From Sabellastarte sp. h YS-2021 (lineage: Eukaryota > Annelida > Polychaeta > Sabellida > Sabellidae), in assembly GCA_964017235.1 (NCBI GenBank), contig OZ024931.1:126677530-126741529 (forward strand): a stretch of 64,000 nt of DNA. Direction: 5' to 3'. Positions 1 through 64,000 of the stretch are shown piece after piece. Both the position numbers and the translations under genes were made by a program. The stretch's first letter is position 1. Every line of letters starts with the position of its first letter. Under the pieces are notes generated by a model, which had not been told where the DNA came from, did no database searches, and saw nothing but the letters and a program-made list of their open reading frames with translations.

Positions 1-78
1 TACTAACCATATTGTTAAGACATGCTAACCCTACTAACCATGTTGTTAAGAAATGCTAACTGTACTAACCATGTTTTG
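1..78. repeat. 31-bp tandem repeat, about 2.5 units
   Basis: A unit starting TACTAACCAT recurs at 1, 32 and 63 with few differences. The array runs off the left edge of the window, so its true length is unknown. No coding potential is seen. Confidence 0.8.
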
Positions 79-1531
79 AGTTATTTAAACCTGTAGATAC
101 AACTTAGTAAAATAAAATGTCAGAGCTTCAGGAATGTGTATATTCATAGCTTTCATTCCAAATTTTATATGAAATTGAATTGATTTCTTCTTCATTTTGA
201 CCATAAATACTTCAGGTAGAATAAATGACATATTAATGTCCATATCAAGGCCAGTACCAAGTAAGTAAACAAATTATATGCAACTATAGTTACCTATTTA
301 ATACTATTGGAGGAGTACCCATAAACTATTGGACTGGTGCTTTGAAAAAAAAAACACGAAAAACTTTACCAAAATCAGACAAGTGAGGAAGTTGTGGTCA
401 TTAAATTTGCACGGCATTAATAATTGAAGTGTTAAAAACTACCACGATTGTTTTTAAGCATATAGATCTGTTAAAGTTTCAGATTCTTTACGATTTGACT
501 CGGGAGGTTTAGGGATGGCTGTAAGGGGAGGTTGGAGGCCATAGACTGTTTCCCTGCAAGTTCTGCACCTGGGAAACAAGTCGTACGTTTTTTTTTCTGA
601 AACTTTCGCTTTACACTTTGCTCAGTGCCCTCTTCAAAACTGTTACTGTGAAATCGCTCGTTTCGATAGTCTGTATCTCTTCATACTTGTTCCTTCAGTC
701 TAGTTTATGCTATATAGAATGGCAGCAAGCAAATTTCATTGCATTGAAATCGTACCACAAAAATGCAATGTAAATTAGCCAACACTGAGGTTTATGTGAC
801 AAAGCCATTTTCTATGGTAAATTTCTATAACCGACAGTATCAATGTTATGAAAATGATCATATCAAGTATAACACAGAAGAAATGAGATGTGCGCTTCAA
901 AAGCATAGATAGCAACCTGTCTGTTGATCGCTCTGGTCGATGCTTTAAATATTACCATAAAAACAGTTTAACATGTAAAAATATTACAATATTGTGAATA
1001 AATTTCACCACATTTTTCATAGAATCCACATGTTAAAAATGGCTGTAAATAGCATCTTTTGTGCCATGTTGGTGATTTCTTAAAACTGTGTAGGAGTCAA
1101 TTTCAGACCTTTCAACTAAAGTATTTTGCATTCAGGACAGTCATCAAGTGAACGGTCAGACTTCTACCAACATTGCCACTGTAATATTGATGCTGTTTCA
1201 TGATATACTGATTTATTCTAAAGAAATCTTATATCCTCAGAATTCAGAATGTTGCAAGAACGTTTACACCATTTTAAAATTGATCCATTGAAACCTTTTT
1301 GTTCCAATAGCCATTTAACCAGACACCAGTACATAATATGTCACTGTTACTTTCACCTGTTGAAAAATGTAATTAGTAATATGATATTGGAAATAGTACT
1401 TTTTAAAGGTCGTTCAATTTAGAAATTAAGCACATTGAACTTCCCAAGAGATCAAAGGTAGTTGATATTGGGACTGTTATTCAGCATCAAATTAAGCCAT
1501 TTATTTTTATTGCCTGTAAAATCTGTTTTAA
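79..1531. other. AT-rich stretch without recognised features
   Basis: I see no open frame of meaningful length, no RNA gene and no recognised repeat on either strand. It could be intergenic or intronic. Confidence 0.5.
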
Positions 1532-1676
1532 CCACCTTATTTTCATTAGCTTTTCAAAATTGGAAGTAATTATCATTTTTAAGTCCCCCCCCCCCCACCT
1601 TATTTTCATTAGCTTTTCAAACTTGGAAGTAATTATCATTTTTAAGTCCCCCCCCCCCCCCCCCCCCCCCCCCACT
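1532..1676. repeat. Duplicated segment of about 63 bp with poly-C tails
   Basis: Two nearly identical copies of a segment beginning CCACCTTATTTTCATTAG each end in a homopolymer C run; the second run is about 26 C long (1,648-1,673). Open frames read across it on the minus strand are glycine-rich artefacts of the C run. Confidence 0.85.
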
Positions 1677-2759
1677 TAACTGGTTAGCCTAACAAATGTT
1701 AGTATACATATTTTCTCTGTATTTTCATCCCATACAAAGTTCAAGAAAATTTTACTTAATTAATTTAAAATTGCCACAGAGGTTGGTATAGCCATGAATC
1801 AATTTGTAATTTAAGTTTTCCACTTTATTGTGTTACAGTATCTTAGCATCTGTGACTTAATGCCATACTCAGAATGCTGCTTCTGGTTCAGCCAACTGTG
1901 AAGAGTTCAGTGGTTCAGGCAGATTGCGGATGCATGGTTCCTCCTTCCAATTGATATTTTATCCTAACCACTCGGCAATCATTTTAGTGGGGAGAAAGGG
2001 AGGGACTGAATCCCAACTGTGAGGGGGCGAAATTCAGCTGAGACTGGATTTTTAGATGTTGACCTATTTTACTGAAGTTTTTGAAACAGCTAGTTTAAAT
2101 CGATATTTTGGTCCCAAGCTCTAGTACATACAGATTCATAGTTTTATCTATAGTATGCTACCAAGGTCATCAACAGTGTCACTGCTGTTTGGATGTCTTG
2201 ACTATTGGAGGAATGAACTTAAGGTTCATACATCATTATATTAAACACCACACATGGCACACTGCCATTTTAATATAATCATTGCTAGCCAGCAGGGTTA
2301 AGGTCACCATAATTTTACACTCTTCACAATTGTAACACTCAAAACCTAACAGAATATAGAAAACCTCTTGCCAGACATCCATGTATTTTTATCCTGCTGT
2401 AGTGCCTTGTCTATTTGGATCATGTAGCCTCTGGAAGGCTTGACTAAAGAAATAAATAGGAGAAATCTGTTATCTTTCAAGTCCTAGATATGATCTAGAC
2501 AGAATCGGAGCACATAATGGGTACAGGGTTTTACCTTGTTTGAACCATCTATCCTCTATAGTGGTTAAACCACTCTTTTATCCCACCGTTTATGTTAAAA
2601 GATGTGCGGCCATGCAATTCTCGTTACATTTTCAGGCCGTGACCAGTTTGTGAGAGAAATAGATCATGTGTGTCTTATTTAAAAGGCAAGTAAATTTTAT
2701 AGCCTAGGTGCATGGCAGTTATTGCTGCAACTACACAAGAAATCATTTGCACACCAATT
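1677..2759. other. No recognised feature
   Basis: Unique-looking AT-rich sequence with only short chance open frames. The 3' part of the neighbouring minus-strand DIRS fossil may extend somewhat into its right side, but I cannot align it. Confidence 0.4.
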
Positions 2760-5700
2760 TCCTCTATGGCCATGGTGTCTGCATCCTCAAATCACCTACA
2801 AAAGATTTATGATTCACTTGCATGTCACTTGCAAGTTGGTCCATTTTTTCCCATAACCAGCATGTACGTACATATATGGCTGAATGTAAGGGAAGCATTA
2901 ATGCATGAGTAATTATTGCAGCTACACTGTGTGCTCCTTCCCAAGTCAATTGGTTCTTGGCAATGTAGTCAGGTAAGGGAAACAAAGCAATCTTTCCAAC
3001 TGACCTCAGTTTGACACTATGTTTGCAACCTGCCGTGGATTTCACTTCACTGTTTTCCTGAGGCTAGAGCTAGCATAAAGGCTTTTTTTTCAAGGTCAGA
3101 TGTAGGAGATCAGCCTCTTTTGTGGGTTCAAATAGTTTTTTCTGTTCATTTAATACAACAGGAAAGTTCACTGGTGTAGATTTCTGGCATTTTTGGAATA
3201 TCCCTGTGAAAACTTTTTCACTGTCTATTCACTTCTAAGCTTTGTGCAATAGGGCAACTCACCAGGCCCAAAGTGTCTGAGAGCAGTCTTATAGCCATCA
3301 TTTGTTAAATGATGCCTCTTTGGGTCATGATATAAATCCATGAAGTCTGAAACTTGTTTTATCATTGGTTTTGAGAAGTCCACCAATTTCACTCTTGCCG
3401 ATCTTTCAAAAATGTCCCTTTTTGATGGATCGATGGCTCTTGTCCTTTCAGGAGCAGCAATTGTTTCACTTTGGGTGAGAAACCTTGTTCTTTTTAGTTT
3501 CTCACCCTGACACGGAGCATAAATTCTGAGATACTGAGGATTGTTTTGAAACATTTGATTTCTGGACTGCTTGAATAGGTTCAGGAACACTGGCAGTTGG
3601 TGTCAATCTGTACTTGGTCCCAGAACAAGGTTATTCCTGGCCAGTCTGGGGCTATCGGTATTATTAAACAATTGCTGTCTTATCTTTTGAATCACTGAGA
3701 AAAATGTTGAAAACATGTGTTGCTCACACTTACTGATCCAGAACTGGGGATACACCAAGTAGAAGCTCGTTTGGATGAAAATCTGCCATCAGTTCCAATG
3801 AGTTATTGTGGTATCCGACGTAGTTCTGTTACAGGTGTCACTGGAAAGGTCTAATGTGATGGCCCCTCTCTGCCAACATCTTTTTGTTGATGCTAGCAAC
3901 CCAGTGCAAAAGCATCTTTCATTTAATACACACTTTTTTATTATGAATTAATATCAGTCCTTTAAGCCACCTCTCTTGAGTTGGTTTTACAATAGCCAAG
4001 TCTAGGTGATACTCATAAGCCTCATAGAACACCTGATTTGGAACTGGCTCTGACATTTTTTATTTATGATCCATAACACTGACTTTGCATTAAATCTACA
4101 CCATCTGTGTGTTATGGAAAACCTCCTTTTGGGTGTATTCCCTCATTAGCCAGTTGTCTTAGTCCCAGTAAATTCTGACTTCTTTTGAAAGGGCCATAAG
4201 TTTCATCTCTTTCACTGTAATTATGAAAACTTGTGGCTCAGTAACCAGTCAGGGCATTGACCTGAAATGATTAATTACCTTTGTGTAAATCTCCGGTACT
4301 TTCTTTATCTATGATGAATGGGGACGTGCAGGTAGACATCTTAAAGGTCTGTTGAAGATATTTAGTCCCCTTTGTCCAGTGATGCTCTTATTTGATTCTG
4401 GATTCTCCATTTTGAATTTTCTTATCCTCAGGAATTTTTATCTGATTAGATCTGTTACTGGTCTCCATTTCGCTTTAGGCTTTGGAACCAGAAAGAGGCA
4501 ACAGTTGCTGTAACCGCCCAGTGGGTTTGCATATTGTACTCTTTGTACTGCTTACTTTGTCAGGAGAGACTGGAGACAAGATTCTAAAGGCTACTGTTAG
4601 ATTTTTGTCTTGACTGGGAGTGAAAATAGGAGTGTGTAACTACTTGTAATAATATTTGATATGTTTTATAGCATCCTCTGCTAAAAATCATAGGCGAGGG
4701 GCAACATGTCCTCTGCCCCTACATTAGGAGTCTAGATTGACCTCTGGTGTCTCCAAAGCTTCCTTTGCTGGAGGAAGATTGGCTCCTGCCTCAGCCTGAT
4801 GGGGCCTCTGCAAGGATGCCCTAACCTGAAGTGCCCCCTACATCCTCGCTGGGAACCATGAAAAGGAATTGGGTGTGCCTTTTTGAGCAGGAATTCAACT
4901 TCCTACATCAGTTTAGAGTGCAAGAGGTTAAAGGGCAATAAGCGGAAACTTGTAAGTTCCTGCCATTGTTCACCCAGATCTGGGTGCAAATCAGTCATTT
5001 CTGTGTCACTATGTTACCAATGATAAATACCTCCCTCTGCAGCATATACAGTGTATCATGGCCTTGCTTGGACAAGCTAAGGATCTTTGCTGAATCCATT
5101 GATCTAAAAGTGCTTAGATTTGTCTGTGGCTGGGGATGGTCTCAATTTTTCCCTCAGAAGTCTAATAGGTTCAAGTTCCTGCGCCTGTTGGTTTAGTTTT
5201 ATTTTCAGGGATGGGTTTGATCGAGAAAAGTGGAGGGACCTTTGATTCTGGCTTCCTACTCTTGTGTTATGGCATTCAGACCCATCAGAGGCTATGGAGA
5301 CTAGCACACTTACCTTCAGATCTTTAATATTCAGTATCTGGTGAAAAGTTTCTATGTCTCTGTTGGGAAGCAACAGATCCACTCCTGGATATGATTGTGT
5401 CTGGGCTGAGTTGACTTTTCATTTCTTGAGCCCTTTATTTTTCTCCTCTTACCCATGTATCTATTATAAGATAGTGAATTCCATGGGCTCTGGAGACTTT
5501 TACAGGCTCTTTTCTCACCAGCCCTTGAAGATGCATTTTTGTGGGGTAAAAGAGCCCTGGTTTTGGGTATATTTTTTCTGTACAAGTGAGATTTAGGCTC
5601 CTTACTTGAACGGACATGTCTGTCGGGATTTGTACTTAGATTTGTCCAAGCTCTTTTTATAGGTTTGGATATCCATCTTATTTGCTGAATTTGAGGAAAT

Positions 5701-6700
5701 ATCTCAGCATTTTTGTTGGTATTGCATGTTTTGAGGCATTTGGAGGCCCATATCTTTATCCATTGGGGCATGGACTTTTTCCTCCATGAAACTATGCGGG
5801 GCAGGTCAAATCGTGTTAATCCAGGGTTACTAGGTCTCCCTCCATGGGAGTCAGATCCTGGCTAGGTGGCTTGGAAATAGTGGACTCTGAAATAAATTTC
5901 ATTTGAAAATCTTGCTGCTATTGTTTGGCAAGTTAGTTGACAGCTTCTAACACTGAACATCCCTGTCTTTTTTTTTGGAAGTGATTCCCCAGTGAATTTT
6001 TTATTTCCTTCTGCAATGTGCCTGGGGTTAGGCTTCTTATGGTCAGCATTTCGAAGTCAAGTTGTTGAGCCACACCCGTGATAAAGTGGGGATTGGTACA
6101 TTTCCCTGGCCGCAATTTCCAGTTCATGGTGAGATCCCAGAAGTACTTCTGACTCTTCTTGGTAAAGGTCAGATACAGTGGGCTTTTGTCCTTTTATTAT
6201 TTTTCCATTGGTAGTCCATAAAATCATCGCATAGGGCAAAGACCTCTTATTCAGTTACACAAAGGTCATCACCCTTTCCTTTATAACAGTAGGTAGGACA
6301 ATATCTGTGCTCGTCGAAGCTGTTGCAGAAATATTTGCATTTCTGAACCCTCAGCTTTGAAACTTCAGCCATTCTACTGAAGTTCCACATGTATCCTATT
6401 CAGTTTATATCCAATAATGACCTGTGTATACTAGTACACTTTTAAACACAACAACAGATATTTATCCACACAATTAAAACTTTATTCCGTCAAGTCGCCA
6501 CAAATGGATATATCCAATATGATGGTCAATGAGGACTAAGTATGCATGCATGACATCCAGGTCATCTTGGGGTACTGTCGCCACATCAAACCCCTCTGAC
6601 CATTGAACACTTTGGTTGGCCAAGTTGGAAGCAGTGTTTCGAGTATAACATTAGGTCCCAGAAGGCAAGTGAAGATATTGTAGCACAATAAAGGGGGAAA
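2760..6700 (-). mobile_element. DIRS retrotransposon fossil, type B lineage, minus strand
   Basis: Read on the minus strand, the parts lie in DIRS order. A terminal-repeat-like end at about 6,650-6,700 resembles the left end at 38,261. A Gag start near 6,371 is followed by a Cys/His-rich stretch, with weaker Gag similarity down to about 5 kb. An RT region around 3.9-4.5 kb contains an LFLVPKP-like box and a stretch equivalent to GYEYHLDSGLVKPTQERW of the copy at 47 kb. YR regions at about 3.2-3.6 kb and 2.8-3.0 kb resemble the recombinase core at 48.2-48.8 kb. DIRS proteins copy RNA into circular DNA and insert it with a tyrosine recombinase. The copy is old and broken in many places (well over ten). 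No right-hand terminal repeat was recognised. Confidence 0.75.
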
Positions 6701-7982
6701 CTGAGATTATTATGATTTTAATGGTGGTAATATTCCCTTTAGATGCCAAATAATTGTTTAGTTTTCACTAGAGCTTTATAATATTTTAGGTTTGGCAATT
6801 TTGTCAAATCAAATGAAAAAGGTTATGCTGAATCAGTTACATTCTGAATTCGCCCAATGTAATTTTATAAAAGTTTAACATTCTTTTGGAAGGTAATTCA
6901 CTTCAATCAAGACTAACCTCATCTTTTAGTATTGATTGTTAGACTTCAATATTTTTATTATATTAATTGTTAGACCTAAATATCTCCAATATATTCAGGC
7001 TGCTTTAAAGCTTGTATTTAATTGTAAATCTGAGAAAGTTATACATCACTGGATAGGTACATAACAATTTAATATGGCCACACTTAGACATAATCAAAAT
7101 TCAGTGATTTCAGAGACTGCTGTGAAATCCATTTGTAAACTGTTTTATGCAACTCAAAATCTCAAAACATGTAAAGTTTGATGTATCCTTGGTGAGGATA
7201 ATGCTAGATCTGGACTCTTATTTGAGGGGAGTGAGGGGTTGTAGTATGAGGTTGACCTTTGTAGGTTGTCATAATTCACTGTTTTGTGATATTTTTCATA
7301 CAGGGATTTGCTCATAACTTGTGGATTACCTGCAGCATTAACAAGTGCAGTTAAAATTATCCAAGGTGTAACCAGTGTTATTCAGTACATAATGTATGAT
7401 TTATTGAGAATGTAACTAATGTTATTTAGTGCAGAATGTGTGATTTATTGAAGGGTAACCAGTGTCATTGAATGTACAATCAGATTTAATTGCATTCTGT
7501 ATACAATTGTAAAGATATTTTTTATTGAGATCATTAATAAATTATAAATTTAAAGATATCACCAATGGTAGTATGTGCAGAATTCATGATCTAAGTACTT
7601 CTTTAAAAACAGTTTAAAGATGTGTAGATGTTCAACTTTAAAACAGGTTGTAACATTGATTTACAGCACATAATAATCTTTACTGAGGTGTTGTATTATT
7701 ATGTTGGTTATCATCTTTGTGGATTGTTTGTTTTGATCATGACAGAATATTGTCATTTCATTATATTATTTGGTAATGTCTTTACCTTAATGTTACCACA
7801 GTGTAAGTTTTGTTTAAACCATTATTTGGTCACTTTGATCTTATAATGGGTATTTGTGGCCTTTTTGGAGTCATTACTTTGGTCATAGGACCAAGATACA
7901 TAAAAGTGATATAATTATTATTATTTTTAAAAGCATTTGTTTGAAACACACAGGAGGAACAAAGGTCAAGCACTAGCCATCT
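6701..7982. other. AT-rich non-coding stretch
   Basis: No gene-like frame is seen. A small tandem repeat inside it (7,366-7,480) is listed separately. A 72-residue frame at 7,628-7,843 is Leu/Tyr/Phe-rich, as chance AT-rich translation tends to be. Confidence 0.45.
7366..7480. repeat. Degenerate tandem repeat of about 58 bp
   Basis: About two diverged units share a core like AATGTATGATTTATTGAG, preceded by a TAACCAGTGTTATT-like segment. Divergence suggests an old duplication. Confidence 0.6.
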
Positions 7983-9296
7983 GTAACTGTTAGGAATTTA
8001 ACTTTTAACTTTTTTAAAAGTTAAACCGTCCTTTACTGACCTTGAGAACTTTAACTTTTAACTTTTTAAAAGTTAAACAGTCTTCTACTGAGCTCTATAA
8101 AAAGTTTAATTTTAACTTTATACAAGTTAAACTGACGTTTACTGGCGGTAAGACATTTAACTTTTTAAAAAGTTAAACTGTCTTTTACTGACCTTAGGAC
8201 TTTCAACTTTTAATTTTTTAAAAGTTAAACTGTCTCTTACTGACTGTAATAAAAAGGTACTGTTAGGAATTTAACTTTTAACTTCTTAAAAGTTAAACCG
8301 TCCTTTACTGACCTTAAGAAATTTAACTTTTTAAAAGTTCAACAGTCTTTTACTTACCTCTATAAAAAGTTTAATTTTAACTTGATACAAGTTAGACTGT
8401 AGTTTACTATCATTAGGACATTTAACTTTTTAAAAAGTTAAACTGTCTTTTACTGACCTTAGGACTTTTAACTTTTAATCTTTTAAAAGTTAACTGTCTC
8501 TTACTGACTGTAATAAAGAGGTACTGTTAGGAATTTAACTTCTTAAAAGTTAAACCGTCCTTTACTGACCTTGAGAAATTTAACTTTTTAAAGTTAAACA
8601 GTCTTTTACTTACCTCTATAAAAAGTTTAATTTTAACTTGATACAAGTTAGACTGTCTTTTACTATCATTAAGACATTTAACTTTTAAAAAGTTAAACTG
8701 TCTTTTACTGACCTTAGGACTTTTAATCTTTTAAAAGTTAAACTGTCTCTTACTGACTCTAATAAAGAGGTACTGTTAGGAATTTAACTTTTAACTTCAT
8801 AAAAGTTAAACTGTCCTTTACTGACCTTGAGAAATATAACTTTTTAAAAGTTAAACAGTCTTCTGAGCTCTATAAAAAGTTTAATTTTAACTTTATACAA
8901 GTTAAACTGTCTTTTACTGGCATTAAGACATTTAACTTTTTAAAAAGTTAAACAGTCTTTTACTGACCTTAGGATTTTTAACTTTTAATCTTTTAAAAGT
9001 TAAACTGTCTCTTACTGACTGTAATAAAGAGGTACTGTTAGGAATTTAACTTTTAACTTCATAAAAGTTAAACTGTCCTTTACTGACCTTGAGAAATATA
9101 ACTTTTTAAAAGTTAAACAGTCTTCTGAGCTCTATAAAAAGTTTAATTTTAACTTTATACAAGTTAAACTGTCTTTTACTGGCATTAAGACATTTAACTT
9201 TTTAAAAAGTTAAACAGTCTTTTACTGACCTTAGGATTTTTAACTTTTAATTTTTTAAAAGTTAAACTGTCTCTAAGTGGCAGTAATAAAGATATA
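7983..9296. repeat. Higher-order tandem array: five units of about 260 bp made of hairpin subunits of about 52 bp
   Basis: The boundary motif ACTGTTAGGAATTTAAC recurs at about 7,986, 8,259, 8,523, 8,772 and 9,034, giving spacings of 273, 264, 249 and 262. Each unit holds five subunits. Each subunit has a palindromic core such as AACTTTTTAAAAAGTT followed by AAACTGTCTTTTACTGAC-like sequence, so either strand can fold into a row of stem-loops. Units four and five are almost identical, which points to recent local amplification. No protein coding is seen. It could be a satellite seed or the core of a mobile repeat. Confidence 0.9.
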
Positions 9297-9830
9297 CTTC
9301 AAAAGGAGTACTTAATCAGGTTCAGTTTAAGAATTACTTAGAGGAATTGATTCTGCACTCAGTTGGAATTGATCATTCAAAAACAAGCAGTAAGGAGTAC
9401 ATAAACAGTTTTCATTTGAAAAAAAATAACAGTTGAAGTCTAATTATATACTTAACAGCAGTAACTATAAAAAGTACAGTTAGGAATTTAAGTGAAATTG
9501 TTTTTTAACTGCATTGGCATTTTATTAAAGAGGTATTTAAAGTGATTGCGTAAACATGTTCATTTCAATGAGTATTTAGAGGAAACGTATTCTGCACTGA
9601 ATAAAAATGAAAATTATCATGAAAAACAGCACTAAAGAGTGCATATTAAACAGTTTTAATTTGAGTCTTAATTCTTAAATCTGATTCTGTACTGAATAGC
9701 ACTAACTACATAAAAGTACAGTGGAAAATTAAGTTAAATTGTCTTTTATTAACTGCAATAAAGAGTTTTTTTAAAATGACTGCATAAACAGTGGAAATCT
9801 CTTCTGCACTAGGCCAAACTGGACTTGTTC
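9297..9830. repeat. Diverged tandem repeat of about 210-240 bp, two to three units
   Basis: TTCTGCACT recurs near 9,350, 9,590 and 9,803. A segment like AAAAGTACAGT-TAGGAATTTAAG recurs near 9,470 and 9,713. It adjoins the hairpin array directly and shares the AGGAATTTAA and AATAAAGA words with it, so it may be an older, decayed part of the same array. Confidence 0.6.
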
Positions 9831-10994
9831 TGAAAAACAAACCTTCACAACTTGTCATAGGGGTTAATCATGTTAAGATTAATTCATTGGAAATCATGGA
9901 GTGATAATCTTTTTGAAGGGTAAGGATTTGACCGTTTTCCTCCTGTTTCAGAGATTTCCTTTCAGATGCAATAACTTAAAAAAATATTTATGTACTTCTT
10001 TCAAATTTGGTAGGGGTTATATATAGGTAAGGCCACAGCCTGTTATTTTGTAGCCTCAGCGTTCCACTATAAGACCAATATTGGCCATTATTGGACTGTG
10101 GAGTTTGGCATTCTAACATATTTTGGCCATGTCACCAGTTATTTTCAGAATGGTTGATTTTTCTTTGTTGGGTTACAAAATATTCTATCCAGGGATAAAC
10201 TGTGTCAAGATGCAATCTCTAGTTAATTAGGTTGATGGGAAAACTTAAAAGATACTGAATGAAAACTTGGTAGTTCCACAAAATTAGGTGTCATAATACA
10301 GCTATTTATAAAGGATTTTATAAAGTCTGAACTAGAGAATTGTTTGAATGTAGTGAAAATTTTCAGATAGTATGTACAAACAACTAATATTTAGAGGAGA
10401 AAAATTCAACACAAAAACCAGCATACAAAACGGGACTTTTATGCACAATAGTTGAACAGTTTTATTTTGAGGAAAGTTTATAAATTGAAAGCTTCAAATG
10501 TCGGTAAAAGATATATACATGTAATTTAAATTTAATATCCTGTCACCTGTCAGATTTTCACACATTTCAAAATTCTAACAAATTGCCCCCTCATCCATGT
10601 ATTCTAATCATTTGTGCATGTTTTTTAACCTTTTTGCCCCGTGTTCCACTGGGTAGTCAGAGGCTGCAGTATACTGGTGTCACTAGGCAACCATCTCAGC
10701 TCGGTTGATAATGTTTCCCATCATGTGCACTGGGATACTGTATGCTGAACACTACACAGGAGGATTCTCATGTTTTGGCCTTTTTTGTGAATTCTAATTC
10801 ACATGTGTGTGGTCTGTGACTGTGGGTGATGGTTATCAGTGAACAATTAACCAGTATTCCAACTTCCATTTTGAAATCTTTAAAGAATATTCAGATATAG
10901 ACCATTGAAAATGTCATTATTTTTGCCTTTTACTGGTTAATATTTAGCATATACAGTAAAAATTTTAAACATTGAGGAAATATCTCATTTATCT
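9831..10994. other. No recognised feature
   Basis: AT-rich sequence with no supported gene, RNA or repeat. Confidence 0.4.
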
Positions 10995-11500
10995 GGGCGG
11001 GTTGCATGTAACCAACCTGCCTATGAGATTGGTGTGTCCGTCAGCCGTCTGCATTTTGTTTCTAAACTGGAAAGCACTTCTGCCGATTGATTTAATGTTT
11101 GACAGGATGGTAGAACACTACCTAGGCTAGGTTGTTCTGGAAATTGGTGCCAATAGATACGTCTATTTCTCCGTGCTTTGGTTTACAGACTCTTAACTCA
11201 AAAATGCTTTCGCCAATCTATTTGTAATTTGACCGGGTGGTACTACACCACCTGGGTTAGGTTACTTTTGAAATTTTTACAGTTGGTGAATCTGTCTATT
11301 TTTGCCCCTGCCCATCAGCATTTTGGTTTCCAAACTCGAAAAGGCTTCCTGCTGATTGATTTGAATTAAGGAGAGGTGGAAAACCACCCAAAATTAGGTT
11401 ACTTTCAAAATTGGTACCATTTTGAAAAACAACATGGCTTCTGTTTCCAGAATCTGAGAAATGCTTCTGCTAATAGATTTCAAACTTGACTGTGTCGAAG
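10995..11500 (+). mobile_element. Hairpin-headed repeat (GGCGGGTTG family), old copy
   Basis: It opens with the family's 5' hairpin (GGCGGGTTGCATGTAACC, then CAACCTGCC). Diverged units built around 'AACTGGAAAGCACTTCTGCC...TTGACAGGATGG...ACCTAGGCTAGGTT' follow, matching the internal repeat of the better copies at 28.3 and 49.7 kb. No 3' end module was found. It is the most diverged copy of the family in the window. Confidence 0.7.
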
Positions 11501-14241
11501 GACAATTCTTAACCATTCTTCACTTTTGAAACAGACATCCTTTTTTCCTCCCTAAAAATCTTTCTTTTTCTTAGATTTCTTTAATTAAATACAGAAATGT
11601 TATCGCTTTGGTATATGCTGCTATCTAAAGACACAGATGTGTACTGAATAGTTCATACTGCCCATTATCTATATACTGCTATATACCTTGCACCACATGG
11701 GCACAGGACAAGACTTCTTTTTACAAGTAATAAACTTGAAATTTGCTGCCGGACCTTACCCCTGATACCAGTTGCGTAACCAGCCTTGGTGTCTATAGCT
11801 GCACCTTTCTTGTTTACTTATTTTCAATACAAATGATGCTTTTAAGCGCAAGCTCTAGTAAGGCCCCCGGTTCTAAGGATCATGTATTGCTGGGTTTTTT
11901 TCTGTTGGCGTAGTGTGATAAGTATCCATATCTTCACTGAAGTTAAGTGGCTATGTTATTTCTGGGATGGATGACCGCTTCAGTGCACTACTGCTGTCTC
12001 TGATACCTTTGTGGCTCGCGCTATCAGACGAAAACCCCTTTCGGCCTTGTTTAACTTCAAAACATCTCTTGAAGACAAATCCTGTTTTGAAATTACCGGT
12101 ATGTACTTTTTCTCAGTAACTTTCTCCATGTCAATGATAGGTGTACAGTATGTATAATACGGGGTTGTGTTCAATTTAAGAACTCTGGAAACCGATCTCG
12201 ATTTTTGGAAACCACCAATATATATTGGGATATATTGGAAATTTTTTTTATCATGTGCAAATACTTTTGGTATTTGACTAGAGCAAGTAATTAAGGTCAA
12301 GTCATTAATAAAATTGAAGATTGACATCCAGCAATCATGGTTTAATAATGTTTATGTTTTTCAACAGTTTATCTGACGAGTGTATTCATCATTTAAATCA
12401 GTAATCATTATTTTGACACTAATGATATGTCAAAAAGTAATATAATTGGTAGTTAGGGGCAACAAGTAAAATATTTTGGGTCAATTAGTCACCAACTAAA
12501 TCTTGACTCTGCATCACTCATGAAGTTTAGGATTTACCCGCACAGGAAACATCCAACATATGTCCAGTAAACCAAATATTATAGAAAGAGAAAAGCCATG
12601 AATTTTTGGAATTAGCTGAAATGGCCATATGAAATACTATAAATTATGTAAATTTATTTAAGGTGATTTTATGTAAGGTAAACACACATGATATTTTATT
12701 ATATGAAAAACCATTCAATAGTGTTTTGTAAACAATCATACATCGACCATAAAAAGTAGGATTGATTTTTTTAAAAATAAAATTGTGGTTTGTTTAGTGA
12801 GCGATCTGCTATTGAATCACACTTCTAGTCTGTAGCATGAAATATGGATTGTGTGGTTAAGAATGCCCCTTTTAGTTGACTTATTACAATTAAGGTGGTT
12901 TTGTCAACAGAAGTTTAAAAAGGGGCAAATGTATTGGCATGGTAACTGTTTTACTTGAAATTTTCATATTTTCCATTCATTTTCAAATGTTCAAATGTCT
13001 TCAGCACAAATGAAACCACTTAACATAGCCTTGTAAAATTTTTAAATTGTGTTGCAATAATCTATATTACTGTGGACATTTTACCAAAAACTGGGCAAAA
13101 GAAATTGCTGTGGCAACCATTTTTCGTTGGAAATTTTTTCTGTTTTAGGACATTCCAATTTCAGATCAATTGAACCATAATTGACCAACTGATGATCAGT
13201 TAGTAAAAAAAAATCAATTTGAAATTGACCCTATTGGGCACATATTGTGTATATCTACTCACATTGAGGACCTGACACAGGTTCAGTATGTTATTGAAGC
13301 ATTAAAATTGGGTTTACAGTTTCAAAGATACATCTTGTTAAGTTTACCTTTTAATCAGCCAAATCAGGTGCCTTTTGGTATGCTGTATACAGGCAGAAAA
13401 GATCAGTAAAATGTCAGATATATTTTATTTTGGGATTTGGAGCTTTGCATTGTATTGAAGACCTGGGATTCTAAAAATTCATCAAAACTGCCCTCTGTGC
13501 CCCCTGCTAGGTAAAACTGGGGTCATAAAGTTAAATTTATTGATTAATAGTGTGTCCAAAGTACTAAGATTAATATTCCAGCAATATTTTTTCATAAAAG
13601 ATTACTGTTATACCATTAAAAATTCAAACAGATTTAAAATTTATTCATTTTATTCATTTATCCTATCTACAGTTATCACAACTTAAAGTTTCTCCTTAAA
13701 ATTGCAAATAAAGTGTAGAGGGGTCTATTTGTGAGATCAGTTTTAGAAATAATGTTTCCGAATGACACTGGTCAACACTGCTAAGGTGTTCTATCCATGT
13801 AGCTTTTGTAACTGTATGCATGATGTATATCTTTTTTTGTATTATTATTATTTTTTGGGGGGTCCCATTAAACAAAAAGTTTAAAAAAAATTCTCTGATT
13901 TGGTAAAACACATTTATAGGTACATAAGTTATAAAGGAATAAAATCGGAGGTAATAATAAGGATTTCAACATTGTTTTTTACCCTTTGCAATGGACCTCA
14001 TGCGCACCAAATTTACAGTTGCCTTTTCATCTTTGGTATTGTTTCAGTAAAATTTAAGTTCATCATTAAGCATTCCGCAAGTGACGCTTCTTAGTATGCA
14101 GGAGAAATTCTGTTGGAAGGGACCACCAGCTAAGCTAGTTCCCACATTTTGTATTACTTATAGTACATACATGCAGTAGCTCTGTGAAAATTTTTTGAAT
14201 ATGGTCACATGACATTTTGATCTGTCAGAGTAGTCACAGGA
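11501..14241. other. AT-rich stretch without a supported gene
   Basis: The longest open frame here (minus strand, about 11,980-12,327, 115 codons) has no domain, repeat or family resemblance that I recognise. An imperfect inverted repeat of about 15 bp per arm sits near 13,155-13,225. Nothing else stands out. Confidence 0.4.
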
Positions 14242-15151
14242 CTAAAACAGTGATCTGCCACATTTTACCCAAAAAAGGTTTTCCCGCTATTTTGGCAGCT
14301 ATTTTGAAATTCTGCATAAAACCCAAAAGTGCAGTTATTAGGCGGATTGTGTGTAACCAACCCGCCTATTAGATTGATATATCCGACGTCCGTCTGTCCG
14401 TCCACATTTTTGTCTCCGGACTCTAACTCAAAAATGGTTTGTCCAATCGAATTCAACCTTTACAGGGAGATAGATCACTAACATAGCTAGGTTCCTTTCA
14501 AAATTGGTGTAATTCCGTGTGTTCGTTTGTCTGTTTTTTCTCTGTTTGTCCGTGAAAATATCCGTTTCCGGACTCTATCTTGAAAACGGTTTGTCCAATC
14601 GAATTCAAACTTGACAGGGAGATAGATCACCATCATAGCTAGGTTCCTTTTGAAATTGGTGTAATTATGTCCGTTTGTCCATTATTTGTCCATTTGTCTG
14701 TCCATCAACATTTCCGTTTCCGGACTCTAACTCGAAAATGCTTTGTCCAATCAAATTCAAACTTGACAGGGAGATAGATCACCATCATACCTAAGTTGCT
14801 GTCGAAATTGGTGTAATTCTGTCCTTTCCTTTGTCTGTTTATAGCGTAGATACAATTATGTAACATAGATTACAAGATTTACATTTCTTAGCACGTCTAA
14901 CAAATTCACCTTAACTGGGTGACCTAACATTTCTTTCCTTGTTTCTAAATTTAATTACAGCAGTCGCTGACCTTATTGCTGTCTGCGCAACCTGCCTTTT
15001 GGAGCATCTTTGACCCTCTTGTTGGCAGCCATTTTAAATATCTACATAAAATGCAAAAACGTATTTATCTCGGAAACATGCGAGATAGAGGAATTAATTT
15101 TTGACTGACGGGGAAAACGCCTTGTCATCTGCCTCATTTTGCAAAAATCGT
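14242..15151. repeat. Repeat of about 105 bp, split by a hairpin-headed element
   Basis: Both flanks of the insertion at 14,340-15,022 belong to one repeat whose words include GATCTGCCACATTTTACC, TTTTCCCGC, ATTTTGGC and TTTATCTCGGAAAC. The same repeat continues on the far side of the DIRS element at 23,661. This block is therefore the pre-existing locus into which both elements went. Confidence 0.7.
14340..15022 (+). mobile_element. Hairpin-headed repeat (GGCGGGTTG family), near-complete copy
   Basis: It starts with AGGCGGATTGTGTGTAACC paired to CAACCCGCC. About three internal units carry 'TTTCCGGACTCTA', 'GACAGGGAGATAGATCACC' and 'ATCATAGCTAGGTTCC'. It ends in the family's 3' module (GCGCAACCTGCCTTTTGGAG, then GACCCTCTTGT). 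The ends form short inverted repeats (GGCGGGTTGCG against CGCAACCCGCC), and no target duplication is evident. There is no coding capacity, so mobilisation would need proteins supplied elsewhere. The architecture resembles non-autonomous Helitron-like (HINE/'pearl') repeats of bivalves; that assignment is inference. Confidence 0.8.
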
Positions 15152-15310
15152 TTTTATATTATAAAAATGTAATATACCCTACCATATAAATATACTTGTG
15201 TTAAGGATGGCTAGACATTCGGTGACCACCATGTACACCATACATAGAATTTGAAATATACAGGGAGACCCTATTTAATTCTATGTACATGCTACCCCTT
15301 ATTTCAAAAA
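15152..15310 (+). repeat. Left inverted terminal repeat of the outer DIRS element
   Basis: The stretch with GACATTCGGTGACCACCATG, CCATACATAGAATTTGAAAT and GGGAGACCCTATTTAA reappears in reverse complement at 23,560-23,660. Confidence 0.75.
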
Positions 15311-15733
15311 ATTTAGGTATTCAGTCATTCTGAAAATTCTTCAAATCAGTGTTTTGGGTTCATATCTGTACCTAGGTTCTCCACTTTTTAGCCTTCCCCA
15401 CCTTCAATTCTGGAGGTTGGTGGTCACTGGCTTATGGAGTTGACTCAGTCTTCCCCTTTGGAGTCCCATCTCACTGTTAACTGTGTCCCACATACCCTTT
15501 TTATGTCTTTTTATTCTGTTGGTTTCCCACTCTAATTTTTGTCAAATTAGTCCCATGGCCTCTTGTGTGCCTAAGGCTCAGCTTAATCAGGCTGCTTTTT
15601 AGTGCTGGGATTACCTTCTCAAGACCGTTTTTGTTCATGGCCCCTTCTTATCAGTTGTATCTGACTGATTTTTACTATTTTTCCTCCAATTGTTTTCTAA
15701 TTCTAGAAAGATTTTGGGGTGCGGTGAACATGT

Positions 15734-15945
15734 TTTTATTTCATAAAAATGTTATTTACCCTGCCATATGAAAACACTTGGGTTAAGCTTGTGCTTGGCT
15801 TTCGGTAACCACCACGTATGCCATACATAGAATTTAAAATATAAGGGGAGACCCTCTTTAAACCTATGTACTTGCTACTCTTTGACCTCTGGTGACCTAA
15901 TTCACTCTGCCATGTGCAGTAATACAGAAATAGTTCATTCTTTTT
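15734..15945 (+). repeat. Left inverted terminal repeat of the inner DIRS copy
   Basis: It starts TTTTATTTCAT and contains GGTTAAGCTTGTGCTTGGC and CTCTTTGACCTCTGGTGACC. The reverse complement occupies 19,425-19,666, including TTCTGTATTACTGTGCATGG against its copy near 15,917. Confidence 0.85.
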
Positions 15946-18900
15946 GTGGCGTTTTTGCTACCTCATAAAAAACCATTTACACGGTTTTGGTGCTCTGTAT
16001 GTACTCTTAAGCTGTTTATTCACTCCATTTTATTTACCTTGTACTTCGATTTCTGGTGAATTTGTTTTGTGCAATATTTTTATGTATTTTTCAAAGTTTG
16101 TTTTATCGCTCATCTGATCACGTGGATTCAGAATGTAGAATTTCCTTTGGAAATGATCATTTCTGCGGTGAAATAATTCATTTATTCACTTTTACTGGCA
16201 TTATAATTGCCAATTTACGGTTTTCAGCAACAGGAAATTCTTCATTTCACCGAATATTTTTTGACCATATTTTTGGGCTTTTTACGAATCATTCACAGGG
16301 TCATGTGATGATGATGTCACATCCAAAATTGAGGTCAACTAATCGGTTGTTAGAAAATATTCATTTCTCAGGGATTACAGCATTTCCAGGTTTGTTTATG
16401 CATTCCTTTTACATAATTCTTTGAGTATTATTCTGTCAGAGCGTAATCTGTAATAATTCCCATTTTTACGCATATTTTTAGCGTATATTTACAGTACTTA
16501 ACCGAACCTACCATTCACAGTTCTTTGCCTAGCCAATGGCCTTTCAGGATTCACTTCCTTTGTCAAAGAAGTAAGAAAATTGGCTTTGAGGTTGGGCATC
16601 TTGGTGCACATGTAACAACACAGTTGGCTCATTGGAGCCAATAGTTGTCAGAGGCTCATTTTGTAACTCTCTTAGAGTTGACTCTTAACTTGGAGTGGTT
16701 CTTAAGAGGAAGTAATCAGATCTGTTACTACAACAGGTCTCCTCCCTTGGCCAGGTTCTCAACCTGTCTAAAGGTGTTCCTCACATGGGCAAAGTTTTCT
16801 GTCAATTCAGCAGCTCATCCTTTCTCTGCTTTAGAACACCATTTATTTTCCTCTCCAAGTATGCACCTTTACTACTGGCTTCCACTTGGAAGCTACTTCT
16901 TCAAGGTCATCTGCACATGACACTTCTTCAAGTGTTATAACAGGACACTTTGTATTTTACTTGTTAACGGTTCTCTGGATTCTCCTATCTCAAATGAAGG
17001 AAGGTTTATTCGAGATAGTACTTTTCCAGGAACTATGTCGTTACATACCTTCCCTTAATTCCCTAGTTTTTACATCTGCTAACATGGATGTTTCACTTCG
17101 GGGTTAGGGAGCTCATTGTGTTCTTTTGATCACCTAAGGTCCATCTTTGATGTAGCAGTCCAATCTGCTCATCAGTTCTAGAGCTCATAGCTGTCCTTTT
17201 TACTTAGACATTTGTTGTATTTTATCCTTTCATCAAAGGATCTTTCTTACAGCCTCAGACAACACAGATGTCTCATTTTTAAGACATTTGCTCTTTGCTT
17301 GTCCTTTCTTCAAATGACACTTCAGATAGTCTCAGGCAACACTGTTGTCTGTGCTTTCTTTTTGTAACAAGAGAGCTTCCACTCTTGGGACATGTGTCTT
17401 TATTTTGGCACCTGTTTGCCATTTTTTTCTACAAGAACAAGTCTGTTTTTTCACATACACATGTTCCATGGGCATGAATCTTTGGCAGACCATCTCTTGA
17501 GGTCTTATCAGACCCTTCATATAGAGTGGTCTTTCAATTTTTAGATCTTCAGATGGCTGTCTCAGACTAATTAAGATCTCTTTGCCATGTGATTCAATCA
17601 CAAGCTGCTCTTGCATGTGCCTCCTATGCTAGATCCTTAGGCTCTGGCAACAGATGCCCTGGAGTTCATTTGGTCTGGAGTACTTGTTTTACTCCTTCCC
17701 TGCTTCAGCGCTTTGTCCACTTATGGCCAAGAAGTTAACCAACTTTCACAGCTGTAGGATGCTTCTTGTAGCCTTCCTTGGCAAGCCAAGGTTTGGCTTC
17801 AAGATCTCCTTTAAGAAAGCCAGTGGCTCTTCTTCTTAACTCTTCTATTATAACCTCATCTAGCTAGAGGTTTATTTATTTTCATGGAGTTAGTTTCTTC
17901 ATGCCTTGTGGCTGAAGTCTCCTTACATCAAGGATGTTCAGAGGAGGTATCCAGGAGGATTTCTTAATTCTCTGAAACTGTCTATGAAGCAAGGTGGAAC
18001 TGCTTCAAAACTTATGAGAAACATGGCCGCTGTGCCATGCTTCAGCTGCCCCATTCATTGCTGATTGTTCCTTTTAAGGAACTGTTTTCTCAGACAATAT
18101 GGATACAGCTCAGCTATCTCCATGTAATACTTGGAGTTGGGTTCTTATAAGGAGCTTAGAAGCCTCATTTGGAGCTTCTTTAAGTCCAGAATGAGGGTAG
18201 TTGTCACCTACCTGCTTAGTACTTAAACTTGGTTCTGCAGGCTCTTGAACCCTTTTCACTTGCTGAGCCAAGTTTTTCACATATAAGACAATCTTTCTTA
18301 CTCCATTGCTTTGGGAAGAAGGAGTGATTTTGATTCCTTTAGTTAAAGGTTTCTTCTCTTTCTCTAGGGATGGCCTAAGTATCTTTAAGTTAGATCTTTC
18401 TCTCCTGGCTTAAAAGCCAGTTACCTTCAGAAGGGTCTTCCTGCTTTGACTTTTGTCTTGGTCAGGATGGCTTAGAGGACAGTTCCTTCCTTACTGTCAG
18501 ATTCCTTAGATACTATCTATCTAGCTATTCTGACGATCTTTATGAGGATGTTTAATCTTTGTCTTTCTTCTGAAGTCCAAAGAGGGTGATATTGCTGCTC
18601 AGACAATATCTATTTGGAATAACATTTTATCCTTTATTTCCTCAAACTCTGTTCCACATGTGAAGGCCCATGATGTTTTTGCCCAGGTTTCATTCTGGTC
18701 TTTTAGGTGGTTTTCCACTGCTTCACATCATGGGAGATTCTTCTTGGAATTCTTGCACTTCACTTATTTTCCTTTAGAGAAGTTGTACTTAAAAATCTTT
18801 ATGATTTCTTAAATGTAGTGGATTTTTGTTTCCACTTAGCCAATTCTCTCTCCATTCTACTTAAATTCCTCAATTTAAGTCATTCTGAGACTTTTTAGTC

Positions 18901-19205
18901 TCAGAAAAAGGGGGTGGCATTTCCCTTTCAGGGAATCTGTTCATCTCCATTTTCAGAACCATGCTTCTTTAAGTGCCTCTTGGCATGTTCCTATTCTGAG
19001 CATAATGGCATATTTATTCCCTCTCCTTAGAGCTGACCTAATAGAGTGTAGACAGCAGTGCTCAAGTTCTTGTAGTGGTTAATTCTACTCACTTAACTCA
19101 GTAGAGTTATTTCTTCAGCACAGAGGTTTTGGGTCCAATTGTACCAGGAAGTATCCTCTTTATGCAATTTAACCATAGGGTGGTTTTCTTCAGTCTGTCT
19201 CTCCC

Positions 19206-19238
19206 ACCTCCCCCCCCCCCCCCCCCCCCCCCCCCCCA
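19206..19238. repeat. Poly-C tract of about 33 bases
   Basis: Uninterrupted C run just upstream of the internal complementary region. The equivalent place in the outer element (about 23,318) has only four Cs, so the run expanded within this copy. Confidence 0.9.
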
Positions 19239-19244
19239 TCCGTT

Positions 19245-19365
19245 AAGGCATTCAACCCAAGTGTTTTCATATGAAAGGGTATATTACAGTTTTATGAAAT
19301 AAAATTTCATATTTTTAAATGTGAAATACATTTTATGAAAAAAATGTACCTACCATATGAAAACA
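19245..19365 (+). repeat. Internal complementary region of the inner DIRS copy
   Basis: Its first half is the reverse complement of the left extremity (CAACCCAAGTGTTTTCATAT). Its second half is the reverse complement of the right extremity (TTTCATATTTTTAAATGT, then ACCTACCATATGAA). This is the DIRS hallmark that templates joining of the two ends. Confidence 0.8.
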
Positions 19366-19424
19366 GCAAATCACCCTCCCGCCTGCCCTGCTTTTTAGAA
19401 GACCTTTGTCCAGCATTTATGTTT

Positions 19425-19666
19425 ATTCACAAAAAGAATCAACTATTTCTGTATTACTGTGCATGGCAGAGTGAATTAGGTCACCAGGGATCAAAGGGTA
19501 GCAAGTACATAAGTTTAAAGAGGGTCTCCTCTGATATTTTAAATTCTATGTATGATATAAGTTGGTGGTTATTGAACTCCAAGCCAAGCTTAACCCAAGT
19601 GTGTTCATATGGTAGGTATATACATTTTTCTTCATAAAAATGTATTTTACATTTAAAAATATGAAA
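19425..19666 (+). repeat. Right inverted terminal repeat of the inner DIRS copy
   Basis: Reverse complement of the left repeat at 15,734-15,945. The element ends in ATATGAAA, after which the outer element's Gag-side sequence resumes. Confidence 0.8.
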
Positions 19667-22600
19667 GTTGTTCAACAGTTTTTAGTGCATTTATAGCAGT
19701 TTTTAGGTCTGACTTCTTACTGCAACATCTACCTATTTGTGGTCCCTCTGTCTTGAGTTAACCTTCAGGCAGACTTCTGGGACCTTATTCCAACATTGTG
19801 CGAATCTATTAGACTATATGGATGCTTCGAACTTTGTTTTTAAATCTTCTTCATAGAAGATTTCAAAGCCTCCTGTCTAACAAAATTACAGGGGATAACA
19901 GATATCTGATCTCATTTCTTATCAGTCTCAAGTGTTCTTCTATGAGTCACCCACTTGTTCCAGGCTCAGAAGTTCCTTCATGATGTCAGATTTTCACTTT
20001 TCTGTCATTTATAATTTTTGGGAACCTCTCATTCTAAGTTTAGGAAGTTGGGTACTTTCCCAAATTATCCTTCTTAAAATTATTATTGCCAGGTACAACC
20101 TCTCTTCAACAGGTTTGTGGGTTCACTTACTCAGGAATACGGTCCAGGGGTCAGGCCTGATGGGTTCTCTCAAAGACCTTTTCTTTCCAAGGCAGATTTT
20201 TTCGGCCATTGAAAGATATCTGAGATGGACCTTATGGTCTCTGGAATTTTTTCCATTAAGCCTGGTCTCTTTATCCATCTCAGTCAGGTTGATTGACCAG
20301 ACATTTTATTCTTAGTTGTCTCGTTAATCCACCATGCTTTGGGCATCTTTTCATGGATTAACAGCTCCATTTAAGCTGATTGATCTCTGGCCTGTTCCAC
20401 TAATTTTGTTCTATTGCAGTTGTTTAGAGAGATTTCTTTCTCTCCTCTTTTCCCTGACTTGTGTCTTATCACTTTGTAAGGGACTTTTGGGCCCTTTTCA
20501 TTGTTGATCTTAATACTGTTTTGTGGGGTCTATCTTATAGACTACATTCCTACGCATGACAGTATAAGGGTCTCTTCTTAGCTTTCTGCTTCAGCCTCTT
20601 CAGGCAAACCAAATCAAAAGCTTTTCTCCTGTAAAACTATGGAGGTGCTCCCTTAATGCTAAAGGGGTGCAGATCCTTTCCAGGTTCCAACAATTCTGGC
20701 AATGGAATGCCTTCCTGAGGCACGGGCAAAAATCTCAGCCTCCGTCTCCATAGTTATGTCCTTTAGGAGGTTGGAATTATTTTGGATCATTCCTAACTTC
20801 TACTCTTATCTGCAGATCCTTTCCAGGACACCTTTAAGATGGCAAAAGCAAGGTATCCTGACGTGAAACAAAAGATGTCTCATGTGCAGGAGATCTTAAA
20901 GAAGTCTTTCAGATTACCCCCTGATCTTTTCCATTTCAGTTGAAATGTTTGGGTTCCAGCCTGTTTCTAGATATATGGAACTTGGTATTCACCTTTCAGT
21001 GGTCTCTCGCAGATTGTACTTCCTGATTTCCTCCTCTACAGCTTTTATTCTTCTCAGGATGCTATTCTTTGTAAATTGACCCCACACTTGCTGTTCTTAT
21101 AAGCAGTTCAAGTGCATGGGCTCCTTTTGCCTGGGTTTTTACTCAAGACCTTTTCTTTGGCAAAGAAATTAAAGGTTGGAAACCAGCATTAGGTTTATAC
21201 ATGTATCTTTTCTTGGTTTTCCCAACTTTCAGACTGGAAACTTACCACTTGATCTTTTTCTCCCTTCAAGTTAGCCAGTGAACCACTTCTCTGGTGCTCA
21301 ATATTGCACCATTCTTTTCCGTTGTCTCCATTGGTTCACTTTTGCTTAGATTGGACAGGGTTTCCCAGTTTATGGGCAATGCTTTTGCGCCTAGCCACTG
21401 GGATTTGAGGATTCATTTCCTTAGGCAAGAAAGAAAGTTGGCTTTGAGATTGGGCATCTCAGTGCACATGTTACTATTAAATTGGCTCATTAGTCAATAG
21501 TTGTCAAGAGGCTCATTTTGAAACTCTGTCTTAGAGTTGACTCTCAACTTGAGGTGGTTTTCAACAGGAAGTAATGGGATCTGTTATTGCATCAGATCTC
21601 CTTCCTAGGTCAGGTTTTCTATCTATCCAAAGGTGTTCTCTTACCTTACAGGGGCAAGATTCCATTTTATTCAGCAGCCGTCCTTCCTCTGCTTTATAAC
21701 ACCTTATTTTCCTCTACAAGTATGCATTTTTTATTGTTTCTGGCTTCCACTAAGAAGCCATTTCTTTAAGATCTCTTTGCTTTTGCCATCTTAAAGGTGT
21801 TCTGGATTCTTCATTCTTAGATCCTTCTGTGAAGTTTCATTTATGGTGGTAGTTTTACAGGAACTATGTCTTTGCATTCCTCCCTTTCAACATCCTAGTT
21901 TGTAACATCTACTTACATGGATGTCTCACTTCAGGGTTGGGTAGCTAATGGTGCTTATTTCCGCACCCAAGTTCCATGTTCAATGTAGTAGTCTAATCTG
22001 AGCATAAGCTTTCTAGAGCTATCTATTCATCAAAGGATCAACTTTATAGCCTCAGACAACACAGATGTCTTGCTCTCAAGACATTTATTCCTGGATTGTC
22101 CTTTCATCAGAGGATCATTTACATAGTCTCAGACAGTACCACTGTGTGTGCTTTCTTTATATAACAAGGGATCTCACTCTTGGGACATGTTTCACTCTTT
22201 TGGCACCTGTATGCACTTTTTCCACAAGAACGATTCTGTTTTTCCAACAACACATGTTCCAGGGGCATGAATCTTTGGCAGACCAACTCTTGAGGACCTA
22301 TCAGACCCTTCCAACAGAGTGGTCTCTTGAATCTTCGATCTTCGATGGTGGTCTCAGACTTTATATCTGAAATAGATCTTTTTTAGATCTTTTTTTCTCT
22401 TGCATGTTTTTCCTCTGCCAGATCCTTAGTCTCTGGTTACAGATGGGCTGGAGTTAATTTGGTCTGGACCACTTCTTTACTCCTTCCCTCCTTCAGCTCT
22501 TTTTCCACTTGTGGTCATGAAGTTAATCAACTCCAAGAGCTGTAGGATGCTTCTTGTAGTCTTCCTTATTACACCAAGTTTTGACTTCAAGATCTCCTTT

Positions 22601-23334
22601 AAGAAAGCCAGTGGCTCTTCCTCTAAATCTTCAATAACAACTTAAACTGTCTGTGAAGATACTCTCTTCTTTGTGTCTCTTCTGAAGTCCTAAGAGGGTG
22701 ACATTGCAGCTCAGGCAATATCTATTTTGGTAAACACTTAATATTTTATTCCCTCAAATTTTGTTCCACAAGTGAAGACCCATGATGTTCTTGCCCAGGC
22801 TTTTTCCTGGTTTTTAGGTGGTATACCACTGCTTTACATCATGGGAGATTCCTCATGGAATTTTTGCTCTTCACTTCTTTTTCTTAAGAGATGATGCACT
22901 GTAGAACCTTTATGATTTTTAAGTGTAGTGGACTTTGTTTCCACTCAGAAAATTATCTCTCTCTGCCACTTAAATTTCTTTAATTTAAGACAGTCAGGGA
23001 GTATTAGTCTCAGTAAAGGGGCGGTGGCATTTCCCTTTAGGGAAACTCTCCTACATCACCAACTTCAGAACTGTACTTCTTAGTGCCTCGTGGCATGTAA
23101 CCTATTCTGAGCACAATGGCATTATTATGCCGTCTCCTTTGAGCTGACCTAATAAGATGTAGACAGCAGTGTTTAAGTTATTTTAGTGGTTAATTCTACT
23201 CACTTACCTCAGTAGAGTTATACCTTCAGCACAGAGGTTTTGGGTTCAATTGTACCAGATAATATCCTCTTTATGCCATGTAACCTTAGGGTGGTTTTCC
23301 TCAGTCTGTCTTTTCCCCACCATCTTCCAAGTGG

Positions 23335-23470
23335 GCATTCAACCTAAGTGATTTCATATGGTAGGGTATATTACATTTTTATGAAGTAAAATTTCATATT
23401 TTTAAATGTAAAATACACTTAGGAAGAAAAGTATATGTAACTACCATATGAAAACAGCAAATCACCATAC
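23335..23470 (+). repeat. Internal complementary region of the outer DIRS element
   Basis: It contains GGTAGGGTATATTACATTTT, the complement of the left end at 15,160-15,195, joined to TTTCATATTTTTAAATGT-type sequence shared with the inner copy's right end. Part of the right terminal repeat follows, to 23,660. Confidence 0.7.
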
Positions 23471-23660
23471 CGCCAGCCCCGGTTTTTAAAAAGACTTTTT
23501 TCCAACATTTAAGCTTATTCACAAAAAGAGTGAACTACTTCTATGTATCTTGCATGGCGGGGTGAAAGGGGGTCAAAGAGTAGCAATGACAAAGGTTTAA
23601 ATAGGGTCTCCCCTTACATTTTAAATTCTATGTATGGTGTATGTAGCAGTCACTGAATGT

Positions 23661-24091
23661 CATGTTGAAATTCTGCTTAGAAACACAAAAATGCATTTAT
23701 CTCAGAAACAATGCCAGATCAACAGTTTTGACAAAGTTTTTTTAACCTCGGGGTAAACGAGTGATCTACCACTTTTTGCCAAAATTTCTGTATAAAACAC
23801 ATTTTTCTACAAAATGGTGTGAGATACAGCGATTTCAACAAAAAAATTTTAACCAGCATGTACAGGTAGAGTCATCTGCCACTTTTTACCAAAAATCGTT
23901 TTCCCCGTCATTTTAGATAGAGCAATTAATTTTTCACTGACAGGGTATACGCAGAGTCATCTGGCAAATTTTGCGAGAAATTGTTTTCCCGCCATTTTGG
24001 GGAGCAATGTTGAATAAAATGCAAGAATGCTTTTATCTCGGAAATGGTACAAGATAAAGCAATTTAAATGAAATTTTGGGCTCCCAGGGCC
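23661..24091. repeat. Tandem repeat of about 105 bp, about four units
   Basis: The word AGATACAGCGATTT and its variants recur at about 23,717, 23,822, 23,925 and 24,051. TCATCTGCCACTTTTTACC and TTTTCCCGCCATTTTGG alternate with it. It continues the repeat found left of the outer DIRS element, which supports the insertion model. Confidence 0.75.
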
Positions 24092-24228
24092 ATATATAGA
24101 TTGCTGCAACTGATTAGTTTATGTACTTTTGTATAACTGTGCTGTTTATGTTGACAGCTATACTCCAATTAATAAAATTTACAGCTTTGTAATTTTTAGT
24201 TTACTGATTAATGCTGTCATCTTGCTAT
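24092..24228 (+). repeat. 137-bp segment, first copy of an exact direct repeat
   Basis: By eye it is identical base for base to 26,371-26,507, at an offset of 2,279 bp. It begins ATATATAGATTGCTGCAACT and ends CTGTCATCTTGCTAT. Flanks differ on both sides. Confidence 0.9.
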
Positions 24229-24461
24229 AAAATTCATTTTCCTGCCAGTTTATCAGATATCTTGAATTTTTGTGTAAAATGCAAAAACTTAATGTTAAAT
24301 TAAATGAAGTTGCTTTCAGTTGAGTTAAATGCCTTTCGAGTTTTATGATAGAATGAGTAGGTTATGATGTTTTTTGGGTTTGCATGTTTTGACCAATGTA
24401 TCTATTTGGTATACTACCAAATTGGTCTGGACTTATAATTTTAAAAATCTAAAAAATTTTA

Positions 24462-25160
24462 AGCCTGTCTATTAGATTGATGTGTCCGACGTCCATCTGT
24501 CTGTCCGTCCACATTTTTTGTTTCCGGACTCTCAACTCGGAAACAGTTTGTCCAATCAAATTCAAGCATGACCGGGAGATAGATTACCATCAAAGCTAGA
24601 TTCCTTTCAAAATTGATGTAATTCCGTCTGTTCGTTTGTCTGTTTTTGTCTGTCCATCCATCTGTCCATTCACATTTTTGTTTCCGGAATCTAACTCGAA
24701 AACGGTTTCTCCAATCGAATTCAAACTTGACAGGGAGATAGATCACCATCATAGCTAGGTTCCTTTCGAAATTGGTGTAATTCTATCGGTTTGTTTGTTT
24801 GTCAACATTTCCGTTTCTGGACTCTAATTCGAAAACGTTTTGTCCAATCAAATTCAAACTTGACAGGGAGATACATCCGCATCATAGCTAAGTTGCTTTC
24901 GAAATTGGTGTAATCCCGTCCGTTCGTTTGTCCGTCAAAATTTCCGTTTCCGGACTCTAACTTGAAAACGGGTTTGTCCAAGCAAATTTAAACTTAACAG
25001 GGAAATAGATCACCATCATAGCTAGGTTCCTTTCGAAATTGGTGTAATTCCGTCCATTTGTCTGTTTTTTGTCTTTGTCTGTCCGTCAACATTTCTATTT
25101 CCAGACTCTAACTTGAAATGCTTTGTCCAATCAAATTCAAACTTGACAGGGAGATAACCA
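24462..25160 (+). mobile_element. Hairpin-headed repeat (GGCGGGTTG family), incomplete copy
   Basis: It starts within the 5' region (CTATTAGATTGATGTGTCCG) and carries about four internal units with TTTCCGGACTCTAACT and GACAGGGAGATAGATCACC. It stops without the family's 3' module. Long minus-strand open frames across it are repeat translations, not genes. Confidence 0.8.
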
Positions 25161-25240
25161 TTTACAGGGAGTCTAGAAAGCCCATTACATTTACCCCTTG
25201 GCCTCTGCTTATGAGTCAAACTGGGGTCATAAAATCATAG

Positions 25241-25430
25241 ATTTTATTGCTTATTACATTCTACTCAATGGACAATTACTATACCAGTTGGTGCGATCAG
25301 TACCGCCAAACGACAGAAAAAGCCGTCTTGTGTTTCCACCGGCAGGACCAGTTAGTAGTGTGGATTTGCTAGATGGCACATCATACTTCCTTCCTGTGTA
25401 GATAGCGTGACGTCCTGATATTTTTTTATC
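25241..25430 (+). mobile_element. DIRS left-end fragment, type A lineage
   Basis: It starts TTTTATTGCTTATTACATTC. Through GGACAATTACTATACCAGTT and CGCCAAACGACAGAAAAAG it aligns with the left terminal repeat of the young element at 38,503-38,695, at clearly lower identity. Only the left end is present. It is old. Confidence 0.75.
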
Positions 25431-25681
25431 TCCTTAATTGCCACTTTTAGAGCTTTAGAGCAGCCCCCCCCCATCGTTACGTGTCAAACTAGGGTTATAA
25501 AATTGCAGATGTTGCTTTTGCCTCACAATAAGTAGATATAAATACATTAAATACACTGTAGTATTTAACAATAACTTTAAAATAGTGTAGATGTCAGGAT
25601 TATTTCTGTATCATATAATGGCAATAATTGACCTGGCCTAGTGGTTTATTGAACCAATGCTTGGGGTTCACTTCATTTTTA

Positions 25682-26360
25682 CCCCACAGCCCTTAAGGGC
25701 TGTCGGGGTATTGTTTTCACCTAAGGTGTTTGGAGGGGTGTGCATTAGGGTGGTCAGCAGGAAAAAGTTTGTCCGGGCTGTATCTCAGAAACCCTGAGGT
25801 GTAGGAAGTTCATACTTGGTAGGGACATTGATTAGGGGGGTGTAGGTGTGCAACGGCAAGGTCTGAGCTTGATTTGATCTTTGACCTTGCCGCAGTAACC
25901 TTGAGTTTGTCAAATTCTTGTCTGGGCTATATCTCGGCAGCCATAAGGTATAGGAAGTTGATACTTGGCAGGGACATTAGTTAGGGGTTGTAGGTGTGCA
26001 ACGTCTTGGTGTGACCTTGATTTGACCTTTGACCTTGCTGTAGTGACTTTGACCTATAAAATCTTGTCCAGGCTATATCTCAGAAAGTGTAAGATGAAGG
26101 AAGTTGATATTTTGTAGGGATATTTGTTGGGGTTGTAGGTGTGCATCATCATGGTGTAGTCTTGATTTGACCTATGACGTAGTTGTAGTGACCATGAGTT
26201 TGAAAAACTTGCCTGGGCTATTTATTGGATTCGTAAGGTGTAGAAGGTTGACACTTGGTAAGGACATTGGTTAGGGGGTGTAGGTGTGCATCACGGTGTG
26301 ACCTTTAACTTTGGCTCTGCCAAAGTGTGTTCACCTGCAAGATTTGAGACATGTTTCTCT
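25682..26360 (+). mobile_element. Hairpin-headed minisatellite repeat (ACAGCCCTTAAGGGCTGT family), copy 1
   Basis: It opens with a near-perfect hairpin, ACAGCCCTTAAGGGCTGT, flanked by CCCC and GGGG. About four units of some 145 bp follow, containing TGTCCGGGCTGTATCTCAG, GTAGGAAGTT, TTGGTAGGGACATTG and GTGTAGGTGTGCAACG, then GACCTTGATTTGACC. A second copy lies at 35,707-36,255. It has no coding capacity and is probably a non-autonomous DNA transposon or Helitron-like repeat. The right boundary is uncertain. Confidence 0.75.
26023..26035 (-). promoter_or_regulatory. Consensus DR1 nuclear-receptor motif within a repeat
   Basis: TGACCTTTGACCT reads AGGTCAAAGGTCA on the minus strand, two consensus half-sites spaced by one base, the known HNF4/RXR/COUP-TF type site. 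A one-mismatch version lies near 25,875. No nearby gene is seen, so function is untested. Confidence 0.4.
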
Positions 26361-26370
26361 CGTGACAAAG

Positions 26371-26507
26371 ATATATAGATTGCTGCAACTGATTAGTTTA
26401 TGTACTTTTGTATAACTGTGCTGTTTATGTTGACAGCTATACTCCAATTAATAAAATTTACAGCTTTGTAATTTTTAGTTTACTGATTAATGCTGTCATC
26501 TTGCTAT
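26371..26507 (+). repeat. 137-bp segment, second copy of an exact direct repeat
   Basis: Identical to 24,092-24,228 by inspection. It contains an AATAAA word but no coding frame. Confidence 0.9.
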
Positions 26508-27339
26508 TAAAATGTCTTGATGTAATACATTATCTTTACATGCATTTTCTTTCTTTTAGATGCTATTTTCTCACTTAAACATTATTTGGAGCTTTATATA
26601 ACTGACACTGCTCTGGAAATATCCAGATCTTTGTACTTTTTCACTACCAATATATTTCATGGTGTTGAAAACTATTTCCCCAGGCTATGGGATGCTATTT
26701 TTTCAAACTGAAGTCAAAGTTAAGATGTAGAAATTTGTACTTCCACCTGCCCACAACTGGCTCAGTCTTGTAACTACTGAATTGTCAAGATGTTTCCCTC
26801 TTGGGACCTAACCTCCCCTAAGAGTGTATATTGGTTACCTTTCGCACCTGGAGCTGGACCTCTTGATCTTGATCCAATCTTGAGAGTTCTCTGCGGATTG
26901 ATGTAGCTCCAGGCTAGTTTGGATCTCTTTCGATCATTTCGATGTGGATTTTTCGAATAACCTGTGACCTCTTAGTTTGATCCAGCTGGAGGTAGATTTG
27001 GTTCATATGGATTAGGCAGGCTCAGACTGACTCTGAGAACCCCCTACTGGCTATACTTATACTGTCCATATCATAGTACTAACACCTTCACATATGCTAA
27101 TGTAAGAAAACAGCCAGTAGAAAAATTAATTTATTATTGAGAGATTTAGTCTAATTGATCTTTCATAGAGCAGTACAGTAGCTATAGCTATTTTTCATAC
27201 ACTCTTGATAGTTATTATACTAGCAGTCTTGTTCCTGTTTACATTTGTGCTGTCTAAATATACTAGTATACAAATGGAATAACTGTTGACACATAAACCC
27301 ATTGAGCTAATTGTATAATTGTAGTTCATTCTTGTTGTA
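26508..27339. other. No recognised feature
   Basis: AT-rich sequence. A pyrimidine-rich stretch around 26.8-27.0 kb has no open frame or repeat that I recognise. Confidence 0.4.
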
Positions 27340-27765
27340 GTTGTCCAGGCCTGTTTGGGTCGGGGGTTAGAGACTGGACCATCCCCGGACCCTTGTGCGT
27401 TGGGGAAAGCTCCGAACCCTGGCTAGGAGAATAGGTTCCGTAGGCAGCCCGGTGGGCAGGGCGGCCGTGTCAGGGGGGGAGGGTCAGTACTCGCGCTCAG
27501 GGATCCGGCATCGTCCTCTCTCTACCCCCAGTCCCTGATACTCAACTCCCTCCAGTGCTAATGTTGTCCAGGCCTGTGTGGACCAGGGGTCTGGGATTGG
27601 AAAATCCCCGGACCCTCGTGAGTAGGGGAAAGCTCCGAACCCTGGCTAGGAGAATAGGTTCCGTAGGCAGCCCGGTGGGCAGGGCAGCCGTGTCAGGGGG
27701 GGAGGGTCAGTACTCGCTCTCGGGGATCCGGCATTTTCCTCTCCCTACCCTGGTCCCTAAAAACA
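27340..27765. repeat. GC-rich tandem doublet, 223-bp unit
   Basis: GTTGTCCAGGCCTG starts at 27,340 and again at 27,563. Most of both units match, including AAAGCTCCGAACCCTGGC, AGGTTCCGTAGGCAGCCCGG and a G run before GAGGGTCAGTACTCGC. Composition is sharply GC-rich against the AT-rich surroundings. It could be promoter-like monomers of an unseen element or a young local duplication. The 80-residue frame across copy 2 looks incidental. Confidence 0.85.
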
Positions 27766-28009
27766 GAGCAACAAATAAGTGTGTCCACTTACTGTAAACT
27801 GTTAATGTGTAATGATTTGACAGTTTATTTTCTGCTTAGATTCACACATATTGTTCATACAGGATAAAGGATTGTCTAACCTGCCTTTTTTTCAGGGGAG
27901 CTATAGCCTTACTGTTTGCATGTCCCCAGATGAAAGTCGGGGAATATACTGGATTCAGCTCAGTTGTGCCATCACCGTAGAAATTATGTCTGTGTCTTGT
28001 GTCACAAAT

Positions 28010-30740
28010 CAAGACTTTAAGTTGAGGTCGCAACTGTATTTGAGGCATATAGAGTCCCCACCTGGGTACTTATTATTATTGGAGGCCTGGTCAAAGTTGG
28101 ATGGTTCCAGAAGGGGAGGGTGTAGCCTTCCTTGGGGATTCTTATGGCCATTAGGACGGCCCACATTTCCCACAGCTGTTTCACTCTGTCCCCTACAGGC
28201 TGATTTTTAGCAACTGTGTGGACATTATTAACTAGTTGGAAGACAACCAATCTGAACAGGAAACATCTTTCACATAGTTTTTAGGCGGGTTGCATGTAAC
28301 CAACCCGCCTATTAGATTGATGTGTCCGACGTCCGTCTGTCTGTCCGTCCACATTTTTCGTTTCCGGACTCTAACGTGAAAACGGCTCATCCAATCACAT
28401 TCAAACTTGGCAGGGAGATCGATCACCATCATAGCTAGGTTCCTTTTGAAATTGGTGAAATTCCGTTTGTCCGTTTTTTGTCAGTTTGTCCATCCATCTG
28501 TCTGTCCACATTTTCATTTCTGGACTCTAACTCGAAAACTGTTTGTCCAATCGAATTTAAACTTGACAAGGACATAGATCACCATCATAGCTAGGTTTCT
28601 TTCGAAATTGGTTTAATTCCGGTGTTCGTTTGTCCGTTTCTTGTCCGTTTGTCTGTCCTTCCGTCTGTCCATCCACATTTTCATTTCCGGACTCTAACTC
28701 AAAAACAGTTTGTCCAATCGAAGTCCGACTTGACAGGGAGATAGATCACCATCATAGCTTTTGAAATTGGTGTAATTCTGTCGGTTCGTTTGTTCATCAA
28801 CATTTTCGTTTCTGGACTCTAACTCAAAAATGCTTGGTCCAATCGAATTCACACTTGACAGGGAGATACATCACAATCAGAGTTAAGTTGCTTTCAAAAT
28901 TGGTGTAATTCCATCCTTTTGTTTGTCGGTTATAGCATAGATACAATTATGTAACCTAGATTACAAGTTTTACGTTTCTTAGCACGTCTAACACATTCGC
29001 CTTAACTGGGTAACCTAACATTTCTTTCCTTGTTTCTAAATGTAATTACAGCAGTTGCTAACCTTATTGCTGCCTGCGCAACCCGCCTTTTGGGGCATCT
29101 TTGACCCTCTTGTGTTTATTTACTTCAGTCAAATCTACAAATAAAGTCTGACACTTGTCCACACACATTGCTGTCCTAACCGGCCTCACAAAGCCCCTTT
29201 GGGCTACACAGTAATTGTTATTTTTAGAACTGTGCCTGGGATTGTTGGATGCTTTCTCACCCTGAATAACCTTCAGTTCAGTGGCCATGTTGTCTTGAAA
29301 CTTAAACAGCAACTAAAGTAGGCTGTTGAGTCTCTGGCCGACCCCTCCCATTTCCCCAAAATTTCCAGTGCTTTGTTTGGTGATTTTGTAGACAGTAATG
29401 GTCTAGCAATTCTGGATAAATCACTGTTGAGTTTTTCCAGCCATCAGACCAATGAGTGGCATTTGATCCTGAAAAGACCTTCTTATCCGAGTGCACATCG
29501 TACCACTTCAAGTGTGAGGGAGTGGGGACCTTTACAAACTGGTCCTTGACAGCCCATTGGTATCAGTACCTCAGGTAGGGTAGCCTTCTGTAGGTGTCAG
29601 ATTGAGTTTCTCCAGTTTCTGGGAAAGCCAGTCAACTGATGGCAACTTGACAGATTTTACCAACAAATGAGTTGTCATCCTGTGAGAGGCTGAATTCTCA
29701 AATTCAGGAACCTGGCTCCTGACCCCTCACATGGTTTTCTGGTAGTTCTGTCCTCTGATATAACTTGATCAGATTCCTGTTCTGGTGTGCCAGTTCCTGG
29801 TCAGATACTTCTGCTCCCTTAAGTGGACGGACAGGGGAAGTGGGATCACATTGCTATTCACAGTCATGGTCTGTATACTGAGAAGCAGCACTGGCAGAGT
29901 ACATAGTAGGTCGGGGCTTATCACTGTTACCAGCCAAAGTCACTGGAATCTCCATGGAACCACTAACTGGCCAGCTTGAGGTCTGACAGACCTGTTTGGT
30001 AGGTGAAATAAATAATCTATCAGCAGTAGGTACACAAACTGGTAATAGTCTCATAGTTGATACAGACATTGTGATCTGTTGAAAATTATTCTGACTGGTT
30101 GCTGGTTAAAATGTCTCAGCCAGTAAGTAACATGGCCTCTAGTCTGGAGAATCTCTCCAACCACTTAGTGTCCAGTTGGTTGATTTCATCAGAAGTGCTG
30201 ATCAACTTAGATGACCTCTTCTTGGAAAATTTCTTTTACTTGGGTCGCCCTCCTCTTATCACAGGTAGTTTTCTGAGTATCAGCACGGCTGGTATCTACT
30301 TTGCCAAGGATCTAAACAGATACTCGATCAACTAGCGAGGAGGTATGTGAACTGGCCTCCTCTTTACGGGTAGTGGGGATAACAAGCTGGGACTTAGGAT
30401 CAGAAGTTAAAAAGTTAAGGAGTTCACAGTCTTTATTCAAAACACATGGATCAGACCCCAGACTCTTCTCACGACACCTGACACACTTACTGTGTAGGTC
30501 AAATGTGGCCATCACATGTCCACAACTCCTGTGTTTCTATCCTAGAGAGGTCTTGATATATATACGTTCACTTTGTTATGAAAGGTTTCTCAAAATAAAA
30601 TGTCTTTACAGTGAATTTTACAAAAGTTTTTCAACTTTTGAAAAGCGTCTGAATACACATAAAATAAACGAAAAAAGATGCTATGATTTCACATTGTATA
30701 ACACAAAGGAAGTAGGGTGTGCCACCTAGCGAATGCACAC
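28010..30740 (-). mobile_element. DIRS retrotransposon fossil, type A lineage, minus strand, split by a repeat
   Basis: Read on the minus strand, it begins in type A left-end sequence (about 30,740 down to 30,560). The Gag N-terminal Cys-rich region follows near 30.3-30.5 kb (FDLHSKCVRCREKSLGSDPC against FDSHTKCARCRDKGLGQDAC of the young element). Middle Gag at about 29.3-29.5 kb carries KWYDVHSDKK, and late Gag lies near 29.1-29.3 kb. After the inserted repeat (28,283-29,113), the start of the RT ORF lies at about 28.02-28.25 kb (PKEGYTLPFW). RNase H and YR parts are not present. It is broken, with many breaks, of middle to old age. Confidence 0.85.
28283..29113 (+). mobile_element. Hairpin-headed repeat (GGCGGGTTG family), complete copy inside a DIRS fossil
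   Basis: The 5' hairpin GGCGGGTTGCATGTAACC / CAACCCGCC is followed by ATTAGATTGATGTGTCCGAC. Internal units have TTTCCGGACTCTAAC-type starts at about 28,360, 28,516, 28,684 and 28,810. The 3' module follows (GTAATTACAGCAG, then GCGCAACCCGCCTTTTGGGG and GACCCTCTTG). DIRS Gag sequence lies on one side and early RT-ORF sequence on the other, so the repeat is younger than the DIRS copy. Confidence 0.85.
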
Positions 30741-30741
30741 T

Positions 30742-31460
30742 ATGAAAAAATACCCAGAGACCCAATTTATGGGCTTTTTGCCATTTTAAGGCCTGTGGTT
30801 GTCAGACTATGTCTCTCATCTATGTGACATAATCTTGAAATATATTAATGTTCTTTTGTACCAAAATATAAAGGCGGATGACTTTTTTTTACATTGTTCA
30901 CATATTTTGCCCTTTAACTTGAAAAGTTTAAGTTTGACAAGTCTCGGGCTGAGTTAAATATAACTTTCTATATGTGGTCTCTGTGGAAAGGTTGAGTAAG
31001 GTTGTATTATTTTCAAGGTCTCAAAAATGGCTACAGAGATCCAATTTATTTACTTTTTTAACATATTTTGCCATGTAATTTAGAAATTGTAAATCTAAGT
31101 TAATACTGTATTTCTCACAATCTGTATTGCTACTATGCGGTCTTTGTGGGAAATTTGAGGTATATAGCTACAGGGATCTAATTTATGAACTTTGTGCCTT
31201 TTTTAAAGTCCTGTAGCTGTCAAACGATGGTTAAACTACCTGAAATCTCATCTGAGAATGTATTTATATGTCTTTTTTACATGTTTCAGAATTTAACACT
31301 TTAAGTTGACATTAAATTTGTGAATTATGCTGATCAATGGCCCAACTGAGGTGGTCTTTCCTCTGGACTTTTCTCAACCATTTCACATATTTTCCCTCAT
31401 AATCTGAAATGTATGTTCAATTTCACTCCACAATTTGTCATTGACATTGAAAATTTTCAA
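30742..31460. repeat. Highly diverged tandem repeat
   Basis: Phrases such as CACATATTTTGCCCT (30,898; 31,055; 31,385) and CAGAGACCCAATTTATG / CTACAGAGATCCAATTTATT (30,757; 31,032; 31,160) recur at irregular spacing. It is an old array or a set of inserted repeats and shows no gene. Confidence 0.5.
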
Positions 31461-32530
31461 AGGGTGGCCCTATCTGCATAGCAATTTAAATATCAGTGAT
31501 CTTATGGCTACCTTTAAAAATAGTGTTTTTGTCCTTAGCACTGGGTTTTAGCAAAAGGGACATACTTATTTTCTGATGACTGAAATTCTCACTGTTTATG
31601 AAATTATGGGCACCTTAAACCAGATGTGGGAAATTTTCAGCTCTTAACTAGCTTAGTTTTATTTAACTAAGTTAAAGTGACACAGCCCATGTAATTGTGA
31701 AGTTATGTCATTTCAGTTACTTGACAATCACCCATGTAAATATTCCCGATTTTAAGTACATTATTAAACACTTTTTTTTCTGACTTCATTCTTTCGGAGT
31801 TATAATCATTTATAGATCTTGAGATATAATTTTCTTGTTAGATATTCCTTGTCCATATGTTGGATTTTTTACTGCTCATGACATTGGATTTTCTTTAATT
31901 TCTTTTGTAGATTTTATAATTTTATTATCAGTTTGACAGATTAAGGTAAAGTTATTTCTAGAGATACCATTTAAAATTGTTTAAAAAAAGTTATCATTTT
32001 TTTAAATGAATAATATTAAAGATATTATGTTCTATATGTGTAGTGTGGTGTAAACAAAAGGCTTTTGATTTCAACTAGTTAGGAAATACTGCAATACAGT
32101 GGAAATAGTTTGAAATTGATCAGAGCTATGGAATGTATTGATTTGTAAATTTTCTAGATTTATTTTCAGTTTAGTAGATTAATATAATGTTATTTCACGC
32201 CATTTGCAATTGCTTAGAAAATCATTTTCTTTTTTGGAATGTACTGAAAGGTGATAGGAAATAAAGGCCTGAGATTTGAAAGAGCCCTTCAGATTTCCAC
32301 TCTTGAGCACCTCTCAAGGTCCAACTGCTGTAATATAGTTACATTTCTTATTGCCATAAATGTGATAAAACTTTGTGATTTCTGGACTATTCACACAGTT
32401 ATGTGGCATTTTGCTTCTTTTCTTGCCTTTCAAGGCCAATTGTCTCAATATTTAGTTTATCTTTAGTTGATCATTATCTTCACCAATATCAATGTATTAT
32501 GCATCTTTATTGTTACTCTATCAATTGATA
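31461..32530. other. AT-rich stretch without recognised features
   Basis: No repeat unit or coding frame could be supported. Confidence 0.4.
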
Positions 32531-32532
32531 TA

Positions 32533-35170
32533 TTCTCAGGAGATAAGTTGGGGGGCCTACTCCCACAACATAAACATTCTCCTTGTTATCTTTTATTTTA
32601 TCTCAGAGTAAAATGCATAAACTGAGTTCCTTCCACATAATGCTGTCTTAAGCTATAGGTGGAAAGTTATAGTTCTCTGGGGTAAATATTCAAGTGTTTG
32701 CATTTTTGTATTGAGATTGTGTTACATGTTATAAATGGAATATATAAATGCATATTGCTGTTATTATTTTGTAAATGAACATGATATAGATTTTCTGATG
32801 CTAAGATAAGTGGTAGCATATTTTAATATATATATATATATATATATATTTTTTTTAAATATAATAAATATAAGCGTTCACTAGCTGTGAATTAAAGATA
32901 GAAATGTAAATATTCTGCAGTAAACATTGTATTGCATCATGTTATATACATGACTTGTATGTAAAATGTAACTTGATTTAAATATCTTTGTACCTCCAGA
33001 ATTGAAAAGAATTGAATTCTCAGGAGATAACTTGGGGGCCTTCTCCCACAATATAAACATTTACCTTGTTATCTTTTGTTTTATCTTAGAGTAAAATGTA
33101 TAAACTGCATGCCTTCCACATTATGCTTTCTTAAGCTATAGGTGGAAAGTTATAGTTCTCTGGGGTAAATATTCAAGTATTATGGTGTTTGCATTTTTGT
33201 ATTGAAATTGCGTTACATGTTATAAATGGAATATATAAATGCATATTGTTATTATTTTGTAAATGAATAAGATATAGATTTTCTGGTGATAATATAAGTG
33301 GTAGCATATTTTTGTATTTTTGTTGTAAAAAAAGTATAAGCGTTCACTGTGAATTAAAGATAGAAATGTAAATATTCTGCAGTAAACATTGTATTGCATC
33401 ATGTTATATACATGACTATTGTGTAAAATGTAACTTGATTTAAATATCTTTGTACCTCCAGAATTGAAAAGAATTGAATTCTCTGGAGATAACTTGGGGG
33501 CCTTCTCCCACAATATAAACATTTACCTTGTTATCTTTTGTTTTATTCTTAGAGTAAAATATATAAACTGAATGCCTTCCACATTATGATGTCTTAAGCT
33601 ATAGGTGGAAAGTTGTAGTTCTCTGGGGTAAATATTCAAGTGTTATTTTGTATTGAAATTGTGTTACATGTTATAAATGGAATATATAAATGCATATTGT
33701 TATTATTTTGTAAATGAACAAGATATAGATTTCCTGGTGATAATATAAGTGGTAGCAAATTGTTATATTTTTGTTGTTTTTTTTTTAAATATATGACATG
33801 TATAAGCGTTTACCGTGAATTAAAGATAGAAATGTAAATATTCTGCAGTAAACATTGTATTGCATCATGTTATATACATGACTTGTGTGTAAAATGTAAC
33901 TTGATTTAAATATCTTTGTACCTCCAGCATTGAAAAGATGTTGAAATACTGACAGTTTTCATTCTTCAACCAGTTATTTCACCATAGAGTACATCAGTGC
34001 TGGTAATTTGAATGTTGAAATGTTATAAATGGAAAATGTTTATGCATTTTGTCTGTTATGAACGAGACATAGATTTCTGGTGATATTATATGGAGTAGCA
34101 TATTTTTATATTTTTGGATTTTCGACATAATAAATGTAACCATTCATTGTGAATTAAAGATACAAAGGTAAACACTGTATTTTGTAGTGTAATATACATG
34201 ACTTGTGTGTAAAATGTCTCACAAACTGATCGAGAGATGGTCACTTCTGTGTTTGTTTGAGCTTGGTTTCGTGTGTTTAAGGCATGATTTAATATCTTTA
34301 TACCTCTAGAATTGAAAAGGTGTTGAAATGCAGTTAGTTTCATGCTTTAATGGGTTATTTGAGTATATCCGTGCTAGTAATATGAATATATTAGTAATGC
34401 ATATTGCTGTTATTATTTTGTAAATGAACAAGATGTAAATTTTCTGAGGATAATATATGCAGTAGGATATGTCTATATTTTTTGTTCTTAGATATAATAA
34501 ATATAAGCATTCACTGTGAATTAAAAATAAAAGGTAAACATTCTCTCAGTGAACATTGTATTGCATCATGTAATATGCATGACTTATGTTGAACTTCTCA
34601 GAAACTGAGATATATTCACTTCTGTGTCTGTTTGAGCTTATCTTATGTTTTTAAGACATGATTTAATATCTTAATACCTGAGAATTGAAAAGATGCTGGA
34701 ATGCAGATAGTTTTCATGTTTTAACTGGTTATTTGACCATGGAGTACATCAGTGCTAGCAATATGAATGTTGAAATGCAACAAATGGAAAAGATAAAGGC
34801 ATATTACTGTTATTAATTTGTAAATGATCAAGAAACAAATTTTCTGGTGATAATGTACACAGTAGCATATTTTTGGCTTTTAGAAATAATAAATATTAGC
34901 GTTCATTGTGAATTAAAGATACAAAAGTAAACATTCTTCAGTGAACATTGTGTTGCATCATGTACTATACCAGTACATGACTTGTTTGTAAAACTTCTCA
35001 GAAATAAACTGAGAGAGATTCACTTGTTTGTTTGAGCTTGGTCTTTGTGTTTATACTATGATTTTTTATTTTTATACTTCCTGAATTGAAGAGATATGGA
35101 AATGCAGATAGCTTTCATGTTTTAACTGGTTATTTGACCATAGAGTATATCAGTGCTGGTAATTAAACCT
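32533..35170. repeat. Satellite-like array with two monomer types
   Basis: Long monomers start at 32,533, 33,017 and 33,479 (484 and 462 bp) with GGAGATAACTTGGGGGCC and a CTCTGGGGTAAATATTCAAG segment. From about 33,980, shorter monomers of roughly 375-400 bp replace that left module with ATAGAGTACATCAGTGCTGG (33,982; about 34,360; 34,735; 35,135). Both types share the rest (GTAAATGAACAAGATATAGA, GTGAATTAAAGATA, ATTGTATTGCATCATGT). The shared part with exchangeable left modules points to unequal exchange in a satellite. Confidence 0.85.
32828..32850. repeat. (TA)n microsatellite
   Basis: Simple TA repeat inside the first long satellite monomer; the neighbouring monomers lack it. Confidence 0.85.
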
Positions 35171-35374
35171 AATTCTAAGTCTTGTGGACTCTAATGTCAA
35201 AAAACTTAAGCAAACAAGACACAATATAACTGATACAGTGAAAGCAAGAGAAGTGCATTTTGATTTCAGACTGCAAACCAGAGTACTTAATATCCTTGCC
35301 ACTTCCATTTAGGTTGGAGGCATTATCTCTGATCTAAGAAGATACTGCATCTCCAAAGCAGAAGACCAGTTTGC

Positions 35375-37165
35375 CTGAATGGGATGGCCGACCTTCTGAC
35401 CAGGTCAAACCAAGTCCAATCAACAGAATGGTCACTGCATTCGCAGGTGTTCAAACAGATTTGTCACAAGTGGTTCACTCCTCATGTAGATCTCCTCCTC
35501 ATTTGCCACTCGTCTGAACCACAAAGTTCTGTGGTGTGTATCTCCAGTCTCAGACCAAGATGCTTGGGACATAGATGCTCCGAACATAAACTGGTCACTG
35601 CTTATGCTAACCCTCCCATGGCTCTCCTTCACAAGGTCATCCAAAATATCAGGCCATACAACTGCCTCATTGTAATAGCTCCAGGCTTGCCAGGGATGCC
35701 CTGGTTTCCCAACAGTCCTTAACGGCTGTTGGAGTATTGTTTTCACCCATGGTGTCTAGATGGGCAGTCAGCCGGGTGGGCAAAGGGCGATGGGAAAAAG
35801 TTTATCCGGGCAGTATCTCAGAACTGTAAGGTGTAGGAAATTAATACTTTATAGGGACATTGGCTAGGGGGTGTAGGTGTGCAGCGTCATGGTGTGACCT
35901 TGATTTGACCTTGCCATAGTGACCTTGAGTTTGAACATCTTGTCCAGGCTATATCTCGGAAATCATAAGGTGTAGGAAGTTGATACTTGGTAGGGACATT
36001 GGTTAGGGGTGTAGGTGTGCAGTGTCATGGTGTGACCTTGATTTGGCCTTGCCGTAGTGACATTGACCTTTAAAATCTTGTCCGGGCTATATCTCGGAAA
36101 CTGTAAGGTGTAAGAAGTTTATACTTGGTAGGGACATTGGTTAGGGGGTGTAGGTTTGCAACGTCATGGTGTGACCTTGATTTGACCTTGCTGTAGTGAC
36201 CTTGACCTATAAAATCTTGTCCGGGCTATATCTTGAAAACGGTAGAGTTTAGGAAGCAAAACACCTGAGAAGGTCTTGATCCCTATTCTTTATTTCCTTC
36301 AAGAAAGGACATACATCAGACCCTCCACTCTCTCTTCTTGGTTAAACAAACTATGCTACTTTGTTACATACAAGCAGACCAACAGTCCTTGGACTTTGTC
36401 CAAGTTAAGCACATGACATTAGGGCCGTTGCGGCCTCTAAGGCCTATTACTGTTGGATTTTAGTGGACAAAATCATGCAAGCTTGTCACCTGAAAGCTCA
36501 GAACACATTTACAAATATTTACCTAAAAGACCAACCCTTCCCGTCAAGTCCTAGACCCTTCCCCTCAGACTAGTCATCCTCAGAAAGAAAAGAAGGGGGC
36601 ACATTTGCTACAACCAAGTCTTCGGGAGTCTAATCCCAGGGCCAAGGTATATGACTACCTCCTCAGGATGTTTGGTAAAGTCTTTTATCTTTAATTTCAT
36701 TTACAGTATTTAACATGTTTAATGTATTAGGTACTTGTACAGGTGATCCCATAATCTCATCATAAGCGTGGCAAGTTAATAAGGTTTCAAGCCCCTGTGT
36801 TCATTCAAGGTGAAGCCCTTTGGGCTATATACCGTATAAGTGCGCAAGGCTGCACTTACTCCTTCAAAGTCCAGACAGCGTGAGTTACGTCATTCAGTCA
36901 AATATTCTGGTTTTTGCCTTCTTACTGGCCCAGTTCTCAGAACTGGGGCACTATAAGCAGTACTCAGACTGGCTTTTCAAAAACATTTTAATCTTATTCA
37001 AAATCCAAGAAAAATTGATAAATACGTCCAGTCTCCGCTGTAATCTCTCCACCTAGGGGTTGGATTCAGCATTCAGTTCCATATAGTAAGCTATTGTATC
37101 GCAATAAAATTGAAAATTTTAATTACCTAAATGTAGCTTTGTGCTCCAATAGCTTACCATCTGGA
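35375..37165 (+). mobile_element. DIRS retrotransposon fossil, type B lineage, 3' half
   Basis: It begins at the end of RNase H (MADLLTRSNQVQSTEWSLH, close to MADLLSRSNQVQSTEWSLHP at 47.7 kb) and continues through the post-RNase H domain. After an inserted repeat (35,707-36,255) it resumes in the YR C-terminal region near 36.26-36.53 kb. A polypurine tract follows near 36,585, then the lineage's 3' untranslated region with its hairpins (about 36.6-37.0 kb) and an internal complementary region (about 37,069-37,165). It is broken, with several breaks. The RNase H match is good enough to suggest middle age. Confidence 0.85.
35707..36255 (+). mobile_element. Hairpin-headed minisatellite repeat (ACAGCCCTTAAGGGCTGT family), copy 2
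   Basis: The head is CCAACAGTCCTTAACGGCTGTTGG. About three units follow with TGTCCGGGCTATATCTCGGA, TTGGTAGGGACATTGGTTAG and GGTGTGACCTTGATTTG. The DIRS sequence on each side fixes its limits: post-RNase H sequence ends before it and YR sequence starts after it. Confidence 0.8.
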
Positions 37166-37532
37166 TCTCAATGCTTATCTCAGGCCACTGCGCCTAACAT
37201 GGCCAACTCTCGAAAAAAGAGTTCTAATGACTGAGCTTTAGTACCCAGCTATCTGGTGATGCGGAGAGTGAGCAGTACATCCTTTTTCTTGTTGCCTGCC
37301 ATCTTGTCAAGATTGTGTTCATTTTGTGAAAACGTTTTAAATTAATACAGTAAAAATATTCAGTGTTATTCTGCAAGTTGTAGACAGTTTGGTGTGTTTA
37401 CATAGTGAGTGTTTTAATATGTTTTTGTGTTTAAAAGCTATATTTGTGTTGAAATTGGATATCATTCCGTTGGATACTTTATATAAACATGTCTACTGCT
37501 AGTGCTGGAAATAGGTCCAGAGCCTTAAAATG
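37120..37532 (+). mobile_element. DIRS left-end and leader fragment, type B lineage
   Basis: After the internal complementary region at about 37,069-37,165, the sequence reads as a type B left terminal repeat (CAATAGCTTACCATCTGGA, then AACATGGCCAACTCTCG). A leader follows, then a Gag-like start at 37,489 (ALKCH corresponds to ASKCHH at 44.9 kb). A type A left end interrupts it there. It is broken and only the 5' end is present. Confidence 0.65.
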
Positions 37533-37770
37533 TCATTTTTATTGCGTTAATACATCTTACCTAGTGGACAGATGCATTTGTCCGGCGCTCTGCTGGTCTC
37601 GCCAAACATTAGAAAAAAAAAACGTCCTGAGCTTGGCTCTGGCTGGGACCAGTAGTGTCCTGTTGATTTGCCAGGTGGTTGTGTAGCCTCCCTGCTAGTG
37701 TACTGGGCATGCTTGCGCATGTGCACTTCCTCTTTTTGTTTGGCGCGAAGCTGATTAAACGCTTCGAAAT
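37533..37770 (+). mobile_element. DIRS left-end fragment, type A lineage, inside a type B Gag start
   Basis: It starts TTTTATTGCGTTAATACATC and follows the young element's left terminal repeat (GTGGACAG, TCTCGCCAAACATTAG, TTTGTTTGGCGCG) with many differences. It entered at a T-run within the type B fragment. Only the left end is recognised, and it is old. Confidence 0.75.
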
Positions 37771-38260
37771 TTCATAGATTTATTTGTGGATTTTTATTGC
37801 ATCAAACCAAATAGTTTACAACAGAAAATGAGTATTATGTTAAAGTATAGTAAAGTATGTTATATGGAAGCACTTTATGTCTTCTTCTGCTGGCCAGGGT
37901 TGTGGGGGTTATTTACACTGAACTTTGACCCCGCATCCGTGAAGTATTTGTTGAGGAAGGCATCAGTACTACGAGTACTGCATCTTATTGTATACTGCAA
38001 GCTTTTATTGTGTGGATATTTACAAAGAACTTCTGTTTCCTGGCCACGTCACCGCATAAAATATTTTAGAAGAGAGTTTCCTTCATATCTACAGAGAATG
38101 CATCATCTTCATATGATGTCATCATCTCCAGTAAATGCTTATCACGTGACAATACACTAAACTGGTAACGTGACACTGCAAGTGGATAAACAGATTTCCT
38201 GTATTCATGTATGAACTACGTAACGGTTAATGTAAGCATCTATCGCTTATGAGAAATAAT
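37771..38260. other. No recognised feature
   Basis: It lies between a DIRS end fragment and the type B element. It may contain further decayed DIRS leader sequence, but I cannot align it. Confidence 0.4.
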
Positions 38261-38430
38261 TTTTATTGCGCTACAATAGCTTACCATGTGGGACTGATTG
38301 CTGTTCTTGGATGGCCGCCAGGCCCGGCCAACGTCTAAGAAAAACAGACATTTATTGGTGGTCGTAGCCTCAGGTTGTTGTCACGTGATCTACCCCATTT
38401 GTCTTCTCCTTTCTTGTTGGCCGCCGCCAT
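38261..38430 (+). repeat. Left inverted terminal repeat of the outer type B DIRS
   Basis: It starts TTTTATTGCGCTACAATAGC and contains ACCATGTGGGACTGATTGC, GGCCCGGCCAACGTCTAAG and CAGGTTGTTGTCACGTGATC. The reverse complement lies at 50,960-51,085, almost 13 kb away, and ties the two ends into one element. Confidence 0.88.
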
Positions 38431-38523
38431 ATTGGAATATCTTGGGAAGTTTACTACCGTTTTTCTACTATATCTCAGTTCATTTTGTTTGTTGGATGTC
38501 TATTTTATTGCGTTAATACATCC

Positions 38524-38695
38524 TATCCAATGGACAATTGCTTTACCGGTCGGCGCGACCGGTCCCGCCAAACGACAGAAAAAGTCATTCTGTATAAAAT
38601 ACCGGCAGGACCGGTCACAGAGTGTACATTCGCCAGGTGTCGCCTCGTGCATACTTCCTGTCTAGTCAGAATGACGTCATCGCGTCTTTTTTCGT
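38524..38695 (+). repeat. Left inverted terminal repeat of the young DIRS (172 bp)
   Basis: It matches the reverse complement of 44,512-44,683 with a single difference. It contains three ACCGGT words, CGCCAAACGACAG and GAATGACGTCATCGCG, the last holding a palindromic TGACGTCA (CRE/ATF-type) word. It may serve as promoter and recombinase site; that role is inference. Confidence 0.93.
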
Positions 38696-38817
38696 TTGGC
38701 GCGTGAGTGTACAGACGTGTTTTTCTACTGTGGTGAAACGTTTGAATTTTGTAAAGACTACCTTTTATATTGAACTTTATTTTAATTTCATCTATTCTAC
38801 CTTACTTCTGGAGTATT

Positions 38818-40791
38818 ATGGCGTCCCCTGGACAAAGAAGAGGGACTTGTGGCCACGCTATGGCATTATTTGACTCCCACACCAAGTGTGCGCGTTGCCG
38901 TGATAAGGGGCTGGGCCAAGACGCATGTGTTGAGAAGAAGGACTGCTCCATTTGCAATAATTTCACAGCTGAGCAGAAGTTACAGTTGGCCACCCCCACC
39001 TATAGGGCCCGAAAAGATAAAGAACTCCAGAAGAAAACTGCCTCTCCCTCCCTTGTTGATCCGTCTTCAGTAACTGTTGTTGGGAAGGTTGAGAGTGGCA
39101 AGGGTGATTCTAGTGATAGAGGCGAAACCCCTTCTAAGAAGAAAAAGACCTCTCACAAATCCCCTAAGAAGACATCCAAGCCTCCGAAAGTGCCAGATTT
39201 TCAAGCTGACCTGAAATCCCTGGATGAGAAGTGGGCAGATCGCTTTACGCGTCTGGAGGCTCTCTTTTTGTCAAAGACTTTCCAGCTCCCGGTGGAACCG
39301 GTTCAGAGCTCCAATGTGGTGGTATCTGAGAAGCCCTTTATTCCACCAGCTCAGCAATCTACTAGCCAGAGTCCTGCTACCGGTTTGACCGGTAAGAAGA
39401 AGAAGACAGCCACCCAGCCTGTTGAGGCTCCCGGTGTGAAGAAGTCAGCCACCCAGCCTGTTGAGGCTCCCGGTGCTGAGACAGAGCTTCCACCAACCGA
39501 CCAAACTACAGTTTCCTCTGCTGGTGCCCCTGTTAGTGGTCGACCCGAGGTCCAGCCCCCAGGTCCCACTACTGCTGATCAACCGGAAGATTTTGCTTCA
39601 GAAGATGATCAGTTTAGTGACCAGCCTGACCTCAGTTTAGATGAGGGTGAACTGTCTGAAGTGTTGTCAGTAGGTCCGGATCATGAAGAACCCATAGAAA
39701 CGGACCAGGAGTTAAGTGCAGAACAGACCTACAGAGAGACTCTATGTGGTGTTAGGTCGTTTATGGGCTGGGAGCAAGTGCCAGAGTTTGACTCTTCTTC
39801 TTCTGCACAGGACGACAACCCCTTTGCTGGCACCAGACCTCAGTTGCCCGGTAAAGTTTCTGTGAAGGTTCCGGTGGATGACTGGCTATGCCGGAAATTT
39901 GAAAAACTTAATATTACTGTACAGGAAGGATACCCATCCCGGGCTTCAGAAACTGCTGGCTTAGTCAAAGATCAGTTTGTCAAACCACCAAGAACTCTTA
40001 AATGGTATGACATGCATACAGACAAGAAGGATTTCTCCAGATCCAAAGTGTCTTCCTGGACTAACCAACCGGCACGCCTCAACAGTAGCTTTCCTCGAAT
40101 TGCTAACCGGTCACTTCCTTCTGCTCCAGCCTCAAGACCTGTGTCACAGGATACGTTAAGGAAGTGGGAGAGAGCAGCCAGAGACCAAACTTATATGTGT
40201 AACCAGGCTGCCGCGTTTTCCCGTTGCCTCACCAAAGTGCAGGACTCTATGGCTTCTCAGTTGAAAGTGTTACAGAACGACAAGGGCAAGGGAAAATCTA
40301 CCGGTAAATCTCATCAGGCTGTTGAAGAACTGGACTTTCTAGTGACCTTTAACAAGAGCATCACACAGGCAATGGCCAGAACGATGCAAGATTTATCAGA
40401 TGGTGTCTTCATTAATGTGGCCAACCTTACGCTAGCTAGAAGGGACAGCTACCTAGATTATTTGAAAGCCGGAATCAAACAGGACACTTTGAACGCTCTT
40501 AGGTCTGCCCCTCTGCATATGAGTGCCTTGTTTCCGGATCATCTCATCAGCAAAGCTGAGGAAGAAATAAGACACCATGAGGATAAACGTTCTGCCGGTT
40601 CTTCACACAAGGGTCCCCAGCGTTTCCACCCTTACCACCAGTCCAGTAAACAACAGCAACTAGATCAGGACAGGAAACCCGGTCTACCTGCCTGGAAACA
40701 ACTGGGTAGAAGGCGTGGACAAAGATCTCACCGGGGTTGTACTGCTTCATTTTCTCAGCGACCTGCCAAGACACAGAAGCAGTATAAATGA
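38818..40791 (+). CDS. Gag-like protein of the young DIRS element
   Basis: 657 residues from the Met at 38,818 (MASPGQRR). An upstream in-frame Met at 38,770 exists, but the Cys-rich start aligns with other Gag copies in the window only from 38,818. The N-terminus carries Cys11, His13, His21, C24-x2-C27, Cys37 and C43-x2-C46, a possible metal-binding head kept in type A and B fossils. A Lys/Ser/Pro-rich linker, an acidic stretch (about residues 255-310) and a globular region with VDDWLCRKFEKLN and LKWYDMHTDKKDF follow. A short in-frame duplication (ATQPVEAPG twice) lies near residues 200-220. The expected role is packaging element RNA in particles, from family knowledge. The frame overlaps the next by 77 bases. 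Confidence 0.85.
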   Translation: MASPGQRRGTCGHAMALFDSHTKCARCRDKGLGQDACVEKKDCSICNNFTAEQKLQLATPTYRARKDKELQKKTASPSLVDPSSVTVVGKVESGKGDSSDRGETPSKKKKTSHKSPKKTSKPPKVPDFQADLKSLDEKWADRFTRLEALFLSKTFQLPVEPVQSSNVVVSEKPFIPPAQQSTSQSPATGLTGKKKKTATQPVEAPGVKKSATQPVEAPGAETELPPTDQTTVSSAGAPVSGRPEVQPPGPTTADQPEDFASEDDQFSDQPDLSLDEGELSEVLSVGPDHEEPIETDQELSAEQTYRETLCGVRSFMGWEQVPEFDSSSSAQDDNPFAGTRPQLPGKVSVKVPVDDWLCRKFEKLNITVQEGYPSRASETAGLVKDQFVKPPRTLKWYDMHTDKKDFSRSKVSSWTNQPARLNSSFPRIANRSLPSAPASRPVSQDTLRKWERAARDQTYMCNQAAAFSRCLTKVQDSMASQLKVLQNDKGKGKSTGKSHQAVEELDFLVTFNKSITQAMARTMQDLSDGVFINVANLTLARRDSYLDYLKAGIKQDTLNALRSAPLHMSALFPDHLISKAEEEIRHHEDKRSAGSSHKGPQRFHPYHQSSKQQQLDQDRKPGLPAWKQLGRRRGQRSHRGCTASFSQRPAKTQKQYK

Positions 40792-43102
40792 CAATCACTG
40801 TGTTCAGTTTGTGACAGGGCACTTGTCTCCTGTAAGTGTGACCGGTCAGAAGGACTTTTGTGTGACCGGAAAATTACAGACAGAAACTCAATTACCTGTA
40901 TATTGTCATGTTGCTTCTCATGTACCTTTTGCAGGAGGGTCGCCGCAAAAGAAAGGCGTAATTCCCGAACATCTAATGTCAGTAAAATCTGTGAAAGGTG
41001 TTTCCTGTGTAAATCAATTGAGTTCTGTACAAAATGTCACAAATGTCCCACTTGTTGTACCAAATCCTCCTGTAGGTTCAAGATTGCACGAGTTCTGGGA
41101 AAAATGGGCAGCCTTGGGTGTCAACCCCAAGGTCATATCAGTCCTCAGGGAGGGGTACATCCTACCCTTCCGGACCAGACCTTACTTGACCAGAAAACCC
41201 ATAGTAACAAGCTGCTATGCAGATCCTCACAGGAACAGCTACCTGTTAGAGGCATTGCATCAGCTATTAGACAAAAAGGCTGTAGAAGTGGTTCAAAATC
41301 CTCAATCCCTGGGCTTTTACAACCGGTTATTCCTGGTCCCCAAACCCAACAACCGGTGGCGACCCATCTTGGATCTGAGCAAACTAAACAATTATTTGAA
41401 AACACAGTCGTTCAAAATGGAGACACCAGAGACAATACGTACCTCCCTCCAGACAGGGGAGTGGGTGACTTCCATAGATTTCAAAGACGCATACTTCCAC
41501 ATACCTATAAACAGCCAGTCCAGGAAGTATATGCGTTTTCACCTTCAAGACAAGACTTACCAATTCAAAGCACTACCCTTTGGTCTGTCCACAGCCCCCA
41601 TGGAATTCACTGTGGTAGCCAAAGAGGTGAAATGGCTTGCAATGAGACAGGGTATAAGGATCCACCAGTACCTAGACGACTGGTTGGTCAGAGCCACATC
41701 CCACCGGGTTTGTCTTCAACAGACGAAAGATCTGGTGTTACTCTGCAGGGAGTTGGGGTGGCTGGTAAACGAGGACAAATCAGAGCTGGAACCCAAACAA
41801 GTTTTCAACTTCGTAGGCTACCAGTTCGACTTGAAGGAAGGCAGGGTCAGACCCACCATAGAACGTTGGCAGACCCTACAAAGCAAAATACTGGAGATCT
41901 TATCAAACCCAATCTGTCCGGTCCGGAAACTAATGTCCCTGATCGGTCTGTTAACTGCGACAGAGAAGCAGGTACATTTGGGCAGACTACACATGAGACC
42001 CATACAGTGGCATCTCAAGAACAATTGGAGGGTTCCAGAATCCCTGGAGAAGATAATTCCCATTCCAAAGTCACTCCACCCACATCTGAAATGGTGGCTG
42101 GAGGAAGACAATGTTGTTACAGGTCAACCTTTACACCCACTAGAGCATGCTCTGCAAATTTTTACAGACGCATCAAGAGAAGGGTGGGGTGCACACTTAA
42201 ACGAGCATATAGCAAGGGGAAGCTGGTCACTCCCGGAAAGCAAGCTGCACATAAACTACCTAGAGTTAAAGGCAGTTCTTTTGGCACTACAAGAGTTCCA
42301 AGCTCTCTGCATGAACAAGGTAGTTCTCGTAGCTACCGACAATACCACTGTGGTAGCTTACATAAACAAAGAAGGGGGAATGAAGTCGGGCCCCCTGTGT
42401 GCCTTACTTTGGAGGATCCTCACTTGGTGCACAAGAAATCAAGTGACCCTCAAAGCTCGACATATTCCCGGCCGTCTCAATGTGATAGCAGACAAATTGT
42501 CCAGACTGGGTCAGACCATCCAAACAGAATGGTCCCTCAATCCAGAGATTTTTCAAGCAATATGCAACCGGTGGCACACCCCTCAAGTGGGCCTGTTTGC
42601 CACAAGGTTCAACAACAAGCTCCCACAGTTTGTCTCACCGGTCCCAGACCCCCAGGCCTGGGCAGTGGATGCTCTCAGCCTGTCTTGGGAGGGACTGGAT
42701 CCATACGCCTTCCCACCAGCAGCCATCTTGGGCAAAGTGGTGGAGAAGTTACAGGACTACCCCTGCAACAGAATAATTCTGATTGCTCCAGGGTGGCCCA
42801 ACATGCCATGGTTTTGGGACCTGGTGGCAATGTCAAGCCAGATCCCACTGTGTCTGCCCAGCATACCCAACCTAGTGTCTCAACCATTCAACCAGGTCCT
42901 TCACAGGAACCTGTCGAATCTGAACCTGCATGCCTGGCTCCTAGAACCTCAGCAATCAAAGAGCAAGGCTTCTCTGAGGCAGTGGCAGCACGAATTGAGG
43001 CTCCTCAAAGAAGATCAACCAGATCTGTCTATGAGGCAAAGTGGACCATTTTTACAAAGTGGTGCCTCAGTAATCAGGTGGACTTCAGGGCACCACCTCT
43101 GA
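40715..43102 (+). CDS. Reverse transcriptase-RNase H polyprotein of the young DIRS element
   Basis: A 795-residue open frame; the first Met at 40,715 overlaps the Gag frame, so the true start is uncertain. RT signatures: RLFLVPKPNNRWRPILDLSK, then SIDFKDAYFHI (motif A Asp), ALPFGLSTAP, and YLDDW (motif C). RNase H signatures: FTDASREGWGAH, YLELKAVLLALQ, ATDNTTVVAYIN and NVIADKLSRL supply the Asp-Glu-Asp-Asp set. A C-terminal domain with VGLFATRFNNKLPQFVSP, AWAVDALSLSW and ILIAPGWPNMPWFW follows; this is the block that follows RNase H in DIRS proteins and is sometimes compared with Dam-type methyltransferases. It copies the element RNA and degrades the template. It reads in the +1 frame relative to Gag and YR. 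Confidence 0.92.
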   Translation: MDKDLTGVVLLHFLSDLPRHRSSINDNHCVQFVTGHLSPVSVTGQKDFCVTGKLQTETQLPVYCHVASHVPFAGGSPQKKGVIPEHLMSVKSVKGVSCVNQLSSVQNVTNVPLVVPNPPVGSRLHEFWEKWAALGVNPKVISVLREGYILPFRTRPYLTRKPIVTSCYADPHRNSYLLEALHQLLDKKAVEVVQNPQSLGFYNRLFLVPKPNNRWRPILDLSKLNNYLKTQSFKMETPETIRTSLQTGEWVTSIDFKDAYFHIPINSQSRKYMRFHLQDKTYQFKALPFGLSTAPMEFTVVAKEVKWLAMRQGIRIHQYLDDWLVRATSHRVCLQQTKDLVLLCRELGWLVNEDKSELEPKQVFNFVGYQFDLKEGRVRPTIERWQTLQSKILEILSNPICPVRKLMSLIGLLTATEKQVHLGRLHMRPIQWHLKNNWRVPESLEKIIPIPKSLHPHLKWWLEEDNVVTGQPLHPLEHALQIFTDASREGWGAHLNEHIARGSWSLPESKLHINYLELKAVLLALQEFQALCMNKVVLVATDNTTVVAYINKEGGMKSGPLCALLWRILTWCTRNQVTLKARHIPGRLNVIADKLSRLGQTIQTEWSLNPEIFQAICNRWHTPQVGLFATRFNNKLPQFVSPVPDPQAWAVDALSLSWEGLDPYAFPPAAILGKVVEKLQDYPCNRIILIAPGWPNMPWFWDLVAMSSQIPLCLPSIPNLVSQPFNQVLHRNLSNLNLHAWLLEPQQSKSKASLRQWQHELRLLKEDQPDLSMRQSGPFLQSGASVIRWTSGHHL

Positions 43103-44013
43103 AAGCCATTGCTGACTTCCTCCTACATTTGTTTCAGGATAGGAAGTTACAGCCAGGTACTATTGATGGCTACAGATCAGCCATTGCTGACAAACTGGGC
43201 AACTCCACCATTAATGTCAGCAAAGATGAGAATCTTACTCGTCTCCTGGATAGTTTCCATAGAGACAGACCCAAGGGCAGGAGGGGCATCCCCTCCTGGA
43301 ACCTTTCACTGGTACTACACCAGCTGACTAAGGCTCCCTTTGAACCCCTTAAAGAGGCCTCCTTGAAACACCTGACCTTCAAGACAGTTTTCTTATTGGC
43401 TTTAGGTTCTGGTAAACGCAGGAGTGAGATCCATGCTTGGCTTCATAAGAACATCAGACACCAATCAGACTGGTCCAAGGTGTCCTTATATCCCTCACCC
43501 AGCTTTCTGTCCAAGAACCAGCTGGCAAAGGAGGGTCCAGACAGTGTGGCCCCGGTGGTTATCCCAGCTCTGGCCCACACGCTAGATAGATCACTCAAGG
43601 GTGACAGGTCACTGTGTCCAGTTAGGGCACTACGTTATTATCTGGACAGGACCTCTGACCTCAGGCGGAACAAGGAGTTGGTCTTTGTCTCCTTCAAAAA
43701 AGGTTTTGACAAGGATATCTCCTCTGCCACTGTCTCTTCATGGATCAAACAGACAGTCATCCTATGTTATGAGCTCTCTGACCAGCAGGCCCTTAACTTA
43801 CATCAGGTGAAAGCCCATGATGTGAGGGCCTTTGCTGCCTCTAAGGCCTTCCAAGCTGGAAGTTCCTTAGAACAAATCCTATCAGCCTGCCACTGGAAAT
43901 CCCATAATACCTTCACACAATTCTATCTGAAGGATGTGGCTTGGGCTGATTCAGAGCTTTTCCATCTAGGGCCGGTCGTGGCTGCTCAGCAGATCCACCA
44001 CCAAGCCCAATAG
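42808..44013 (+). CDS. Tyrosine recombinase (YR) of the young DIRS element
   Basis: The frame is open from 40,858 (1,051 codons). The recombinase homology begins only near 42,940, and the Met at 42,808 gives a plausible 401-residue protein, so I use that start with moderate confidence. The N-terminal SAM-like core-binding part includes YEAKWTIFTKWC and TIDGYRSAIADKLG. The catalytic part has the first Arg in GSGKRRSEIHAW, the His-x-x-Arg in KAHDVRAFAA and the nucleophilic Tyr in FTQFYLKD. It would insert the circular DNA copy without target duplication. The frame overlaps the RT-RNase H frame by about 295 bases from this start. Overlap of RT and YR frames is known in DIRS elements; the expression mechanism cannot be told from sequence. 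Confidence 0.88.
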   Translation: MVLGPGGNVKPDPTVSAQHTQPSVSTIQPGPSQEPVESEPACLAPRTSAIKEQGFSEAVAARIEAPQRRSTRSVYEAKWTIFTKWCLSNQVDFRAPPLKAIADFLLHLFQDRKLQPGTIDGYRSAIADKLGNSTINVSKDENLTRLLDSFHRDRPKGRRGIPSWNLSLVLHQLTKAPFEPLKEASLKHLTFKTVFLLALGSGKRRSEIHAWLHKNIRHQSDWSKVSLYPSPSFLSKNQLAKEGPDSVAPVVIPALAHTLDRSLKGDRSLCPVRALRYYLDRTSDLRRNKELVFVSFKKGFDKDISSATVSSWIKQTVILCYELSDQQALNLHQVKAHDVRAFAASKAFQAGSSLEQILSACHWKSHNTFTQFYLKDVAWADSELFHLGPVVAAQQIHHQAQ

Positions 44014-44067
44014 GGAGGAGACATTCCTGTAAATATGTACATAATGTAGATACTTAGATAAGTATAA

Positions 44068-44198
44068 ATAAAAAAAAAAAAAAAAAACTGTGACATGCTT
44101 CCTTTGGGAGGTTTATTATTTCTTGGGACTGAACTCATCCCTCTCTTCCCCCACTCAGAGCAGAAATGCTTGGAAATAAAAAAAAAGGGGGGGGGAGC
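44068..44198 (+). promoter_or_regulatory. A-run with AATAAA and downstream polypurine tract
   Basis: About 50 bp after the YR stop lies GTATAAATAAA followed by an A-run. About 85 bp later AAATAAAAAAAAAGGGGGGG begins. The AATAAA may be a polyadenylation signal. The A-then-G tract recurs at the same relative place in the other DIRS copies here. Confidence 0.5.
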
Positions 44199-44354
44199 AA
44201 TGTCGGTTAAACTACCCGGTGAACTGGGTTCTGGTTACCGACTTAGGCCATTAGTGAGTAGCCTTCTTCAGGTCTACCTAGGCCAGAAAATTGTTAGTTT
44301 TGAGTTCACTCAAGTCCCTAGTAACTTACCCGCCAACCAAGCGGTAGTTATTCA

Positions 44355-44449
44355 GCAATTGTCCATTGGATAGGATGTATTAACGCAATAAAATTGCAAA
44401 TTTAATAAGTAAATTAAATTTTTATAAGTTAATACCCTATCCAATGGAC
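44355..44449 (+). repeat. Internal complementary region of the young DIRS element
   Basis: 44,355-44,394 is the exact reverse complement of the left extremity 38,503-38,542. 44,390-44,449 is the exact reverse complement of the right extremity 44,671-44,730. The halves overlap by five bases (AAAAT), so this 95-bp segment spells the junction of a circle formed by joining the two ends at a shared T-run. In the DIRS model it templates that closure. Confidence 0.93.
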
Positions 44450-44511
44450 GGACAAGACCCTCCCAACCGACCCCGCTATCAGCTTACTAGGGGTCTAATA
44501 GGTTTAGACAG

Positions 44512-44683
44512 CGAAAAAAGACGCGATGACGTCATTCTGACTAGACAGGAAGTATGCACGAGGCGACACCTGGCGAATGTACACTCTGTGACCGGTCCTG
44601 CCGGTATTTTATACAGAATGACTTTTTCTGTCGTTTGGCGGGACCGGTCGCGTCGACCGGTAAAGCAATTGTCCATTGGATAG
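44512..44683 (+). repeat. Right inverted terminal repeat of the young DIRS (172 bp)
   Basis: Reverse complement of 38,524-38,695 with one difference. The element continues 47 bp beyond it to 44,730 with an AT-rich extremity that differs from the left extremity. Confidence 0.93.
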
Positions 44684-47600
44684 GGTATTAACTTATAAAA
44701 ATTTAATTTACTTATTAAATTTGCAATTTTCTGCCATTTTGCTTATTAATAACTATAGATCATTTTACCTTATTTTTATTCCTTTCAAATCAGTAAATTT
44801 ACCATATTTCTTGTTGTGAGTTTTCGCCTCGGCTAGGCTTGTTTGTGATCGGGTAATCTTCCTTTATTGCGTGTTCAATATGTCGTCCCATCAAACCAGT
44901 AAAGACAAACCCCGTGCATCTAAATGCCATCATTTTTGTCACCCCTTCGACTCTCATAACTACTAGATTTTCAGAAATCTTTGCAAAAATCTTCTTCTCA
45001 AGTGGAGGTGGATCAGACCTCTGCTTAGGCTTCTAAACCTGGCCCACGTCTCGTACTCGTCTGGACCCCCCGAGTACTAATACCGTCGAGTCGATGGGCG
45101 TTGATTATGTCCCAGCCTTACCTCCACGCTTCGACTCTTATACTAGACGCCTCGGGTCAACATCTTAGTTCTGTCGAGAAACCCTTGAGGTTGCCCTTGA
45201 CCAAACCTAAAAAGTCTTCTCACTTTCACAAACAGTACACTATGGCCCCGACGTCTGCCTTGGACCACTACTCTGATCAATCTGAAGACTCTCAGCCTGC
45301 CCCTAGCCGGTCCAAAAAGCATACTGATAAAACACAAATCTAGGTCCAGATATGCACCTTCTTCTTCAGAGGAGGACCAGCCCTCTGAAGTCAGACATAG
45401 GTCTCCTAAGCCTTCAAAGAAGACTTGCCCTGATCAAGACCATCCTCAACATGACCCAGATCCTCCTTACTACAGGAAAGTAGCTTTGGTTGACATTCCC
45501 TCCCAATATGCAGAGGAGGTGGATACCTTTAGGCGTATCCTCAAACTTCCTGATCCTAGGGAGTCCTTACCTAGGTCATCCACTGCAGTGATGGTTCTTG
45601 ATGATGAGAAAGGTAGACAGGAGCTCAGACCAAGAGGCCCTTCCTCTATGCTGGCACTTAATTCCATTATCAAAAACGTCTTTGATAATTTTGACCATGA
45701 CTTTCAAGCAGCAAATTTACCTGAGGGTAAATATATAAAAGCTCCTCCATCCACTATCAAGTGGTACAATGTGGGACAGCCTTGTTATGAAGACAAGATA
45801 CAAGAACTAAATACAGACTTTGCTAAGACCTGTATTAGTCCTAAGCCCTCTGGGGCTCCTATTGGCAAGGTTCCCCTACCATTTCTCAAGGAATTGGAAC
45901 ACCAAGCGAGGCAGAATATTTCCACTCTTAATTTTGATACCACCTTTGCTAAGACTTCTTCCTCCTGCAATTCCACCCTGGAGAAGTGCCAGTATAGTCT
46001 TAAGTCGACTTTTAAGACAGTCAAGTCTCAAATTAAGAAAGGTGCTGATCCTGAAAAGCCATCAAAGCATGGATACGAGGATGCCTGTGAGTATCTAGAT
46101 CTCTGCAACAAGACTATTTTGATCCAGCACAGGGCCCTGACTTGACTCAGTAAATCACTTGCCCAGATACTCCAGAGGGAGTTATACTCAATGGGCAATA
46201 CTGGTTTGCTTAGGCGCGAAGCCAAAATGACCCTGTTACAACCACAATTAGGGGAAACGAGACGTCAGGAACTCAGGAATGCATCCTTTTGGCCGTCTTC
46301 CTTGTTCAAGTCTCAACTAGTCGAGGAAGGTGAAGACTTTCTTCTTTAAAAAGGCACCTCAAAAGACTCAAAAGAGCCCTTTCGTGGTCCCCACAAGAAA
46401 AGAGGCTCCTACAGAAAACGTCCCAATGGGGGCAATTCCTCTCAAAGCAGTAACCAGTCATTTTCCTCAGGAAGGGGAAAACCAAACTTTAGAGGCTCCA
46501 TTTGCCATTTTTGAGCCCACAATAGGGGAAGGGGTGTGGAAACCTCTCTTCCCGATGACTCCTCAAAAGCCTCCCGCAGTCCACCAGTAGGAGGTTGCCT
46601 CTGTTCTTTCAGAAGAGACTGGCAAACAACTGTTCATCTAACATGTTAAGCATTATCACCAATGGCTACGTACTGCCATTCCACTCAAAGCCAAACTTGG
46701 TCAGATTTCCTCTGATTCTGTCAGAGTACAAGGCCCTCCAAAAAGACCAAGATCTGGCTGATTGCATCCAGTTTCTTCTGTCAAAGAATGCTATCGAAAG
46801 GGTGGAAAATGTAAGACGCAGTCGCCTGTTTCTAGTCCCCAAGCCTCACCAAAGGTGGAGGCCAGTAATAGACTTAAGCAGGCTCAACACTTTTCTATAT
46901 GTAGAAAAGTTCAAAATGGAAACTCCAGAGTCCATCAGGACCTCATTGATTCCTGGGGAATGGGTATCGTTGGTCCCAGTCTCAAGAGGAAGCCCAAGTG
47001 AACAGTCAGGAAGTGGTAGTCTTGGGTGGATAATAAACCAGGAGAAATCAGGACTGAAATCTACTCAGGTGCTTTTGTGCGTGGGCTACGAATACCACCT
47101 AGATTCAGGCCTTGTAAAACCCACTCAAGAGAGATGGCTTAAACTTCAGGATTTGATCCTAAGACTCAAGTCAAACATGTTTTGACTGCAAGATGTTTGA
47201 TGTCGCTAATTGGGTTTCTTGCCTCAACGTAGAAAATGGTCCCGGAGGGATGCCTTTACATGAGGCCCTTTCAGTTTCATCTCGAGGAGATATCCTCAGT
47301 CGATGGACAGCCTCCTTCCCTGGACAGAAGCAATTTCTGCACACTAGACTGGTGGCAGAACCCCACAAATGTGATGATAGGCGCCTACCTTCATCCCAAA
47401 GACCACAGCATTCAACTCTTTACAGACGCTCAAACGAAGTTTGGGACGCTCACTGACTGTGGTCAGACGAGGAAAAAAGGCTACACATAAATGTTCTAGA
47501 GCTGAAGGCGGTCTCACTGGCCCTTCAAAGTTTCAAGGAACAGTGTCCGAACCAAACTGTGCTAGTTGCAACAGAAAACTCAACAGTGGCAGCCTACATA

Positions 47601-49312
47601 AACATACGGGGAGGAACTCACTCAGCAGAGATGTATGCGCTCCTGTGGAAGATTATGACATGGTGCCATCACTATCACATAACACATCCCAGGGTTTCTG
47701 AATGTGATGGCCGACCTTCTATCCAGGTCCAATCAAGTCCAATCGACAGAATGGTCTCTACACCCTCAGGTGTTCAAACAGATCTGTCGGAGGTGGTTCA
47801 CACCCCAAGTGGATCTATTTGCCACTCATCTGAACCACAAACTTCCACTGTACGTATCTCCAATCCCAGACTCCAATGCTTGGGACATAGATGCTCTGAA
47901 CATAAACTGGGCGGGTCTCACCACTTATGCTTACCCTTCAGTGGCTCTCCTTCACAGGGTGATCCAAAATATCAGGCAATGCCATTGCCTGATCATACTA
48001 ATAGCCCCAGGCTGGCCAGGGATGCCCTGGTTTTGGGACCTTGTACAGCTCTCCACGGAGATCTCACTGCAACTCCCAGTGTCAACAACTCTTCTCAAAC
48101 AGTCCCACAGTTACGTTCCACAGCAATCCACAACATCTCAGCCTCCATGCCTGGTGTCTAGGAGCGGACAAGAACAAGGCTTCTCTGTGGAGGTGGCAGA
48201 GAGAATTACTGCCCCTCGGCGGTCATCAAGAAGGACCGTCTACAAATCAAAGTGGGCCCTATTTGAAAAATGGTGCAGAGAAAATTTGGTGGATTTCTCC
48301 AATCCTTCTGTGAACCAAATTGCAGATTTCTTCATGTACCTGTACCAGGGCCTAAATAGGCACCCCTCGACCATTGATGGTTACAGGACTGCCATTGTTG
48401 ACACTTTGGGCCCAACAGCCCACCATATTGCACATAATGCAGATCACAAGTTATTCTCCAGTTTCCACAGAGATCGTCCTGTTCTCAATGAGCTCACAAA
48501 AGCACCCTTTGAGCCTATGAAAGACAGACCTCAAACATCTCACTCTCAAAACTGGTTTCTTGCTAGCTTTTCCTCCGGCAAGTGCCGCAGCAAAATCCAC
48601 GCCTGGGTTGCAAACAAAGTATCTAATCTAGGCCAATGGGAAAAGGTTGCCTTGTTCCCTTCTGACTTCATAGCCAAAGACCAACTAGCAAGAGAAGGTT
48701 CTCAAAGTGTGTCTCCGGTGACTATTCCTGCTTTGACTATCATTGTATATAGACTATTCAAAGAAGACAGGACCCTGTGTCCAGTCCGGGATCTGAGGTA
48801 CTATTTGGATCGAACCAAAGACCTGAGAGGGTCTTGCTCCCTCCTTTTCATCTCCTTCAAGAAAGGACATACCTGAGACATCAGACCCGCTAGTCTCTCT
48901 TCATGGTTGAAACAAACCATTCTACTTCGTTATAAATAATCAGACTAACAGGCCTTGGGCTTGGTCCAAGTTAAAGCGCATGACATTAGGGCCTTCGCAG
49001 CCTCTAAGGTATTTTACGGTGGGCCAAATCATGCAAGCCTGTCACTGGAAAGCTCACAACACATTTACAAATTTCTATCTAAAAGACCTTACTTGGTCAG
49101 ACAATGACAACAGTCTGTATCTGAGCCAGTAGTTGTGGCACAACAGGTCCTAGACCCTTCCCGTCAGACCAGTCATCCTCGGAAAGAAAAGAAGGGGGGG
49201 GGGGGGGGGGGGCACATCCGCTGCAGCCAAGTCTTCAGTAGTCTATCCCCAGGGTCTAGGTCTAGGTTTACCTTATCAGGGTGTTTGTTTAAGGTCTTTA
49301 TATTCTTTACCT

Positions 49313-49390
49313 TTATTATCTCCCGCCGGGCTTCAGCCCGGGAGGGAGATTATGAAATGATGCCTGTGTGTGCGTGCGTTAGTTATTATT
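49313..49390 (+). mobile_element. Short hairpin-headed insertion in the type B 3' region
   Basis: ATTATCTCCCGCCGGGCT and AGCCCGGGAGGGAGATTAT form a stem of about 18 bp, followed by GTGTGTGCGTGCGTTAG. The corresponding 3' regions of the copies at 36.7 and 58.75 kb lack it. It is probably a truncated member of a third hairpin-headed repeat family. Confidence 0.55.
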
Positions 49391-49686
49391 AATTATATTA
49401 TGTATTAAGGACCATTAAGGTTGTCATTAATATCATTTTAGGGTGGCAATAGTTTTGTATCTCTAAGCCTTGGGCTTAGATTTCTTTCATGACAGCCTTT
49501 AGGGCTTTACCCCGTCTAAGTGTACTTGTCTTACACTTCTCTCCTTCGGTCAAAACACCCAGACAGTTTTTTAACACTGTCAGTCATTTATTCAGGTTTT
49601 TGGCTTCTTACAGGCCCAGCCTTTGGGGTTGGGGCACTGTAAATGGGATTCAGACTGGTACTTTTCTACTTTCATTCTCTATTATT

Positions 49687-50711
49687 AGGCGGGTTGCGTG
49701 TAACCAACCCGCCTATTAGATTGATGTGTCCGACGTCCGTCTGTCCGTCCACATTTTTCGTTTCCGGACTCTAACTTTAAAACGGTTTGACCAATCAAAT
49801 TCAAACTTCACAGGGAGATAGATCACCATCATAGCTAGGTTCCTTTCGAAATTGGTGAAATTCTGTGTGTTCGTTTGTCCGTTTTTCGTCCGTTTGTCTG
49901 TCCATCCATCTGTTTGTCCACATTTTTGTTTCCGGACTCTAACTTTAAAACGGTTTGACCAATCAAATTCAAACTTCACAGGGAGATAGATCACCATCAT
50001 AGCTAGGTTCCTTTCGAAATTGGTGAAATTCTGTCTGTTTGTTTGTCCGTTTTTCCGTCCGTTTCTTCGTTTTTGTCCCTTTTTCTGTCCATCCATCTGT
50101 CCGTCCACATTTTTGTTTCCGGACTCTAACTCGAAAACAGTTGTCCAATCAAATTCATACTTGACAGGGACATAGATCACCATCATAGCTAGGGTCCTTT
50201 TGAAATTGGTGTAATTCCGTCCGTCCGTCTGTTTGTCCATCCGTCTGTCCGTCCACATTTTCGTTTCCGGACTCTTAACTCGAAAACAATTTGTCCAGTC
50301 GAATTCAAACTTGACAGGGACATAGATCACCATCATAGCTAGGTTCCTTTCGAAATTGGTGTAATTCTGTCAGTTCGTTTTTCCGCTTGTTTGTCAACAT
50401 TTCCGTTTCTGGACTCTAACTCAAAAACGCTTTGTCCAATCTAATTCAAACTTGACAGGGAGATACATCACTATCATAGCTAAGTTGCTTTCGAAATTGG
50501 TGTAATTCCATCCTTTTGTTTGTCCGTTTATAGCAGAGATAGAATTATTTATCCTAGAATACAAGTTTTACGTTTCTTAGCACGTCTAACACATTCACCT
50601 TAACTGGGTAACCTAAAATTTTTTTCCTTGTTTCTAAATGTAATTACAGCAGTTGCTAACCTTATTACTGCCAGTGCAACCCGCCTTTTGGGGCATCTTT
50701 GACCCTCTTGT
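49687..50711 (+). mobile_element. Hairpin-headed repeat (GGCGGGTTG family), longest copy, inside type B DIRS
   Basis: The 5' hairpin GGCGGGTTGCGTGTAACC / CAACCCGCC is followed by five internal units (TTTCCGGACTCTAAC-type starts near 49,759, 49,929, 50,116, 50,262 and 50,405) and the full 3' module ending GACCCTCTTGT. Comparison with the uninterrupted DIRS sequence at about 36,995 and 59,075 (CAAAATCCAAGAAAA) shows a clean insertion at a T-rich spot without target duplication. A 206-codon minus-strand frame across it is a translation of the repeat units. Confidence 0.88.
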
Positions 50712-50794
50712 TGACTCAAAATCTAAGAAAAACAAACACATCTTCCAGTCTCAGCTGTAATCCCTCCACCGTGCGGTTGGATCCAGCAATCAGT

Positions 50795-50880
50795 CCCACA
50801 TGGTAAGCTATTCTAGCACAATAAAATTGAAAATTTTAATTGCTTAAATATAGCTTTTATAAGCTACAAGCTAACCATGT
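50795..50880 (+). repeat. Internal complementary region of the outer type B DIRS
   Basis: CAGTCCCACATGGTAAGCTA through CACAATAAAA complements the left end at 38,261. TTTTATAAGCTACAAGCTA and ACCATGTGGGACTGA complement the right end near 51,060-51,110. Confidence 0.85.
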
Positions 50881-50959
50881 GGGACTGAGAATAGTCCCAC
50901 CCTGTCTCCCCGCTGTATTACAGCTGAGGGTTATTGGTTTAAATTTCAACAAGAAAAGA

Positions 50960-51116
50960 GAAGACAAATGGGGTCGATCACGTGACGACAACCTGAGGCT
51001 GCAGCCAACAATTTTTCTTAGACGTTGGCCGGGCCTGGGGTCCATCCAGGAACAGCAATCAGTCCCACATGGTAAGCTTGTAGCTTATAAAAGCTACATT
51101 TAAGTAATTAAATTTA
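50960..51116 (+). repeat. Right inverted terminal repeat of the outer type B DIRS
   Basis: CACGTGACGACAACCTGAGG, CTTAGACGTTGGCCGGGCC and GCAATCAGTCCCACATGG are the complements of the left repeat at 38,261-38,430. The outer extremity adds GCTTATAAAAGCTACATTTA. Confidence 0.85.
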
Positions 51117-51234
51117 TTAGGATATTGGAAACATGCTGGCGTTTTTATACAGAAGAAGACTTACAGGTACTTAAAATTGAGGAAACAGCAAATTGCAGAA
51201 TACTTCCTATATCTATGTGTTTGTTTCCAACTTA

Positions 51235-52110
51235 TTTGTCACCAAGCCCACCAGTCCGGTGTTGGTCATGTGACAACATATATATATATGTATACAGGGT
51301 GCCAGAGCCTACCGGTCCGGTACTGGTTACGGCTGCCCTCACAGATTTACCATTAATAATTTGTCATCAATCCCCACCAGTCCAGTGCTGGTCATGTGAC
51401 TACTCAAGTAAACATACACAGGGTGTCAGAGCCTACCAGCCTGGTACCGGCTACAGTTACCCTTTCACAGATTGTCCTATTATTTTGTCACCCATTCCCA
51501 GCGGACCGGTGCTGGTCATGTGACAACAAAATAAACGTACAGGGTGCCAGAGCCTACCGGTCCAGTACTGGGTAGGGCTGCCCTCACAGGTTTACCCATT
51601 AATAATTTGTCGCCAATCCCCACAGGTCCGGTGCTGGTCCTGTGACAACTCGAGTAAATATACACAGGGTGCCAGAGCCTTCCAGCCGGTACTGGCTACA
51701 GTTACCCTCCAACAGATTTCATTATTGTCACCCAAGTCCCTCTGCTGGTCATGTGACAGCATTGTAACATACACGGGAGTGCCAACCCTTCTGATTACAG
51801 TTGCCCTGTCACAGAAAGAAATTTTCTAATTCTTTTGTCATTAATTCCCACTGGTCTAGTGCTGGTCATGTGACAACACAAATATACATACATGGGGTAC
51901 CAAACCATACTGATCCGGTACTGGTTAGTTTCCCTCTCACAGAAACTTGTTTGATTTACCATTTGCCCATTATTTTGTCGTCACCTGGCACTGGTCTGGT
52001 TCTTGTCATGTAACAAGACAATCATACAAGGGGTCTGGAGCCTACCAATCCGGTATTTACTACTATTAACCCCCTTACATTGTCAGAATACTTTGTTAAC
52101 CAGAACCTAC
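51235..52110 (+). repeat. Tandem array of about seven units of 111-140 bp
   Basis: GTCATGTGAC (with variants) recurs at 51,265, 51,391, 51,515, 51,637, 51,748, 51,865 and 52,005. Each unit also carries CAGGGTGCCAGAGCCTACC, a CCGGTACTGG-like word and a TTTGTCACC-like segment. Divergence rises to the right. It ends just before a type A Gag fragment, so it may lie in the 5' region of that DIRS copy. No function is known. Confidence 0.85.
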
Positions 52111-52149
52111 TGGTCTGGTACCAGCTATACTTCTACACAAAATATTAGT

Positions 52150-55100
52150 TTCAATGCCTCCAGATGACTGGCTCTGCCAGAAAATGGAAAGGCTTAACCT
52201 AGTAGCTGCCTGAGGTTACCCGTCCCTGGTTCACAAGGCAGGAGGTTGGTGAACTGATCATTTAGTATGCATTCCTAAACTTCAGTGCAAGTGGTCTCGT
52301 TATACAAGCTGAAACTGTTCCCCACAGAGCTGAATATTCTTCAACATGCCACGGGCGCTCGAGGTCCCAGTTCGGGCACATTTCAGCACCCTTGTCCCAG
52401 TACCAGTAAAAACGTACGACACAAAGGACACCAAGCAGTGTGGATATGCTGCTTCTCAACTCCAACATGCATTACATGCTTGGATCAATTTTTTGAGGTC
52501 AGAGGTTATGGCCGTGAGTATGGGGTTCTAGCTCCCCTTCTTTCACCAGGCCTTCATGTAGTAGATAGCAATATAAATGAAATTATTGGTACAGACCCTC
52601 AAGAGGGTATGGCTCAAGCCAGATCAAATAGAATCGTTAATTTACATGTGATGGATGTTACACATTCTGTAACAGGGCTGCCGGGGCCACGGTGGCAGAG
52701 TGGTAACACTCTCGCCTCCCACCTCTGAGGCCGGGCTTCGATTCCCGGCACGGCCTCAAGTGGGAAAGCTGGTAGTTGCTTGCCGTTGGTCGGCAGTTTA
52801 CAGTACAGAACCCTGACAAACTGTATGTACTGGTTTCCTCTGCCCTTCCAACTACCCGTCGTGATATGACATGTACAGTGTTGAAAACAACGTAAAACCC
52901 CAAATAAATAAGTAACAGGGCTGCCACAAAGAAAGACTTCAGTCCCAGTACGTCAAAGACAGAAATGAAATTGTCAAGGTGGTCTCTGTCGTCATAAATC
53001 CACCTGAGGGAGGAGCTTGCTGCAACAATTTTTGGCAGGTCTGGCAGTCCCTGGGTTCAAATCCGAGGTTTGTTTCCATACTATAGTGAAAAGGTCGTAG
53101 TTTAATTCTACACCTTCTACAACAGGTTGTTTCTGGTTCCAAGAGCCAGCAAGTGGAGGCCTGTCTTAGATCTCAGTCAGCCGAACTTGTTTGTAAAATC
53201 AGGCACCTTCAAAGGGGAAATTCCAGAAACCATAAGGCTCTCCCTATAGCAAGGGGAGTGGGTCACTTTTGGATTTAGTGACGCCTTCTGTCATTTTCCA
53301 CTGGTTCCAAGGTTGTGAAAATATTTAAGGTTCCATCTGAAAAGTGACATCCACCAACTCACTGCCTTCCTTTCGGCTTGTTGTTAAGTTCATAAAGGAA
53401 GCGAAGCTCATGACTCAGGCAAGGAGTATACAAAACCACCAGTACCTAGATGATTGGTTACTCAGAGCTCCGTGCTGGGAAGCTTGCCTCAAGTTCATAA
53501 AGGAAGCAAAGCTCATGGCTCAGGCAAGGAGTATACGAAACAACCTGTACCTAGATGACTGGTTACTCAGAGCTCCGTGCTGGTAAACTTGCCTCTAAAG
53601 TTCCCACCCCTTTTGGCCCTTTGCAAAGAACTGGGCTGGGTAGTAAGTTTGCTCTCAAGTTGGAACTGCTCCATCAGCAAGTGTTCAACTTTCTAAGATA
53701 CTGTTTCGACCTCTCTCAAGGCCTGGTCAAGCCCAAGCACGAGAGACCGCATACTCTGACACATAAAATACAGACACATGGGGCAAGAGACCTACTCAGG
53801 CAGATCATGCCCTTAATCGGCCTGTTGATAGCCACAGAAAAGCAGGTAGTGTTGGGAATCCTTCATATGAGGCCCTTAAAGTAGGTGGGCAGTAATTATG
53901 AAGGAATCAGAACTGATTTCAGTTTCATCAGTTACCAGTTCGTTCTCTTGACCGGTCGGGTGCTACCAAGTCAAGAAGATGGTTGACATTACAATAAATA
54001 CTCCGGTTTATCAAGGACCGGAAAATTATACAGTCAGGCAGTTCATGCCCCTGATAGACCTACTGACAACCACAGGGAAGCAGGTTTGGTCAGGTTGCCT
54101 TCACATGAGACCCATACAGTGGCATCTAAAGCAATGTTGGCACATGCCCGAGAGTCTGGAAAGGGTCATTCTGTTGGCCCACTCTCTCCAGCCACACCTA
54201 GATTGGTGGTTAAACCTAGAGCAATGTACTTGCGTCCCCTTCAACCCACTCTTCAAAGGTTTACAGACACCTCAAACTAAGACTGGGACGCACATTTAGG
54301 GGACTCCACTGCGAGAGGTGGTTGATTAGTTACAGAAAGTCGCCTCTACATCAACTTTCTGGAGTTAAAAGCAATCTTCCTGGCCCTCGAGAGTTTTGAG
54401 CATCTTTGCAGGGACCAGATTGTATTGATAACAGACAGCACAACTGTAGTCTCTTACATCAACAAGGAGGGCAGTATGAGATCAGGCTCTCTTTGTGCCC
54501 TGCTCTTGAGGCTTCTGTCCTGGTGTCACCCCAGAGGAATAGTTCTGAGGTCTCGGTACATTCCAGGTCACTGGAATGTAATAGCAGACACGCTATCCAG
54601 ACGCAACCAATTGAACAGAGTGGTCCCTATCCGAGCGGGTTTTCAGTCTCTGGTGCTCAAGTTGGGCCCAGCCACATGTGGAGCTTTTCGGCAACCCGGT
54701 TCAGTCACAAACTCCCCAATCACAAGATGATTCTGACTGCTCCAGGGTGATCCAACATGCCTTGGTTTGGGACCTGGTCAGTTCTATTGGTTCAGATACC
54801 TTTCAGGCTCTCTTTACAAAAGATCTGGTAACACAGCCCTTTGATGGGCTTCTTCACCGGAACCTCAGAAATCTATACCTGCATACCTGTCTCCTAGAGC
54901 CTCTACCATTCAGGAACAAGGGTTCCCTGTAGAAGTGGCAGCAAGAATTGAAGCTCCTTACAGACTCTCAACCAGAGTCATTTACCAATCATGGGCCGTT
55001 TTTGTCCAGTTGTGTAAGTCAAATAAGGTGGACTTCTGGTCACCCCGTGACCCTAATTGCTGATTTTCTTTTACATCCTTTCAAAGACAGAAAACTTCAG

Positions 55101-55560
55101 CCCAGTACTTTTGAAGGCTATAGGATGGCCTTTGCTGATATGGTAGGCCATCGCACCATTGCATATCAGTAAAGATGAGAACCTAACCCCCTTGTTGGAT
55201 AGCTTGCATAGAGATAAGTCCAAGGGCAGGCGGGGAGTGCCCACTTGGAACCTCTCACTGGTGCTTCACCAGCTGACCAAGGCTCCTTTTGAACCCATGC
55301 AGAAGGCCTCTCTTAAGCAGTTTTCTTTCAAGGCAGTCTTTCGGTTGGCCTCGGTGTCAGGCCAACAGTTAATTAACAGGAAAATTGGAGTAGGGTCTCT
55401 ATCCTTCGCCCATTTTCCGTACCAAGAATCAGTTGGTTCAAGAGGGTCTTCCTGTGTGGCCCTGGTAGTCATACCAGGCGTAACATTTATCAATTCCCAC
55501 CAAAACCCAGCAATGTTATACTGGGAGATCCCAGAGCCCAGGTGTTGGGACTGGATAATA
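52150..55560 (+). mobile_element. DIRS retrotransposon fossil, type A lineage
   Basis: Gag fragment at about 52,155-52,250 (PDDWLCQKMERLN against VDDWLCRKFEKLN). Then a tRNA-SINE insertion (52,683-52,912). RT region about 53.1-54.2 kb, including YLDDWLLRAP and a short internal tandem duplication. RNase H about 54.25-54.6 kb (ITDSTTVVSYINKEG, NVIADTLSRRNQL). Post-RNase H part about 54.65-54.9 kb. YR part about 54.9-55.5 kb (VPTWNLSLVLHQLTKAPFEP). Internal order follows the young element. No terminal repeats are recognised. It is broken, with many breaks (over ten), and considerably older than the copy at 38.5 kb. Confidence 0.85.
52683..52912 (+). mobile_element. tRNA-derived SINE, copy 1, with 14-bp target duplication
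   Basis: The tRNA-like head has an A-box-type GGTGGCAGAGTGGTAAC and a B-box-type GGGCTTCGATTCCC. A unique body (AAGCTGGTAGTTGCTTGCCG, CAGTTTACAGTACAGAACCC) and a tail ACGTAAAACCCCAAATAAAT follow. GTAACAGGGCTGCC flanks it on both sides (52,669-52,682 and 52,913-52,926). It depends on a LINE for mobility. Confidence 0.93.
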
Positions 55561-55619
55561 TATATTTAAGAACCCCCTAGCCTGTGCCCGAGACCCCAGG
55601 TACTGTGTTGCAATGTAGG

Positions 55620-57000
55620 ATTGAAAAATCCTTGGGAGATCAGTTCCAAGAACAAATGGGTTCAACATTCCATGATGGACCCTTTGAACAAACTTGCTGC
55701 TACTGTGACTGTGTCCAAGCAATCCCAGGATCCCAGCACCCCAAAGGGGGACCAGAGTGAATCCAATCCAAAACCAGGTCCGAGCTCAGCTCCCAGCCTT
55801 CCCAGACCTAGGTATCCGCAAGTTTCCAGTCATGAACCCATGGACACAACCACCACCCAGGTAGGCCCAAAATTACCTCCCAGATTCAGGACCCAGTATT
55901 CGGATATCTCCTCAGACCCAGAAATGGAATCAGAACTGAAAAAGTTAAAAAAAACATAAGACAAATCTAAATAAAAGTCCACCCGTTGTGCCAGCTCCTC
56001 ATCTGATGCATTCCCTCACCTGTCTAAGGCCAAATCAGGCAAATCGAGGCAGCTGACTTCCACTTTTGTATATGGGATGTGAGGAAGTTTTACAAAGAAG
56101 GAAGGAGGTCTCATGAAGTTAGGAGGGAGTTGTCCCCAGACCTTATTTATTCATGAGAGGTGGACCTTAGTGACTTACCTTCACAATATACAGAAGATAT
56201 AGAGACCTTCAGGCAGGTGCTGGGTATCCCTGACCCGAAACATTCGATGAAAGTGTCAAATTTAGTAATGTGTCTTAATGAAGAAAAAGAACAACAGGAA
56301 GCAAGACCAAAGGGTCCATCTACCTTTTTACCTGATAATCCAGCTCTGAAAGAGGAGCTAACAAAATGGGAACAAGATTTCCAAAATTTGCATCTCATAG
56401 AAGGCAAATTCCCATGTTTTGAATAGAGAATGCAGGAGTTTAACAGAAAGTTCGGGAATATTTGCATGTCCTCCAGACCTCAAGTTGCTCCCGCTGTCAG
56501 AGCACTCCATGTTGTTAAGAACTTGAACATCAGGCCAGGCAAAACATCTGCACTCTAAACTTCTTGGCAGTGTTTAACCAGACAATTTTAGAGTGCAATA
56601 ATATCATGGATCGCTGTCCAGACAGCATTAAGTTTTTACTCTCAAAAGGGCCAAACATGAAGGGGTCATCAAAAATACATATGACAAGGCCAGGGATTCT
56701 ATTGACATCTGGGACAAGAGGATCCAGATTCAGCAGAGGGTACTAGCATGCCAAAGCAAGGCCATGACCCATATGCTTCACCGAGATTTGTATATTATGC
56801 GCTGTGAGCTTTTTCAAGAGGAGTTCCTCCTAAAAAAGGGCTCCTCGAAATCACAAGGTCAAACTTTCAGACCCTACCAAAATTGGCCCTTTTATGGCCC
56901 CCAGAGAGGCAGAGGACGTTATAGGAAATGCCCCTATGGACAATCTACCCCTGGTAGTTCAACCTCTTCAAACCGACGCAGTTTTCAAAGGGCGACAATG
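55620..57000 (+). mobile_element. DIRS retrotransposon fossil, type B lineage, Gag portion
   Basis: The clearest part is 56,160-56,426 (VDLSDLPSQYTEDIETFRQV; compare VDIPSQYAEEVDTFRRILKL at 45.5 kb). It ends with an Arg/Gly-rich Gag C-terminal region near 56.9 kb (YGPQRGRGRYRKCPYGQS). No RT, RNase H or YR part belongs to it. It is broken, with several breaks, and old. Confidence 0.75.
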
Positions 57001-57029
57001 CCTGGGTGACAGGTCTTGGTCCATACGTA

Positions 57030-59490
57030 GTTTTTTGTCTGAAGAACAGTTGTGCAAGATAAGTCAGAAACGCTATGTTAGAAAGCCTAAATCTGATGTG
57101 TCTAAAGATAAAGTTGACTTACTGGGTAATCCTGATATGGCAGATATATTTTCCGGCTCTCATGAAAGGCTAGAAGAAACTGCCCAGCAGTTTTACTCTT
57201 CTTCACCAAAAATTCAACATTTTAGGGTTGGAGGCTTTGTCATTAGAAAACCCCACAGCCGTCCCTCCTACCCAGGTACTAGAAAAAAATGTTGAGCTCT
57301 CTCGGCTTGGCTTAGAAGTTCAACAACAAATGGGGATTTTTCAATCATCCAAGTTGAAGGCGTTCAACAAGCTTTCAGAACAACAAAATTCATTGCAAAA
57401 AGAAAAATAAATCAAGTGCATATGTCTGTAAAAAGATTCAGTGGTGGATCAGATCACTGAATCGGATCCTAAACCTGGCACAAGCCAGCAATCTGACTTG
57501 CAACCGAATCAGCTGAATCTTCCAATTTCCAAAACTTTGGATGAGCCTATGGACCCAGAATTTCCTGGACCACCCGGATGTGGATTTGGATTATGAATCA
57601 GAAGCGTTTTCAACTCAAAAATCGAATCCTAAAACGCACTCTGATAAAAGAAAACCCAAATCCTGCAAATATGTGTCTTCCTCTTCTGAGGAATCAGAAG
57701 TCTCCATCCATGTTAAAAAGTCCTCGAAAACAAAGGGGATTCTACTGAACCCAAAACCAAAATTTGACCCAGACTATGTTTTTTAGGGAAATAGATGTGT
57801 CTGACTTGCCCTCACATTACATTGAGGACATTGAGACTTTTAGGCAGGTCCTTAACCCCCCTGAACCCAAGCATACCAGTGTCCTCTACCTCAGTGTGGG
57901 GTCAACAACAGGAGCTTAGACCCAAGTGTCCTTCAGCTGTGCTCCCAGTCAGCCCTATTCTCAAAGGAGCGTTAGATAAATTTGAACAGGACTTCCAGAC
58001 TGCAAATTTACCTGAGGGTAAATTCATTAACCTCCACCCAACACCCCCTTCCACTACCACTGCTGGTGTAGGTTGGGTCAACCATGTTTTTGAGGACAAA
58101 TTTCAAGAAATGAATACAGACTTTGCAAAAATCTATATCTCGACTAGGCACTCTGGAGTTCCCATGAGTAAGGTTCCCCTACAGGTAGTTAAAGAGTTTG
58201 AACATCGGGCTAGGAAAAATCTCTGTACCCTAGATTTTTGACTGACTTCACCCAGGTCATTTCAGAATTTCCTTGAGCCTCTATCTTCCAGTTAGGGGAA
58301 TGTCAGTTACTTGTGAGATGGGGTTGTACCTGTACAATCGGATTGGTTAAATAGCGCTTTGAGTCCTGTAGTATATGGAGATATTACGCTGAGTATAAAT
58401 ACATAACGACTAGTGATTACCTAGATAACCTGAATAAGAGGATTCTTATCCAACAGAGAGCTTTAGCCTTTCAAAGTAAGGCCTTGGCCCACATTCTCCA
58501 GAGGGAAATGTATACTATGGAACATTTAGTTCTCATTAGGCGTGAGGCTGAATTGACCCTTCTCCAACCTCACTTCGGAGATACCAGACGTCAAGAACTC
58601 TGGAGCTTCCCATTCTGTCCATCTCCTATGTTCCACTCACAACTGGTGGGCAAAAAAAGAAGTGGGGTAGGCACATCTGCATCGACCAAGTCTTCAGGAG
58701 TCTAATTCCCAAGGTTCAGGTGTATGACTACCTCCTCAGGATATCTTGTAAGATCTTTTATTCTGTTCCTTTTAACAGTAAAAAACCGTGACCTTCATAA
58801 TCTTATTGGTTTTCATATTATCATCAGTTACAAATTGCATGAGATTCTTAAAGCCCCGGGCTTGTATTCGTGGATAGTGAAGCCCTTGGGGCTTTGAAAA
58901 AAAGACAATTGAACAAAGGCTGCACTTCTTCATAAATCCAGATATCCAGACAGTACCTGTGCTGTCTTTTTATTTGAGATTTTTAAGGGTTTTGGCTTCT
59001 TTCAGTACCTAGTTTTTTAATCGGGGCACTGTAAGTGACACTTAGACTGGTAATTTTAAAATATATATTTTTCAGTTATTTTAAATCCAAGAAAACGTGA
59101 CCAAATACCTCCGCCTAGCAATTGGATTCAGCGTTCAGTTCCACATGGTAAGCTACTGTAGCGCAATAAAATAGAAAATTTTAATCACTTAAATGTAGCT
59201 TTTATAAGCTACAAGCTGATCATGTGGAACTGAAGAGTCCCACCCTGCCTCGGCGCTGTGTAACAGCTGAGTGGGTAGGGGCAAAATTTCCAACTCAAAG
59301 AAGGAAGTTTCACAGTATTTCACAATTTGAGCCACCACACCTCAGTGTTGAAGGCATCAGACCAGAATTTATACATCTATTTTCTTGGACGTTGACCATT
59401 ATGCCTGCGGCAATTTGAGATAGGATTCAGTTCCACATGGCTTGTAGCTTGTAAAAGCTACATTTAAGCAAATTAAAATGTTCAAATTTG
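57030..59490 (+). mobile_element. DIRS retrotransposon fossil, type B lineage, Gag plus 3' end
   Basis: A second, separate Gag module: an N-terminal-like part at 57.0-57.3 kb and a middle part at about 57.78-58.24 kb (DLPSHYIEDIETFRQVL). A late part near 58.53 kb has REAELTLLQPHFGDTRRQEL, matching REAKMTLLQPQLGETRRQEL at 46.2 kb. Then come the polypurine tract (about 58,650), the 3' hairpin region, an internal complementary region and the right terminal repeat. RT, RNase H and YR parts are absent, so it would have depended on other copies. Broken, several breaks. Confidence 0.78.
59115..59480 (+). repeat. Internal complementary region and right terminal repeat of a type B DIRS
   Basis: CAGTTCCACATGGTAAGCTA, GTAGCGCAATAAAA and TTTTATAAGCTACAAGCT repeat the arrangement at 50,795-50,880. 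The terminal repeat ends near GCTTGTAAAAGCTACATTTA. The outermost sequences differ from the copy at 51.1 kb by many bases. Confidence 0.8.
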
Positions 59491-59491
59491 G

Positions 59492-59800
59492 AGTATTTTC
59501 TTTAAATATGTTACTGACTGACTTTTGGATCCGCTGTAACATAATACAATTGCAGACTTGTATCTTATTGCATAGCTGAGCAGTAGTTCTCACTGTTGAG
59601 TAAATCAGTTGTAACTTGAAGCTATTGCATTTAGAGTATTTTCTTTAAATATGTTATTTTCCTTCATTTGGGTCAGCTATGCCATAGTAAAATGGCTGAT
59701 CTGTAGTTTATTACATAGCTGAGCAAAAGGTACCTTGAGATTCTCACTGTTGAGTAAATCCGTTGTAGTTCGAGAACTATTGCATTTGTATTATTTTGTT
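59492..59800. repeat. Tandem repeat of about 145 bp, two units plus a partial
   Basis: GAGTATTTTCTTTAAATATG recurs at about 59,493 and 59,636, with a weaker third start near 59,789. CTCACTGTTGAGTAAATC and GAACTATTGCATTT-like words repeat with it. It lies between two DIRS copies. Confidence 0.75.
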
Positions 59801-59829
59801 TAAATATTTTTTCCACCTACTACTTCCAC

Positions 59830-62800
59830 CTTTTAGCCCTCAACAGTTAACTTGGTACTTCTGAATACCATTTGCAGGGCACAACGTCTGTGTCCTTTTC
59901 TTCTTTCACCTTTACTCTAAAACTCAACACACAAGGTCAGCTGACACAGAGCCCGTTCATGGGCACTGATTGCTTGTTGTATTTTATTGGTGGATATTCA
60001 AAAACTGAAATCTTCTTTTATTGTCAAGTTTATTTTATGGTTATAGTCCATCATGTCTACTAGTACATGGCAGAAGCATGGAATTTGTAGCCACATTTGG
60101 CTTCTAATGATCCTCATGAATTCAGATTAAGATGCCAGGAGAAACCTGTCTGATCTAATCCTTGTGTTGTAGGTCAAAAACCTTGCAGGTTTTGTGCAAC
60201 ACTTCTGAAAGATTTTAAAGCTGCAAGCTCTACCCACTATGAAACCAAGACACGATCCTGTGTTTTGTCCAATTAAAGCTCTGGCACCTGCTTCTGTTCC
60301 GGCTGCTCCCTCTGTTTCTTAGACAAGATCTATCTGTTGTAACAGAAAATGTCTATCTGTTTGTAACAGACGCTCCGTTCTTTGAACCTTCATCTACTGG
60401 ATGGTCCAATTTGGACCAGATCCCAGATGAAATGCAGCCTTCTACTATTGAGATGAAGTCACTTCTTCAGGACCTCTATTGTGAACCTGTGTTTGCCTCT
60501 CTTTCAGTGACCCTGTTTCAGTGAGGAACAGTCTAAGGAAACTGTTTATGGAGTGATGTCTTATATGGCTTGGCAGTTTATACTAGACTTTGAATCTCCA
60601 TCCTCCACTTCATCTGATAATCCCTGGGCAGGAAGCCGCCCCCAACCAGTAGGCAAGGTTTCTGTGGCTTTTCCAGCAGGGGAGTGGTTATGTAAAAAGA
60701 TTGAGGACTTAAACCATACAAAGCCTCCCAAGAGTCAACTACATTGTTATGATGTTCAGAACCAACCAGATCCAGCTGTTTTCAGACCAGGCCTATCAGT
60801 TTATTATTGGTTCAGTAATGCCCCATACTTAATAGTGTGTACAGTAGAGTGGCAAAGGTTTTGAGAACTGGATCGGTTGGCCCTAACTGTTTCCCACTTG
60901 TTCAGGAGACGGGCCTTAAGTGGGAGTAGTCGTCAAAAGAAACCGCCTTTATTTGTAACCAGACCGCAGGCTTTAAGAGATCCGTGACCTACATAACAGG
61001 AGGATGTCAAAATTTTGCAGGAGTTGGCTAAGGGGAAATGCTCTCAAGCTGCAAAGAATTCATCTTAAATCTCAGGGATCTAACAATGTTCAACCAAGAT
61101 GTGTCTATGGGTCTCAGTAAGGCAATGCAACATATGACTAACTCTTTGTCACCATGGGAAATCTCACTCTATTGCGATGTGGTGCTTATTTGGATCACCT
61201 TAAACCAGGGGTGAAGCAAGGCTTATGGCTTATTCCCAGATGATACCATTTGCCGGGCGGGAGGGGATATTTACAAGTTTGAACCACCAAGTGGACCACC
61301 CAAACCCAGATGGTGTTCCGGTGGTTTTGTAAGAAAGGGAAACCAATTCCAGCCCTATCCTTTGGTTGTCGCAGGCTCCTGGAAGCAAGATTCAGCTTCA
61401 CTTTTGCTGTGAGATAGTACAGCTGAATTTTTCTAACAAACAAGGACTCTGTTCAAACTGTTCACAATGTAAATTCTGTTGCAGAAAACTAGATGATCAG
61501 CGGCCTCCACAAAAGAAAGAAATAAGTCCTCCTTGTGTAAATCTGTGAATAAAAGATGTGAAGCTTGCTCACAGTGTCAGTCACTGTTGTGTTGTGTCCC
61601 ATATTGTACAAAATAATAATGTTTTCAATTTTTGGTCAATCGAGGTTTTGAAATCCCAATGAAGTTTACGTCAGAAAATGGGTTCTCAAAGACTTTTCCC
61701 AGACAAGCTCAGAGATTCAATCCTCTTAGGGAGCTTGCATCCTCAAGTCCTGCTGTAACTCCTGTACCTTCTGTGTCTACAGGAGACCCAGTTACCAAGG
61801 AAGTCTAAGAAACGCCTCCTGCATGCCAAGGCTTGCTCAAGGTGCTTCTTTGGAAATTCATTAGATTCTGTAGCAAATGTAGACAATGTTAGCAGACCTG
61901 GTCCTCTCAGGATTCAAGTCAGAGAAGTTCCCGTCCTATGGAAAGGGTACGGTTTCCCTTTTCAGGTAAAGCCTCCCCTCACTAGAGAACCCTTAATCGA
62001 AAGGGGGTATCCCAACCCCACCAGACAGGGATTCCTGCAGGAGGCCCTCCAGTTCCTCCTAGTGAAACAGGCTGTAGAAATGGTACAATATCCATCCTCC
62101 CTGGCCTTTTACAATTGCCTTTTGGTTCCAAAGTCAACAAGTGTCGCCCAGTTCTGGATCTGTGCCTTGAACCAGTTTCTACAGTCAAATCCTTTGAAAT
62201 GGAAACTCCAGAATCCATAAGGCTCTCCAGCAGGCTTTAGGGGGTCAGCAGCGCTTTCACATCCCTATAAGTCAGTCTTCCGTAAAGTATCTGCGATTCC
62301 ATCTACAGGATCAAACCTTTCAGTTCCGAGCCTTAGCTTTTGCCTCTTAACAGCCCCAATAGAATTCATCATTACAGTAAAAGGGGTCAAAGGCAAGGCA
62401 TTGCTCAGGCATCTGGACAACTGTTTGATCAAGCGTTAAACCAAAGAGTCCTGCTCCCACCAGGCTCAGTCACTACTGGCTCTTTGCCAGAGGCTCAGTT
62501 GGGTTATAAATTTAAACAAGTTACAACTGGAACCGAAGCCGTTTCGACTTCAGCCTCCTTTGTGAGAGATGGGATAATATTGAATCCTGATCTGGGTCTC
62601 TTTGCAACCACATAGAATAGCAAACTTCCCAAGTTGGTGTCCAAGTTCCAGATCTGGAAGCTTAGGCAGTGGATGTTCTGACTGTCATCTCAGATTTGTT
62701 ATGCCTTCCTCTTCAGCCTGAAGTACTGAGTCAGTCCTTCAATGGGAGCCTTTACAGGGATCTGTCCAGAATGAATCTCCATGCTGCTCCTACAGTTGTG

Positions 62801-64000
62801 TAGGGGCCACGGTGGCAGAGTAGTAACACTCTCGCCTCCCACCTCTGAGGCCAGGGTTCAGTTCCCGGCATGGCCTCAAGTGGGAAAGCTGGTAGTTGCT
62901 TGCCGTTGGTTGGCAGTTTACAGTACAGAACCCCGACAAACTGTATGTACTGGTTTCCTCTGCCCTTCCAACTACCTGTCATGATATGATTTGTACAGTG
63001 TTGAAAGTGACGTAAAACCCCAAATAAATAAATAAATAAACCTACAGTTGTGTAGATCAAAGAATTGATGCTCAACCAGGGCTCTTTATGAAGCAAAGTG
63101 GGACCTTCTTTCAATGGTGCTTGCCCAACCATGTGGACTTCAGGGGACCATCTATAAAGCAAATTGCTGACTTTCTCCTGCATCTATTTCAGGATAAGAA
63201 CCTGCAACCGAGTACTATTAATGTTTGCAAATCAGCTGTGGCTGATAAAATTGGCAATTCCTTCATAAATATCAGGCAGGATGAGAACCTGAATTGCCTC
63301 GTGGGATAACTTTCACAGAGATAGGCCCAAGGGATGTGGAGGTAGTCCTAGTTGGAATCTTTCCCTCGTCCGTCAACTTACCAAGTCTCCTTTCAAGCCC
63401 TTAAGGAACGCCTGACTAAAACACCTTTCTTTTAAGACTGTTTTTCTTCTGGCCTTAGGCTGAGGTAAGTGCAATAGTGAGATGCATGCCTGGTTTAATA
63501 AAAATATCAGGCATCAGGAAGACTGGTCAAAGGTCTCTCTTCTTATCCAAGAGCCAACTGGCCAAAGATGGTCTAAGCAGTGTGTCTGTGGTTATCCCGG
63601 CTCTGAGTCCAACCTTGGACAAATCACTTAAGGAAGATTGTTCTCTCTTCCCAGTCAGGGCTCTCCGTTATTATCATGACAATATTCATGACCTAAGACA
63701 AAATAAAGATGTAGTGTTTCAAGAAGGCTTTCAACAAAGGTATTTCCCCTGCTATATCCTGGATTAAGAAAACCATCATTCTTTGCTATCAGCCCTCAGA
63801 CCAGGAATCCCTAAACCTAGCATCAGGTCAAAGCCCATGATGTTCTGGCCTTTGCTGCTTCCAAGGCTTTCCAAGGAAGGATCACCTTGGAACAGATCCT
63901 ATCATCTTGTCATTGGAGGTTGCACAAGACCTTCACCCAGTGTTATCTGAAAGATGTGGCATAAGCTGATTTGGAGTTATACCTTTTGGGCCCTGTGATG
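59830..64000 (+). mobile_element. DIRS retrotransposon fossil, type A lineage, running off the right edge
   Basis: Leader, then a Gag-like start near 60,054 and a clear Gag segment at about 60,550-60,730 (SSTSSDNPWAGSRPQPVGKV against SSAQDDNPFAGTRPQLPGKV). A Cys-rich early RT-ORF part lies near 61.45-61.6 kb, RT about 61.9-62.4 kb and a post-RNase H part near 62.6-62.78 kb. A tRNA-SINE follows (62,804-63,040), then YR sequence from about 63.05 kb to the window end (VDFRGPSIKQIADFLLHLFQ; KSQLAKDGLSSVSVVIPALS). It is broken, with many breaks. Age is comparable to the copy at 52-55.6 kb. Confidence 0.85.
62804..63040 (+). mobile_element. tRNA-derived SINE, copy 2, with 15-bp target duplication
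   Basis: Same family as 52,683-52,912, with high identity through the head, body and AAATAAATAAATAAATAAA-type tail. CCTACAGTTGTGTAG is duplicated exactly at 62,789-62,803 and 63,041-63,055. It interrupts a type A DIRS fossil just before its YR part. Confidence 0.94.

Follow-up and report, generated by a model that had tools for sequence, protein, structure and literature searches.

Positions 38503-44730 (+ strand) of the window, by which we mean throughout the whole 64,000-nucleotide stretch of Sabellastarte sp. DNA analysed here, hold a complete DIRS1-like retrotransposon, as judged from its inverted repeats, its internal complementary region (ICR), its open reading frames (ORFs) and the genome copies that have the same ends. 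The element and its immediate surroundings comprise the following features.

38300..38502, + strand: left flank, belonging to the older dispersed repeat into which the element inserted, with paralogues at 90-93%
38503..38506, + strand: left terminal core TTTT, supplied by the element and likewise TTTT in the left ends of sister copies
38522..38694, + strand: left inverted terminal repeat (ITR), 173 nt, with one mismatch to 44512-44684
38818 (ATG)..40791, + strand: Gag-like ORF, an open frame assigned by its position and its resemblance to the window's other DIRS pieces
40715..43102, + strand: RT-RNase H ORF, 795 aa, matching Pfam RVT_1 and RVT_3; start codon GTG according to the ORF tool
40858..44013, + strand: open frame of 1051 aa ending in the tyrosine recombinase, its first 617 codons overlapping the RT ORF in another frame
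42709..44013, + strand: tyrosine recombinase (YR) domain, with a Phage_integrase match and catalytic-type motifs; the start is our choice
44354..44449, + strand: ICR, exact over 96 nt; its reverse complement is the circle junction, with core TTTT
44512..44684, + strand: right inverted terminal repeat, pairing with 38522-38694
44685..44730, + strand: right extension (rE), whose sole match is the ICR
44727..44730, + strand: right terminal core, target-derived in sister copies, where it varies and equals the target core at two readable loci
44731..44930, + strand: right flank, in which the same target repeat continues

In its architecture the element is an ordinary DIRS1-like one and represents a new member of a superfamily already known: it features ITRs, an ICR complementary to both ends, an RT-RNase H and a tyrosine recombinase, there is no target duplication, and it sits at a core in the target that may differ from the element's own. 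The two halves of the ICR match the ends exactly, with 44354-44394 the reverse complement of 38502-38542 and 44390-44449 that of 44671-44730. This agrees with the first-pass annotation of this DNA, which had called the complementary region exact and the inverted termini different at a single base; we place the repeat length at 173 nt, against the 172 bp given there. The mismatch itself, G at 38553 against 44653 (A when the complement is read), is private to the right arm of the window copy, with G on both sides in 18/18 other aligned copies; an inherited subfamily difference is ruled out, the mismatch being private to the window copy among the 19 aligned.

The RT-RNase H frame matches RVT_1 at E 4e-20 and RVT_3 at E 1e-6, both above cut-offs, and the YR domain matches Phage_integrase at E 8e-5, below the curated cut-off. 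YLDD, TDAS, ATDNT and R...HxxR...Y-type stretches are present in the element's frames, and the YLDD, RNase H-type and YR-type stretches are taken to hold the catalytic residues. The earlier description of open Gag, RT-RNase H and YR frames with their motifs is sustained, Gag being without a Pfam match (the Gag frame checks in the copies started at 38821). No Pfam or NCBIfam match to an MT domain was found in the stretch after RNase H, which is the position of that domain in the literature and which matches other DIRS pieces in the window. Those other pieces are fragmentary, as had also been claimed, or run off the window's end; remnants of further DIRS families lie at 45.5-51.1 kb and 52-64 kb, with ICRs of their own near 50.8 kb and 59.2 kb.

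The long frame at 40858-44013 stays open in a 9%-diverged genome copy of the element (L012), where simulated divergence introduces a mean of 7.0 stops and leaves none in 0.1% of cases (2000 simulations, P 0.001); the test is weakened by the partial decay of L012, which was the one diverged copy compared and has stops in Gag and RT. Amino-acid constraint on the frame overlapping RT is unsupported in the comparison with L012, which yields 25 synonymous vs 88 non-synonymous codon changes there and 60 synonymous and 51 non-synonymous ones in the RT frame. At 40858-42708 the window thus offers 617 second-frame codons that are stop-free in a 9%-diverged copy and unconserved in their amino acids.

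Junctions between the element and host DNA

The insertion can be set beside paralogues of the target repeat that lack the element: in all 15 extracted, which we chose from the lists of flank matches, exactly 4 nt lie between the two flanks (TTTT in 7, TATT in 7 and TGTT in 1). The insertion is therefore clean, as a tyrosine recombinase would leave it, and lies at one 4-nt T-rich core. Empty sites carry this one core and filled sites one core per end, and it is at the two ends of the filled sites that sister copies become informative.

A sample of copies selected by neither end was obtained with an internal 401-base piece as query (best 40 of 7223 candidates scored). Of these 37 were tabulated, the others being one further copy inside the carrier transposon described below and two pieces at one rearranged place, and 31 independent copies remained after four carrier duplicates, one flank-sharing copy and one copy with an unreadable right end were dropped. 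The left core is TTTT in 31/31, 11 of these being taken from left-end alignments that begin at base 1 and not read letter by letter, and the right core is something other than TTTT in 21/31, with none of the copies reversed. Two of them, L025 and the copy at C2:35.2M, share one satellite position and are of uncertain independence; counted as a single event, they bring the latter figure to 20/30. In copies chosen by their right end (best 40 of 1712 scored; 20 of the 26 places absent from the left-end list taken) the left core is TTTT in 16/16 true left ends, three of the remaining four being unreadable even in wider stretches and one being an ICR, while the right core is TTTT in 15/20 and different in 5/20, all five of which have a TTTT left end. 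Where copies are chosen by the left end, the right core departs from TTTT in 12/19 of the aligned ones and, for a further 18, in 13 of the 17 readable, the remaining one being GTTT. The sister copies suggest that the ends join host DNA in a fixed, lopsided way.

A tally of 40 independent right ends, two of which had been picked through the right end itself, finds T at core position 3 in 39; position 2 holds T in 30 and A in 9, the first base beyond the core is T in just 2, and the one that follows it is T in 27. Of the 40 cores, 17 are without TTT at positions 2-4 and 14 without TTT anywhere. Direct evidence that the right core comes from the target is limited to two loci, each lying in a tandem repeat: at L016 the right core GTTT is that of 7/8 neighbouring monomers, and at L025 the right core ATTT is that of 9/9. 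L012 departs from the target-core rule by one T in a T run, the tandem neighbours of L028 are too diverged for the target core to be read, and eight other copies in this comparison gave no neighbouring match. Several copies are found inside tandem repeats (L016, L025 and C2:35.2M, the last seen as L100/L101), L025 and C2:35.2M occupying an identical position in one 169-bp satellite.

Irrespective of the right end, the core of the ICR is TTTT in 19/19 aligned copies, and the ends therefore appear to be reset each cycle. A second DIRS family, with a representative at about 46-51 kb in the window, gives a concordant picture in its right ends and ICRs (best 40 of 1114 scored, 14 cut out): the ICR core is TTTT in 14/14 copies, and the right core is not TTTT in 4 of the 8 right ends read, two of those four sharing a flank. 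One locus of this family, L128 (C5:106.55M), holds a head-to-tail tandem that runs from a right end through one TTTT into a left end, and such a tandem with a single TTTT fits circle-type joining. A candidate two-element tandem of family A at L070 was rejected, since its apparent junction belongs to the ICR of a nearby element in opposite orientation; such inverted neighbours accompany family-A copies both there (C4:111.77M) and at L024 (C6:9.73M).

A proposed insertion cycle and competing modes of exchange

Circle closure and genome entry of tyrosine-recombinase retrotransposons rest largely on models. For the present family we propose a cycle in which the RNA copy would lack the outermost ends of the element, and the ICR, serving as template or splint, would restore both and close the circle, giving the junction GCAA-TTTT-ATTGCG. 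The YR would then recombine this circle with a target site, frequently one that conforms to A|NWTT|VT, crossing once immediately to the left of the core; the target core would thereby be left at the right end, to be erased in the next cycle. One crossing point would account for both junctions and is what one-strand exchange followed by replication should produce; strictly biased repair of a two-strand exchange would lead to the same junctions.

It is quite possible, if short of probable, that the exchange is an ordinary staggered two-strand one involving a double-stranded circle, in which mismatch repair or segregation would yield the lopsided ends by favouring one and the same strand every time. 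Known tyrosine recombinases as a rule make staggered cuts, and the circle junction presents the YR-like inverted arms GCAAT-TTT-ATTGC. Unbiased segregation, however, would be expected to leave about half of the copies reversed, and of the 21 informative copies not one is (0/21, binomial 5e-7); a two-strand exchange would therefore need a very strict bias.

A more doubtful reading has the YR act on a circle junction that is single-stranded and folded, exchanging one strand, with replication completing the insertion in the manner of an integron cassette. It would explain both junctions with its single crossing point, and linear single-stranded cDNA intermediates have reportedly been described for DIRS in a paper of 2020, to go by its title. 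The circle junction, taken as the reverse complement of the ICR, is predicted to fold strongly as single-stranded DNA (z -9.15), with GCAAT-TTT-ATTGC at its tip, and the junctions of three second-family copies, which represent two distinct sequences since two are identical, reach z -9.95, -12.68 and -12.68; much of such a fold, however, is automatic from inverted termini, weaker folds are obtained for two other families from their copies in the window (z -7.0 and -4.9), and the single-stranded substrate is itself a predicted fold. Junction folds vary among copies and families, with the main stem following from the ITRs, and on these grounds conserved small hairpins beside the junction were dropped as proof of a single-stranded substrate.

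Family age, passive multiplication and mosaic copies

The first-pass annotation had suggested looking for near-identical copies across the assembly, and a search of the 1.79-Gb genome with the first 198 bases of the element (best 40 of 2011 candidates scored) returned at least 36 copies, the window copy included, that are identical over these bases, together with 4 more at 99%. The left end recurs without a difference at no fewer than 35 further places, which makes an assembly artefact of the termini, raised earlier as a caveat, unlikely, and we regard the termini as genuine. Near-identical copies are spread over many contigs. Twenty of the 39 other left-end places were extracted, of which 18 were aligned end to end (19 with the window copy); L010 and L024 are truncated or rearranged and stand outside this alignment. 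Six of the extracted copies lie 0.22-0.29% from the window copy over 6.2 kb, and pairwise differences within the window copy's group of seven are 0.08-0.31%. Distances to the window copy are 0.43-0.52% for L021 and L026, 0.92-1.01% for another group of seven, 0.93-1.16% for L013 and L027, and 9% for L012. Set against 13 other copies, the window copy shows 7 substitutions of its own over 6.2 kb. Among the 19 aligned copies, 11, the window copy included, have Gag, RT-RNase H and YR frames that are all open, and five of the 11 are carrier-borne duplicates of one another. The DIRS family is young and recently amplified; the few private substitutions, the near-identical copies and the related empty sites all accord with the earlier picture of a young, structurally whole element.

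Five of the extracted copies (L011, L015, L020, L022 and L023) are embedded in common flanks, at least 788 bp on either side and 99.6-100% identical, and the DIRS elements inside them differ by 0-0.03%. In searches with these flanks (best 40 of 5681 and best 40 of 1408) the two sides pair at 38 loci, 32 of them empty with a 4-nt gap and 6 with 6234-6235 nt at that same site; in the sixth loaded copy (C1:31.35M) the DIRS is known from end and internal matches, and a surplus flank match near C5:143.80M reflects a local duplication. With a 501-base query from further right in the carrier, 37 of the 38 candidates, all of them scored, matched at 100% and one at 99%. The carrier's left terminus, read in two copies, is CACTG, and by alignment (best 40 of 537) the left end falls at or before CACTG in 37/38 and at its second base in one. 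Two carrier copies are colinear for 20 kb except for tandem arrays, with the right end lying further out, and a 917-aa ORF gives a weak Pfam match to DUF4218 (E 0.0075, below cut-off). The CACTG terminus and DUF4218 are taken by us as pointing to CACTA elements. We take the carrier for a probable CACTA-like DNA transposon that acquired a DIRS element in one copy, which then multiplied with its load; repeated DIRS insertion at the same carrier site is less likely because the carrier-borne DIRS copies are nearly identical. As a transposon in its own right, the carrier can be followed from L029:1272 onward with L031 and L141 (C18:43.56M), and it is very young, at least 20 kb long and furnished with 140-bp tandem arrays.

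Because six DIRS copies ride in this CACTA-like transposon, copy number overstates transposition. Near-identical copies may be multiplied by another transposon, and such copies should not count as retrotransposition. Of the earlier claim that the element marks recent activity of its lineage, recent amplification stands; the qualification is that some near-identical copies were multiplied by the carrier DNA transposon and not by retrotransposition. Elsewhere L028 and L054/L126 (C4:70.53M, C3:51.35M) form a pair of copies with both flanks in common, which makes them a likely second case of passive multiplication. That most near-identical copies stem from segmental or satellite duplication together with the carrier, the DIRS lineage having been silent for some time, is very improbable: the flanks shared by the five extracted copies, and those common to C4:70.53M and C3:51.35M, would agree with it, but among the 31 sites with both ends read after shared flanks were collapsed nearly all have flanks of their own.

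When L011, taken as representative of the carrier group, is compared with the window copy, 46 of the 57 substitutions fall within 43303-44502, a segment over which L011 has 20 differences to L012 vs 50 for the window copy; 22 of the 30 L011-window differences in 43103-44013 are at third codon positions. L011 being nearer L012 in 43303-44502, DIRS lineages thus seem, on this sequence comparison, to exchange segments. It is the YR-3'UTR segment (43303-44502) of L011's group that seems to come from a different DIRS lineage. The differences being clustered in mosaic fashion, a true 0.9% subfamily split between the window copy and the carrier group was rejected as a simple measure of age.

To the single-crossing cycle with ICR-restored ends proposed above we would add two further processes: some copies would arise passively, one insertion having been multiplied inside a CACTA-like DNA transposon, and mosaic exchange would take place between DIRS lineages too. 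The account as a whole, that is, a young DIRS1-like family with clean, lopsided insertion, ends restored from the ICR, spread by a carrier and mosaic exchange, is very probably right. Two of its points deserve to be kept: that insertion has a fixed polarity, and that a DNA transposon has multiplied copies passively.

Comparison with known systems

The carrier resembles EnSpm/CACTA elements in its CACTG terminus and in the weak DUF4218 match of its 917-aa ORF, and differs in that this match stays below cut-off and the right end lies beyond the stretch read. A DIRS element carried by a CACTA element was not found in the literature covered, most subscription papers lying outside that coverage.

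With the DIRS1-like elements of animals, as described in PMC3266345 and, for Xenopus DIRS, in PMC9210276, the window element has in common its three ORFs, ITRs, 3' ICR and right extension, as well as NTT-type ends, a length of about 6 kb and the long RT/YR overlap of some members. Long ORF overlaps occur in half of the 28 elements treated in PMC3266345. The published DIRS model, as PMC3266345 presents it, has recombination with an identical 3-bp target, whereas many targets here are not identical to the element's core, and polarity is fixed. In our recount of Table 3 of the same paper (PMC3266345), 18/28 elements fit the circle junction at both ends and 7/28 fit it at the start and not at the end; two have a 2-bp junction, and one of the 28, AcasDIRS1, is reversed, with a left and without a right extension, a pattern suggesting that the polarity goes with the extension. 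Target-derived right ends would explain the mismatched end triplets in that published table (PMC3266345).

The lopsided joining suggested by the sister copies makes the poorly understood insertion step of DIRS elements testable, and the family offers natural filled and empty sites within one genome. No study of DIRS insertion polarity was found by title or by the start of the abstract, most subscription papers again being outside coverage. Integron cassettes (attC) are likewise handled by a tyrosine recombinase, which acts on a folded single strand by one-strand exchange. The likeness is one of mechanism only and not of membership, the DIRS substrate here being a predicted fold, and one-strand exchange of this kind would give the same one-sided junctions. 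As a tentative model, which we rate as possible and rather unlikely, DIRS elements may be eukaryotic retrotransposons that integrate much as integron cassettes do, through single-strand exchange at a folded circle junction, host replication finishing the insertion and the ICR resetting the target-derived right core in each cycle. The rule read from this family, in which the left core is TTTT, the right core comes from the target and the ICR is invariant, tells unbiased two-strand exchange apart from exchange that is one-stranded or strictly biased.
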